The position numbers were made by a program, and so were the translations under genes. The notes under the pieces were generated by a model. That model searched no databases. It had not been told where the DNA came from and saw only the letters and a list, made by a program, of their open reading frames with translations. From Mytilus galloprovincialis (taxonomy: Eukaryota; Mollusca; Bivalvia; Mytilida; Mytilidae), in assembly GCF_965363235.1 (NCBI RefSeq), contig NC_134843.1, positions 48,789,535-48,853,534 on the forward strand: 64,000 bases of DNA, given 5' to 3'. Each line of letters starts with the position of its first letter. Position 1 is the stretch's first letter. Below, in pieces: positions 1-64,000 of this stretch.

Positions 1-190
1 TGTTCAGTAGCTTACTGGCGTATTAAATTATCATCCTGGTACCTTTGGTAACTATTTACACCACTGGTCGATCCTAAAGCTGGTGGACGTTTCATCCCCG
101 AGGGTATCACCAGCCCAGTAGTCAGCACTTCGGTGCTGACATGAATATCAATTATATGGTAATTTTTATAAATTTGCTGTTTACAATAAA
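1..190 (+). repeat. Dispersed repeat, family A (tail part)
   Basis: The first bases carry the same string (tattaaattatcatcctgg, then tacctttggtaactattta) that ends the copy at 640-775. The part after it is not in that second copy, so the two copies are cut at different places. I associate this family with mussel DNA from general knowledge; its class is unknown to me. Confidence 0.6.
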
Positions 191-639
191 CAGATAAACA
201 CTCGTGGAAAATAGTATGTCATAAATCAATTACAGTGGTCAGTGACCGGAAATTTAATTACACGTGTATTGTCAGATAAAGTATTCAATCCATTTAAATC
301 CCAGAGGTCATACTTTGATATATTTGTATTAGTTCGAGATAAAAAATGAATTTTGAATGCTTTTGTTAACCTTGGGATCGTAAATTTAATTCGACTCAAC
401 CGAAATTTCGACTCATCCAATTTCGACTAATCAGGAGTCGAAATACATACATTTATAGGGAACAAAGTTCGGGACCACGTGAAAACTTCGACTCAACCGA
501 AATTTCGAGTCAACCGAGTTCGAGACAACGAGAGTTAACTGTGTACTTTGAATTTTTCGAAAACTAAGGATTTTCTTATTCCAGACATGATTAACTTAGC
601 CGTATTTAGCACAACTTTTTAGAATTTTGGGTCCTCAAT

Positions 640-775
640 GCTCTTCAACTTTGTACTTGTTTGGCTTTAAAACTATTTTGAACTGAGCGTCACTGGTGAG
701 TCTTATGTAGACGAAACGCGCGTCTGGAGTATTAAATTATAATCCTGGTACCTTTAATAACTATTTACTGTACTG
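640..775 (+). repeat. Dispersed repeat, family A
   Basis: It begins with atgctcttcaactttgtact and ends with tggtacctttaataactatt. A diverged third copy is at 43980-44092. No open frame lies in it. Confidence 0.65.
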
Positions 776-1130
776 TTGTAGAAAATATGGATCGTTGTTT
801 GTTCCTTATATTAGTCACTCGTTTTTCGGTTATGACTATATTACAGCTGATATTTTGTAATGTATTTTTGTAAATTTTTCAAAATTTTTTTATAAAGCGA
901 CAAAATTTGATATTCAAATTCTGTATAACGCTTGAGGGAAATGCGCATTAATGAGAGAGACATGACTTTCCTAAAAGTTCCTATGAAATCTTCCTAAAAT
1001 CTGTATCTGCAGCTCGCCAAATCACGTGCAATTACAGCCGTTGTCTACATATTCTATTTCAAACATTTGTATGAACTATTTACGTTTATCTTATATATAT
1101 ATTTAAAAAAAAAACATTCATTCTACTTAC

Positions 1131-1256
1131 GTGCACAAAATTGACAGAACCTCTGACAATTTTCCGTTGCCCATGGAACATAGGTAGTACACACGTTTTT
1201 ATCATATGCATTACAGCGGTCAATTTTGTCTTTGCATGGATCGACTGGTCTTGTGA
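1131..1256 (-). CDS. ShKT-like module exon
   Basis: The 126-base exon has acceptor ATTCACTACAG and donor GCAC|GTAAGT. It encodes six cysteines with the order and spacing of ShKT domains, including the ending NC-x3-C-x2-C, after a short TRPVDP lead. ShKT domains occur at the ends of many secreted invertebrate enzymes and matrix proteins. Confidence 0.75.
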
Positions 1257-4200
1257 CTGTAGTGAATATGTTTTAAACAATCAAGCTTCGTTAAACTATG
1301 CATGATTTGTATTTGTTGAGATAATGGAATATTTCAATGATTTATAGATATAAAGAATTCGAATTATAGAAAAACTGAAATATTTCAAGAGCATCTTAAA
1401 TACTAATTTTGACTACATAGAGTTGACCATAAAAACTTAGCATACAATGAGGCCAAAGTATTATGAAGACTAACCGACAGACATGAAAATTTTGCAAGAA
1501 TCTAACTATATATTTAGTTATCCTATTACTCATTATGAATCAAAATTTCATATGATAAACAAAAATGTATTATTTTAAAAGGAGAAACTGGACCTGAAAA
1601 TGAGACCAAGGATAATGGACAGGTGAGATCTTCGTAACGTTTGACTTTGAATTCAATATATGAAGGCACGAATCATCTAGACATATAAAGCTTGGTACAA
1701 ATATGACAATGAACAATATTCATTTGACCACACACATTTACATTAAATGGTCATGACAAACAAAAAAGCAATAAAATAGACAAGTATATATAATGTTTAG
1801 GGAGTGGCTGTGGCTTTCATATAAGAATTAAGCAAAATGGTTACAAATTCATGTATAATTGTTTACCACAAAAAGTAAAATGTTAGATATTGATGTTATT
1901 GGTACTAACATTGATTTTGATTTTGAATTAAATAAAACATAACTGTATATAGATTGCTACAGATATGAGAACTCATTATTCTACATTTTGTCGATACTGT
2001 TTACTTATATTTTAGCAAGGTCATTCGTTTCACAGACTATTTATATCGTCTCTACCTTAAAACCGTTGAATGTGTACTGAATGATACTTTAATTTAGGTT
2101 GGGAAAACATGATGTATGTCTTAGTTGTAATAGGCTTTGAAGCAGCTTTCAGTAACCGTAAGTACTCATTTGCGGTGCTTTCTGTCTTCTGTTTTCCTGT
2201 TAGTTGTGTGTGTGTGTCTCTTTTGAGGCAAGCCAATTGCTACTGATTTTTACAGGTTTTTTCTTTACATTTTGTGCTGTTACACAAGTATCCTAGCTAA
2301 GGGTATATATTGAGCACTCATGACATATTCAACCCCGCCACATTCCTTATGTGTCTGTCCCAAATCAGTAGTCTGCAGTTTCGTGGTTGTCGTTTGTTCA
2401 TGTCTGTCGTACTAGTTTTTGTGGATTGTTTTTTTCGTTTAAACTATTTTACATTTTTCTTGTCGTAGCCTTTTATAGCCGACTATATGATTTGAGGTTT
2501 GCTCATTGTTGAAGACAATGGTTGCCTTTCTTTTCGTACATTCACTTCATTTTAACTCTTATGGGTAGTTGGTTCATTGACAACTTTCCCACATCTCTGT
2601 ATTTTTATATGTAGATAAATATTAACATACTTAAAATGAAACAATGAGAGAATCATCAGCGTTTTAAGCGGATATATTTTGCATATAGGTATCTTTCCCT
2701 AATCAGTATTTCAATATGTGTATAACCAACAAGCAATGGATCAAATTATTTTACAAACAAAATCGACTTTGGTCGGCAGCCATATTCTTCTGATCGCAAG
2801 ATTAGTCCATCTATTTCTCTAACCTTGGCAAACCAATTATCAATTGGGCTTGATCATCTGATAATTGCCACAAGAATGTGTGCAAAAGATTACCCAATAA
2901 TTTGGTATTGTATCAAAGAGTTAACAACCCAACCAAAGATCAGAACAGCCCAAGGCCACCAGCTGGCCCCTAAACAAAAAATGTGTAAAACAACCCTTCC
3001 TCATTACCTCTAGCATAAGAAAATGAGTTTTGCTATCCACTTCGTTATGCACTTTCACTGAACGACCCCAAAGAACAGAAAACTGTTTTGGTGCATTATG
3101 TAAGTTTGTCAAGATATTATTCGAAAAATTATTTGTCAATTAAGAATAAGATAATTCATCGGAAAATTATCTTATTCTTAATATGTCATTTTGAATTTAC
3201 TACATCGTATTATGTGTCAAAGTTACATAGGTGTCCCTGATATGTTTCAGTGTCTAATATGGTGCAATTTGGTGTTTATCATACATCAAGTTTATGATTT
3301 ATATTCTACTTTCCAGCATTGCTGGAGTGCAAAACTTTGTGTTCTGCATATAATTTGCATCAAATTTAATTTTACATATCTTGAAAATACTACCACTTCG
3401 TTGGCTATCTTGTTGGCTATCTTGGTAGCAATTGTCTTATGGACGATGAGTTCATTCAAATTAATACTCAAGTATCCTTTCGACGAAAAGGTTATAGTGA
3501 CCTTTTATTTTTTGGTTCATTGCTCGGCTATTTTGCTTATTTGAATGTCCATTAATTGATTTCCAGCACTTGCGAGAAGTATTATTCGCCAGAATTTGCG
3601 GGAAATACTATTTTATATTATCTTACATGTAAAACACATACCTGTTGTTCCAGCTATTGTTTTTACTGTAAGTAAAATGTAAATGAATAGAAGAACTTCC
3701 ATTATGCAAACAACGCGTGTCTATCGGAGATTTTAAGAGGTCAGCAGGTGAACTTGCATATATAGATAATAAATGTTCTACGTTTTATCTTGTAGATGTG
3801 TCTGGTTAGGTTATTTAATGTATTATTTTGGCTTAAGATTTGGATCACTAACCTATATCTAAAATATTTCAATAATTCCTTTTTTAATAACAAAAGAAAA
3901 TTACTCAACAAAAACTAATATATGAAACGATTTAATTAATCCATTGTGTTTTTTTTTTATATATATATATATGAAAACAAAAGCAGCACTGACAAGTGCA
4001 GACAGCATTGGATTTATTTAGAGTTTTTTTATGATTTCTTACTCTAGATTAGCTTTCACGACAACGGAATGTACTGTAGACAGTAATTAGTGTTTGTATT
4101 ACGTCTGTGGTAAGTCCTTCGACAACAATTACTGTAAACCAACTTATTTTCGCTAAATTCACACGCAGAAAAATAACGCGAATATGTAAAACAAATCTTT

Positions 4201-7200
4201 CCGTATTCAACTACATCAAGAAAATTGGTGAATCGCGAAGAGTCCTCGCGAAGAGTCCCCGCGAAGTGTGATAGAAAGGATGAAACGCGAAATAAAGTAT
4301 CCGCGAAAATAAGTTGTTTGACAGTATTCGGAAGGTCTTTTTTCGTACAGTCACCAGTTAATTTAGATATTAATATTTGAATAATACATTATAATTATTA
4401 CAAGTACAACTGGTTTTCCCTTTAAAAAGGATAAGAAGATACCAAATTGACACTAAACTGTTCGCAATCAAGTGGATTGTATTGTTTTAAGTCTGGTATC
4501 CGTAATGAGTTTTTATTCATATTTCCAAACGGTAAAAAGAAGAAAAAACTGAAAGAGAAGGAAATGACTTACGTCTACATACTTAGACTATTTTCATATT
4601 ACCAACTTTTGACTCCGGATTATATAATGTTTTGACAGGTTAACGAACTCTAGGGTGGGACATCTTTGCACTCGATCAAGTAAGATAAAACCACAAATGT
4701 AAAATCAAATATAAAATCGGTGCATAGAAGGTAACTGGGTCAAGATAGGGTTACCAAGTCAGGAATATGACAGTTGTTATCCATTCGTTTGATGTGTTTC
4801 AGCTTTTGATTTTGCCATTTGATTAGGGACTTTTCGTTTTGAATTTTCCTCCGTTTTCGTTTTTTTTTTGTTATTTTACTTTTTACGGTAACATGAAAAT
4901 AATCTATTATGACATTTATTTTTTGTTATTAATTTATTAATATGGAAAATTAGACAAACAAAACACAAATTATAAATCGCAAAATCAAACTTTATTTATA
5001 ACCGATTTTGTCAATTGAATCTCTATCAGGTGAAGCTTCGATGTCGACCATCATTATTATCGTCCAAACATTATTTGAAATATTTTGCACACTAAAAAGC
5101 GTATCAAATCATCATATAAATTTTGAAAATGCATCCTTCATCATGTTAAAACAAATCAGAAGAATTTTGTCGTACACTAATATTCTGTTTCCATTCCGTG
5201 ACAAAGTTTATGATCAGTAGTTATCTGGCTTTTTTACACCACAAACTGTAAATATAAAAAAAAACATACAATACAGTTATATTGTCATGTGTTCTATCAT
5301 TAACTATATGGTTATTTTTTGTTTCTAAACATCGTATCGTAGGGCTTTACGAAGTGTATTCATATTTGTTGTATATCTATTTCGTTTCGGACAGATATAA
5401 GTAATTTGGTTTCTTTTTGTATTTTAAACACATGTCTCAAAATCATGACAACTTAACATTATTCTTATTATTAAAAGAATGTCTTTTTTAAAGGAAATGT
5501 ATGCATTTAATTATTTTATATAATGATTTTACCATTTTTGTTGGTTTTCTTCATGACCATTCTTGTTTTATTATTTCGAACCACTTTTCTGGTACAAGTG
5601 AATTCTATGCATCTCCTGACTGCTGTTTCTCCTTCTTCTAGACATTTACCTTCAAACTTGCATCCTAATTAAGTAAACAATAGCTGATAGTTTCTACAGT
5701 GTAAATGTAATTGTTAAACATATGCGACAATTATACTTTTGTTGTATCTCTTACAGGTTTTTTTAATTTCTGTCTATCTTTTTTACTAATAGTATACAGC
5801 TACGAATACTGAATATGCCACATATTGAAATTGTATTTGCTATTGTAATAATAATTCGTAATTACGTTTTTATATATTAACTATAGATTGACTCGAATCC
5901 GATCAAAAAACGGGAATGATCTCATTTGTACCGGAAAGGAAACATTTTGCTCCACTACTAATGACATATCGTGTTGCTGGTGGCAATATAAATTAGGTGA
6001 TTCCTGAACCGAGGAAGGGAGGACGGGAAAGGTGGAAAATCTAGGCAGTCATTTTATATAATGAATGAATGATTCGAACTATGGGTTAATTTTGTTGGCC
6101 GGCCTATTATTGAATGTTCGTTGTGATTCATTTGCAATCATAACACATCTCTTTTTATTTGTTTGAAATATTTTACATACATGGACAATTTCACAACGAA
6201 GATAAAAAAAAAAAAACTGCTGTAAGTTGACAATTTTAGTAGCAATAAATACCCTGTAAACCACATAATTTGCCTCACATTCTCATTAAGAAAAAATCAC
6301 ACACCTAATTAAATGGGCATTTAAAAAGTCAGAATGTGAATATATATGTTCAAACTCTAGTAATTTTTTAGTAGCAATAAACAAAAAAATATATCAATTG
6401 GACATGCTTTGATACTAAATCTGCCCTTGAATTTTTACTAGATAACATTTTTGTTCGCTTTGGAGATTCCGTATATCGTCAATAATGACGACTTCAGTAT
6501 GTATACTAAAGAAATGTATCCTGTTGAACTTACTTTAAATAAAGCTAATACTAACAATGACCACTGCCCTTTCCTCGATCTTGATATATATATATCATTA
6601 ACGGAAAGCTTAATACTAAAATTTATGATAAAAGAGATGATTTCTCATTTCTTATCGTTAATTATCCATTGTTAGATGGTGACGTTCACTTGTCACCATC
6701 TTACGGTGTTTATATATCTCAACTTGTACGATTCGCTCGTGTATGTAACAATGTTTTAGATTTTAACGAGAGAAATTTATGTATTACAGAAAAATTATTA
6801 CACCAGGGTTTTCGATATGACAAACTAGTCAAAACATTTTATCATCGGTATAAGGACATCATTCAGAAATATAGCTCAACATGCAGACTTCTTATACGTT
6901 CAGGTATTTCACATCCAATATTTTATGGAAATATTCTTTATAAAGCACAAAAATGTCAGTATTCACCTCAGAAGCTAACAAAACCTTTAAATAGACTAAT
7001 TAAGAAGGGATGTAGTTACGATACTGTTGTCAGATCATTAAAGATTGCATATTTTGGCGTTAATATTGTTTCACTTATAGGGTCTTTGCATCGGAACTAA
7101 ACACATTTATTATTAATGAACCAGTTGTTGGCATGACACGGGTTATGTTCTTCTCATATATGTTATGATGGTATGATACTAAAACCCTCACAGGGAGGAT

Positions 7201-10200
7201 TGTGCCTGATATTTATATGATGAAGACATATCTTTTTAATCAGTTTAATTGAAGTCTGGAGCTGGCATGTCAGTTAACTGCTAGTAGTCTGGTGTTATTT
7301 ATGTATTATTGTCATTTTGTTTATTTTCTTTGGTTACATCTTCTGACATCAGACTCGGACTTCTCTTGAACTGAATTTTAATGTGCGTATTGTTATGCAT
7401 TTACTTTTCTGCATTAGCTAGAGGTATAGGGGAGGCCTCAGGGTTGAGATCTCACAAACATGTTTAACCCCGCCGCATTGTTGCGCCTGTCTCAAGTCAG
7501 GAGCCTCTGGTCTTTGTTAGTCTTGTATTATTTTAACTTTTAGTTTCTTGTGTACAATTTGGAGTTTAGTATAGCGTTCATTTTCACTGAACTAGTATAT
7601 ATTTGTTTAGGGGCCAGCTGAAGGACGACTCCGGGTGCTGAAATTTCTCTTTGCATTGAAGACCTGTTGGTGACCTTCTGCTGTTGTCTGCTCTATGATC
7701 GGGTTGTTGTCTCTTTCGCATATTCCCCATTTCCATTCTCAATTTTATAAGTTACCTCTCTTCGTTTCTTCAAACCATGCTTTCTGAAAAAGTTCATTTA
7801 CCCGACAGATTCTTGTCACACATCTTTTTGTAGTAATTGATTGTCCGTTACCATAACACTTACCAAAGCGTATACACCCTGCAAAACATTATATATTGGT
7901 ATTGATGTGTATGAGGGGAAAAAAACTCCACAACAGTTGCCCTTGATATTTTAACGGAGTTGTTTTAATAGATATATATATACAATCTTATCAAACTTAC
8001 AATCCTGTGTTCACGATTTGCTTAAAAGGATTCAACAACACTCTGTTTTACTTTTGTTCATGTGATTATTGCATCAGCGTACCTACAAACTTTTGAAGGT
8101 GTGCATCATAAAAGACATGGAGAAATTTCATAAGTATGATTTACTTGTGTCTAATCCATTTTGCTTTAATTCAGAAAATAAAATAAAACTAAACATAAAA
8201 GACAAACAACAGTATCTCGAAAAGTCTTTAAAACAGAAAACAGAAGCTGTCGTTTTAAGATTGCTTTAACCGAATCATGAAGATATGAATTAGATTTTAA
8301 TTAGACGGTGTATACAATAACAGTATTATTTGATAATCTTTAATTAATTTACTCATAAGACGACAACACATAATAACTATATATGCTGTGCTGAGTTTTT
8401 AGAACTTCTCCTTAAAAGCAAAGCAAATTAGTTGTTGAAACCATTTGCATGGTAAACCAGTCGTTATACAATCCAATATCAAACACCAACACATTTGAAG
8501 CAGACATATATAGTTTCACACGAAAAGCAGGGGTAGACGCAGATACAGGGGGTGATGTGTTAAGCTTACAAGTTAAATGTAAGTTCAATCTATATGTTAT
8601 GTGAAAGCATTAGAACGATACTCTCAAAAGGATGTAAAAATACATATGTTCAAACATTTGTTTTAATTTATTTTTTGTTAGTCATGTATTTTTTCGATGT
8701 AAAATAATGAAAATTGTTGTGGAAACACCACTATAATATTATATGGTACAATGAGACAACTCTCCACCAGATACCAAAATGACAAAACAGGTTAGCAACT
8801 ATATGTCACATGTCGGCCTTCCACTAGTTCTTTGTCCAAATATCAGCATTTTATAAAGCACAAAATATCTGTGTTCTAAACCTAACAACTAAATTACATT
8901 TTAAAGTTGGTCCTTTCATTGTTTTAAATAATATGACACAGGATTATGTTTTGTTAAAATATCAAACTAGGGTATCAAAACCATATCATCTACATGACCT
9001 GTGTAGACTTCATATGTTTCAACGACGAATTGTTATTTGCTATTCTAGTAGTGAGTATTCTTATAAACATTAGATTGAAGGGGAAAGGGTTAGATATGAA
9101 AATTTTTGATACTGAATTGTACAGATTTCTGAATATCGTATGCCTTAAATACCGTTGAAACAAGTTGCGTACCAAGACACGTCTTCTTGTAAGTCTGAAA
9201 CTTATATTCAAACTTTGATACATTGATTATGTCAAATGCATCAAATAAGAGTATAATATAATACTAGGTAACTCCAAAAAAAAAATTTTTTTCGAAGACT
9301 TATCGATAACAAAATCAGTACAGCTTAGTAAAAAAATACCAAAGTAAGAGTTATTTCTTTACCAGACTATGAGGAAATCTGTCAATGATAATATTGTAGG
9401 AAATAGGATTACAGAAACATATGTGGATACAAATGGGAATTTTAGGAAGAGGTAAGTTAAGAAAAAAGAACTGTTGTTAGCGATACATTAATACTAATGG
9501 ATAGGTTAGATATTTTGGATACACGCTGTATTTACTTGGTGACAAAGATATTTTAATGAAGTTCCATCCGTCAGTAATACATTGCTTAGTGACACATCTA
9601 TACTCCCATTTCTCATTAAGCGCTCTACAACCTTTTGCATAGCCACAACCTTAAACATAAATTTAATATTACAGTAAAATAATCGTATTTCAAAAACAGA
9701 ACTAACAAATATTCATTGTCTTTTTTATATTAATCCGGTACAGATATATGTGTGTGCTAGTTTGGATTTTCTTTATCAATTCACGCTATTGCGTAACAAT
9801 CATAACAATGTTGATGAACACTCCTCATCGTCATACTTGACAATAGACACTTACCGCCAAATTCCGGATGTAGGGATAGTTCTGTGATGAAATCATCGTT
9901 CATCTTGGTGACTTTGCACTGCCGTTTAACACATGGAGCGGTCCGTCCTGACTCGCCATCTTTTAAACACTTTGTTCCACCTTTTCGTCGTTCTAATTTG
10001 CAAACTGAAGTTAAAGAACGTTTGATTTATTGTTATGTCAATTTTGTCTTTTTATTAGAAATGCACTTGTATAGACGATATATTGAAGTGTAGTGTTCCT
10101 TTAAAACATCGAATAAGAAGAAAGCTCAAAGTATAAATGAGCAAATCTTAGTATAAGAATTATTGAACTGATCAAACTGTGCTCTTCCCTCAAACAGTAT

Positions 10201-13200
10201 ACGTCTAGTAAATTGTTCTACAATTCTTATTTAATATAACTATCTTAAAGTAAAATCACAAAAATACTGAACTCCGGGGAGAGGGAAATTTAAAACGGAA
10301 AGTTCCTAATCAAATGGCAAAATCGCAATCACAAACACATCAAACGAATGGATAACAACTGTCATCTTCTAGAAACTGGTGGATTAAACCTGGTTCTACA
10401 GCTAGCTTAACCTCTCACTTATATGACAGTCGCATCATATTCCATTATATTTACAAAGATATGTGAACAAACAAAACGACATAATAGGTAAAACTGTCAA
10501 AAAAGGGATACAGCAGTCAACATTGTGTTATAATCTTCATCACTATAAAAACAAAGAAATATGTAACAAAGAAGCACAAAAGTCATATACTAGAATACAA
10601 AGCACATTAGAAAAATGAAAGACAAGAATACACACAACAGCACAATGACGAGTGATGAAGTATGCATGAACAACATTTCTTTTTCATTTTACATTTAAAT
10701 GCCTTTGATGTTACTTACGTTTTCCTGATACTTGTGACATGAAGCCACGGTTAGTCAAGATGCATGTATATTGCACACAATCAGATACCCATGTTTGGCC
10801 TGCATCGTAACATTTATCATCCATGTAACACACTGCAAGTATATATTAAATATTTGGTTAATTATTTACCAACAGACAGAGGTTCAAACACGGACCTTTG
10901 TAATGACATTTATAATGCTGAGAACTATCAATATAGTTGTTCATAGAGATTTCGAAGTATATTTATCGAAAAAACATACTTTAAATTTCATTAACTTATT
11001 CTCCGATATAGGTTACCTTTGTTGATATAACCCCTCAGTCGTTTTCTTATTTTTTTTAAATATAGTATTTGTAAATATTTTTTGTCATTTACGAAATACT
11101 TTCTTATGTCACAACAGTGCCCGTTAGTTTTATAAGCGATTTATAAACGATACAAGTACACACCCGTGATATCGCTGGTCCGTAACTGAATTAAAGTATA
11201 CAACTATGCCTAAGCCTTATTTTAGTAATTGGTATTGTCATCTGATAAAGTCATGTCGATTATAAGATACACAGTTTTCTCTGCTTTCAAATCTTTCTGT
11301 TTGAACCCGTCGACCTGGAACTTGTCAATTATTGGTAATATTAATTATTTGGAAAACAAAAGGTCCTGGCTATCCAGGAATGGAGTATGTTTTAATCAAC
11401 ATCATTGTCCCATATTAGTTATCTTAGAAAGTCTTGCTGATTGCTGAATAAAACTACAATAGGGAAAAATTTGACAAAGATTTGAATTTAGTAGTGTCGG
11501 CCCTTTGATTATGACCCGTGTATATAGCAAAATCCTAAATACACCGTTTGGTGGTGCGCCTGTCAAATGTGGAACGTACAGATAAGGTAATAGGTAACAG
11601 GTGAATATATATTATTGGTATCGATATCGGATTCGACCCGGAACTTGTTAATTATTGGCAATATTAATTATGTGGAAAACAAAAGGGTCTGGAGTGGTGT
11701 AATTTTTAATCTACACCATTGTCCTATATTAGCTATATATAGAGTTGAATTCTTTGATTTGTCGTTTTTACCCGATGACGGCTGACAAATTGGACCTCGT
11801 AATTTTAGTATTATAGATTGTTGCAACGCTTTTTGTCAAACAGCAGTGACATCGTTAGATATGTAAATCCCGTATGGTAGCATATATCGTCAGGGATCCA
11901 AAAAATAGTATTGTTGATACGTTTTTAATTAATCATAACCGGAAGTTCTATTATTATTTGATTTGAACATTCTTTTGAAATTAGTTTGGTTCCAACGCCC
12001 TATGCAAATTTGAACTAAAATTAATTTGTCTATGCTTTATATGTCCCGTTTCGCCTGAGCTCCTCATGTATTTTAAAAGATACTAGTATCTATACCTTTT
12101 ATTTTGTTTCAAACAAAATAAATATTATATTGATAGATTCAAAAATATCAGTGAACTACGTTGTTAGGTGGGAGTGAAAAAGGGATCTTTACTCACTAGA
12201 ATAGAATGGCTTCATCGAACCAAATTCACAAATATACATTTTACATGAAATATCATCATCGTATATTCCAACGCCTTCTTCGTAATTAACACCGTTTCGG
12301 GAACAATTCATTCCTGAAATATAATTTAATGTGCCATAATCAAATCTTGTTTGATTCCATAATAGAGTTTTCAGTTGCTGAAAAAAATCCAATGGAAAAT
12401 GAATTCAGTCGATAACTTCATTTGTAATACTCAACTGGACTATTTGATGGCATTTATATTTGTGAAATATATCCGTTTTCAGATATGTATAGTACTCATT
12501 GGCTTTAATTTTTTTTAAAGTTTGAGCTTTTCTGATATAGTTTTTGTTGCTGTATCCTCATATTTGTTTTTCGTTCATTGTTTTGTAAATTAAGCAGGCC
12601 GTTAGTTTTATCTTTTGCATGGTTTTACATTTGTCATTTCTGAACCTTTAACAGCTAAATGTGCGGTATGGGTTTTGTTCATTGTAGAAGGCCGTACGTT
12701 GACATATTTATAAAGTTGTTAACTTCTGTGTCATTAGATTTCTGATGGAGATTTGTCTCATTTGCAATCATACACATCTTCTTATTTCCTTAATATAGAA
12801 AATCGCTTCCGATTTATTGAATTTTAAAAGAATTGTTTTCATTTATATGTCTTATATAATATTCTGGCAGCATTCAAACGTAGAATGAACTAAGGTCAAA
12901 ATAATTTGATGTGTATGTTACTTTATTATTCAAAAAGCTTAAAATCTAGTTAATTACCACAATTTAATTTGCCTATTTTTAATTCGTTAGTCAATAAATA
13001 GATAAAAAGAAATATAAACACAGTAAATAATAGATTCATACATGTAGATTCTCAGATAGATCAGTATATTAAAACACAAATGAATAAATTACCCCTTGGC
13101 ATTAGAAGTATAATTTGACAACAGATGTTTCATGTAATTTTTAAAACAGCCAAATAATCGAAAGCAAACAAAGTATGTATTATTTTCTATATTATTAGCA

Positions 13201-14820
13201 ACAGTGAAGTAAAACTTAAGCGGCTATAAACAGTCTGTTTTTGTAAATATTGAAATATGTAATTTCATAGTATTGTTTATCTTTTTTTTAAATTTTTTTC
13301 TAAATTTTAGAATAATTCTCAAATCACAAAAATGGTCAAATAAATAAACAAAAATTAAATTTTTTTTTTCTTCAACGTGAAAATCTTACCAATCCCAATA
13401 TTGATACTGGCATCAAACGTATCATCATCCAGATGATCATCTGATAAACCTGTCCGGTCAACGACCATAGAGGAACTGTAAATATCATCTTCGTTTGTCG
13501 ATACTGTAATGTAACAATTCAATGAACTTCTACAATATTTACTATCTGCCGCCTGGCTCATGTTTATAATAATTTGCACCAAATTCCACATTAGATTCCA
13601 TCATAAATACTTTGGACAAGAAACTAAAAAGATCAGGAGGAGTATTTGCAACAATACAAGTTGTTAGACGAAAAATTTTCTGAGCACTTTTGGCGAGGAA
13701 AATATCTTGAACATACACAAAATTTATATGTTTTGACAAAAAATATACGGCAGAAATAACGTTTATTCTTCTTATAAAAGAAAATGCACGAAAAATCTGC
13801 TATAGTTCTTTAGCAAACAGAATCAAGACTATCACGTATATCACCCTTCCGGAAAGATATAAGAATTTGAAAAAGTAGCTCCTATACACATATTGGTCTA
13901 CCTGATGCCATATGCAAAGCAGCTTGTCAACGTATATTGAGGGATACGCGAGCTGAATAGCGAATTTTATCACCTAACTTCTTCGTGAATAATCAAACGT
14001 TTATCAAGGAAATATCCCTTAATCAGTAGTTACCTCTTCTATAAATCTTGAAGCCGAAGTATAAGTTCAAATTTGATAACTTTGTTAGTAAGAGAAAGAA
14101 AGAAAAAAGCGACGGAAAGTGTATGCCTTATAGTTTTCGTAAGCAAGGTTAAAAATGAATTTACAGCACATTATATAAAAAAAGAGAAGTACACAAATGT
14201 ATAGTCAGTTTATAGACAATATTTACCTTTGTTTTCATCAGGGAATCCAATATCATCGATTATTCCTCCACCAGTGGGGACACCATCGTCGATAACCATC
14301 GCTGGACTCTGGTCAATACTGTTATCGACCATATTACCAGTTTGCACTGGTATAACATTAATATTTCCCAAAGGGATGTCGACATTGTTTTGGGTGTTAT
14401 GAGTATGCACTGGAGAGTTTGAAGGATCTTGGATAGTATCGGTTAAGAGATATGCTTGGGATCCAGTCACAATGCATAGACATATTCCAGATAGCAATAT
14501 TTCACTGATTTTCATCTGTTAAAGGAATAAAGTAAAAATGATACAAAAAATATAAACAACTCGAATAATATTCTTTATTCATTTTAAGGCTAATCCAAAA
14601 ATAGAACACACAATGAAAATTGCGGGAAAAAACTTGATGTCATTTCAATATTTTGTCCTCCCAAATAATAAAATTTGTTAACGTTTTTTTAAAGTATCTT
14701 TCGTGTCTCAATAATATATTGTATTGAAATTGTAGACTCTTTTACTAAAAGTTAACCATGTTGCCTCAAAGTCAGTGAATGTTAAAAACTTACTTTGTAT
14801 AATGTTAAGATGCTCCCTTA
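1131..14820 (-). CDS. Secreted multi-module cysteine-rich protein (SVWC-like modules plus ShKT-like module), 3' end outside window
   Basis: Ten coding exons could be placed by eye on the minus strand: 14515-14227, 13503-13390, 12313-12197, 10832-10719, 10004-9855, 9649-9536, 7878-7756, 5664-5533, 3665-3642 and 1256-1131. Every internal exon starts and ends in phase 1 and has AG and GT borders, so the joined frame stays open for about 434 codons. The protein starts with a signal peptide, followed by an acidic Asp/Gly-rich stretch. Six modules follow with the pattern C-x5-C-x10/11-C-x4-C or a variant, and then a six-cysteine ShKT-like module. The modules resemble half of the single-domain VWC family; that family name is a tentative reading. 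The function is unknown; an extracellular matrix, mucus or defence role is only a guess. No stop codon was found, so the gene probably continues past position 1. A ShKT fold does not by itself mean a toxin. Confidence 0.8.
2390..2605 (+). repeat. Diverged dispersed repeat, family B
   Basis: It resembles the family B tail: gctcattgttgaagacaatg, then attgacaactttcccacatc. It is more diverged than the other copies at 12560, 28160 and 50590. Confidence 0.45.
3139..3182. repeat. Perfect 18-bp hairpin
   Basis: The arms attaagaataagataatt and its exact complement are separated by an 8-base loop. It lies in an intron of the secreted protein gene; it may be the core of a small inverted-repeat element. 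Confidence 0.7.
3642..3665 (-). CDS. 24-base linker mini-exon
   Basis: It has acceptor TTTTACTTACAG, donor ACAG|GTATGT and phase 1-1, encoding a short KTIAGTT linker. It keeps the frame between module 6 and the ShKT-like exon. Because it is so short, chance is a real alternative. Confidence 0.5.
4131..4325. mobile_element. 195-bp MITE-like element
   Basis: The ends are inverted repeats: left actgtaaaccaacttatttt, right end the complement of actgtcaaacaacttatttt. The inside holds the repeated unit gcgaagagtc. Both flanks read ATT, a possible 3-bp target duplication. Confidence 0.65.
4765..4860 (-). repeat. Dispersed repeat, family E (reverse copy)
   Basis: On the minus strand it carries the same strings (ccctaatcaaatggcaaaat, aacgaatggataacaactgt) as the copies at 10250-10560 and 45185-45500. 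Confidence 0.6.
5533..5664 (-). CDS. Cysteine module 6 exon
   Basis: This 132-base exon has acceptor TTTACTTAATTAG and donor AATG|GTAAAA, phase 1-1. The module has C-x5-C-x10-C-x4-C followed by a basic tail ending in a lysine/asparagine-rich stretch. Confidence 0.75.
6400..7748 (+). mobile_element. Decayed retroelement: reverse transcriptase remnant plus 3' tail (family C)
   Basis: Translation from about 6400 gives reverse-transcriptase-like segments. A jump near 6480 removes the stretch that would hold the catalytic Y-x-D-D motif, and a frame change lies near 6595. After that the frame is open to a stop at 7098-7100 (SPSYGVYISQLVRFAR, NLCITEKLLHQGFRY). A 650-base untranslated tail follows, and its last part recurs at 45815-46178 and 32725-32803. 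The RT type resembles endonuclease-poor or Penelope-like elements, but the class is uncertain. It sits in an intron of the secreted protein gene, in the opposite orientation. Confidence 0.75.
7756..7878 (-). CDS. Cysteine module 5 exon
   Basis: This 123-base exon has acceptor ATGTTTTGCAG and donor AGAG|GTAACT. Its cysteines are spaced C-x5-C-x11-C-x4-C. The donor lies within about 8 bases of the tail of the retroelement at 6400-7748. Confidence 0.78.
8735..8830 (-). repeat. Dispersed repeat, family B (reverse copy)
   Basis: The string tgagacaactctccaccaga matches the reverse of the family B tail at 54685-55015. Confidence 0.55.
9536..9649 (-). CDS. Cysteine module 4 exon
   Basis: This 114-base exon has acceptor TATGTTTAAG and donor CCAA|GTAAAT. 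The spacing C-x5-C-x10-C-x4-C is the same as in module 2, and the length is identical. Confidence 0.75.
9855..10004 (-). CDS. Cysteine module 3 exon
   Basis: This 150-base exon has acceptor TAACTTCAG and donor GGCG|GTAAGT, phase 1-1. The module is longer before the second cysteine (C-x10-C-x11-C-x4-C) and carries a lysine/arginine-rich insert. Confidence 0.75.
10250..10560 (+). repeat. Dispersed repeat, family E
   Basis: This long copy shares strings such as aacgaatggataacaactgt, ctctcac..tatgacagtcgc and gtgttataatctt with 45185-45500. Confidence 0.65.
10719..10832 (-). CDS. Cysteine module 2 exon
   Basis: This 114-base exon has acceptor ATACTTGCAG and donor AAAC|GTAAGT. Its cysteine spacing is C-x5-C-x10-C-x4-C with a central AGQTW, the clearest match in the gene to the G-x-W of VWC-like domains. 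Confidence 0.78.
12197..12313 (-). CDS. Cysteine module 1 (SVWC-like) exon
   Basis: The acceptor is TTATATTTCAG and the donor TCTA|GTGAGT, phase 1 on both sides. It encodes an NG-x2-Y-x2-G stretch and C-x4-C (CKMYIC), typical of the first half of VWC-like domains. The second cysteine seen in the other modules is missing here. Confidence 0.75.
12560..12785 (+). repeat. Dispersed repeat, family B
   Basis: It contains the markers aggccgttag, gaaggccgtacgttgac and tttgcaatcatacacatctt. The same order is seen at 28160-28360 and 50590-50815. Confidence 0.65.
13390..13503 (-). CDS. Acidic linker exon of the secreted protein
   Basis: The 114-base exon has acceptor ATTACAG and donor ATTG|GTAAGA, both phase 1. 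It encodes a Ser/Asp-rich segment without cysteine (DDHLDDDTFD), continuing the acidic character of the first exon. Confidence 0.7.
14227..14515 (-). CDS. Exon with start codon and signal peptide of the secreted cysteine-rich protein
   Basis: The ATG is the first triplet of the exon, directly after the acceptor ttcctttaacag. Residues 1-22 form a hydrophobic signal peptide with likely cleavage near SQA-Y. The rest is rich in Asp, Asn, Pro and Gly and has no cysteine. The donor is AAAG|GTAAAT, phase 1. Confidence 0.8.
14794..14820 (-). other. Proposed 5' untranslated exon of the secreted protein gene
   Basis: A donor CAAA|GTAAGT ends at 14794. A TATA box stands about 30 bases upstream of the proposed start near 14820, and the coding exon starts with an acceptor. 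The exact transcription start is inferred. Confidence 0.5.
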
Positions 14821-14846
14821 CTTATAACACATAATACATTTTCCCT

Positions 14847-14855
14847 CTTTATATA
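14847..14855 (-). promoter_or_regulatory. TATA box (tatataaag)
   Basis: On the minus strand the string tatataaag is followed 50-60 bases later by a canonical splice donor at 14793, fitting a short first exon of the secreted protein gene. Confidence 0.5.
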
Positions 14856-14899
14856 TGACCATGTGTTAGTCAAATTGACGTACATTGCATATCTGGAGA

Positions 14900-16985
14900 G
14901 TTGCCTTATTGCTTTTTGATTTGGGTCTAGAGGGTTCAACACCAAATTTATGAGTCAATACTTATAAGGTTGAATAAAATTTATAAAAAAATGTTTTTCA
15001 TCACAAAAGTTCATTTCACTTAAAATTGATATTGTAGTGCCGCCTTTTAAATGCTTGTCAAAAGAGCACAGCAAGAGACTCTTAAAATTCCATTGAATGG
15101 GAGATAATATTTAATATATCACATTAAACTTGAAAATGTTTCGTTTATCACCTGTTGAATGTTCCTAAATTTCCTAATCGGAAGTTTTGTTTTCAATAAA
15201 ATTTGTAATTTTGTGTCTGTTTACCGCAAACAATGAAATATACCCCTAGTTACCATAATAATGTTTACCACAAACAATGAAACATACCTTACCATAATAA
15301 GTCATTGCTCATTCCAAATGCACTAATACAAAGCGTAGGTGCATCAGACTTACTTTTTAAATAAGATTTCTTTATGTGAAATGTTTTATAAACTATGTTA
15401 TTGTCAGTAAAAAAGACAAACCATACACAAACAAAACAATAATACATTTCAAAGGTTTTTCGAATGAGGTTTAGGTTGTGGGAAACGATACAAGAGCAGA
15501 AATGTTCAGTTGGCTAACATGTCATTCTACCATAATTTAAATACAAAATATCAACCCCGTTTTGGTGTGGTTTAAATTGCTTAATTTTTAGTTTGTCATG
15601 AAGCGTTTTGTAAATTGATGTTTGTCTTTTCATTATGTTGTCTTGATCTTATTGGTTTCTCTTCCACTTCAGAGCGTTGATTCTCCTTTTGGTATTTTCC
15701 GCCTCAGTTTAACTTTGAAATATTTATAACTACCTAGTCCAACTCGTAAACTTTTTATTATTAACTAATATGTCGATACTATTGTTGAAACCGATGTTGT
15801 TCACAGAACATGGATAACTGACTGAAGACTTTTGAGTCTTTTAAAATTGAAGGTATTCATATTTATTTGATTGACACCGGAATGAAGCAAACTGAGATAT
15901 CTCCCTCACTAAATAAAATCATTTACACATATCTAAAGAACAAAATTGTGTATTATCCGACTATGATTGTATTTAATCATTTAACATATATATATGATAT
16001 CAATTACCGCCTGAATTTGACAAACATTTGGGAATTGAAATATGGAAAATTTCTGAAGAGCTACATATTTGTATGTAAAAATAAGGAGATGTGCTATGAT
16101 TGCCAGTGGAGTCAACAGTCCATCAAAGTATGTTAACAATTTGATGATACTGTACGGATTTCAGCAATTAACAAACCCATTCTGTATTGTTACCTGTTAG
16201 GCCGGAATGAATGAATGTGAAACAAATACCCCAAAAAACTTGAGGGTACAAAAATTACAGAAAAATTTAAACATTTTTTTTTCATTATAAATTTTATTTT
16301 TAACACCATCAATTGTTACTTTATGGTATGGTACAAAAGTCAACCAAGAAAATTGATTCGTTTTGGCCACAGATGACTTTTTAAAATGTGTATATCATTG
16401 AAGAAAAGCTCCAAATTTCCCCCTTTGGTGCAAAAATGTAATTTTTTGGCATTAAAATTTAAATATCTTTGTTTTACTCATCGGTAACCTAAATTTTTTA
16501 TTATTATTTTCAAATAAGCTACATACTTAGACTAAACAATTGTAAAGTTTAGGCTATTTCTGTAATTTATTTCTTTTTTTATTTCGCTATTACCTACCTT
16601 TCTCCTATTTGTTCAATAGAAAAAAAGTACCTGAACAAAAATGCATGCTTTTTTCGAAGGTATATTGTGAGCTTAAATAAACGGTGTCTTCTTTTTAAAA
16701 TTTTTTTTTTCCCATTAAGTATATGATAAAGTTCATTTATAGAAAAAAATGCGAATAAAAGAATCGATGTATACCCGCGAGCACCCTTAATAAAATATTT
16801 TCTGCAGTTCTCCTCATACCCAGTAACAATCTATGTTAATATAATTTCATATTCAGTATATGTTTTGCATTTATAATTTAGAAGTTATGTTCTATTGACC
16901 TACATTGCTAATGAACCAAAAAATGTAAAGGCACATTTTTTCAACTTTAAATGTTTATGTTGAAATTCAAGAAGTAGTTAACTAT
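14900..16985. other. Gene-free AT-rich stretch
   Basis: The longest frame here (15867-16136, plus) starts in AT-rich DNA, has no recognisable domain and no splice context. I see no gene or clear repeat in this stretch. Confidence 0.5.
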
Positions 16986-16990
16986 ATGTA

Positions 16991-18120
16991 TGGCAAGCCG
17001 TTCTCGTCAAAACTATGTTTAAACCATTTTTCGAAAAATTTACACACTGAGAATTACAACAAAGCACACTGAGATTTAAAAGCTTCAAAACGCACACTGA
17101 GAATTGAAAATTACACACTGAGTATTGAAAATTACACACTGAGAATTAAAAATTACACACTGAGATTTCATAAAGACGCACTGAGATTACAAAAATGAAA
17201 AACGCACACTGAGAATTGAAAATTACACACTGAGATTTTAAATAGACACACTGAGAATAAATAAACTGAAAACACACACTGAGAATTTGTAATTACACAC
17301 TGAGAATTTAAAATTACACACTGAGATTTGTGCGCACTTTTTATGCGCACATATCTAATTAGCATACTTAATCTGAATCTATTACAAGCTTAAAACAACA
17401 AGGGGACAGAACTCGTTAGTCCTTCGATTTTGGTTCCAAATTATTCATAAAAAAAACTAGAGAAAAACGTAACAAGAACAAGAAAATTACCCACTTACTC
17501 TTATTACAAAATATAACCAAATGGTGAAACACTTTATTAAAATTATAAGAAAACATTGGAACAATCTGCAAACGAATGCAGTGAAATGTTTACTCAAGTG
17601 TCTATTATAGCATATAAACGTAACAAAAATATAAAAGATTAACTAGCGAAATCAGGGAAACAGTTGGAAGACTTTTGAAAAGGGACACATGTTTAATTAC
17701 TGGTAGTAATGATCTGAATTATAGGCAACAAACTTATGAATATGAGCGATGTTAAGTCTTGAAATTTATTACGAATTTTGGTTGAAGGAATCGCATTTCA
17801 TTATAATGACAAGAGTTCTTGAGATCAAGATATTAATTTGTTGAATTATTCATCTCATGAATATTCATTAGTAATTTGCATATTAATCTCAGTGTGTAAT
17901 TAACAATTCTCAGTGTGTGTTTTTCAATTTATTTCATCTCAGTGTGTCTTTTTAAAATCTCAGTGTGTAATTTTGAATTCTCAGTGTGTGTTTTTTTATT
18001 TTTTTAAATCTCAGTGTGTAATTTCGATTTCTCAGTGTGTTATTTTAGGTTTTTAAATCTCAGTGTGTATTTTTTTCGAAAAAAGGGTTTAAACATAGTT
18101 TTGACGAGAACGGCTTGCCA
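16991..18120. mobile_element. Foldback-type transposon with minisatellite arms
   Basis: The two ends are inverted copies: tggcaagccgttctcgtcaa begins the left end and its complement closes the right end. The match runs on through aaactatgtttaaac. Next to each end lies an array of the short unit cacactgaga spaced every 20-28 bases: about 13 units on the left (17043-17325) and about 8 in reverse on the right (17885-18066). The two arrays face each other around a middle of about 550 bases with no open frame. Both flanks are TA, a possible target duplication. Long arms built of short direct repeats define foldback elements; the superfamily is not determined. Confidence 0.8.
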
Positions 18121-18937
18121 TATATATGTGTCTCTTTTGTAAATAGATTTATTCGCATGTGTAGTTTTTATGACTGCACTGCAGCAAATACTGAAAGTGG
18201 GACATCTATATCTCCATACGATCTGATACATGTACATACTTTTCTGTATAAGTCTTTGTTCTTTAAATAGAAAATTCGATACGACATTCCGCTCTTGTAA
18301 CAAAAAATATGACAGTGTATACATGTCGACGAATTAATGTGTTGACATAAGATAAACGTTCTCTTGTGGAAACGATGAGGCACTTTGTTGTGATAATTTT
18401 ACTTATCTCATTTTTAGGCTTAATACCTTTATCAATTCTTTGAAATGAAAGATTGATTTTAGTCATGCAGACATTATTTTATCAACACTAATCAAATTTC
18501 GTAACCCGGAGTATATGATTTTCCGAATAGAACTTTTAAAAAATATTGGAATTTACCTGTTTATTTATATGACATATCATAATTTTGACGTATCGAATGC
18601 ACTTTAATTTATAGAATTAGTTTCAGTATGTTCTAATTTCTGACTGCCAAATCCCACATTTCCTTTTGTTTACTATGTCAAAATTGGGTAGCATGGTATA
18701 GTATATATTAGTATGTAAAGGCAGTGTATATATATCATGTATATAGTGAATATAATATATTGAGAGGAAGTATTAATACAATCATATACAGTAAGTGTGA
18801 ACATGATAACGTTTTCACAAGTCTGTATCAATAGCAGAATGGCATGTGATTCCCTATTTATAAATTCGAAAGTCTTTTATATTGTAGTCGTACTTTTTTT
18901 TAAAGACGATGAATTGCACACCATGTTATCAAATTAA

Positions 18938-20519
18938 CTCTTTACCATTCGGCAAAAATTGCACTATTTTTGCCGCTGAGGAACGATCAAATTTCAATCA
19001 ATCATAACTATCTTATTACTGTTAGTAGGCTTATCAACTAAGAATTTTTATAAAATAGTTTTTCAGTAATATTAATGACAGGTTTGTAAAAAAAAATATC
19101 ATCTTTGATCACGTGATAATCAGTCCAATGTCACGTGACAACAACAAAAAACTCAGAAAATTGTAAAATTTCGATACAAAATGTCCTTTTTTGAAGTTTA
19201 TTTATGGAAATAGTATCAACAGAGCATTCAAATACAATGTTAGAAATAACATCTCTAAGAAAAAGAACCCTGCATGGTCTATTTATGTGATAAACAGCAA
19301 TTTTTATAGCCAAACATGATATGTGGGTGATTTGGGTCAAAATTGCTATTTTCGAGCTTTCTGGGTAAAAAACGTATAATTATAGCTAAACTGTGCAACT
19401 GAAGTGCATCCACACTTTAATCCCTACAATCATTTCAAAGACAGAAAAACAAAAGTCTTGCCGCTTCAGAATCCCATAGTTATCGATTTGTAATAGATTA
19501 TCTTAACATGTATGTCTCTATTACTCTAAAAATGACTATAAACAAAAGACAGACAATTAACTTTGTCACAAGGAAAAAAACATTTTCAATTTGAAATTAG
19601 AATTAAAGTAAAGTTATTTAATATTTGTGTTGGTTTTTATTAAACTGCACATTCATCCTTGCGAGATGCGAATCCGGATCGCTTGATTACTAGCCTCAGA
19701 TGCATCCCCTCAGCTACGGAACCAGACGGTTCATCTTGATTAAATTCATACTTATTTTCAATGTTATTTGTAATATTTATTTTTATGTTGACCTTTCACA
19801 TACAAATATTATATTGTAACAAGATATTCAGAAAGACGTAAAAACTTTATTTTTTTTACATCTTTAAAAGAACACACAATGTGGGATGGTCTGTACACCA
19901 GGGGGTAAGAGGAGGAAAAAAAGGGGGGTTAATTATGATTTTAATTCAAAAACAAGTAACACAAGTAGTAAGAAATGCATTTTATTTATACTATTTGGCC
20001 TCTGGAACCACAATATGCACGTTTTTACTGGTATGGGCAGAAATTCTAAGAAATAGTTGCTGAAAATTACTGACATGTTGACAATGTTCACTGTTTGTAT
20101 TCGTTTTTCGTAGAAATTAATAAAAAAAAAAAAAAAATAACTCAATGAACCTTCATTTTATAAAGCTCAACACAAACCTGAAAGAAAAAGATCCATAACG
20201 GACCGATTTTTGCGGTTTATAGCAACCAAACACAATATTTTCATAATTCGACATTAGCACAATTCTAAAGTTTTTTTCTATTAAATTTTAGCTGATTTTT
20301 TTTTCAAACGATGATAGCTTAATTGCTTTATTCAACCACAAAGATCAACCCCAAAACACACAACTGCAATTTTAACGTGTAGCGGAAACTCACAGGTTTC
20401 ATTTAAGCCCTTGGTGAAATTTGTTGATAGTCAAATGGCAAAGAATTTAAGGTTTGAATCCAAATTTTACGCAAAAAAGTGCTTATGACCCGAATTCGGG
20501 TCATAGGAACGGTAAAGAG
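18938..20519. mobile_element. TTAA-flanked 1.58-kb non-autonomous element (piggyBac-like?)
   Basis: The ends are short inverted repeats (ctctttaccattc and the complement of ctctttaccgttc), each bordered outside by TTAA. TTAA duplication is typical of piggyBac-type elements, but the terminal bases are not the usual CCC and no transposase frame is present. Confidence 0.45.
19655..19735 (-). repeat. tRNA-like (SINE head?) segment
   Basis: On the minus strand a string tagctgagggg fits a polymerase III A box, and gattcgcatc about 45 bases later partly fits a B box. The acceptor-stem pairing of a real tRNA is not evident, so a tRNA-derived SINE head is more likely than a tRNA gene. Confidence 0.3.
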
Positions 20520-21329
20520 TTAAATACAAAGTAAAGCAAAAATACCTACTGATAATAAAACATGATGAACCAGACATAACGGTTCAATATTACGGGGTTT
20601 TCGGTCTCCTCTACGCCGTTAGTTAAAGACAAGCCATCATTAGGTACATGCTGTGTTTTAAAGACAAAAAACATCGTTTGGTATGTATGATGTAGTCCCT
20701 GAATATGCTTTTAATATATCTAAAAATTGAGAATTCAAGAATACCTGAGGCATTGTTTAACAGAACCCAAATTCAGTTATTTCGTAATTACACTGTTGTG
20801 GTGTACATTAAAGCCCAATTAGTATAGCTATTACATATATACTCCATATGCAAGTCTTTGGTATTATTGATGTCTATATTGGGAAAATGGTACTTTCAAA
20901 ATAGACATATCCCGTTTAAATTGAACCGGGTGTGAATATGTGCATTGCTGTAGAAATGAAAGTATATCTCTAGAATAAGACATTACAAAAAGGTTTCTGC
21001 AGTTTCCAACTTGGATAATAAATCAAGTAAAACAACATCATTCAGCCTCCGAGTGTATCTCGCGAGAACGTCTAGACGATTTTTTAAAAGCTATAACTGT
21101 TTAACTTATTTATTCAAAGTGTTATGACTTATGTCAAGACTTACAGCTTTTCACATGTTTTAACGTTTCTTCAATATGACACTATCATCTACAAAATCGT
21201 ACAATTTTTCATGCTTCTATAATTTTACGATCATTTATTCAATTTTTTTTTTAATTTTATTTCTAACAGTATAAATGACATAATAAAATATCAAGTAGGT
21301 TATCCTTAAACACAACTTATTTGAGTCAA

Positions 21330-22450
21330 CCGGATTCAAATTTTGAATTTACGTGGTTCCGCGCGAAAACTTTACACAGTGTCGGGCAACAAAGGCACAC
21401 ATCTTGCTGTCCTTTTCTTTACTTGATCTATTGTCTTGATGTTAAATTTTGTTTGGTGGATCCCATACTATTCTTGCATATTACATTGTGGGTTTTACTA
21501 TGGATACATATATGCAGCCGTCTTTACAGGTGTTGTTAAATTTGTTGAAGACAGTTCCCTCTAGAATTACGCTCTGTTCTCCATTATGTAGGAATGAGCG
21601 ATCTATCTGTTGGTTTAATGATTGACGCCGTAATATTCCAATTTATGTAGTGAGATGGTTTGGCACCTTGTCAAATGCTTTTGCAAAACTCTAGTAAAAT
21701 GGTATCTACTTGGTAGTTTATTTTTAATTTTGGTGCAATGTCGTAGAAGGTTACGTTTAGTAGTGGTTTCACAAGATCGTCTTTTGTGGAAACCATGTTT
21801 TGCATTAGAAATTCGAGTGTGGTCCATTATGTTAATGTGTACGATATTTTCTGAGGAATTTCATGTGCTGGATGTGAGAGATAATGGTCTGCACTAAAAT
21901 GCTAGGTACTTTCCATCTATTTTGAAAAAGTTGAACAACACATTTGCTTATCTCCAATCTTGTTGGACGTCGCCAGTGTTCAGTGATGTTCGATATACAG
22001 CTCTGTAAGAATGGGAGCAAGTTTGCTTGCTGTTGCTTTCAGTATAAAAGATGGTATTGAATCTGGACTAGTGGCTTTATGTGATTTAAGATTTTTATTT
22101 AACAATTTGTGAACTCCATTAGTGCTAATTCTAATATCGTTCATGGTAGACTATGAACTTGTTCCTTAATTTAGGAAATTGTTTAGGTTGTCTTAAGTAA
22201 ATACTGACTAAAATTGATTATTTAGAGTGAAAGTTTTGCTCTTATTGTCATTTTGGAGAAATCCCATTTTAAGTTTTAATAGAGCAACTCCTATCCATCT
22301 TGGTCTTTGCTCTTGACATATGACTATGATTTCCTTGCGTTTTCTTTATAATCAGAGCTACCTTAATGTACTTCCTATTAGATTTCCTGATTTCCAATTA
22401 TACTTCTTGTACCTAAACATATCCATACATTTCTTTAACTTGTTCTTGCC
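21330..22450 (-). pseudogene. Decayed LINE reverse transcriptase
   Basis: On the minus strand, broken frames give blocks in the order expected for a CR1/Jockey/RTE-type LINE. SPDSIPSFILKATASKLAPI lies around 22040-22090. AKHGFHKRRSCE and KLEYYGV lie around 21640-21810, followed by an SFLHNGEQSVILEG-like block near 21590 and KKRTARCV near 21400. Several stops, shifts and an internal deletion make it non-functional. The catalytic F/Y-A-D-D block was not found. Confidence 0.75.
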
Positions 22451-22499
22451 TTTCTTTTGGACTTATTAATCGGTTTTAGACCATTACTGACACTTAACT

Positions 22500-25400
22500 A
22501 CTAAACTAAAGCATAATGAGGCATTTCTCATTTGAGTCAGTAAGATCTACAAGTTAACTTTTGTTTTATTCTCGACTCCTAGGAGTCGAGATTAAGAATT
22601 GAACGATGGACAGATAGTGCGTGAATTTTTCTTGCTTCCTGATTGGAAGATATTACGAGACGTGAATAATCAAAGTTTATTGATTGGTTAGGACAATCCA
22701 AACCAAGTAAATGTCCTTCAATCCCGTAGAGTATCGGATTTGTCCTCTCTATTTTAGCAATTAGATTTTACACAGGTAACCTTTATCTATAAATAGTCGA
22801 ATCTTCTGGAGTAAACAACAACGTTAAACGATAATAATTCATAGCGTGTGACTATGGAACGCGGGAAGCACATTAATAGATAATCACAATTTGTCGGGGA
22901 TAATGATGGATTATCGGTCGACCATTATAGATGTACGGCGTAAAGTATACTTTACGGTCGACCATCATAGATGGTCTAATTAATGTGAATCGCGCGCAGA
23001 CAATGATAGTTACTTCTTTGATAATGCATTAACAGTCGATAAGGTGAATTGTTTCGAAAATGATAGTTAACCTCGACCAAGTGAATTAAAACACAAGTCG
23101 TAAATTCGATAATTTTAGATAAAACCGGAAATGCTAGCCAATTGTAAAATCGATTTTGATTGGCGGTCAACTTTTTCTTTGGAAGTTGATTCCTTGAAGT
23201 TAATTCCTTAAAGCAAAAGTTACCCTTTCTTAAACATGTTCAACAGGTGTTTTAAAAAATGAATTTCGGACTTCACAAATTGAGACATCCTTGTATTGAT
23301 TATGATGGTAAAGTGCATCGGACTATTCGTGCAACAGAATGAACACAAGAGGAACATAGTTTCCAATTTTCAATCCACGAATATTGAAGCTTCTTGTAAA
23401 ATTTTAAAGTTCCACACATAAATAAAGTTTTGTTTTATCTATCGTTTACACAGTAAAATACCTTTTATTATCATATACATGTATATTTGTATTTTTTCTT
23501 TAAAAGGTTTGATTTTTACAGGTAAATGCATATTACAGGTGGCTAGATTATCACATGTTTACCTGTTATATTGCTAATAGGTGTCAGAAGTTAAATTTCT
23601 ATAACAACTGGCCCCAATAAAGACGTGACCTCACGTGTTTGGTAAATTTGCTGATTGATGCACGTGGCTATTCTAATAAATGAATTAATCTACAAAGCGA
23701 GAGCACTTTCCATTTTCATCAGCTAAGAGTCGAATAGCCTTTTTGAAAGGCTAACGCTTGTCATTTTTTGTAATAAGTTCTACAGTTACTATTGAACTTT
23801 TCATCGGAAATTATACTCAGAAAGATTGGTTTATTTCGCGTTCAGCATTCTTTTTTCTTCAAATGTGTCTATGAGAAGCGTAAGTAATAATTGTTTGGTC
23901 TATTTTTTTTCTATATTTTTAACTTGTATATACTTGCGCTTGTTAAATTGCAATGTCCATGAACTCTTCTCTTAATATCATATGTTTTCTCTTGTTATTT
24001 TGATATGTACTTTACCATTTCATAATACTATTCAGAGAAAATTTTCAAATTTCATGGTCTATACAAAATGGTTTATATACATTTAATATATATTATTTTT
24101 ATTGATCTGCTTGAAAAATTAATGGTTTTGAAATAATAACTTAAAAAAATAAACCCAATTCGTTTTGAAGGACGCAATGGATGAATAAATATCTATATCA
24201 ATCCTGTTGACATGTCCTATAAAATCTAAGTCATTTAGTATATAGGTATTGACTTTTACCATAGCTTTCGTGTAAGTAACTTGTTTATATTATAACGTTT
24301 CAACAAAATAATGTATTTTTATTATTCAAGTTTGAATATTGTACAGAAGATTGGTTGACAATTTTAATCAAAATAATATAAAACAATAAAATAAAAGAGA
24401 ATTCATATAAAAACAAAACTATTGAAAAAGCTTGTAAAGATAACTGTAGTAACATGTTTGTTGGACCATGAATTATTCTTTCCACAAGGAATAAGCTTTT
24501 GTTTCAAAAGTATTGTGTTGTTACGTATGAATATATGAATATGGGGTGGGGGGTGGGGGTTGGGGGTGTAAATTGTGGGCAAGTAGATGATTTGTAACAA
24601 GTTTCAAATGTTATTAGCACTCATTTCCTGCACGAGAATCTCAGCTGAAATGACATAATGAAACCGATTATCATTGTTGTAAACAAAACAATTAAAAATG
24701 ATCAACATGATGTACAAACGAATAAAAGAAAAATTTTAGTTAGACAGCAACCCAACGTCATAAATAACAAAACACATCTTAGTATCATTCCATCTTAAAC
24801 ATATTTGCAATATCTTAAAAATATCCATGACGAAATAATGAATTTTATTGAATAAATATGCTTCATTATTAGTTTCATTCTCTTCGTGAAATATAAAATT
24901 TAATGTACATTTACACAAATTGATGTTGTCATGTCACGTTGTGTACGGAACGGAACTTGTATGACATCCCGATTCCGTTGCGGTCGAGCAAATTGTTGTA
25001 CTTCCCTTTGCTAGATTTTAAAACTTGCTTTTATGACACCTGGGCTACACCGCCTAAACTGTGTCTCGCGCCCAATACCACTCCGATAATTAGGTGATAT
25101 AAGAATATTTAGTGTTGTAACACAAGATGAACGGTTATGTGGCATATTCTTAGAATATCTTCTAGATTCGCAGTTTCTGTTCGTCGTAACGGATGATTCG
25201 ACATCAACCACGCATTCACAACATTGCCGTCTGTTTTTAAAATACGTCTTGCATTTTTAATATTGATGTAACTATAAAAATTTTGCTTATTTCGTAAATC
25301 AGGAATTAAAATTGATTTTAAAAACACTAAAGTTACAACTTGTAAAGGCAAGTTTACATACTTTTTAACAATGCATAACATTTTCCATTATTTCAGAGAA

Positions 25401-25810
25401 AATTCACTTTGAACTTTTTTTCATCGGTTTAATAATAAATAATTAATGTATTAATTATAAAAGTATAATTCAAGTGATAATGTGTCTGGTATTTTGGGAA
25501 TAAACATCAATTCGCATAGTTTAAGGTAAGTAGCAATAATTGAATTCGCTTTTATTCTATCCTACTGGCGGCTCCAATTTTCGGACCATGGCGGTCGTCA
25601 CCATTATAGTTGAATATACAATGGAGCATTGCAGTAAAAAGAATATTCTGATGCCTGCATAGTGCATAGAATAAATTTCACAGTTGAGAAACATTCGGTT
25701 GTGTTACGTAGTTTGGGATTTTAATGAGGTTGATATAAATCTTTATTCGTGTATTTAATTTTAAACAGCGAATTTATTTGTTTCTAAAATTACGTGAATT
25801 TATATTAAAC
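22500..25810. other. Gene-free stretch
   Basis: No domain-bearing frame or splice-consistent exon chain was seen. Small palindromes occur (ctcgactcctaggagtcgag at 22571; a cggtcgaccat pair around 22916-22968). One G-rich run is listed separately. Confidence 0.45.
24543..24568 (+). other. G-quadruplex-capable run
   Basis: Four or more runs of at least four G separated by one or two T occur within 26 bases. Confidence 0.6.
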
Positions 25811-25814
25811 AAGA

Positions 25815-26262
25815 ATGTGTCCATAGTACACGAATACCCCACTCGCACTATCATTTTCTATGTTCAGTGGACCGTGAAATTGGGGTCAAAACTTTAATTT
25901 GGAATTAAAATTAGAAAGATCATATCATAGGGAACATGTGTACTAAGTTTCAAGTTAATGTAACTTTAACTTCATCAAAAACTACCTTGACCAAAAACTT
26001 TAACCTGAACTTCGCACTATCATTTTCTATGTTCAGTGGACCATGAAATTGGGGTCAAAACTATAATTTGGCATTAAAATTAGAAAGATCATATCATGGG
26101 GAACAAGTGTACTAAGTTTCAAGTTGATTGGACTTCAACTTCTTCAAAAACTACCTTGACCAAAAACTTTAACCTGAAGCGGACGGACGAACGGACGGAC
26201 GAACGGAGGCACAGACCAGAAAACATAATGCCCCTCTACTATCGTAGGTGGGGCATAAAAAA
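25815..26262 (+). repeat. Dimeric repeat (two ~165-bp units)
   Basis: The unit beginning cgcactatcattttctatgt is present twice in direct order (about 25844 and 26011) and ends both times with accaaaaactttaacctgaa. A run of acggacggacga and a closing ctatcgtaggtggggcata follow the second unit. The opening ataccccac and closing gtggggcat are complementary, as in an inverted-ended element. Confidence 0.7.
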
Positions 26263-26929
26263 ACACTTTAATATGTATATGTTCATCAGTGCTTCTGTAC
26301 TGTTGTATAATGTGCAGTAGTTGCTTCACAAAAGGAATCAGTATTTACTATAATCGCCATATATAATAGTCCATTAAGTAGCCAAACAAAATATGTCTGT
26401 TAAAACAAATACAAGTACTTTTGAATTCGAATTTCTTTGATAACTGATTAAGATTTATTTTACAGAACATAAATTCCGTTGCCAAATAAAACATATTGAT
26501 TTTTAAAAAGCTTTAAATCAGATCCATTTCATTGTTGCTCTGTAGCTGCATTTCCATTCCAATAGCCTTCTGAAGTTCATGCATGTTCTTCATAGTGATG
26601 CTTCTTTAATAGATGTTCGTCGTATTTTTCTTAATAATTAGATCCTTTTGAAATATAAGCATTTTGTTGGTTATCAATACCGTATTTCACCCATCAAAGA
26701 TCAATTCCAGTATATCTTTAACATATCATTTTACATTGAATTGGAAGTTTAAGAAATTTTCGTTGCATCTATATCGGCTACAGCAAATTAATTTGAGCTC
26801 ATGAATACCAATAACAAAGCTTTACATTGGTAATTGTTACTGTTTGGCACGTTTTTAGAGGTTGCTCGTAACTTCATAGCTTCTTGATATTTGGTACAAT
26901 GTACAAAGTTAACTTTCGAAGCTGATTAT

Positions 26930-27030
26930 ACGGTATGGGTTTTGCTCAATATACTTCCTATAGTTGCTTACAACGTCATTTGAACTATGGTTATAGTTGT
27001 GTCATTTACAATCATATCACTTCCTTACTC
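26930..27030 (+). repeat. Dispersed repeat, family B (diverged)
   Basis: It shows cggtatgggttttgctca and tcatttacaatcatatcact in the order seen in family B. Confidence 0.45.
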
Positions 27031-27730
27031 TCATATTAATTTTTATACTTTAAAATTCTCTGTTGTTTGTTGTATAATTTCCTTTTAATAAAATGGTCAG
27101 ATAGAGGGGCATAGGTATAAAAATATGTAAACATAAGCACATACTGCATCTTGTTTGGTGCGTCTGTAAAAATAACTGCACGCGCTGGTTTAAAATCGAA
27201 GCGTATAAGCATAAATATTAGAAATCACAAGCAGGCGTGTAGCTACGTTTACGTCAAAATGGCCGGGCGTACACTTGCATTTTGGTAAAAAAATATTGTA
27301 ATCTCAATAAATTAAAAGGAACTGGTTAAAATCATATAATCATTGTAAATCATTCTTCAATGGCTTGTATAATTGCGAATAAAAGTAATGAAATTTGCTT
27401 TTCAATCAAAAGGTATCGTATTATACATTTGTTCATTTTCTGTCAAAGCCGGTCTGAATCTACTGTGAATTGTATTTACTTTGCCTTTGTTTAAAGCTAT
27501 TCATTATTTGTTGAGATTTGCATTTCTGTCGAGCGTGCGACATTTCAGTCGCGAAAGCGAGACATAACGATCCTAGATTCGTTGGCGGCGTCAACATTTA
27601 GGTTCATCCTGTTGTTTCAAAGATTTTTTTTAGATATCAATAATGTTGTCAAACATTCATGAAATTTTACGAAAGTTGGACATATATTTAATTTTCCTGT
27701 ATTTACTGATAAAAGGAATTTCTCTTTGCA

Positions 27731-28008
27731 ATTACAGCCGATTACATTGAGTGTGTAGTACGTGAAGGTAATATCTTTGGTTAGCTTGCTTGCTAGCTGA
27801 ACAGTGAAGTCATTATTAGGTTAGGTAAACCACCCTCCTTTAAGAGTAGCCTAGTCCTACAGACAGATAGATTGGTTATCTGTTGGACTAGTCTACTCTT
27901 AAAGGAGGGTTATTTAACTAACCTAATAATGACTTAACGGTTCAGCTAGCAAGCAAGCTAACCAAAGATATTACCTTTACATTCACACTAAATGCAATCG
28001 ACTGTAAT
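27731..28008. mobile_element. 278-bp near-perfect hairpin element
   Basis: Two arms of about 130 bases are inverted copies with few mismatches. They share taatatctttggttagcttg, cttgctagctgaac and taagagta in complement, around a short centre near 27870. This is typical of a palindromic MITE. A transcript through it would fold into long double-stranded RNA. Confidence 0.8.
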
Positions 28009-28159
28009 AAGTAGACACAGTCTAGGGTTTTAGTTTGTTACACATCAATTACTTTGTCAAGCCTTGATCGAATTTTATGAAACTTAGCAAAAGCTTTTTT
28101 ATGATTAATGTCTGAAGCAAAACTTTAAATAACTTGAAGAATTTTGTTTTATTTTTCAG

Positions 28160-28360
28160 TTTATGGACTTATTAGACCGTTGGTTTTCCCGTTTGAATGG
28201 TTTTACACTAGTAATTTTGGGGCCATTTATAGCTCTTTTTTTCGGTGTGAGCCAAGGCTGTGTTGAAGGCCGTACATTGACCTATAATGGTTTACTTTTA
28301 TAAATTGCTATTTGGATGGAGAGTTGTCTCATTGGCACTCACACCACATCTTCCTATTAT
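28160..28360 (+). repeat. Dispersed repeat, family B
   Basis: It contains gttgaaggccgtacattgac and gagttgtctcattggcactc, the best preserved family B tail in the window. Confidence 0.65.
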
Positions 28361-28989
28361 ATTATCTTTTTGCAATTAACAGACGGTCTGGTATTATTTC
28401 TTTACATGATAAATTTGTAAACCTTCATAGATTGTCATGAAACTTTGACAGAAGAAGATAAAGAAAAAGTATCTAAAGAAAATGTTCAATTCGTTTTAAA
28501 TCCTGGAATGGACTGATAAATGTTTTTTTGCGGGAAGCAATTCCAGGCGAGAACCAGGGTTCCACAGAACCCTTTACGAATTTTATAATACACCTGAAAA
28601 TCTATCAAAATTAATTATCTCATGTCCATTAACGAGATTTGTACATAAAAGGGGTCTTGATTGTGTGATTGCTTTACCCAAAGACTCCTTTTAAACATAT
28701 TCTGAAGTAACTGGTTTGGACATTTTCTCTAAAACCAAACCAACACAATGAAAAAAATAAACATAAAAGATAAACAAAATAGACTCTAAAGTATGTTGCT
28801 ATTGATGAGTTTTTAATGACAGAAATGATATCTCATTCTTGAAAACTCTTTTGCTTCAGGGGGCTTCGTCCCTCGAATCCACTACCAACATGTGCTATAA
28901 CCTGGACACGATGGGGCCCTCAGACCTCTTGTCGAGCTTCGGGCGTACACTTAAAAATGGCCTGGCTACGCCACTAACGAGACTAGTTC

Positions 28990-30480
28990 AGTGATTTCAA
29001 AAGCAGCGTCTGGTAATTTTCATGTATCATAATTTACAATCTAAGCATAACAAATCTTAATTCGATAGTATTTTTGCTTTCCATTGTCTTTTCTTGGTGA
29101 TACTTTTTCCTCTAGAGGCTAGTTTAAGATATTCAGACATACAGGTAAATTGATACCCTGCGGGACTCAGAATCGGTAAGACACAACATTAACTATAAAA
29201 GAGTGTTAGTCCTACTTCGATCGAAAATGACAAAGTACTATTTCTTGATATACTAGTTGATCTTTAATTTTAATGTTTGCAAATTTGATCATCTATATAC
29301 TTTTTTCCGTTTGTGTCAAAGTTTAAATAGTAGACATCAAATGAATAATGAATATATTCTACGTGATGCTTACTGATTTAAGCTATAAATGTTCTTTAAC
29401 AATTACATGACTTTTAAATGTATGTTTAGATTCTATATTTTTATGCTCTTTTTTGGACTTGAGCAGTACGGGGTGGGGTGGGGTGGGGGGATGTGTTGCT
29501 TTCTCTTTGATGTTATTTTTATATTTCACAACATAATTTTGTTAACAGGCCTTGTGTGAAATATTTGTAATATTCTAGTTTGTTGATAATGAAGCTTCTT
29601 ATTTCAGAAGAAAAATTATGCATGGAAGTCATAATATGAAAAATTAGCCACAGTGCGATATAAAAGTTCTGATGATATATTTTGGTTTCATGCTCGCAAG
29701 CGTTTTAGTATCTTTTTGCTTTTATGTGTGACTGAAAGTTTACTGTTTAAAAGCTACAATTTGAGCAGAAATGAGAATTTATATTATATTTGCCTCCGTC
29801 GTTGTCGTCGACAGTCCGTAATCTTATTTAAAAAAAGTTTCACCTATGAAACAACAAAGCCAACTATTTAAAAATTGTCACTAATGTTGTTTGATGTATT
29901 TTCTACGAACGATCTTCTTTCGGATCTTATGTATCAGAGGCGAACGGGAAAATGGCTACCAAAGCTGAAAATACATTGAAGGGACAAATCGCAGCTTAAA
30001 ACTTTTTTTTTCTAAAAAGAATTTAATGAAGATTCGATGTACTAGTATGCTTACTTTGATGTTGCTTTTATCATAAACACGAGGGAAGATCAGTCAACAT
30101 GACCGAAATCGTCAGTTGACTTAATTTGAAGTTAAGGTTATTATCCTTATAAATAACTTGACCTTAAAGCACATGGGCTCACGTCTTGGAGATAATCTTA
30201 TTCTTTGTAGTACGTAAACAAGTCTCATATCTTTATTAGACAACTTTCTGTTTGTGTATAGGCGTTCATAATGTATGGACTATCTTATAACATCGAAAAG
30301 TTAAATAAATTGAGTTTTAGGTATTAGATGCCACAACAAATACAATGAAATAGTAGGAATTGTTTAAGTTTTTTAATTGTGAGTATGAATGTTAATCATG
30401 TAAAATCATCTTTTAGTGAACTAGTATATTTTTTGTTTTATAGTTCAATCAATAAATTCTAAGTTTTAAAATCAAGTAAA
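28990..30480. other. Gene-free stretch with one G-rich run
   Basis: Only short frames without recognisable content occur. At 29470-29490 there are four runs of four or more G separated by single T, able to form a G-quadruplex. Confidence 0.45.
29470..29490 (+). other. G-quadruplex-capable run
   Basis: The run ggggtggggtggggtggggg fits the four-tract G-quadruplex rule. Confidence 0.65.
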
Positions 30481-30484
30481 TAGA

Positions 30485-31080
30485 ATAGAGAATGGACGAT
30501 TTAAGCTTCCCAGTTGTGAACTTTCCATTTCTATGTAGCAACATTTCAGCAGCACCTGTATACGGAGTATATATATATATATATCTCCCATATGATACGA
30601 TATTCCCTGGCTTATATTTCCTCGATAGAGGGTTGAGGCTTGCGGCTCCCAAGGAACCTATTACACCTAGAGTTCCAAATGATTAAGTTGAAATCATCCC
30701 TTCGTAAATTTTACGGACGCCATCACGAGTTAGTTAACCGTTTTTAGAATGTATAACGGATATGTTCCTAATGTCGTAACTACAACCCGTTCCCTTTCCA
30801 TGAATGTGACCTACCAAACTAGACTGTTTACCGGGTTTGTAATAACATGAGTAACACGACGGGTGACACATGTGGAGCAGGATATGCTTACCCTTCCGGA
30901 GCACATGAGATCACCCAAGTTTTAGTGGGGTTCTTGTTGCCTATTCTTTATCTTTCTATGTTTTGTCTTGTAGACTATAGTTTGTCTTTTTCTTATTTAG
31001 CCATGGCGTTGTCAGTTTATTTTCGATCTAGGAGGTTGAATGTCCCTCTCGTATCTTTCGCTCCTCTGGTAAACAGAAGG
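30485..31080 (+). mobile_element. Decayed retroelement fragment (family D)
   Basis: The start translates as DDLSFPVVNFPFL and AAPVYGVYI, the same reverse-transcriptase end block as in the 6400-7748 element. It is then broken by a TA repeat. The following tail differs from family C but recurs at 47170-47325 (plus) and 37075-37320 (minus). Confidence 0.65.
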
Positions 31081-31334
31081 TATTTCCGATGTTGAATTAA
31101 ATATTTCTATGTATGTTCTGTTATTGGAATAATGTTGGAATAAAGATTGGTTGGTGTTCATTTTAGTTGGTTTGTCGGGAAAAAAATGTATTCCTCTATC
31201 GAATGCACCGTCCCTTCATGGTACGATGGAAGAAATGATATATCTATGATTATTATTATTTTCTGTTACCTGTTTTAATAATTACATGAAAGAAACTTTA
31301 GGTCTTTATTTTCAATGATTTTATTTAACTTCAG

Positions 31335-31576
31335 AATATTCTTTCCCAAAGTCAACTGCAATTACTGATAAATCATGCGGTATGAAGCTAAAAATGGTAA
31401 AACAAACAATGAGATCAGCAACGGAAACGGAACAGAAAAATACAAGTATGATCAGTTTGCTGTTGATGATGACCAAAATGGAGGACTTGATAGTGAAAAA
31501 AGTGATACTGGTGTCAAAATGGAGAGAAGTTTGGGCCTTATCAGCGGGACAGCTATAATAGCAGGCACTATGATAG
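31335..31576 (+). CDS. SLC7 coding exon 1
   Basis: The acceptor atttaacttcag precedes 40 untranslated bases, then the ATG at 31375. It encodes the cytosolic N-terminus and the start of TM1 up to GTMIG; the donor GATAG|GTACAA is phase 1. Confidence 0.88.
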
Positions 31577-34500
31577 GTACAATTTTACATTTATCTTTTT
31601 GAAATCCATTTTGGGTAACAGTAAATAAATATGATCATGCATACACTTTTTTTAGAGGAATATGTATTCTTATTAGTTACATGGATGAAAAAGTACTTTA
31701 AAAAATAAATATTATTTATTGACGTATACATAACTTGTAATTACAGGTTCTGGTATATTTGTATCTCCTAGAGGAGTTCTGTATGGAGCAGGTTCAGTGG
31801 GAATGAGTATGGTTATTTGGCTTGCTTGTGGAATACTGTCGATGTTTGGTAAGATTTGTGTTGTTTTTGATTATTTATATGGTTACAGCCTAATCTATTA
31901 CTTACACTTTTCTCATTTGTTTTTAATAATAAATTGATACTTGTTCAGTCAGCGTTTTAGGGGCGTTTTTTCGTCTTCAAGTGTGCGTTTTTCACGAGAT
32001 AAAAAATAGCCCATCTTTAATGCGACTAAAATTAAGTTATTTTTCACATTTTTCATTATTAATCGGGTGTTTATAGTTAATTGTTTATGAAATGTGAGTG
32101 GCGTTTATCGTTAAATTGTTTTATGTAAAAATGGCTACACACTTTGAAAGAGGGAGTACAGATTTGATACAAGACGGTGTAGGAGATATCATTGTTTCAG
32201 ACACATTAAAACTGTACAACTCACTTCGATGAATTAAACGCATGTTAATACAAGCTGTAGATTGCAAGATGTATCTTATAGACTTATTTTTTGTTTATTT
32301 TAGGAGCACTGACTTATGCCGAATTAGGATCTACAATTCCTCTATCAGGCGCAGAACACGCTTACTTTATGGAAGCATTCTGTCAAGATAAAAAGCGACG
32401 TAATTTGTTTGGACGAATTCCTGCGTTTTTGTTTGACTGGATATGCATTTTTATCATCCGAACAACTATGTTTGCTGGAATGTGTTTTACTCTTGGTACA
32501 TATGTAACTCAACCTTTTTACCCAGATTGTGCGCCACCACTTTATTTGACCAAACTCGTCACTGCCATTGCAATGTGTAAGTTTACTTATACCAATGTTG
32601 AAAATAAGCCGACGTATCATTATTGATCATCATTGCAGTAAGTCTACAGGTACAATATGAATTAGTCTTTGTTAAATCAACAATCAAAACAATATAGTAA
32701 TTCTATAAAAATATAATTCTAGATATTTGTTTGCTGCTTTCTGTTCTATGGTCGGGTAGTTGTCTCTTTGACACATTCCCTATTTCCATTTTCAATTTTA
32801 TTGTCTAAAAGAAGATAAAAGCTAGATTTAACAAATTCTATGAAATATTGTGCACGTGTGCGATAATTAATCCATAATTTTTAAATAATGAATCGAAAGC
32901 TCCTATAAAATGCCTTCAGACAAAAACAAATGAAGGAATGGGGTCACCGTACTTTTCTTTCAATTAAACGATATAGAACATTTCTTTATAAACCAAGTAA
33001 CCGAATTATATTTTTATCTTTAATCTAGGTTTGAATCTATTCTGTATTTTTAACTGTTGTTATCTTAAGTAAAATAAATTAAATATAACTATCTTCATTT
33101 AAAAGAGAAGTCTAACAAATGATTTGCTTTCTCCTTTAATAGTTCCACACCTAATTCTGTCTTACAGAAGGTTTTTGAACTTCTTTTATTCTCTCTTTAT
33201 CAGGTTTTATGATAATATGCTAATATGTCAATTCATTTCAAAGTGTTTCCTTATAACGCAAGGGTACATTTTCTTTTCTAGTTATACTATGCTTTATAAA
33301 CTGCATGAGTATCAAGTTTGCTGAAAAGATTCAAGTGTTTATGATGGCCGTGAAATTAGTTGCTGCTGTTATCATTGTTGCTGGTGGTTGTTACAGTCTG
33401 TCTCAAGGTGAGGGAGTGGTGAGGTGGAGTTTGGATAGAATTGATTCTTATTAATTAACAAATATGTACGCCTCACACTATTTTAATAATAAGAAAAAAA
33501 CTGTCGCTGTTACTGACGAATCACTTCTGACAGCACATATGGTTACTTTAGAATTTGCGTTTCAGCCAAAGAGCTTATCTAGAATAGTGCTAAGATGATT
33601 GCATAACAAGAAAACACTTTTTCAAATATCACATATCTATAATAAATACAACCACAGATAAACCAAAATTGACAAATGCAAGACATGACCAACAATTTCA
33701 GTATTTTAAGCATCATGAGTAGTATTATCAACACAGTGTACCGGAACGTGGGTGTTATTTTCACTTTTGTGAATGAAAAATCTATTGCTAAAGTTTAGTT
33801 GGAGTGGGATTGAAGTTAAAACATACAAGTCAAATGTTCAAGTTCTGATATAGAAAATAGAATTAAAACTCTTATGAATATTCTAAATTTTGAAAATCAA
33901 AATTAGTTTCTTCTTTGCAACATGATGATAGTGGTATAACAAACAAACCAGAGAAATTTCACGCCATAATGAAACATTTGTTAACGAAAGTGATTTCCTT
34001 TAATATCTAAATACAGGAGATACAGAAACCCTTGCTAGTGGTTTTGAAGGGACAAGTACAGACACAGCTATGTTGGTGCTTTCGTTTTACAACGGACTCT
34101 GGGCCTATGACGGATGGTAAGCTTGATCAATTATGATATTAGTTCATATCAAACTTATAATTTCAAATAATTCAAAGTCTTATAAATTAAGCAGAAAAAT
34201 GAAATATGTCATATTTCGTCAATTCAAACGGCAGGTTTAACTTTTCCGCGCTTCTCTTTTGCTTATGAAATGAAAAAATCATCAAGGATGGCAGGCTTAT
34301 CATTGTGTATGCATGATGCGCAATTCGTTTTCAAAACTCATTGGTGACACTCTAAGTAACAGTTAAAGTATAGAGGGTGACATTTGTTGTATCGAACAAA
34401 AAATATGTAGATTTCAGGTAGTTGTCAATATTTTCGTAGTGGATACTAAAAGTTGAGCATTTTGAAAAATTAACAGGGTACTGACTATAAAGCAACAGTG

Positions 34501-37500
34501 ATGTAAATTGATTGAAAGTTGGTACGTTTAAGTTTGTGTCACACTGCCTGTCATGGGCTTTGGCTCTGTGGGTTCCTGATCAAGTTTAACCCAGAAATTA
34601 TCATATAAGGAATAAACAACGTAATGCTTTTAACATGTTATTTTGATAGCAAACGCAAACATAAAAAAAGGCAATATTGTTATGTCCTTCGCCTTTCTTG
34701 TTGATAGATGTATGCTACTATGATCTTGATTGGTTGGTTAACGAGTATGTTTTTATTTTTTTAGTATCACTTATTAATATAACGTAATTTGAAGCATTTA
34801 ACCATAAAAGTGTCGGTATTTTAGGCTCTTTTGAGAGCATCTAATTTACGCCCTGTTTTTGTGGTTAATACAAAAAGATAGCTTTCAAACATTTAGGAGC
34901 TATTTCAGCAATTTAACCTTATGTCATGGAGAAACATGATAACATTTAGGATATCCAATAAAATTAACTGGCATCATTGTGCAATTGTAAAAACATAACT
35001 GTCATTCGATTTTTTATTAGTTAATCAATTCATTCACATGCAGATAATGTACAAAAAAATATTTCACAATTGTATAATATACACGTATCTGAAGATGTTA
35101 AATGAGTATTGTACCTATAAAGTTTGCCTTTTCATTTACTTTTAACAGGAACAATTTAAACTTTGTCACTGAAGAATTAAAGAATCCCAAAAAGTGAGAT
35201 AATATTAATAATATGAGAAATTTTACCACTTTATTTAAGATGGCACAACTTGAAAAGGATTTTTCATCAGAAAATTCAATATCTTCGATCTTTACTTCTT
35301 TTTGCTTCATCTTATTGAGAATCAGTCGATGGAAATATTTGAAAGTTATTTTTTTTTATCTGGGTGTTAAACGAAATTTAAAATGAAAATATGTCGACAT
35401 TTTTCATGGCAGTTCCATTAACAAGATGAATTATTCATATTTTCCTTCGTACCATAGCGTTCAACTCAAGTACTCACCTGTTGTTGTCACTGGCTTTTTT
35501 ATAATACAAATCGGTTTTTTGTTTATCGGGAAGAGGTTCATGTACAATGTAGTTAAGTTAGTTTATATTTTCTAACAGTTTTCCAAACCGATTTCTATTC
35601 AGCTTCACCAATATTTGTTAAACCTCAAATTTTGTCCTGATCTTTTTTTTATTGATACCGGTAATTAGTTTTGACTTTTATATGTTCTTTGATCATTTCA
35701 GAAACATACCAAGGGCTATATGTATAGCTTTGCCGTTAGTCATGGCTGTATATCTATCAATAAATGTTGGGTATTTTGCAGTACTGCCAAAACAAGAGAT
35801 TTTATCATCAGACGCTGTTGCAGTGGTTTGTATATACATTTATTATTTAAGTCGCGATACCTTTTGTTTGGGAACACGTGTATAGCTTTATATTGTAAAA
35901 CTAAAAAGGAAATACGTATATGAACAATTATAGAGTAAAATTTATTTTACAACAGTTATATTACTCATTTAAAGTTATTTTATTTTGCTCGCAAAGTTAA
36001 GCATGTATGAAGTCAAAATGGTTGTCGTCGACTTCAATAGTTTTGATATACAGTCAAAAACGGTAAATGTAATACAGTAGGAAAATAATTTTAGAAAAAC
36101 AAATTTAAATATTTTGGCCAAGAGCATCTCTGCAGAGACATGTATTGTCGAAATGCGCATGTTGTGCAGGAAAATTGGTACCGTAAATGTAATTAACGTA
36201 TATAAAATTCCTTTTCTTTTCAATCATCACTTCCCTGCCATTTGAAACTACAATGGTAAGCGGTGTTCAAAGACAGTTTATTTATTAAGTAAACATATAT
36301 TGTGCAAATTAAGAAATTTTCTATTCCTTGTTGCCTTCACTGTTGTTTTTAAACTGTCCTTTCGTTTATAATGGTTTATTCGCTGTGGTTTCAAGTATAT
36401 GACAAAAACCATTTTGTTTTCAGTTATGGGGTAAAAGGATACTAGGTGTTATGCAGTGGATAATGCCTATGTTTGTTATATGTTCCTGTTTTGGCTCAGC
36501 CAATGGATCATTATTCTCAAGTGGGAGGTACGTTTGTAAAAATCTGAGATAAATATAAGTCCCTTTGGTATATATAATTTTCATAGTAAATTGGATTGTT
36601 TTCGTATAAGACCAATAAGACTTATTTATTTTTTAGTTCAACAATGATTTGTATTAATAGTTTTTTTCCTACTATATAAATCCTTTTGTTCCAACAACAT
36701 TGTTTTTCATTATTATTTATTTTTATGTATGTTCGGTTTCTGTTAAAATGTAGTATATAATGAATTTTGCATAAGTATAGTTTGTGACAAACAAAATACA
36801 AATAACATAAAACACACGCATTTTACAATAATTATATTTACAGGTTGTCATACGTTGCAGCTCGTGATGGCCATTTACCATCTGGTATATCATTTTTACA
36901 CGTGCAAAGACATACTCCAATTCCTTCCATGATCTTCACGGTAAATAACATTAAGTATACAATACATCAATTGATAATAAACAAATAAATTAATATGCAA
37001 ACATAGTACTCCAATGCAGTCCCTATAAAAGTATCAGTACACGATGATGCCAATTTGGCTATATTTCAAACAGTTGTAACGAGATTGGACACTTAAAAGA
37101 GAGACAAAAGATAAAAAAGGGACATGCATAAATCGAATATAAACTAAATACACCGTTGCTATATAAGAAAAATTACAAAACTATATTTAACAAACCACAT
37201 CATAGAAAAACTATAGAGTGAACAACTCGAACCCGAACAAAAACTGGTGGTTATTTCAGGTGCTCTGGAAGGGTGTGCAGATCCTGCTCCACATGTGGCA
37301 CCAGATTTGAATCACATACACCGTGCCAATATCAACAGGCTTATAATGACGCAGTAGTTGTTATAATAATAACCCAATGATCGATGTTCTAACATAAATA
37401 TCTTTCAGCTGACCCTTTCGACACTGTTGATAATTCCATTTGATCTTGGTGCTTTAATTGGAATCTTTAGTTTTACTTCATGGCTATTCTATGGTGTATC

Positions 37501-40500
37501 AGCAGCAACAGTTTTATTGTTGCGATACAGAAATAGGCACAAGAAATTGGACTCGTATAAGGTAAAGTAACCATAAAGTTGCACATGATTTTTAAAATAA
37601 GATAAATTTAATTAGATTAAAGATCCGATACATCACTTTTAGTTTCTCATTTAGACTATTTAATTGAATTTAAGATTTCTTAAGCTATGCTTCCTTTATT
37701 CTAGAAATGTTTCAGCCTTTTTTATCTTCATTTGTATACTAAGCATGCTAAGTTATATGTATAGATATTTATTTTTATAAACCGAGTAGATCTAGATCTA
37801 AAATGGATCATGTTTCAAATGCAATAAACGTTCGAATCTATGAATTATCATTATCCATGTTATCATGTGGTTGTCTCATTTCATAGTGGTGATCGATCAA
37901 GGTCGTTTTGGTATCTTTAAATCAACATCTTTAAACTATCTGTTTGGAATCCTTGAAAGAAATTCTCGCCTGTGTTCTGTCGAAAATAGTGTTCTGGATC
38001 CATATACACCAATCAAGGAAAGTAAAATGAAAGGAGTCTATGTGCGATTATATAACCTATGTGGTATTGGAATACTTATTCTGCTACGATAGACGTATTT
38101 ACTTTCAATACACATTTACTTCTTAATGTATAATGAACTATGTGTTGTGTCTTTATAATTTTATTTACATTGATGTAAAAGTATCATGGTCTAAGTGCCA
38201 ATGAATTGAATAAAATTGACCCTATTCATCATTCAATAATTAACAAATGAAAAAAAACACATTCCCTGTTGAGGCAGATTGAATACTGTTTTTCCATAGT
38301 ATTTGAAATGATGTTCTTGACGAAAATCCAACTTTGGTAGCAACTTTTTATTGACATTAATAAATCGAGTTCAACAAAATAAAATTTGTAAATGGTTCCC
38401 AGAATTTCATGAAGGTTTAGCAAAATAAAGTAAAGATGTAAAAAATAACCCTTCTTTTTTATTAATTTAAGAAACATCGTCAGTTCGGATAATTTTCTGC
38501 AAAAACTTGTTTAATTATACGAATTCTTCTTGTACGATAGCAATTGTATGAACTTTCTATGCATATCATGTGCAACAACTGGTTTTAATTCTTCAGCAGA
38601 TCGAATGTTATTTTCCCCATAGCAAAACATTTAAATTGCTTTTTTCTACATATGGTCAAGTGTGTGAACCTTAAATCTCCTACAGTAACATTGGAATTAA
38701 ATATACTTACAAACGAGCTAACATTTACATTTAACTTGTTTAATACACACACGAGCAACAGAAATAAAGGAAATTGCAATATCTATTTCTTATTGGATTA
38801 GAATGATCGAATAGAATCAATATTGACAGAATGATTTTGTAACATTTGTAGGGATTCTTCTAGACTTAATTACTTTCCTATTAAAACATGTCCAAAAGAG
38901 AATAGAAGAAAAGAATGCAACGTAAAAGAAACAGAGAAAGAGATAACTTGTATATATACATATGACAGTCCTGCTTATTAAATAACTTTTGTGTTTTTCA
39001 GGTTCCGTTGTTCATTCCAATAGTAGTGATACTACTGTCGACGTTTTTAGTTTTAGTTCCACTGATTTATTTACCTAAACCAGAGTATAAATATGTTGTT
39101 TTATTCATGGCAGTTGGACTTTGTATTTATTTTCTATTTGTATATAGAAAAATCAAAGTGCCTTTCGTAGGTAAGTTTAAACGCTATACTTAGAGGGTTC
39201 AAGAAATTCACATTTACATTTGTATTGTTAGCTTGATGAACACACTTAAACAATGACTTTAAAACCTGTTTGGCACATAATTAAAACAGTTGGAAGGTAA
39301 AATCAAATACGAAGTTGAAGAACATTAAAAACCCAAAATTCTAAAACTCTTGTTCCAAAAACTGCTAGACGATCTTTAGGTTGCAGTCTTGTAATTGACT
39401 GCTCTATAGGCTTACATGCAAAACAGCTGATCTTTGAAAATTAAAAAATTAAAAATGCTACATAGAAAATTTGTTTCATGTTCATATTATGTATGTACTA
39501 ATGTGAAATTGTGATTTAATCGAGAAAAAAAAAGAGGGTCATGCCACGATGAATAAAAAGTTACGTAATCCTGAAGTCAAAACATTTTGTTTCTACTTTT
39601 TGTTTGCTATTTTTACTAGGCCGCACCACTTCCAGTAAACATGATATCCTTACACTTTCATGGATTGATATCCTCCAAAAGATGCAAGATTTTTTAAAGT
39701 CTATATATATGTTTCAATTCAGCATAAACCTATAATCAAACAGAAAAAATTGAGTTCAGAAAAAAATTCAGAAAAAATGCACTATTTTGTTTCCCTGCAT
39801 GTTTTGACATGCACCGGAAACTGGAGTTGTAATACAAGACTGGTACCTTTATTTCTGGGAAAAGAAAACCCTTAGGACTTCCAATAAAATTTTATAACAG
39901 TAGATTTACAGGAAAAAGATATTTCATAATATTTCATGTCTACACAAATGTGCTGAACACTTAACTGGTGAAAAGTAAAATCACAAAAATACTGAACTCT
40001 GAGGATAATTCATTAAGAAAGTCCCTTATAAAATGGCAAAATTAAAAAGCTCAAACACATCAAATAAATGTGATGCAATCGAGGATAAACGTCCACCAGC
40101 AGTGGCATCTTACCAGTGGTAAAATAACAATAAAGCTTATGAATTAGTATACAGTCCGTAACAGAGAAGTGATCGAATTGATGTTTCTTTACCGTCAAAA
40201 TTAGCTACGTTATTGACAAACTTAATTGAGTAGTGACCGAACTATTGGTACTTTAACGTTAAAAAGATTGACAATGCTGACAAACATGTGTCGATAATCA
40301 AGTTTTAATACCGATAATATTGAAAATAATTCTAATAATATGAAACAAAATATGTCCATGCACCATTTCGATTGGGCGAAAAGTAATCATTTCTTCAAAG
40401 TCAGAACAGAAAAAATTTATGGGAGGACGTCTTGATAGTATTATTTCCTTTACAATTTTACCCAAAACTAAAAGAAATATACTGGTAAACAATTAAAAAG

Positions 40501-43136
40501 GTGTTTGATAGGAATGAAGTCCTTTATTTTTTCGGACTACAATGTGTACCGTATGTGTGATGGATTTGAATTCAATCAATAACTTTGAAATGTTTTCTCA
40601 TATGTATACACAAAAGGGAGGACTGGTATTTGTACTTCTGTTAGAATATGTCTTCGTCTGTTTCACATGCCAAACTTTTTTCTAGTACAGTTTAAACGGG
40701 AAAATTTTGTTGACAATTTTTTTTTCATGACAAAATATTGAGGCAGCAGATTTTTTAAGTCAAAATCAGGGTCAGGATATTGTTTTCTAAAAACTACCAG
40801 GCCCCTTCCTCCATGAAAATTAAATGGTCCGTGGCAAAAATCAAAAATTCCCACATGTTCAACTTCAAAATTTGACAAGATTCTATTCTTAACTGTCGGA
40901 TAATATACTAGGATAACATAGAAAATGTCCTGTATGGGACGATTCTGTACTCATACTTCACGCATAGTTGGGTACAAGTGTCCTCGTAGTGAACGCACCC
41001 GACTACGCGTGCAGTAAAAAGTGTACTCTTACGTCGGATACCGGGCAGTTTCTTTGTTATATCTGTACTTTATCAAATACATGTACATGTTAATATTTAC
41101 TTAATATTAAATAGGTAAAAATTATTGCTGAAAGCCTGTTCAGGGTTTCTTTCTTGTGTATGATTATATAATTTTTCACATGCCTGAACTCATTGACGAT
41201 AATGTAAGGTGCTCTATTAGAAAAAAAATGGATTTCTAGTTCGGGTCTGAAAAAGAAATTTCGCCTTTTCTTGAGCCTGTTTTGTACATTTAGTTTAACA
41301 GATATGATCCAATGGAAATTTCCACATGGAACCTTCGGTAAATAGGAAAATGAAAAGATATGGGGTAATTTACAGAGAGACCACACTCCATCCATGAGAA
41401 AAACGGAGGGAATTTAAAAATCTAGAGGTCTCCACAAGGCTTTCTACAAGGGTGGAATCTAACTCCTTCTGAAAAGCTCTAAATCGCTCCAACGTGTATA
41501 TACGTTTGGTCATCAAGAGATTCTGGTTTCTCTTTTTATGTGTTATAAACCTTCAATTCGGATTTGAATTTAATTTACCGAAACATTTCCGTACATTAAA
41601 TCTTAGGACGGTCAGAACATTTTAAGGACGCAACAGATCGAAGTACAATTTTAAGTAGTACATACAATAATTCAGCTTCCTGTACATGTTCATGAACTCC
41701 TAAATTTTGAATGTTGATTTCTTTAAAAAACACCATTTTTTTACAATAAAAAATCTCAAAATGTCCGTTAACAATGAAAAAGTTTGACCATGAAAAATCA
41801 CATATCTAAGAAAAGCAGTCGTTTAATTGATTATAAGAAAGTTTCAGTATATCATGTCAAATTTCTTTAATTTGAGAGTTTTCCTTCAGTTACAAATGTA
41901 GCTCCATGTCTGATGGCGAAATAAAAATGAATGTCTCAGAAAGTGGTGAATTAGTTTCCATAAATGACAGATGAATCGGGCCAAGCTTAGTAACTTACAG
42001 TAAACAGACTACTGTAACATTGACGCACTCGTCGAACTGTTTAAAAGATTTGTGTTTATGACCAAAAATTTATATACAACTTCATTTATAAATTAATCTG
42101 AATTTCATAGCGCGTCGTCACAATAATGAAAGTTATAAAAAAAAATCTATAACCAGCAGATCTATACTTCTATAAAGAAAGTATTCTTGTACAAAAGGGT
42201 ATTTATTATAAAATGGTCCTAACTATAGAATAGATAGTTTACCACAGAAATCTTAAACGGAAGTTTCGACAATTTTAAACAGAAGAGATTTGAAAATAAA
42301 TTTAACTTTAAATAAACACTGAAATAATTTTAATAACTCGAAGGTGTAAAGAATAAACCAACAATCTCAATCTTTAAAAGTGTCTTCATTGCATTAACCG
42401 ACGAGTTTATGTTTACAGTAGAAACAGTGGATGTGACTCCAATAAATTCATTATCATTGTAGTCATGAATATTTATCGCTTATATTAAATTGATAAAGAT
42501 TTTATCGAGGTCGCACCAACTGTTTCTACAGCTAAGATCAGTTACATGTAACATGATCTCGTCGATTCGCACGTCGAAGCAATTGTTTATGACAGAACAC
42601 ACATTCTAGATTATGTATTTTTGTTTCCGTCAGTTCGAAAGTATTTGATCATTTCAACTCCTTTGTATTTCATAATATGTGTCATGAACAAAGACATATG
42701 TTCGATGTTGAATAATGATTTCCTCGTAACAAATGATAGAAATTTCGGAGATCCCGTATTTGATCCTTTACCGTTAAAATGAAAATGCCAATGACAGAGG
42801 TTTTATTATAAAAAATGTTTTACTGTGTTAAAAAAACTTCGACTTAAACAATGAAAACTTACACGTTGGACATGAAATATTTTGTCGATGAAGAAAATTA
42901 AATTATGTCACGTTTGTCGATAACGTAACTTATTCTGACGGTAAAGAAACGCGAATTCGATCACTACTCTGTTACGGGCTGTATCAGACGAGCGTTTGAG
43001 ATACACAAGACTCATAAGTAACAACTTTTCGATGATTTTTGCTTATTTGTTTTTCCTATTCGTTGCAGATTCAGCGACTCGACTGATGCAGAAACTTCTA
43101 GTGGTAGTGCCGCCTTCTCAGGAAAAAAGCTATTAG
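31335..43136 (+). CDS. SLC7A9-like: SLC7 family amino-acid transporter, b(0,+)AT-like light chain (12 coding exons)
   Basis: Coding exons: 31375-31576, 31747-31848, 32304-32576, 33282-33407, 34017-34116, 35149-35193, 35702-35825, 36424-36527, 36844-36940, 37409-37561, 39002-39170 and 43069-43136. All borders are AG/GT, phases agree throughout, and the joined frame is 520 residues, normal for the family. Family marks include [12 protein letters not shown] after the first membrane segment, [19 protein letters not shown], a [12 protein letters not shown] loop and a final VVVPP. A cysteine in QPFYPDC between segments 3 and 4 matches the one that forms a disulphide with an SLC3 heavy chain. The product is therefore expected to be a plasma-membrane exchanger of neutral or dibasic amino acids or cystine. 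The substrate is inferred from resemblance, and LAT-type paralogues remain possible. A 5' untranslated exon must lie upstream of 31335. Confidence 0.92.
31747..31848 (+). CDS. SLC7 coding exon 2
   Basis: It encodes [10 protein letters not shown], the substrate-binding unwound part of TM1, and most of TM2 (phase 1-1). Confidence 0.9.
32304..32576 (+). CDS. SLC7 coding exon 3
   Basis: The largest exon covers the YAELG-x2-IP-x-SGAE block, TM3 and the loop with the conserved cysteine (phase 1-1). Confidence 0.92.
32725..32803 (+). repeat. Family C retroelement tail (short)
   Basis: It carries only the last ~75 bases of the family C 3' tail (tctatggtcgggtagttgtc to attttcaatttta). Such 5' truncation is expected of target-primed retroelement insertion. 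Confidence 0.6.
33282..33407 (+). CDS. SLC7 coding exon 4
   Basis: The acceptor cttttctag follows a T-rich tract. It encodes TM4-5 ([14 protein letters not shown]); donor CAAG|GTGAGG. Confidence 0.9.
34017..34116 (+). CDS. SLC7 coding exon 5
   Basis: It encodes [12 protein letters not shown], the TM6 substrate-gate segment, and leaves in phase 2 inside the Trp codon. Confidence 0.92.
35149..35193 (+). CDS. SLC7 coding exon 6 (45 bases)
   Basis: This short exon encodes [14 protein letters not shown], a family signature; acceptor acttttaacag, donor AAAA|GTGAGA. Confidence 0.88.
35702..35825 (+). CDS. SLC7 coding exon 7
   Basis: It encodes [17 protein letters not shown] and the following NVGYFAVL of TM7; it ends in phase 0 with GTG|GTTTGT. 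Confidence 0.9.
36113..36187 (+). repeat. Dispersed repeat, family A'
   Basis: The string gacatgtattgtcgaaatgc and the ending attggtaccgt recur at 50322-50402. Confidence 0.55.
36424..36527 (+). CDS. SLC7 coding exon 8
   Basis: It encodes TM8 and the [12 protein letters not shown] loop (phase 0 in, 2 out). Confidence 0.9.
36844..36940 (+). CDS. SLC7 coding exon 9
   Basis: It encodes [10 protein letters not shown] and the HTPIPSMIF start of TM9; donor ACG|GTAAAT, phase 0. Confidence 0.9.
37075..37320 (-). repeat. Family D retroelement tail (reverse copy)
   Basis: The minus strand reads tgccacatgtggagcaggat, the same as at 30865 on the plus strand, with the cttccagagcacctga continuation. Confidence 0.6.
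37409..37561 (+). CDS. SLC7 coding exon 10
   Basis: It encodes TM9-10, with [10 protein letters not shown]; 51 codons, phase 0-0. Confidence 0.92.
39002..39170 (+). CDS. SLC7 coding exon 11
   Basis: It starts with [11 protein letters not shown] after the usual cytosolic loop, carries TM11-12 and leaves in phase 1. Confidence 0.9.
39965..40110 (+). repeat. Dispersed repeat, family E
   Basis: It has aaatcacaaaaatactgaac and aaagctcaaacacatcaaa, shared with 10250 and 53410. Confidence 0.55.
40152..42981. mobile_element. 2.83-kb TIR transposon in the last SLC7 intron
   Basis: The ends are inverted repeats of about 75 bases: left cagtccgtaacagagaagtg, right complement cagcccgtaacagagtagtg. Both sides go on to share gtttctttaccgtca and acgttat-gacaaac. 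TA lies just outside each end. No long frame is present, so it is non-autonomous or decayed. The superfamily is undetermined; TA duplication would fit Tc1/mariner-like enzymes. Confidence 0.7.
43069..43136 (+). CDS. SLC7 terminal coding exon
   Basis: The acceptor cctattcgttgcag is followed by 22 codons ending [11 protein letters not shown] and a TAG. The phase fits exon 11, and the LQ/MQ-x3-VVPP ending is typical of this transporter group. It lies 3.9 kb from exon 11, across a transposon. Confidence 0.85.
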
Positions 43137-43979
43137 ATTAATTTCAAATATTTGATGAAGAGAGATTATGTCTTTAAACTTTCAAATTGTCAACAAATAT
43201 GCTCCATTTCCACGCGTTATTTTAACCTAACTGCCATGAATTAGCCGTGCAAGATTGTGTGATGTGATAAATTTCCACCACGAATGACTACTGTATAGCC
43301 AGTCAAGGTCTTTAAAAACTGCCATTTGTACACTAGTTTCCAATAGTTAGAGCTATTTGGTTCAAGTGTATATTATAAGTGAATAGTGAAGTAAGAAAAT
43401 TCTCTAGAATCAGCATGATGTCATTACTATGACCCATAAGCGCATTGACTTCGGTTCCTCCATTTATCACATAATATGTTATTTTAGTGTTTTATAATTT
43501 GTTTGTAAACTTGTTTCGTCTTAGATAGTCGTTTGAATTCAATAAGTTCAACAGACTTGTTACCTTGTATCAGTAGATTGGTTGTTTTTAACAGTTTTGA
43601 GAATATCATGGGGAAGAACAGACTAATAAGATACAGAAAAACCTGTATAAACCGGCCGGCTATGGGACTATGAAAAAGGTCCGATTTAGACAGCGGGTCG
43701 GTTAACCAGGTTGCTTTTTTCATATAGATATTATGTCAACAACTAACAAAGTACGCTTTTGTTGTAAAAAGTGGTCAATATTTTAGCAAATGCATATCAA
43801 CTTTTTGCAAGAATAAAGTAAATCCTTTTTCGCAAAAGAATTGATCATGATTGAATCTTGCGAATTGAAATACACAAAAGGGATTACAAATACCGATATA
43901 CAACCCAGTACAATATATCGCATTCAGCACACTCGACAGGCATAGATAACTTTATTAAAACATTTTAAAATTTTGTGTC

Positions 43980-44092
43980 ATAAATGCTCTTCAACTTTGT
44001 ACTTGTTTGGCTTTCTAACTATTTTGATCTGAGCGGCACTGATGAGTGTGGCGTATTTAATTATATGCCTGATACCTTTGGTGACTATATAA
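43980..44092 (+). repeat. Dispersed repeat, family A
   Basis: It shares atgctcttcaactttgtact with 640-775 and a similar tail, but is more diverged. Confidence 0.55.
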
Positions 44093-45184
44093 AAAGAACG
44101 CAATTCTTGATCCAAATATTCTTACTTAGTAAAAACTGACATAATGTTGATTTATATAGTAAGCAGCTGTAGTTTGACCGACTTTATTTAATTTTTTTAA
44201 CTCAGTTCATTGGAGTAAAGATCTCAATCGTCAAAATTTCAAGATCAATCTTCATCCCAATTTAGAATCTTGGTTAGAAAAACCAAACAGTAATTGACAT
44301 ATCGCTTACCTCAAAATAATCGTTTGACACTACTGTTTAATAAGACGTTTGACTACCTTACTTTGTTTGAAAAGTATACGAATTCCAACACAAAATATAT
44401 GGTAGATCGATCATTTTTCAACAGAATTTAGACATTCACTACAATATAATTATGGCAGTCCTCACTTCTGTATTAATCTATTCATAATGACGGATTTCAT
44501 CGTGGTAAATACAGCAGGAATTGTTGAGAATGTTGGAAACAACAAATTTCGCTGCAAATAGCGCTTCAATAGAAGTAAATAGTTTATGCCAATTAGAGGT
44601 AAATATACAAAGACAGCAAGTAAGAACTTCATACGAGTTTCATAGCATTTTATGCTACAGTCACAAAATATGGGTCTATTGCACCTTTAGTTAACTTTTC
44701 CCTGGACGAAATATTTGAAAAAAGGACAAAAAAGGACAAAAGACAAGCCTATCAGATAATAACTTGATTACAGACAGAGGCTTTTTCTAAATTAACAAAA
44801 AAAATGTTTCCCAAACTGCTACTATGCCTGTGTTGGTCAATTTATTTGATCCTCTAACCAAATTAAGAAGGACTTTTTTATCTCAATATACAAACATACA
44901 TAAGCATATTTCAAGCTCTATATCACTAGTAGACTAAACTTGTTTTGAACAAATTAAAAAGAAAAACCATCAATTCTACTATCAACAATATGGTTTAATC
45001 GACAGGTTTACGTGTAGACATTCCTTACGAAGGTAAAACCCAGAAGAGCATGTTGGACGCATTATATTTACAAAGTTTTATTTTACCGTTTTTTACCTCT
45101 TATAAGGAATAAGAGACAATCGAGGAATAATTTCCTAACAGGGGAAATGTACATTATAATTTGGATTGTTTAAAGAAAAACGTA

Positions 45185-45500
45185 CAATAAGAAATATAAT
45201 AACAAAAATCCCTAATCAAATGGCAAATTCAAAAGCTCAAATAATCAAACGAATGGATAACAACTGTCATATTCCTGACTTGGTACAGTCATTTTCTAAT
45301 GTAGAAAATAGTGGATGAAACCTTGTTCTATAGCTAGCTAAACCTCTCACCAGTATGACAGTCGCATAGAATTTCATTAAATTGACAACGATGTGTGAAC
45401 AAAACAAACAGCCATTATAGGTTAACATGTTAAAAATAGGAATACATCAGTCAACATGCACTGTGTTATAATCTTAATCACTATAAAAACAAACAAATAT
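45185..45500 (+). repeat. Dispersed repeat, family E
   Basis: This long copy is parallel to 10250-10560, from ccctaatcaaatggcaaatt to aatctt-atcactataaaaac. Confidence 0.65.
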
Positions 45501-45814
45501 ATCAACAACAACAACAAAAAAACACACATTAAACAAATACATTAACAACCCTTTATAATCACCAAATACGCATTTCGATAATGAATGTCTCTAAAAGTGA
45601 TGCACGGGATCCATGTGTTTGAACAACCAAATCTGGAACAGCTTATATATCACAAGGAACAAAAAGTATAGCAGGGCCGGGCAAGGTACACTATGGCGAT
45701 ACATTCCTTAGTGTTTAATACATTTAAAAGTGTTGAATACTAGTATAAGACAAGCTTCGCGAACAAACCGAAATACTTTTATGCCAACAAAATGGTTCGA
45801 GAACTAATGTTTAA

Positions 45815-46178
45815 GTAATGTGCGTATTGTTATGCGTTTACTTTACTACATTGGTTAGAGGTATAGGGGGAGGGTTGAGATCTCACAAACATGTTTAACC
45901 CCGCCGCATTTTTGCGCCTGTTCCAAGTCAGGAGCCTCTGGCCTTTGTTAGTCTTGTATTATTTTAATTTTAGTTTCTTGTGTACAATTTGGAAATTAGT
46001 ATGGCGTTCATTATCACTGGACTAGTATATATTTGTTTAGGGGCCAGCTGAAGGACGCCTCCGGGTGCGGGAATTTCTCGCTACATTGAAGACCTGTTGG
46101 TGACCCTCTGCTGTTGTTTTTTATTTGGTCGGGTTGTTGTCTCTTTGACACATTCCCCATTTCCATTCTCAATTTTAT
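45815..46178 (+). repeat. Family C retroelement tail (5'-truncated copy)
   Basis: About 360 bases match 7380-7745 almost base for base, from aatgtgcgtattgttatgcg to ccccatttccattctcaatt. The reverse transcriptase part is absent. Confidence 0.75.
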
Positions 46179-46776
46179 ATTTGCCTATTGACAATCAAGA
46201 AGACATACAGTTAAACTATACAAAGAGATTAATAATATATGGTTATAAACCTGGGTGTTCTGTATTTGTGTCTTATATCGAACTCTTGAACGATGAGTGT
46301 CATATGTGTACACTGGGGTTGTTGATATTGATTGGTAATCATTGTTTATATGGTAATATGGCCGCCTTTTAAGTATTTTATTAAGTTATATGATTTGAAT
46401 GAAAAGATGGTCAATCTAGAAAAAAAATCCCATGAAGTATAAACTCATCATTGTCTTCTTTGTTCTATTACTACTTCTGATGTGTATGAAGTATTTTAGA
46501 ATATGACAGTAGATTCACATAAATACAGCACAGATGCCTTTTCTTTTATATAGATAAATGAAGATAATATGAGAGGACAATTTCACATATTTCTGTTTCT
46601 ACGTAAATTAAAATTCTAACAACTTGATAAAATTCCGGGTAGCTATTAAAATGTATTAAGTATTTTATCGTCCTTTTTAATAAATGTCATACCTTTACCT
46701 CCTTGAACTGCAAACCATCTAAAACTGATCAATTTACGGTTCATTATATATAATTATTTGACTTGACAAACCCATC

Positions 46777-46891
46777 ATGTATCATTTTACCGGTATTATC
46801 TTAGTAGGATTTATTTCATTTTCCCTTCTTGGTCTTCAAGTTCAGTCCTTTGCCGAAACCATCTACTATGAAGAAGATTCTTTATCGACAG
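46777..46891 (+). CDS. EGF gene exon 1 (signal peptide)
   Basis: The ATG opens a hydrophobic leader (GIILVGFISFSLLGL), followed by a short acidic stretch and the donor ACAG|GTAAGA, phase 1. Confidence 0.75.
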
Positions 46892-49800
46892 GTAAGATTC
46901 GTTTGTTTTCGTACTCATTCAATTAATCTTCATAGTTTTATATTGTCATTATTTTGCGAATAACGCAAATATGAATAGCTTCTTCACAGCAAGTACAGTG
47001 TAAAATAAAAATGAAAATAATAAAAACAATATGATAGCAATGCTTTAAAATCACGTATACCTATGCGTGTCTGACTGTATAATAACCCTTAATGAAATCT
47101 TGTGGAACGTTGATGGCATTTTATTTTTACATCTTTTAAATTACATTTACAAATTCCGATTTTGAACTTGTCAAGTTCGTGTTGTTTATTCTTTAGTTTT
47201 CTATGTTGTGTCATGTGTACTATTGGTTTTTCTGTCTTTTTCATTTTTAGCCATGGCGTTGTCAGTTTATTTTAGATTTATGAGTTTGACTGTCCCTTTG
47301 GTATCTTTCGTCCCTCTTTTAATCATGTTTATATCTTCTAATGTTAAAAATATTAAAAAGCATTGATTTTATCTATTTACTGAATACTCACAATGTCCTT
47401 CTTTTCTCACCTTGTGAACACCAATTCACGGCCGCTTTGTGTGAAGGTAGAGTTTTTTTCAACTTTTTAAAGGGTTAATTGTTGATTTTGTAGTTTTAAT
47501 AGTCGTTTCGTCGTCAACTACTTTTCTATCCCAAATTCATGTATTTGGTTTTTATGTTATATTTGTTATTCTCATTGGATTTTGTCTAATGCTTAGTCCG
47601 TTGCTGTGTGTGTTACATTTTAATGTTGTGTCGTTGTTCTCCTCTTATATTTAATGCGTTTCCCTCAGTTTTAGTTTGTTACCCCGATTTTGTTTTTTGT
47701 CCATAGATTTTCGAGTTTTGAACAGCGGTATACTAATGTTGCCTTTATTTGACATTATAATTTGACGTAAAGTTTGTATCCTTTATTTATTATAAATTAT
47801 TTAAAGACATTGTTAAATATGTAAGTCGTACATCATATAGTGCGGTGACAGAAGTGTAAAAAGTCGTCTAGATCGCGAGTTTAATCTCCCCAAATAACAC
47901 ACGGCTAAAATTGGTCTAAACTTAAAGACAAAAATGTCTTCTTTAGTTTTTGCCCTGTCGTCAGAATTTCGTACGGTCACTTTTTTCTAAAAAGTCGTTT
48001 TAATGACTGGTAGTATATTGGAGAGTTTCAACCCCCCTTTTTCAAAATGAAAAAAATGGGGATGTTTGCTTACATTTAATTGAAATAGTTTTTCCTGAAG
48101 CTATTTTTACATGTCAAAATATGCTATTCAGTATTTTATTTTCTTCTAATCTATAAAATTTGTGAAGTTCAGACTATTTAAAATTGAGGTAATTTTAATT
48201 GCAAATTCAGACTCAAACTTTAGTTTCTTCTTCATAGTAGTAATAAAAAAATTCCTATAATATTTTAAGCATATAGTATTTAATAAAACTAATAAGTGAT
48301 AAAAATTTCGGAACCAAAATATGAAAAAAAACTTAAGAAATCAATGGAAAAAGAATGGAGTAAAAATCTTCATTTCAACACGGAACTCAATCACTTGCCT
48401 TCCGTCACGTTTTGTGTATTAGTCAATAATTTGCTCTCAAATGATATATATGAAATTACTACCTTTTTCGCGATTATATACACATATTTTCAATTAAAGT
48501 GCACTGTTATATGCCATATACTTTGTTTGTATATGTTTATATTCTATGTTTTTTTGTTATAAAACATCAAATATACTTTGTCAGAAAAGTCTTATTGTAA
48601 AATCAAAATAATGACGGATAGTTTCAGTAAATATTACGTGATATGTCAAGTCCTTTGCAACTTGCTCGATTTAAGTCCAAAGAACAGACAAAAGTCGTTA
48701 AATTTTATGCAGTAAATAAAAAAATATGCTAAAAAACCTCGATTGCAATTTTAAGTCAGTTTACCAGTTTAGGGAAGTCGACTTTTGTATCTGCATTGCA
48801 TAAAAGATTGGATGAGGGGAACATCAAGATATTTCATGCGATAGCTGTTAATTTGAAGAACTCCGTGCAGGAAGCTTGACGACATACAATTATCTTACTG
48901 TTGTCCCTCATTTTCGGGTATTCAGTGTACACGTTCTAGAATGCAGTCGTTCATCTGGGGCGTTTGTATATTTTGTTGCAACAAAACATTTTAGAAAGAT
49001 AAAAAATACTCAAGTTTGAATCAGATGAGCGCATTAAAAATGTTTTATCCGTGTCAGATAATGTTAAAGTTGAAATAGTTTCCCGTCCATCTTTTTAACT
49101 TCAAGCACTCTGTCATTTTGGTTGCATTACAAAATATTTGCTTAAAACGAAAAAAAAAATCCAAACCCGTGGAAGCAGATATTTCAGAACACGATACTGC
49201 TTTTACTAATTCTATTTTGGCTATTGACAACGATTTAATGGTCATTCCTCATGGAACCGTTACTTGATAAATATAGATCATTTCTTCAGGCTAATTCTAA
49301 TTTAAAATATTCTACATGAAAAATGCAGTCTAAACTCATTTATTTCTATAGAAATTCAGTTGTCAAACAACTTCAACAACATATAACATATAACATATTA
49401 TTTAGTAGCAAATTAACTATTTTAGATGCCATATAAGCTTATAGTCAATTGAAAACTGACCTCAAAATCTCAATGTCAAACTGTAATAGACACAAATAAC
49501 GGACAGATATTTAATTCCGCTGCAAGTTTACTTAGAAAAGACATCGAAACTCCAAAGAAGACTACCCAACTTTGGATGAATTGTTTCTTCCTTCTTAATT
49601 CAGTCAATGCATTCGTATTTATTGCAATTCACTCTATGGTTACTCAATGAAAATGCATACAGCCAAGACTATTCTCATGAAATGGCACCAGAGAAATTGT
49701 GAAAATGCTAAGCAATTGTTGAGGCAATCTTTTTTATTTCACCCCTTTTCATTTAGGATTGGCTTTACAAATGTACCGTGAGTTTGGTTCAAAACACCTT

Positions 49801-52800
49801 GTTGAAACATTGAATGCCAATGGATTTTATGCTTCTTAAAATAAAGTGCGACGCTATCTAATGTGTTGCCAACCATGAAATTGAGCGAATTCAAGATAGT
49901 GTGTACTTCTCGTATGATGTTTCCCCAGCATCTTTGCAGACAAGCATATTGATGTCATCACACCTTCCTAAACCCCCTTATAGATCTCTGTTAAATCTTG
50001 GATGAATTGATAGGGATGGTTTGAAGCTGGTAATTTTTAGGAACAAATGTCTTCGGACTTCCTACAATACCTTGTCTGTACTTGTAAAGAAAAACTCAAA
50101 ATAACGTGTTTGCTTTGAGCAGAACCTTTCATGTGCAGACCTGTGGCCATGAGTGAAATGTGTAGAAATATTAAAACATGTCAAAATGTTAGAAATTATT
50201 ATAAATTAAGGAATGTATCTCCCTAATGCAAAGCTCTGATTCATTTCACTGATTTGGCTATACTTTTCGGAACTTTTGGATTATAGCTCTTCATCTTTAA
50301 TATAAGCTTTGGATGTCACATATTTTGGCCACGAGCATCACTGAAGAGATATGTATTGTCGGAATGCGCATCTGGTGCAGAAAAAATGGTACCGTTATTG
50401 TTATTGTGACAGTTGATGAAAATGAACATGATGGAGATAAGGGTTGATTTGGTATAAAAGCTTGTTGCACTGGTACACACGAATCTAGTCCTGAGGTTAG
50501 GGGATCGTTGGCCTTAAAAAGTTAAAACCCGCCACTATCTGTATGTGTCAGTTTTAAGATACGAGACGGTAATGCAGTGTTTGTCGTTTGTTTCTATATA
50601 CTATATTGGTTTCTTTATTATTTATTTTGTACATTAATCAGGCCGTTAGATTTTTTGTTTGTTTTACATTATTCGTTTCGGGAATTGAAGACTTTGCAGT
50701 ATGACTTTTACTCATTGTTGAAACCCGTACGGGTTCTATAATTGTTTTATGTCTCATTTGGTCTCATTTGGAGAGTTGTCTCATTTGCAATCATATCATA
50801 TCTTCTTTTTTTATATGGAATACTTTTGAAGTCTGTGGTACGTTGCAAGGGAAAAAAGGGGGGATATAGTTATAAAACCTATAATGTAATAGATAGTAAC
50901 CAGAGTTAATTACACATCAAAAGATAATACTATGGTAGCAGTAATAATTGTGAAGAAAAAAACAAAAAGCAACGAGTAGTCTATAAAAAAACCTGAAGTA
51001 TCCGCAAATTCAATTTGAGGTCATATTTGACTGTAGTGTTCTATGGCTTTGGTTTGATACCTCACCAAATATGATAGTTTAAAAAATAATTTTAAAGTAT
51101 TGTCCTGCATGACACTTGATTTTTACCTGAAATTGATATTTTTCTAAGGTTTAGGTGCTCTTAACATTTAATAGGTTGAAAACTTGATTTTTGAAGTTTT
51201 GTTTATATAACGTCGTTTTAGGACTTTTTTTGATAAAAAAAATCTCTATGATTAAGGTTTATGTATAAAAACAAACATTACTAAAGCCAGAATAGTATCA
51301 TTTGTATTTAGGTAGAGTTTAGAAATAGAAAAAAATGTCAAAATTGAAACCCACCCAAATTTTCACAAATTTTTACATATGACTTTTGACCTCAATTTAA
51401 AAAAAATGTGACCATATCAAGTCCTGACGACAGGAACATTCTTATAGTACATGATTTCCTCTTTCCAATGATATATTATGTAGGTGTGTGTTCGGTGGGG
51501 AGATTAAATTCCAAAAAATCTGCTTTCAGTCACCGCACTAATAGTCATAACATAAAAAATCAAAAACTGCAAATTGACACATACAATTTGTATCCTTAAT
51601 GTAAATTGTATCATGGTATTCACATTTATTTTGTGTATTTAACAGATAACTGTACAAACTGTTGGTATGGATGTGACCAAATGACCGGTAATTGTTCAGG
51701 ACAATGTAGCCATGGTCATTACAGTTACAAGTGTGAAAAGGAATGTCCGTCCTGCTATGATTGCAATAAGACTACTGGAGACTGTACTGCATGCCGGAAT
51801 AGACACTATGGATCTAAGTGTGAATATAAATGTCCTGAACATTGTATGGTTGGATGTTACATTTCTGGAAAATGCTATGTTTGTAATGAAGGCTATTGGG
51901 GGACATTCTGTAATCTTACATGTCCTTCGCCCCATTGCAGAAATGGATGCGAAAGATATACTGGAAATTGTACAGCCTGGGGTTGCTACGGTGGATTCTG
52001 GGGAAATGAATGCAACAGAACTTGTCCTCAAAACTGCTGATACCCTGATGGTAACGGATTTTGTCATCAACCACACGGTACGTGTCAGACATGTGAATCG
52101 GGATACAGTGGAAGCAGATGCACTGAACGATGCAATTACGAAAAATGCAGTTTGTGTCAATTTGATGTGACCACCTGTTACAATTGTGTTGATGGATGGC
52201 ATGGAGACCATTGTGATAAGAAATGCCCTTCTCATTGTAGCACGAAAAGTTGCTTGCAGCATACTGGAAAATGTCGCAAATGTCAAAATGGATTTTACGG
52301 TCCATACTGTGATGGCATGTGTCGCACCACATGTGACACATGTTCTGATGCCTTTACATGTGACACGTGTAAACCTGGTTTTCATGGTGAAAATTGTCAA
52401 GAATTGTGTGAAAACAATTGTAAAACCTGTCGGCGTGACGGAAAATGCAAAACGTGTAAGAATGGATACTTTGGTGACGGGTGTAGTTGTCGTATTTCGG
52501 AATGTACCAATGTCACAAATGACTTATGTACTGATTGTAAAAAAAGTATTGGTTGGTATCCACTTAAAAACGGTTGCTGCCCTTGCAGCGAACATTGCAT
52601 ACGTAATAACAATGGGCCACTTTGCAATCAGACGGGTTGTATAAATGGATGTGCAGAAAAATACTATGGTGATCACTGCATAGAAACTTGTAGCGATAAT
52701 TGCGCCGAAGGTAATTTTTCAGCTTGTAATAATGAAACGGGATCATGCGAGAAGGGTTGTAAGCATGGCTGGCATCTTCCAATGTGTGACTTCAATTGTT

Positions 52801-54552
52801 CCTTACACTACCCTCACTGCAAAAATTGCCATGAATATACGGACAGAAATAACGAGAATCCACGAGCTACTTGCCATATATGTAAATCTGGACATTATAG
52901 CGAATTTCTTACAAGTTTCTGTAAACCTTGTGAAAACTGTATTGACGACGAATGTGATGGTGCAATAGGTTTCTGTACTAAAGGTTGTCGTCAGGGTTGG
53001 TATGCCAAAAGAACTAGGTATCTTTGCGAAAATTATTGCAGTGAAAATTGTGCTGATAGAATGTGTGACGGCATAGGTGGTGCTTGTATAAATGGTTGTG
53101 GCCTAGAGTTTTATGGGAAGCACTGCGAAACGGAATGTCCTAAAGAATGTCTTAGTGCTACATGTAAAAATTCGACTGGAGACTGCACGATTGGTTGTAA
53201 TCTAGGATTTTACGGATACAGATGTAATTCTACATGTCAATCAAGATGCGGTCACCAAGGATGTAATCAAGAAAATGGTCACTGCAAAGGTACGGATAGT
53301 TCATTCATTTTATGTTTATCCCTATGTGTACTAAGCTCCACTTTTATCTAAAACGACTTGATATCGTGCAAAGAAGATATGATACCAACTGGAATGCTAA
53401 TATAACAAAACAAATCGAACTCCAAGAAAAATTCATAACAGAAGGTTCTTTATCAAAATGCAAAATCAAAGCTCAAACACATTAAAACGAACATAAAACA
53501 ACTTTTATATTCCTGACTTGGTTAAATGTCCTCGACCACAACATACATTTATCAGGTCAAGAGCAATAACTCCAATGATTCAATTTTCTTTTAAACTTTT
53601 TCATACAAATCCGGCAACAAGCATAAGCGTGTACATATTTTAAATAAACATTACTAGTACTCCTGTCAAAAAGGTTGATCGACGCTGATAATCGATCCAA
53701 GATTTGTAACGACAAAGCTGTGACATAAATTTCATAAAAAGTTTAAAATTTAGGAGCCCTTGAAAGCTCTTAAAGAGCTTTTTTTTCTTTGCCATTTTAC
53801 ATTTCATGTCACATTACTCACGAAAACGAGTTGATCGGCGCTGAATATTGAATTTATCCAAAACTGCCCAAAAAAAAAATTTGGATGTAAATTCATGAAT
53901 ATCGGATATGCAAAATTGTGATCGCTAACTATGTGTTTTTTTTTCATAATTATTTACATTTCTACATTTGCAATTTTTTTTAGACTTCTTTGTAAATATT
54001 ATCTACAGCGAATCAAGTTGTATATATTATATCTATAATAATCTTTGCTTTAATTTTAGTTTACACTATTTTTTAGAAATATCATTTACACTGAGATCAA
54101 CATGTTTTCTATTAAATGTAACACTAGTATAGTATAGTATTGAACACACAATATACTTGTACTTTTAGAATAAACAGTAAATTACAGGACAGACTATGAA
54201 ATCCTCCATCACATATAACTGACATCTACTACTATAATTACATGAATTATGCCCTAGCTCGTCCGGGATAGATTGAAATTATAAATTATATAAACCTGTT
54301 CTGGTCCACAAGAGACAACGTAAGATTGGGGTAATTGTTATGTTTCTTTCATTTTACTACAATATGTGTATTCTCTTTGCAGACTGTATTAGTGGCTTCT
54401 ATGGTAACCAATGTAGACAGAAATGTAACAGTACATGTGAATCCGGTTTATGCGACTTCATTACTGGGTTCTGCTTGCATGGTTGTACGAGTGGTTGGGA
54501 AGGGGTATTTTGTGAAGGTGATTACATCAAAACTGAGTGCGTTAGCAAATGA
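46777..54552 (+). CDS. Secreted multi-EGF (MEGF/SREC-like) protein with in-frame TGA
   Basis: Exon 1 (46777-46891) encodes a signal peptide (about residues 1-24) and leaves in phase 1. Exon 2 (51646-53289) is a single 1644-base exon of EGF-like repeats with cysteines and glycines in the G-x-C-x3-C...GF/Y-x-G-x2-C order. Exon 3 (54385-54519 or to the stop at 54552) adds another repeat. Phase 1 borders agree. Such proteins (MEGF10, SREC, nimrod-like) act in cell-surface recognition or as secreted matrix factors. No transmembrane segment is seen in the window, so the gene either ends at 54552 or continues. A TGA at 52038-52040 interrupts the otherwise open frame. The gene is therefore either a pseudogene, a variant allele, a sequence error or, less likely, a recoded TGA. 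Confidence 0.8.
47170..47325 (+). repeat. Family D retroelement tail
   Basis: It shares tagccatggcgttgtcagtt and ccctttggtatctttcgtcc-type strings with 30985-31075. Confidence 0.6.
49600..49950 (+). pseudogene. Transposon protein remnant
   Basis: Broken frames encode LALQMYREFGSKHLVETLN and, after a stop, VRRYL. I recall similar wording from proteins of mollusc transposons; the family was not checked. Stops and shifts show that it is dead. Confidence 0.4.
50322..50402 (+). repeat. Dispersed repeat, family A'
   Basis: It reads ggccacgagcatcactgaag to aaatggtaccgtt and matches 36113-36187. Confidence 0.6.
50590..50815 (+). repeat. Dispersed repeat, family B
   Basis: It contains ggccgttagattttt, ctcattgttgaaacccgtac and agttgtctcatttgcaatca. 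Confidence 0.6.
51646..53289 (+). CDS. EGF gene exon 2 (about 14 EGF-like repeats, in-frame TGA at 52038)
   Basis: The acceptor gtgtatttaacag is only 108 bases from the right end of a transposon. The frame is open before and after the TGA, with the cysteine pattern continuing across it without a shift. The donor is AAAG|GTACGG. Confidence 0.85.
53410..53530 (+). repeat. Dispersed repeat, family E (diverged)
   Basis: It shares atcaaagctcaaacacatta and tatattcctgacttgg with the other copies. Confidence 0.5.
54385..54552 (+). CDS. EGF gene exon 3
   Basis: The acceptor tattctctttgcag begins a codon-phase-compatible repeat (GFYGNQC, GFCLHGC, GWEGVFC). A donor GAAG|GTGATT at 54519/54520 is possible; otherwise the frame stops at 54552 after TECVSK. 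Confidence 0.75.
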   Translation, partial: CISGFYGNQCRQKCNSTCESGLCDFITGFCLHGCTSGWEGVFCEGDYIKTECVSK

Positions 54553-54684
54553 TTAGATAGAGTAGCATTTCTTCAAATGCGTGTTTGTACATTTTTGGCA
54601 CTGCTGAACAGTTTCAACTGAAGATGACATAATATGCTCAATATTCAATCAATATACCCAACACCAATTCGATACGATATATAT

Positions 54685-55015
54685 ATATAAAGAAGATGTG
54701 GTATGATTGCTAATGAGACAACTCTCCACAAGAGACCAAAATGACACAGAAATTAACAAATATAGGTCACCGTACGTCCTTCAACAATGAGCAAAGCCCA
54801 TATCGCATAGTCAGCTATAAAAGGCCCCGAACTGAAAATATAAAACAATTCAAACGAGAAAACTAACGGCCTAAATTATGTACAAAAAAAAAGAACGAAA
54901 AACAAATATGTAACACATAAACAAACAACAACCACTAAATTACAGGCTCCTGACTTAGGACAGGCACATACAGAATGTGGCGGGGTTAAACATGTTAGCA
55001 AGATCCCGACATTGG
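54685..55015 (-). repeat. Dispersed repeat, family B (long reverse copy)
   Basis: This is the longest family B copy. It runs from agaagatgtggtatgattgc to gtggcggggttaaacatgtt, the complement of the aaccccgccacattc region also seen near 2333. It marks host DNA just left of the Polinton. Confidence 0.65.
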
Positions 55016-55019
55016 AAGT

Positions 55020-55848
55020 GATACAGTATTTCCATGATAAAACATACATTTGATAATGCATTTTAGTAAATAATTGATAATTTACTAGTAGTAGTGTAGT
55101 ATCACTGAACACCCAAAGCCCCTTGAGTGTGAGTGCATAATTATAACCCCCACCCCTTTTCAAATGGGGCCCTAAATATGAGGGGGTTATAAAATATTGG
55201 GGTCAAAGTTTTTTTTCTTTTTAAAAATAAGAAGGGGTTATAAATATTTTGAGGTGAAAGTGTAAGCACTTTATAAATGTTCACTTTTTAAACACTCTAA
55301 TAATACACTGATGCAATGCGAACCTTCACACCCTATTTTGAATAACTGTCACTCCTTATAGATTTACACTTAAAAGCATTAGCTACATAAACAGATGTTT
55401 TAACAAACAAAAAGAGATAACTATATCTGGTTGCAATGTCGAACATACTTTCGAAAGAAAGGAGAACTGTAAGTAAATGTTAAAAGAATCCAACATATCT
55501 TTCAATTGATGCATGCTTCGGTTATTTTTAATGATGTACCTTTTTTTATTATTTGAAGGTTCAATTTTTACCAGGAGAAGAAATAAAGAAAACACATCAC
55601 TTGATAGCTTGGTCCTTTGCATACCGACAAGCAAGGAAAGGTCATTGGATACAGTTTGCAATTGATCACCATCGTTTTAAAAGACGTATTCACACGACTG
55701 AGACGATAATTACACCTATTTTGTCTCCAGAACATAGATTGAAAATATACAACTTAATTACATTTAATATACACCATACACACTATAACCCCAAAAATTT
55801 AGAATAATAGTTTTTACCATCATTGTGACACTCCCAGTATTTAAATAG
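55020..55848. other. Left border region of the Polinton, no firm gene
   Basis: A plus frame at 55553-55807 (84 codons, no ATG start) and an overlapping minus frame have no recognisable content. Facing copies of ataaccccc occur near 55138 and 55181. The terminal repeat probably lies here. Confidence 0.4.
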
Positions 55849-55856
55849 TATAAAAT
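55849..55856 (+). promoter_or_regulatory. TATA box of the CARD-PC4 gene
   Basis: The string tataaaat stands 63 bases before the ATG at 55912. This spacing is nearly the same as for the next gene. Confidence 0.6.
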
Positions 55857-55911
55857 CACTGTTAAAAGTTGTTCACGACATCAGTTTCAGTGAAACAAAG
55901 TTACTGACAAC

Positions 55912-56730
55912 ATGCAGAAAGAACACAAAGATTCTCTTCAGCGTAATTACGTGAAATTGGTTAAAGAAACGCCGGTGGATGTTGTAACAGACCATCTATA
56001 CCAGGCTGGAATACTTACTGACGAATTGAAGGAAGATATTTTACAACAGTCGAATTCGTATTCAAAAACTAGACAGCTGATATCTACTATTCAGAGAAGA
56101 GGTGCACAAGCATTCGAAAGTTTTTGCTCTGCTCTTACTTTAGAGGGAAAATCAAATCTGGTTAATCTTTTGAAAAGTTCAATAACTGATACTTCAGGAG
56201 TGAGCAAAAATCGATGTATGTTACCTATAGGTGGAGACATATTTGTTGTTCCTAACGAATGGTGTGATAAATTGTTGATCCATATTCGTAAATACGAGAA
56301 AAACTCCACAGGTGCTTATATTCCAACCAAAAAAGGAATAGCTTTGAATTTACCACAATGGGTGCTTTTGGAAATGTATGCTAGTGACATAGATGATGCT
56401 ATAGGTCAGATGATTGATGATGTTGACGGAAATCCCGAAATGACATTTCATCTTGGTAAAGGTGTGTACGTTACTGTGAATAGAATATATCCAACCGTAG
56501 ACGTGCGACAGCGTTGGATGATTCCCAATTCAAGCCAAGTTGTTCCAACAAAGAAAGGTATTTCTTTAACATACGATAAGTGGGAAGCTCTTAAAGGAAC
56601 ATTTACTGAAGTAAGACAGGTTGTACCAGAACTGGAAAACATTGTTCCTTGTATTTTAGGAGAAGATCACCAAGTACAAGAGAGCATGTTAAACTGTTCA
56701 AGTTGTAATCCATTCGGGGAAATTTTGTAA
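55912..56730 (+). CDS. CARD domain fused to two PC4-like domains (Polinton accessory protein)
   Basis: The product has 272 residues, no intron and an ATG start. Residues about 5-92 read as a CARD (death-fold) domain: helices with VVTDHLYQAGILTDE, then RRGAQAFESFCSAL, the typical closing signature. Residues about 105-168 and 176-242 read as two PC4-like domains, the single-strand DNA-binding fold of transcription coactivator p15. Both have the TKKGI-x-L-x4-W core, followed by a D-I-D-D-A-type helix in the first. The C-terminus has a C-x2-C. CARD domains mediate caspase and innate-immune adaptor assembly, so a role in altering host cell death or immune signalling is possible. The PC4 part would suggest DNA binding or transcription control. 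Both roles are inferred. It is not part of the usual Polinton core. Confidence 0.75.
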   Translation: MQKEHKDSLQRNYVKLVKETPVDVVTDHLYQAGILTDELKEDILQQSNSYSKTRQLISTIQRRGAQAFESFCSALTLEGKSNLVNLLKSSITDTSGVSKNRCMLPIGGDIFVVPNEWCDKLLIHIRKYEKNSTGAYIPTKKGIALNLPQWVLLEMYASDIDDAIGQMIDDVDGNPEMTFHLGKGVYVTVNRIYPTVDVRQRWMIPNSSQVVPTKKGISLTYDKWEALKGTFTEVRQVVPELENIVPCILGEDHQVQESMLNCSSCNPFGEIL

Positions 56731-56739
56731 ACAGCTGTG

Positions 56740-56747
56740 TATAAAAG
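56740..56747 (+). promoter_or_regulatory. TATA box of the membrane PC4 gene
   Basis: The string tataaaag lies 61 bases before the ATG at 56801, just after the stop of the CARD-PC4 gene. Confidence 0.6.
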
Positions 56748-56800
56748 CATTGACTTCGTGTTATATTGTCATTAGGTCTTTTACTCGTTCGGGAAACAAC

Positions 56801-57325
56801 ATGATGTCAAGAACAGTATCATGTGAGACTGGATTAGTTGATAAAACTGAGATGCCACCTATAACGTTTTCTATGGGAGGTAGAATACCATCTCAGTCAA
56901 GTGTGGTTTCAAATATATCGTCAATATATGAAAAATACACCATGCATATAAACATTATAAAATGGACTGGAGTCGTTGTTCTACTGGCATTAATGTCTAC
57001 AAGTTTAGCTTTGACCAGTGGAATGATTAAGAATAGTGCGCATTATAACTATACAGACTGTAAAAAGATCAAAGGAGCAGAAGATTATCAGAGCAGTGGA
57101 ATCAACAACATATCATGTGGATATCTAAAACAGTTTGATTTACCAGAACAATATAAAGTGACTATCTGCACCCACCAAAAACAAGTTTGGATAGGTATTC
57201 GACATTTCATCGGAAATATAACAAGTGGCATATTTTTAAACAAAAGACAATGGAATTACCTACTGAGAATAAGATCAACTATTAACCAAGCCTTGAAAAG
57301 AGCCGACAATGTGAACAGATCATAG
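56801..57325 (+). CDS. Membrane protein with PC4-like C-terminal domain
   Basis: The frame has no upstream ATG, so the double ATG at 56801 is taken as start (174 residues). Residues about 52-76 form one transmembrane segment (VVVLLALMSTSLALTSG). The N-terminal part is Ser/Thr-rich. The C-terminal part (about 114-166) ends GIFLNKRQWNYLLRI..INQAL, which follows the G-I-x-L-N-x2-Q-W core of PC4. Two cysteines and N-x-S/T sites lie between the membrane segment and the PC4-like part. With this arrangement the PC4-like domain could be outside the nucleus or even lumenal, which would be odd for a DNA-binding fold. I know of no described protein like this; the PC4 call is moderate. Confidence 0.6.
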   Translation: MMSRTVSCETGLVDKTEMPPITFSMGGRIPSQSSVVSNISSIYEKYTMHINIIKWTGVVVLLALMSTSLALTSGMIKNSAHYNYTDCKKIKGAEDYQSSGINNISCGYLKQFDLPEQYKVTICTHQKQVWIGIRHFIGNITSGIFLNKRQWNYLLRIRSTINQALKRADNVNRS

Positions 57326-57368
57326 ACAACAGCAATTATTTATACATATATTAGTTTTTGGTTTAAAA

Positions 57369-57374
57369 AATAAA
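57369..57374 (+). terminator. Polyadenylation signal AATAAA
   Basis: It lies 44 bases after the stop of the membrane PC4 gene and is followed by a T/GT-rich stretch, as expected of a cleavage site. Confidence 0.55.
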
Positions 57375-57551
57375 CTTATCTAGAATATGTATCAAGTCTT
57401 TTTTGTTTTTTTTTTGTTTTTGTTTTTTGTTTTACTGTGTATAAACACAAGAAATCAAAATCATTCTGAACGGTTTTCATGCATATAGCAGTAAATATCA
57501 TAATGCCGCATTGGAAGTAATTCTCAATAATGGCTAAAAAACGAAAAATGA

Positions 57552-57553
<2 letters not shown>

Positions 57554-57583
<30 letters not shown>
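57554..57583 (+). repeat. (CA)n microsatellite
   Basis: Fifteen CA units stand between the accessory genes and the integrase. Confidence 0.9.
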
Positions 57584-57587
<4 letters not shown>

Positions 57588-57657
57588 GCAATCAATTAAC
57601 ATTTGAAGAACAAATGTGTTTAAATATCCAACTTACTTTAAAATATCTTTAGTCAGA

Positions 57658-58410
57658 ATGAGTTCATTAAACTATGAGGACTACTTACACAAAATATGGT
57701 ATGATCTAAAACATCCGGCATCATTTACAGGTCCTGATAAACTGTATCGCATAGTAAAAAAAGATGGAAAATTTAAAATAGGAAGACATAAAATAAGGCA
57801 ATGGTTACAGGATCAGGACTCGTACAGTTTATCCAGAAATACAGTGCGTAAGTTCAGAAGAAGTAGATATGTTGTCAACACGATAGACAGTTTATGGGAA
57901 ATAGATTTGGCTCAATTTGATAGCTTTCAGAGTGAAAATTTAGGTGTGAAGTATTTGTTGTTTGTTATTGACGTCTTCTCAAAACATTTGTGGATAGAAA
58001 GCCTGAAAGATAAAACACATAAAAGTGTGCTGAAAGCTTTAAAAAAAATTCTATCTGGAAGCCGAAGACCAACCTCTATCCGTTCTGATTTAGGTAAAGA
58101 GTTTGTCAATAAGTATGTACGCGGTTATCTTTCAAAAGAAGGGATAAACACATACTATTCTCAAAATGAAACCAAGTCAGCTGTTGTGGAGCGAAGTATC
58201 AGAAGTATTAAAACAATCATGTACACATATTTCAGACACAAACAAACGTATAAATACATTGACGTTATACAGGATATGGTGGCGAGTTATAATAAAAGAC
58301 CGCATCGTTCACTAGGTGGATATACCCCGTCCGAAGTGAACAAACAAAACGCAGATGAAGTTCGACTGAGTGCATATTTTGCCCGAAACCCTAGCAAAAA
58401 AAAAAAATGA
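57658..58410 (+). CDS. Polinton integrase, N-terminal and catalytic part
   Basis: The product has 250 residues from the ATG at 57658; the frame is open slightly upstream without an ATG. It is a retroviral-type (rve) integrase with catalytic acidic residues D83 (WEIDLAQF), D144 (IRSDLGKEF) and E178 (AVVERSIRSIK), and an SYNKRPHRSLGG-x-TP block after them. It would insert the element DNA into host chromosomes. The frame ends in a run of 12 A directly followed by TGA at 58408-58410. The usual C-terminal part is in the next frame (58370-58825), so the protein appears split. Confidence 0.88.
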   Translation: MSSLNYEDYLHKIWYDLKHPASFTGPDKLYRIVKKDGKFKIGRHKIRQWLQDQDSYSLSRNTVRKFRRSRYVVNTIDSLWEIDLAQFDSFQSENLGVKYLLFVIDVFSKHLWIESLKDKTHKSVLKALKKILSGSRRPTSIRSDLGKEFVNKYVRGYLSKEGINTYYSQNETKSAVVERSIRSIKTIMYTYFRHKQTYKYIDVIQDMVASYNKRPHRSLGGYTPSEVNKQNADEVRLSAYFARNPSKKKK

Positions 58411-58825
58411 AAAGAAGAGAACTAAAGATGAGCAAACAATGTCATCAAAGGGAAAAAAGAAACCAGACAACAGCTTCAAATACAGAGTTAATGATCTGGT
58501 CAGGATTACATTTAAACGTCATCCGTTTCAGAGAGGGTATCAACAGAAATGGACAGAAGAGCTCTTTAAAATTCGACGTCGATATTACCGAGATCGTTTG
58601 CCCACTTACTTACTCAAAGATTTGTTAAATGAAAACATACTTGGTTCCTTCCATCATCCAGAACTTCAGAAGGTTAGAAAAGACGAGAAAAACACGATAT
58701 GGAAAATCGAAAAAATATTAAGAAAGCGGAAACAGAATGGGATTAATCAAGCTTTGGTACGTTGGCTTGGCTACCCCAAAAAATTTGACGCTTGGTTACC
58801 GATGTCTGATATTCAAAACGAATAA
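58370..58825 (+). CDS. Integrase C-terminal part with chromodomain (other frame)
   Basis: The frame overlaps the end of the catalytic part and lies +1 relative to it. Around codons 35-100 it has an SH3-like basic stretch (YRVNDLVRI, QKWTEELFKI), then a chromodomain (WKIEKILRKRK, ALVRWLGYP, DAWLPMSDI). Polinton integrases normally end with a chromodomain, which is thought to guide insertion by reading histone marks. It is therefore the second half of the same protein, separated by a frame change at the 12-A run (58396-58407). A separate start is possible at the ATG at 58439 but less likely. Confidence 0.8.
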   Translation: MHILPETLAKKKNEKKRTKDEQTMSSKGKKKPDNSFKYRVNDLVRITFKRHPFQRGYQQKWTEELFKIRRRYYRDRLPTYLLKDLLNENILGSFHHPELQKVRKDEKNTIWKIEKILRKRKQNGINQALVRWLGYPKKFDAWLPMSDIQNE

Positions 58826-58864
58826 GTAGTTTCAAATCTTTGTTTTTCTTCATTCGGTGCCAAG

Positions 58865-59329
58865 ATGAGTATACGCATGGTTCTTAAATCAACAGATGGA
58901 AATCTTCTTTTTGAAAACAACACAGCATGTAACTTTACAATACAACTGGATAGACAAATAGATCTAACAGGATATTGGATGGTGGGGTTGACAGAAATAA
59001 GTATCACGTATAAAGATACTTCGAAGCACATAGAGGATATCTACGTTTATTCAAACATCTGTGAAGAGAGTTTTGTGGGGTCCTCAGAGAAACCCCTTCT
59101 TCGAAAAGTTTACATAAAGAAAGAAACAACGGAGCAATATACTGTAAACAAACAGAAACACTATAAAACAAACTTAATATTTGGCGTCCCCTATTTTGTC
59201 CCTGTACGTCTAGGGCGACTGAACCAAATCCATATCTATATAACTGATGAAATTGGACAACCGAGCTCATTCATCAACAAGAACTGCTGCGTGACACTTC
59301 ATTTAAAAAAGTATCCGTTTCTGCAGTAA
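58865..59329 (+). CDS. Penton-like minor capsid protein (single jelly roll)
   Basis: The product has 154 residues. It begins with a beta-rich stretch, LFENNTACNFTIQL, followed by DLTGYWMVGLTEI, and ends HIYITDEIGQP...VTLHL. This layout is characteristic of Polinton penton-base-like proteins, which form the capsid vertices. Its stop codon overlaps the next start as TAATG (59327-59331), so it is the first gene of a coupled structural block. Confidence 0.78.
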   Translation: MSIRMVLKSTDGNLLFENNTACNFTIQLDRQIDLTGYWMVGLTEISITYKDTSKHIEDIYVYSNICEESFVGSSEKPLLRKVYIKKETTEQYTVNKQKHYKTNLIFGVPYFVPVRLGRLNQIHIYITDEIGQPSSFINKNCCVTLHLKKYPFLQ

Positions 59330-59700
59330 TGTTCAATTCACCATACGTAAGCGATGTACTAGCTTGGGAAGAATCAATAAAAAAAGCGAGTAATCGAAAG
59401 AAGCGTGTAAACAATCAGTCAGGAGGCGGTTTATCGAAACGTTACAGTAGGAAACGTCGGTTTGTTTTTCCGAAAAATAAATTACCGACAAACGAACCTA
59501 AAGTAGAACTGGTGGCTTCAACTGTTGCAATTGAGGACCGCGCAGAATCGGAACTAAAACACCAAAAGCAAGACAAAACTCCGTACATTGGAAGGAAAAA
59601 GTCAAGTTCAATGTCCAAGGGTATAAAAGGAAAAAACTCAAAAAAAACAAAGCATTTCAATCGTCAACTCAAAAGGAGTAAGAGCACAGAAAAGCTCTAA
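59329..59700 (+). CDS. Basic virion-type protein, C-terminal part in another frame to 59800
   Basis: The product has 123 residues in this frame and is strongly basic, with many K/R runs. A NNQSGGGLSKR motif sits near residue 30, like the Gly-Gly cleavage sites of adenain-type proteases. It may be a DNA-condensing core protein; this is inferred. The frame stops at 59700. The +1 frame, however, continues open from about 59690 to a TAA at 59798-59800, with another basic segment and TPSIFDRVK. That TAA forms TAATG with the start of the next gene. The intact gene therefore probably ran to 59800. Confidence 0.65.
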   Translation: MFNSPYVSDVLAWEESIKKASNRKKRVNNQSGGGLSKRYSRKRRFVFPKNKLPTNEPKVELVASTVAIEDRAESELKHQKQDKTPYIGRKKSSSMSKGIKGKNSKKTKHFNRQLKRSKSTEKL

Positions 59701-59799
59701 GAAAAAAAAAACTCTCGGGAAGAGGAGAAAACAAAACAGAGTTCGCAGATTAGATTTCGACACAACCCCATCCATTTTCGATAGAGTAAAGACAAAATA

Positions 59800-61119
59800 A
59801 TGGCTTATTTGAACGATGAAAACACAGACATTAACATACCAATGGAGCTAGATTTATTCGATGAACCTAAAAATCAAGTAGCGATCGACAGGATTTTTTA
59901 TTCAGAAACAAGACCGCTTTCTAACTTTACATCATCAGATGCTTCTACAGTTGAATTTTTCATTTCTGGACAAGGTCCTGAATACATGGATTTGAGACGG
60001 AGTAGACTGTACGTTCGTGCAAAGATCGTCAAAGGTGATGGTAGTGCCTTTGATGACACGGATACGACAAGTATTGTTAATTTACCACTCCAAGCCATGT
60101 GGTCACAAATCGATGTGTATATGAACAATAAACTTGTCTCCGTGAGCACTTCAAACTACCCTTGGAAAGCTTACCTTAAGACGATTTTGAACAGTGGTTC
60201 AGACGAGCAGAAATCACAACTCCAGTCACAGCTTTTTATGAAAGATATCGGCAATTTAGCTTCTACAGATGGGAAATCAGGAGCAAACACAGGTCTAGTC
60301 CTTCGTCGAGATTTTATCAAGGCAAGCAGAGAATTCGAAATGGAAGGACCGCTTTTTGAAGATATATTTTCATTAGACCATCATTTAATTCAAGGTGTTG
60401 ACCTCTCGATTAAGTTGTATCGTACTACCAATCCGTTTTTTGTCATATCAGGTGAAGATGGTGCTGCCTACAAGTTAGAGCTATTAGACTGTGTTTACAA
60501 GGCCTGTAAAATTAAAGTCGATCCTGGTATCCTCGTTAATCATATGAAACAGATCGAAATAAAACCTGTACGCTACTATTTCCAACGTACTGAAGTCAAA
60601 AGGAACACCATCAACAAATCCTCAAGTGAGTTCATTTGGGACAATCTATTTACCATTCGCCCTAGTACTCTGGTGGTTGGTTTAATATCACAAGATAGCG
60701 GTAACGGTTCTTATGGGACAAATCCGTTCTTTTTTAATCACTACAACGCCACTGACGTAGGTCTATATGTCAATGGAGAGAGCGTTCCGTCAAGACCCTT
60801 AAAACTGGACTTTGGAGATAATCGACAATATGCAGTGGCATACACTAATTTATTTGAAGCCTGTGAAAAGTTAAATAAAGATGCCGGACTTACCATTTCC
60901 AGAGAAGATTTTGGTAAGGGTTACACCTTATATGCTTTCCAATTGGACCCAAGCGGATTGGGAGAGGACTATATAAACTTGGTTAAACATGGAAATGTGA
61001 GACTTGAAATGAAATTCAGTACTGCACTTCCTACAGCCGTTACCTGTATTGCCTTCGGAGTATTTGGTTCGTTTCTGGAAATAGACAAATCACGTAACGT
61101 TCGTTACGTGCAATCATGA
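59800..61119 (+). CDS. Major capsid protein (double jelly roll, Polinton type)
   Basis: The product has 439 residues and is intact. It starts with IDRIFYSETRPLSNF-like text and continues with GQGPEYMDLRRSRLYV. It has the W-SQIDVYMNNKLVS and YPWKAYLKTILNSGSD blocks, a central FFQRTEVKR segment, GLYVNGESVPSRPL and ends in EIDKSRNV. These blocks match the family often annotated in invertebrates as F54H12.2-like, identified as Polinton/adintovirus hexon. It would form the pseudo-hexagonal capsomers. The start overlaps the upstream stop (TAATG) and its stop overlaps the protease start (ATGA). Confidence 0.85.
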   Translation: MAYLNDENTDINIPMELDLFDEPKNQVAIDRIFYSETRPLSNFTSSDASTVEFFISGQGPEYMDLRRSRLYVRAKIVKGDGSAFDDTDTTSIVNLPLQAMWSQIDVYMNNKLVSVSTSNYPWKAYLKTILNSGSDEQKSQLQSQLFMKDIGNLASTDGKSGANTGLVLRRDFIKASREFEMEGPLFEDIFSLDHHLIQGVDLSIKLYRTTNPFFVISGEDGAAYKLELLDCVYKACKIKVDPGILVNHMKQIEIKPVRYYFQRTEVKRNTINKSSSEFIWDNLFTIRPSTLVVGLISQDSGNGSYGTNPFFFNHYNATDVGLYVNGESVPSRPLKLDFGDNRQYAVAYTNLFEACEKLNKDAGLTISREDFGKGYTLYAFQLDPSGLGEDYINLVKHGNVRLEMKFSTALPTAVTCIAFGVFGSFLEIDKSRNVRYVQS

Positions 61120-61586
61120 ATGGATACGAGTTAGAATGTGCCATCAGATCAAATCCGTGTTTACAAAATTTAGTGAAAGGAGTGTATGCTAGAAACAGCT
61201 TACCAACGGATGATATGACACAGTACCCTAGTGCCTATATCGTTAACAGCGACAGCGCCGATCGACCAGGAGAACATTGGTTAGGCATCGTGTTCAAGAA
61301 CAAATCTGAAGGGATGTTTTTTGATAGTTTCGGGAACCGGCCAGAATATTATGGTGAAGAATTAAATCTCTTTTTGAACTCTAACGTGAGAAAGTACGAA
61401 TGTTTTAATGTTCAAGTGCAGTCGAAGAACTCTTCTCACTGTGGTTTATTTGTTTTAACTTTTTTAATGTTGATTGTATGTTTAAATTATTCATTAGAAG
61501 ATATTGCATGTTTTTTTCATTCAGATGATGATGTTAACGACCGTATTGTTCTTAATTTTGTTAATACGTATTTTAGTTTTTGTTAA
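61116..61586 (+). CDS. Adenain-like cysteine protease
   Basis: The product has 156 residues. The catalytic set can be seen: His54 (GEHWLGIV), Asp70 (MFFDSFG), a Gln near 100-102, and Cys109 (SSHCGLFVLTFL). This is the order of the adenovirus protease/Ulp1 (C5/C48) fold. It is expected to process capsid and core proteins during virion maturation. The ATG overlaps the capsid stop in ATGA. The stop TAA overlaps an AATAAA signal at 61585-61590, so the structural transcript probably ends here. Confidence 0.85.
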   Translation: MNGYELECAIRSNPCLQNLVKGVYARNSLPTDDMTQYPSAYIVNSDSADRPGEHWLGIVFKNKSEGMFFDSFGNRPEYYGEELNLFLNSNVRKYECFNVQVQSKNSSHCGLFVLTFLMLIVCLNYSLEDIACFFHSDDDVNDRIVLNFVNTYFSFC

Positions 61587-61590
61587 TAAA
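61585..61590 (+). terminator. Polyadenylation signal overlapping the protease stop
   Basis: AATAAA starts inside the stop codon, the most economical arrangement possible. It closes the penton-to-protease block. Confidence 0.5.
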
Positions 61591-61665
61591 ATATAGAGTC
61601 ATTTTTCACAGTATTTAATTGTCTCTCCTCAAACCTATCCTCGCACACATACTTTAGACACCGTC

Positions 61666-62334
61666 ATGGAAACGTCGACAACGCTTCTACCTTTCCAAAG
61701 TCCATGCACTTGTATGGTATCGGGTGCAACGCAAAGTGGGAAAACAACTTTTGTTATGAAACTACTAAAACATTCATCAACCATGTTCAAGATACCTCCG
61801 GTGAGAATCGTCTATTGTTATACTGAGTTTCAACCTACTTTAGAACAAGCTGAAAATACAATACCCAATTTCGACTTGCACGAGGGGTTACCATCTCGAA
61901 GTGATCTCATTGAATGGACAAACCCTGAGAAGCACACGGTCATTGTTCTTGATGACATGATGAGATTAATAAGCAAAAGCGACGACGCTTTACATCTGGT
62001 TACGGTTCTATCGCACCATCGAAACTGTTCTGTGATTTACATCACACAAAACCTGTTTGAAAAAGGAACACATTTTAGATCCATAAGTTTAAATATTCAT
62101 ATATTCGTCCTGATGGCTAATAACAGGGATAAAAAACAACTCCTTGCCTTTGCAAGTCAGGCTTTTCCAGGTGAAGTGAATTATTTCAAAGAGGCGTACG
62201 AAAAAGCTATTAGCTCTGTTTCAATTGGTGGATATCTCATATGTGACTTATCACCGTATACGGATAAAAGGTATCGGTTACGAACGTCGATCTTCCCATC
62301 TGATGACGTCACAGTAGTGTATACACCAAAGTGA
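61666..62334 (+). CDS. Genome-packaging ATPase (FtsK/HerA, A32-like)
   Basis: The product has 222 residues. Walker A is GATQSGKT at residues 20-27 and Walker B is TVIVLDDMM with D96/D97. The VIYITQNLFEKG segment follows, typical of the FtsK-HerA packaging ATPases of double-jelly-roll viruses. It would pump DNA into the capsid. Its stop overlaps AATAAA (62334-62339). Confidence 0.85.
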   Translation: METSTTLLPFQSPCTCMVSGATQSGKTTFVMKLLKHSSTMFKIPPVRIVYCYTEFQPTLEQAENTIPNFDLHEGLPSRSDLIEWTNPEKHTVIVLDDMMRLISKSDDALHLVTVLSHHRNCSVIYITQNLFEKGTHFRSISLNIHIFVLMANNRDKKQLLAFASQAFPGEVNYFKEAYEKAISSVSIGGYLICDLSPYTDKRYRLRTSIFPSDDVTVVYTPK

Positions 62335-62378
62335 ATAAAAGTAGAGAACACTACCACATGACATCATTACGTTAGAAA

Positions 62379-62696
62379 ATGTCACTCAGAATCAGATCAT
62401 ACAGTACATTTCTTATTTTTTTGTATCATGCCGAATCCCGACAACGTAAAGTGTTGATTCAGTCTGCAACGAATGAGCAAATCGATATTTTATCGGAAAT
62501 AGCATTGAATATTTACAGAGGTGTTTTGCATATGAGTCCTCATCATATAAGAAAACTCCGACCTTACCAGTTGAACATTCGTGCCCTGTGTTCCCGATCG
62601 ATTGCACACAGGCGAAAAAGGAATATTTTGGTGAGACATCCGATTCTGATAGCACTCTTGATCAAACCAATTTTGCCCCTGGTGAACGAACAGTAA
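62379..62696 (+). CDS. Conserved small Polinton protein (105 residues)
   Basis: It is a basic protein: a helical middle (QIDILSEIALNIYRGVL), an HIRKLRPYQ segment, and a hydrophobic C-terminal ILIALLIKPILPLV. I recognise this type of protein as a frequent neighbour of Polinton capsid genes but know no proven role. The hydrophobic tail could act at membranes (guess). Its stop TAA overlaps the next ATG as TAATG. Confidence 0.65.
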   Translation: MSLRIRSYSTFLIFLYHAESRQRKVLIQSATNEQIDILSEIALNIYRGVLHMSPHHIRKLRPYQLNIRALCSRSIAHRRKRNILVRHPILIALLIKPILPLVNEQ

Positions 62697-63220
62697 TGGC
62701 CCAGGAACTCATGCTGATATCAAAGGAACGTTATGATCGTTTAATGAAACAGACATCCCTAACGAACAAGAAAGACACAGATGGGAAAAAAATGGATCAA
62801 GATACCTACGAAGGGGAAAAAAACGATAGTACGTTGCTGTCAATGATAGTACATTCTATACCTAAAAGGATGAACAAACGTGCTGTGGAACTTTACAAGT
62901 TCATTGTGGCTCAAGATCAAAACGAGCTGAGTCATAACGGGCAAGGTGAATTGGTCGTTAATGGAGAATGCATTAAGGGGTCACACATTATTGATCTCAT
63001 TCGCCATTCTGTGTGTCCTGGGGAAAACACGCCAATTGGTGAAAAAACGTTCAAAGACATTTTAGAAAAACTACATGTACCTAAAAGGTTAATAACAGGA
63101 AAAAGAAAGTGTCAATTCAAACAATCAGGTGGACTGTTCGTTAAGAGAAGAGGAGGAAGGCGTGACGTTGTACCCGGCATGCGAAATACGAACGAAAAGA
63201 AACACTGGTTAAAATATTGA
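62696..63220 (+). CDS. Conserved Polinton protein with Gly-Gly motif (174 residues)
   Basis: The start is placed at the ATG at 62696 because it overlaps the upstream stop (TAATG) and opens MAQELMLISKERYDRLMK; the frame also has an ATG at 62588 inside the preceding gene. The middle contains GELVVNGECIKGSHIIDLI. The C-terminus is very basic with KQSGGLFVKRRGGRR, resembling the motif of the 59329 protein. A virion structural or core role is likely but unproven. Confidence 0.65.
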   Translation: MAQELMLISKERYDRLMKQTSLTNKKDTDGKKMDQDTYEGEKNDSTLLSMIVHSIPKRMNKRAVELYKFIVAQDQNELSHNGQGELVVNGECIKGSHIIDLIRHSVCPGENTPIGEKTFKDILEKLHVPKRLITGKRKCQFKQSGGLFVKRRGGRRDVVPGMRNTNEKKHWLKY

Positions 63221-63221
63221 A

Positions 63222-63262
63222 TTTATTTGTTTTGACAAACACTATCTACATTTCTCAATAAA
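63222..63262. terminator. Two facing polyadenylation signals
   Basis: AATAAA on the plus strand (63257-63262) follows the stop at 63220. AATAAA on the minus strand (63222-63227) follows the polymerase stop at 63293. Each gene's signal lies beyond the other's, so the two transcripts overlap at their ends. Confidence 0.55.
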
Positions 63263-63292
63263 TTGTGGTAAAACAAAAATGTCTCTCTTTAA

Positions 63293-64000
63293 TCAATATC
63301 CGTAAGGAATGGTGTCGTAATTGTCTAGTAAAACTCGTTTATTGTATGTGATACAGTACTTTTTGTTTTCCTCTCGACTATATATTTTTCTGTGCGTTGC
63401 AAGGCGGGTGATTTTGCTTGGGTTAGTCAGTGTTTTATGCACACTCCTATCACGAGAAATCATGCTTTTAATAGCATCGAAATTCACTATGTTTGAATTC
63501 GTAAAATTCAGAGTAAAACCTTTCACCTTGCATGTTTCTGTACTTAAAGTTCTGTATGCATAGTTCTTAGGGCCTCCACATACAAATTCCACAATGTGAC
63601 CTTCCTCTGGTGATATTTCGGACGTCAGTTCGCCAAGGTAATTTCCAAGTGTTGGCTCTTTTGTGCCTTTACGAGACAAATACACACAGCTGTCGGTATC
63701 GTAATATAAACATTCACTACCGACTAAGTCTAACACCGAGTACAGTTTTAACCGTGCCCACATTGTGGTGAATATTGCAATGAAAATGTTCGTTTTTACA
63801 TCCACAGGTGGAAATAGTGAGTTTTGTGACCATTCTAATTGTATGGTATCGTTCGAAACTATGTGAAAGTTTTCTACCATTTTCGTCGGATCTGACAACA
63901 CCTGAAAGAATTTATCACATTCCGTTTCGTGGAAGTATGAATGCCTCTTTAGGATCAGTCTCTGGCCAAATTTTCCCCAAAAACTGTTAAGACATAACTT
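63293..64000 (-). CDS. Family B (protein-primed) DNA polymerase, C-terminal part
   Basis: The frame is open from the window edge to a TGA at 63293-63295 (235 codons seen). Close to the edge it has LCLNSFWGKFG (polymerase motif B) and further on YYDTDS (motif C, catalytic Asp). These are followed by KNYAYR and CKVKGF, typical of thumb regions in Polinton polymerases. It replicates the element. The N-terminal exonuclease and most of the palm lie outside the window. The earliest in-window codons are part of the gene, not a start. Confidence 0.88.
   Translation of the reverse strand, partial: KLCLNSFWGKFGQRLILKRHSYFHETECDKFFQVLSDPTKMVENFHIVSNDTIQLEWSQNSLFPPVDVKTNIFIAIFTTMWARLKLYSVLDLVGSECLYYDTDSCVYLSRKGTKEPTLGNYLGELTSEISPEEGHIVEFVCGGPKNYAYRTLSTETCKVKGFTLNFTNSNIVNFDAIKSMISRDRSVHKTLTNPSKITRLATHRKIYSREENKKYCITYNKRVLLDNYDTIPYGY

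Follow-up and report, generated by a model that had tools for sequence, protein, structure and literature searches.

A CARD joined to two PC4-type domains in an intact gene of a mussel Polinton

A single gene near the left end of a Polinton-type element in the mussel Mytilus galloprovincialis encodes a CARD, two PC4-type domains and a conserved C-H-C-C tail; the gene is under selection and the element has both of its TIRs. We propose that the product is an element-encoded ssDNA- or promoter-binding protein whose CARD may act as a decoy against RAIDD/caspase-type death signalling, a reading drawn from sequence comparison to which we give slightly less than even weight. The finding connects virus-like giant transposons, initiator-caspase-type CARDs and PC4/TBP transcription factors, which are usually separate. 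It provides an intact protein of small size that can be used to ask whether animal Polintons act as viruses managing host cell death, and an entry to what serves Polintons as ssDNA-binding or transcription factor.

The fusion protein and its two PC4 repeats

The window, that is, the whole 64,000-nucleotide stretch of DNA analysed here, covers G000:C6:48789535-48853534 of the 1.385-Gb M. galloprovincialis genome. Its features are as follows (window positions, strand in brackets):

55084..55089 (unstranded): TSD ACTAGT; the same six bases follow the right TIR
55090..55405 (+): left TIR, starting 5'-AG; partner at the right end, 98.1% agreement over 316 columns
55849..55855 (+): TATA box, 63 nt upstream of the fusion ATG
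55912..56730 (+): CARD-PC4-PC4-CHCC fusion gene, 272 aa; Pfam and PDB sequence matches
55936..56175 (+): CARD (residues 9-88), RAIDD/caspase-9/CED-3-like; Pfam, profile against PDB
56215..56409 (+): PC4 domain 1 (about residues 102-166); W117 is the F77-type aromatic, E129 is acidic at the W89 position
56443..56637 (+): PC4 domain 2 (about residues 178-242); W202 is the W89-type aromatic, F77 loop shortened with Y193 close by
56650..56727 (+): C247-x5-H253-x8-C262-x2-C265 tail, putative zinc site; family alignment
56801..57325 (+): ORF2, 174 aa from the ATG at 56801; hydrophobic stretch (by eye) and probable degenerate PC4-like domain
57616..58410 (+): Polinton integrase core (rve); Pfam; frame shifts close to its end, at a run of A
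58370..58825 (+): chromodomain part of the integrase, in another frame; Pfam
58865..59329 (+): minor capsid (penton) candidate ORF, by position only; without a Pfam match
59800..61119 (+): candidate for the double-jelly-roll major capsid; weak match (E 0.0037), under the cut-off
61116..61586 (+): adenain-like protease (Peptidase_C5); Pfam 2.3e-6
61666..62334 (+): packaging ATPase candidate (P-loop), the element marker; weak family matches
63293..64000 (-): DNA polymerase B, C-terminal part; PF03175 below cut-off; leaves the window

The fusion frame runs from ATG to TAA without requiring an intron, and is real and intact, as expected from the initial annotation, which had described one intron-free gene containing a CARD and two PC4-type domains. 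Both domain assignments hold: the CARD scores 55.5 bits in Pfam against a cut-off of 23.9 (E 6e-15), and PC4 scores 62.7 bits against a cut-off of 25 (E 2.3e-17) in two stretches. With profile matches so far over the cut-offs, a chance open reading frame is ruled out. Among PDB sequences, the PC4 part finds matches at 3.4e-7 with the single protein and at 5.5e-16 with the family profile. The caspase-9 CARD is matched at about 1e-4 by the single-protein query, and a 9-row CARD profile matches RAIDD (3.8e-8), caspase-9 (9.4e-8), CED-3 (6.5e-7) and APAF1 (8e-5). By profile comparison, the nearest solved CARDs are those of this initiator-caspase group; the fusion protein differs from its members in that no Pfam death domain, caspase or NB-ARC was found within it.

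A family profile search recovered 57 proteins, 30 of which were aligned with the window protein to give 31 rows. All 31 match PC4 and nine match CARD. The C-terminal tail, which the initial annotation had not included, is strongly conserved in this alignment (C247 in 30/31 rows, H253 in 31/31, C262 in 31/31 and C265 in 30/31).

In the PC4 homodimer, two subunits hold ssDNA, F77 and W89 stack on the bases, and R86 and other residues contact the backbone (PMC4350104, in part). In repeat 1 of the fusion family, the F77 position is aromatic in 31/31 rows and the W89 position acidic in 27/31. In repeat 2, W or F occupies the W89 position in all 31 rows and the F77 column is empty in all 31, with an aromatic residue (Y/F/W) close to it at position 193 in 25/31. 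R86 is kept in both repeats in every row, and a basic residue at position 100 in most rows. The strict stacking pair of F77 and W89 within each domain is found in neither repeat, and strict PC4/SUB1 orthology is not claimed for the fusion protein. Likeness to human PC4/SUB1 and to phage and fungal PC4 lies in the two PC4 domains, the whole-protein score above the Pfam cut-off, R86 in both repeats and at least one stacking aromatic per repeat. However, PC4 is a single homodimerising domain, whereas the fusion protein has two unlike repeats in one chain, together with a CHCC tail and a CARD.

Because the repeats have diverged in a fixed way (W89 lost in the first, the F77 loop shortened in the second), the alignment suggests a domain duplication after which the two repeats took on different roles within a single asymmetric, intramolecular PC4 'dimer', repeat 2 perhaps being the stronger binder. 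DNA binding of the repeats may be weak or altered. The simpler notion that each repeat keeps exactly one stacking residue is weakened by the aromatic at position 193, which may stand in for F77; the idea of a composite site depends on the alignment.

The Polinton and its copies

The fusion gene comes first in a Polinton of 20,958 bp that has a TIR at each end, the right one ending at G000:C6:48865581, beyond the window, and the TSD on both sides. The left end was revealed by a 99% copy on C11, and the element begins AGTAGTG. This is a clean Polinton-type insertion. A host gene merely beside the element is ruled out, since the left TIR starts 822 nt before the fusion ATG. The integrase core (1.6e-11) and Peptidase_C5, an adenovirus-like cysteine protease, are above the Pfam cut-offs, and the chromodomain is matched at 1.4e-6 in the adjoining frame. 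The two integrase frames meet at a run of 12 A (58396-58407), where the change of frame may reflect decay, slippage, or an assembly or sequencing error. The ATPase candidate has weakly specific Pfam matches (RNA_helicase 2e-4, FtsK 0.014, Pox_A32 0.024). The major capsid candidate, with its below-threshold jelly-roll match, gave no significant PDB sequence match, and the part of PolB within the window (PF03175, E 0.00096, below the curated cut-off; motifs NSxxG and YxDTDS by eye) gave none among PDB sequences.

The Polinton setting near a left end, as first annotated, is thus confirmed by the integrase, chromodomain, protease, TIRs and TSD. The element resembles Polinton/Maverick elements (polintovirus, adintovirus-like) in its RVE integrase with chromodomain, adenain-like protease, P-loop ATPase candidate, PolB end, weak double-jelly-roll match, long TIRs starting 5'-AG, 6-bp TSD and length of 21 kb; it differs from them in carrying CARD-PC4-PC4. 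A search for literature joining Polinton/Maverick with CARD or PC4, mostly outside subscription journals, found nothing, and the terms CARD and PC4 are absent from the main texts of PMC11071308, PMC4028283, PMC3671162, PMC4642659 and PMC10120064 and of a bivalve transposon survey (PMC10294476). The combination was not found described in the literature searched; this is not proof of absence, and adintoviruses may have death-pathway genes.

Immediately before the Polinton, 51606-53351 and 54382-54550 read by eye as EGF-like repeat exons of the host; no Pfam match was found at 52152-53348.

Comparison of the 272-aa protein with the genome gave 54 matches and 13 type-1 fusion loci at 68-100% identity. 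The full frame is open at five of the 13 (C6:48.85 Mb, C11:25.03, C12:23.07, C3:12.74 and C7:39.50); the locus at C8:14.05 is open yet short, and the seven others are partial or broken. Linkage was assessed with two lists, the best 150 of 319 ATPase candidates and the best 150 of 365 CARD candidates. Nine of the 13 fusion loci have an ATPase relative from the best 150 of 319 within 15 kb, lying 5-9 kb downstream on the same strand and 74-100% identical to that of the window; at the other four, none of these 150 was found nearby. The outcome that the initial annotation had set against itself, a gene found only in host context without Polinton neighbours, did not occur. Within 15 kb of an ATPase among the best 150 of 319 lie 25 of the 54 fusion-protein matches. 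The same holds for 11 of the 150 best CARD sites (of 365), where 1000 random shifts gave 0.235 on average and never more than 2. Among the ATPase rows, the weaker ones (about 31-36% identical, many in frames of 300-570 aa) may not all belong to Polintons, and this affects C1:62.26 Mb (34%) among the CARD linkages. Independent support for the linkage comes from another species, Mytilus trossulus, in which gene model P0011 has the same layout: its CARD-PC4 part continues into a stretch matching the antisense strand of PolB in the window (75% over 56 aa).

A second copy with the same TIRs, at G000:C11:59318750-59339635, has an identical ATPase (100%) and a broken fusion frame, and points to recent mobility. 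TIR matches at G000:C11:27225579, 33495816, 23425945 and 73493354 and at C4:86336843, with no second listed TIR nearby, are solo or derived ends.

Selection was estimated for six of the eight loci L023-L030 (L023, L024, L025, L026, L028 and L030, the last nearly a copy of L026), with L027 and L029 left out for their broken frames. In the 10 of 15 pairs in which dN/dS was computable, the CARD gave values of 0.10-0.24 and the two PC4s together 0.05-0.21; synonymous changes were saturated or absent in the remaining pairs. The tail gave 0.04-0.27 where pairs of 29-30 codons could be computed, whereas the 7-codon pairs that involve the truncated L030 gave 0.32-1.2. Identity to the window in seven relatives from among P0002-P0009 is 64-84% for the CARD, 65-83% for the first PC4 and 69-89% for the second, against 27-64% for the linker. 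Judged from these ratios, the CARD is maintained across element copies and is not a decaying passenger, a candidate that dN/dS rules out. In all six type-1 copies examined (of 13 loci), a TATA box precedes the ATG by 62-64 nt.

It is very improbable, in our view, that this is a domesticated or captured host gene without element function, either a passenger or a mussel immune gene. The genome is CARD-rich, with 139 of the 150 listed CARD sites (best 150 of 365) not within 15 kb of a listed ATPase, and copies appear as gene models in some source records, the named relatives of the fusion protein being Mytilus proteins. However, the gene sits within TIRs and TSD without an intron, has kept its TATA spacing in the six copies, has been amplified together with the element, and shows purifying selection from copy to copy. 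Capture from the host had also been raised in the initial annotation; as a bare passenger, a captured gene is disfavoured by the similar purifying selection on CARD and PC4 and by the recurrence of CARDs in other elements.

CARD sites cluster at C5:74-101 Mb, C11:0.3-7 and 79-86 Mb, C7:85-97 Mb and C14:55-71 Mb; judging from the ten loci read on C5 and C7, these clusters probably consist of host exons. A Mytilus edulis record named LZTFL1 (P0005) continues into CARD-PC4-PC4, perhaps because annotation joined LZTFL1 to a nearby element.

Other arrangements of the same domains

Proteins named from Mizuhopecten, Ylistrum and Tegillarca have the double-PC4-CHCC backbone but no recognised CARD, as do unnamed clusters, of which one contains 356 sequences; this suggests that the backbone predates the CARD fusion. 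A second type of fusion (L034, L035 and L036; 345-349 aa) has an extra Cys-containing N-terminal stretch ahead of a divergent CARD (7.1e-6 in L034; 1.3e-3, below cut-off, in L036) and two PC4s. A listed ATPase lies 5 kb from L034 and from L035; none is listed near L036, beside which an ORF reads by eye like an integrase N-terminus. The TATA box of type-2 fusions is at 76 nt (L034, L035), and none was found in L036.

Elsewhere each part has its own gene. A double-PC4 of 169 aa, a CARD-only ORF of 90 aa (5.4e-12) and a TBP-like ORF (1.4e-21) stand in a row at C10:47.79 Mb; the TBP ATG overlaps the end of the CARD ORF, and an ATPase match follows 5.1 kb after the CARD. At C6:17.7 Mb, a CARD (with one stop) and TBP are together, with a double-PC4 about 15 kb off on the other strand. 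At C1:62.26 Mb, which may belong to another kind of element, a 98-aa CARD-only ORF (2.5e-15) has its ATPase-like match 7 kb away. Separate PC4 or CARD ORFs have TATA boxes at 51-53 nt (L031, L033), with none in L037. The element-borne TBP homologues are:

L031:2227-2733 (G000:C10:47794826-47795329): TBP homologue; Pfam TBP 1.4e-21
L032:855-1361; C7:60837073; C2:57674372; C2:57679921; C11:38368931: further TBP homologues

The TBP match starts 1.1-1.6 kb from the double-PC4 match on C10 and at C7:60.84, C2:57.67 and C11:38.37 Mb; the PC4s of the last two contain stops.

These arrangements bear on what the CARD does. It could be an oligomerisation module, with filaments that let the double-PC4 coat ssDNA or promoters cooperatively and leave the host death pathway untouched, a reading we regard as unlikely. 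CARDs polymerise, and CARD and PC4 share one chain in two divergent fusion types, as this reading would have it. It also has a parallel in the protein-primed phage Bam35, which encodes its own SSB with highly cooperative ssDNA binding (PMC8276246, in part). However, the occurrence of the CARD as a separate ORF (in L031 and probably L037) fits a role in trans better, and the CARD retains a RAIDD/caspase-like sequence. We assign a low probability to a pure transcription or replication factor whose CARD only docks another element protein: double-PC4 beside TBP in other elements would suit such a factor, but no second CARD was found by Pfam among the scanned ORFs of the part of the element in the window.

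In the PC4 tree (calculated without L035, a near copy of L034, and with P0035 shortened), types 1 and 2 fall with P0037 and P0045 on one side of a branch with support 98/93, and the separate-gene PC4s fall elsewhere. P0037 and P0045, although grouped with the fusions, have no recognised CARD. An origin of the fusion once inside the type-1 clade, an idea based on a comparison of 40 of the 57 proteins with the window (17 partial or near-copy proteins being dropped), is revised by this grouping of the type-2 L034 and L036; the history may be one fusion with loss or two fusions, or the rows that lack a CARD may be truncated. In a CARD tree of 12 element CARDs, five of ten host exons and two human CARDs, 3/16 inner branches are starred, and holding the element CARDs together costs 15.9 log units (p-AU 0.086), a grouping that is thereby neither supported nor rejected; the tree does not single out a host CARD of origin.

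Frames are disrupted in several copies of the fusion and in the solo CARD at C6:17.7 Mb. Several searches of viral contigs for fusion relatives gave no match; tblastn with the family found one PC4 domain only in 18 viral loci and no relative in a further four. No relative was found among phage records, and a search for CARD-only proteins (like length, shared words) recovered only the known fusion family.

Possible functions and the neighbouring ORF2

The initial annotation had proposed that the fusion might sense or coat element DNA and tune cell death, roles that are inferred. On the decoy reading, the fusion protein would be a Polinton accessory protein, a two-headed adaptor. Its PC4 repeats would pack on each other as one asymmetric 'dimer' and grip ssDNA, either at melted promoters or on the displaced strand of protein-primed replication, or both, while the C-H-C-C tail would bind zinc. 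The element's needs served in this way would be promoter opening and the coating of ssDNA during strand displacement by PolB; the TATA boxes, and TBP beside double-PC4 in other elements, fit the first of these. At the other end, the CARD would engage host CARDs of the RAIDD/caspase-2/caspase-9/APAF1 type as a decoy and block the nucleation of death complexes in cells with an active element, perhaps while fixed on element DNA. A decoy is preferred because of the precedent of GIV-CARD, an iridovirus (ranavirus) CARD-only protein encoded by an early gene, which inhibits apoptosis and lowers caspase-8 and -9 activity (PMC4457926, in part). Both are virus-type CARDs, and the mussel genome has CARD-only ORFs of 90 and 98 aa near ATPase relatives; GIV-CARD, however, has 91 aa and is described in that source as human ICEBERG-like, whereas the fusion CARD is RAIDD/caspase-9-like and joined to DNA-binding domains.

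The opposite sign of action would make the protein a DNA-triggered switch, in which PC4 senses the ssDNA of the replicating element or of a rival virus and clusters the CARD, thereby activating caspases or NF-kB, so that the element would carry a means of suicide or defence. CARDs are capable of activation and not just of blocking: initiator-caspase-type CARDs, to which the nearest relatives of the fusion CARD belong, activate on clustering, and the herpesvirus CARD protein E10 activates NF-kB. The order of CARD and nucleic-acid binder also resembles sensor layouts. We nevertheless think a switch improbable, as a self-propagating element profits little from killing the cell in which it replicates and the virus CARD precedent, GIV-CARD, is inhibitory (PMC4457926, in part).

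The decoy reading can be extended, more tentatively, to a DNA-tethered death-fold adaptor, in which a PC4 pseudo-dimer on melted element DNA would present the CARD and so couple apoptosis control to transcription or replication. The relatives that keep the parts (double-PC4, CARD and TBP) as neighbouring genes would then represent an element-borne module for transcription and death control. If the element does touch both its own DNA and the host's suicide machinery, apoptosis control would be physically linked to element activity. An arms race of this kind could well be followed in the mussel genome, which holds at least 150 CARD sites and numerous ATPase relatives.

ORF2, adjoining the fusion gene and preceded by a TATA box at 56740, 61 nt before its ATG, is probably a second PC4-like gene, likewise additional to the initial annotation. 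Against the PC4 profile it has an hhalign score of 28.1, with none of 103 other open stretches in the window exceeding 19.2, and its last 94 aa reach 26.9, whereas 300 shuffles peaked at 21.1; the probability given by hhalign itself is 17-22%, and Pfam returned no match. ORF2 thus probably has a degenerate PC4-like domain, preceded by hydrophobic residues that probably span a membrane, which would be an unusual setting for a PC4-like protein. The right part of the element also contains a 129-aa ORF at L048:3522-3911 (-) with, by eye, a signal-peptide-like start and several cysteines.
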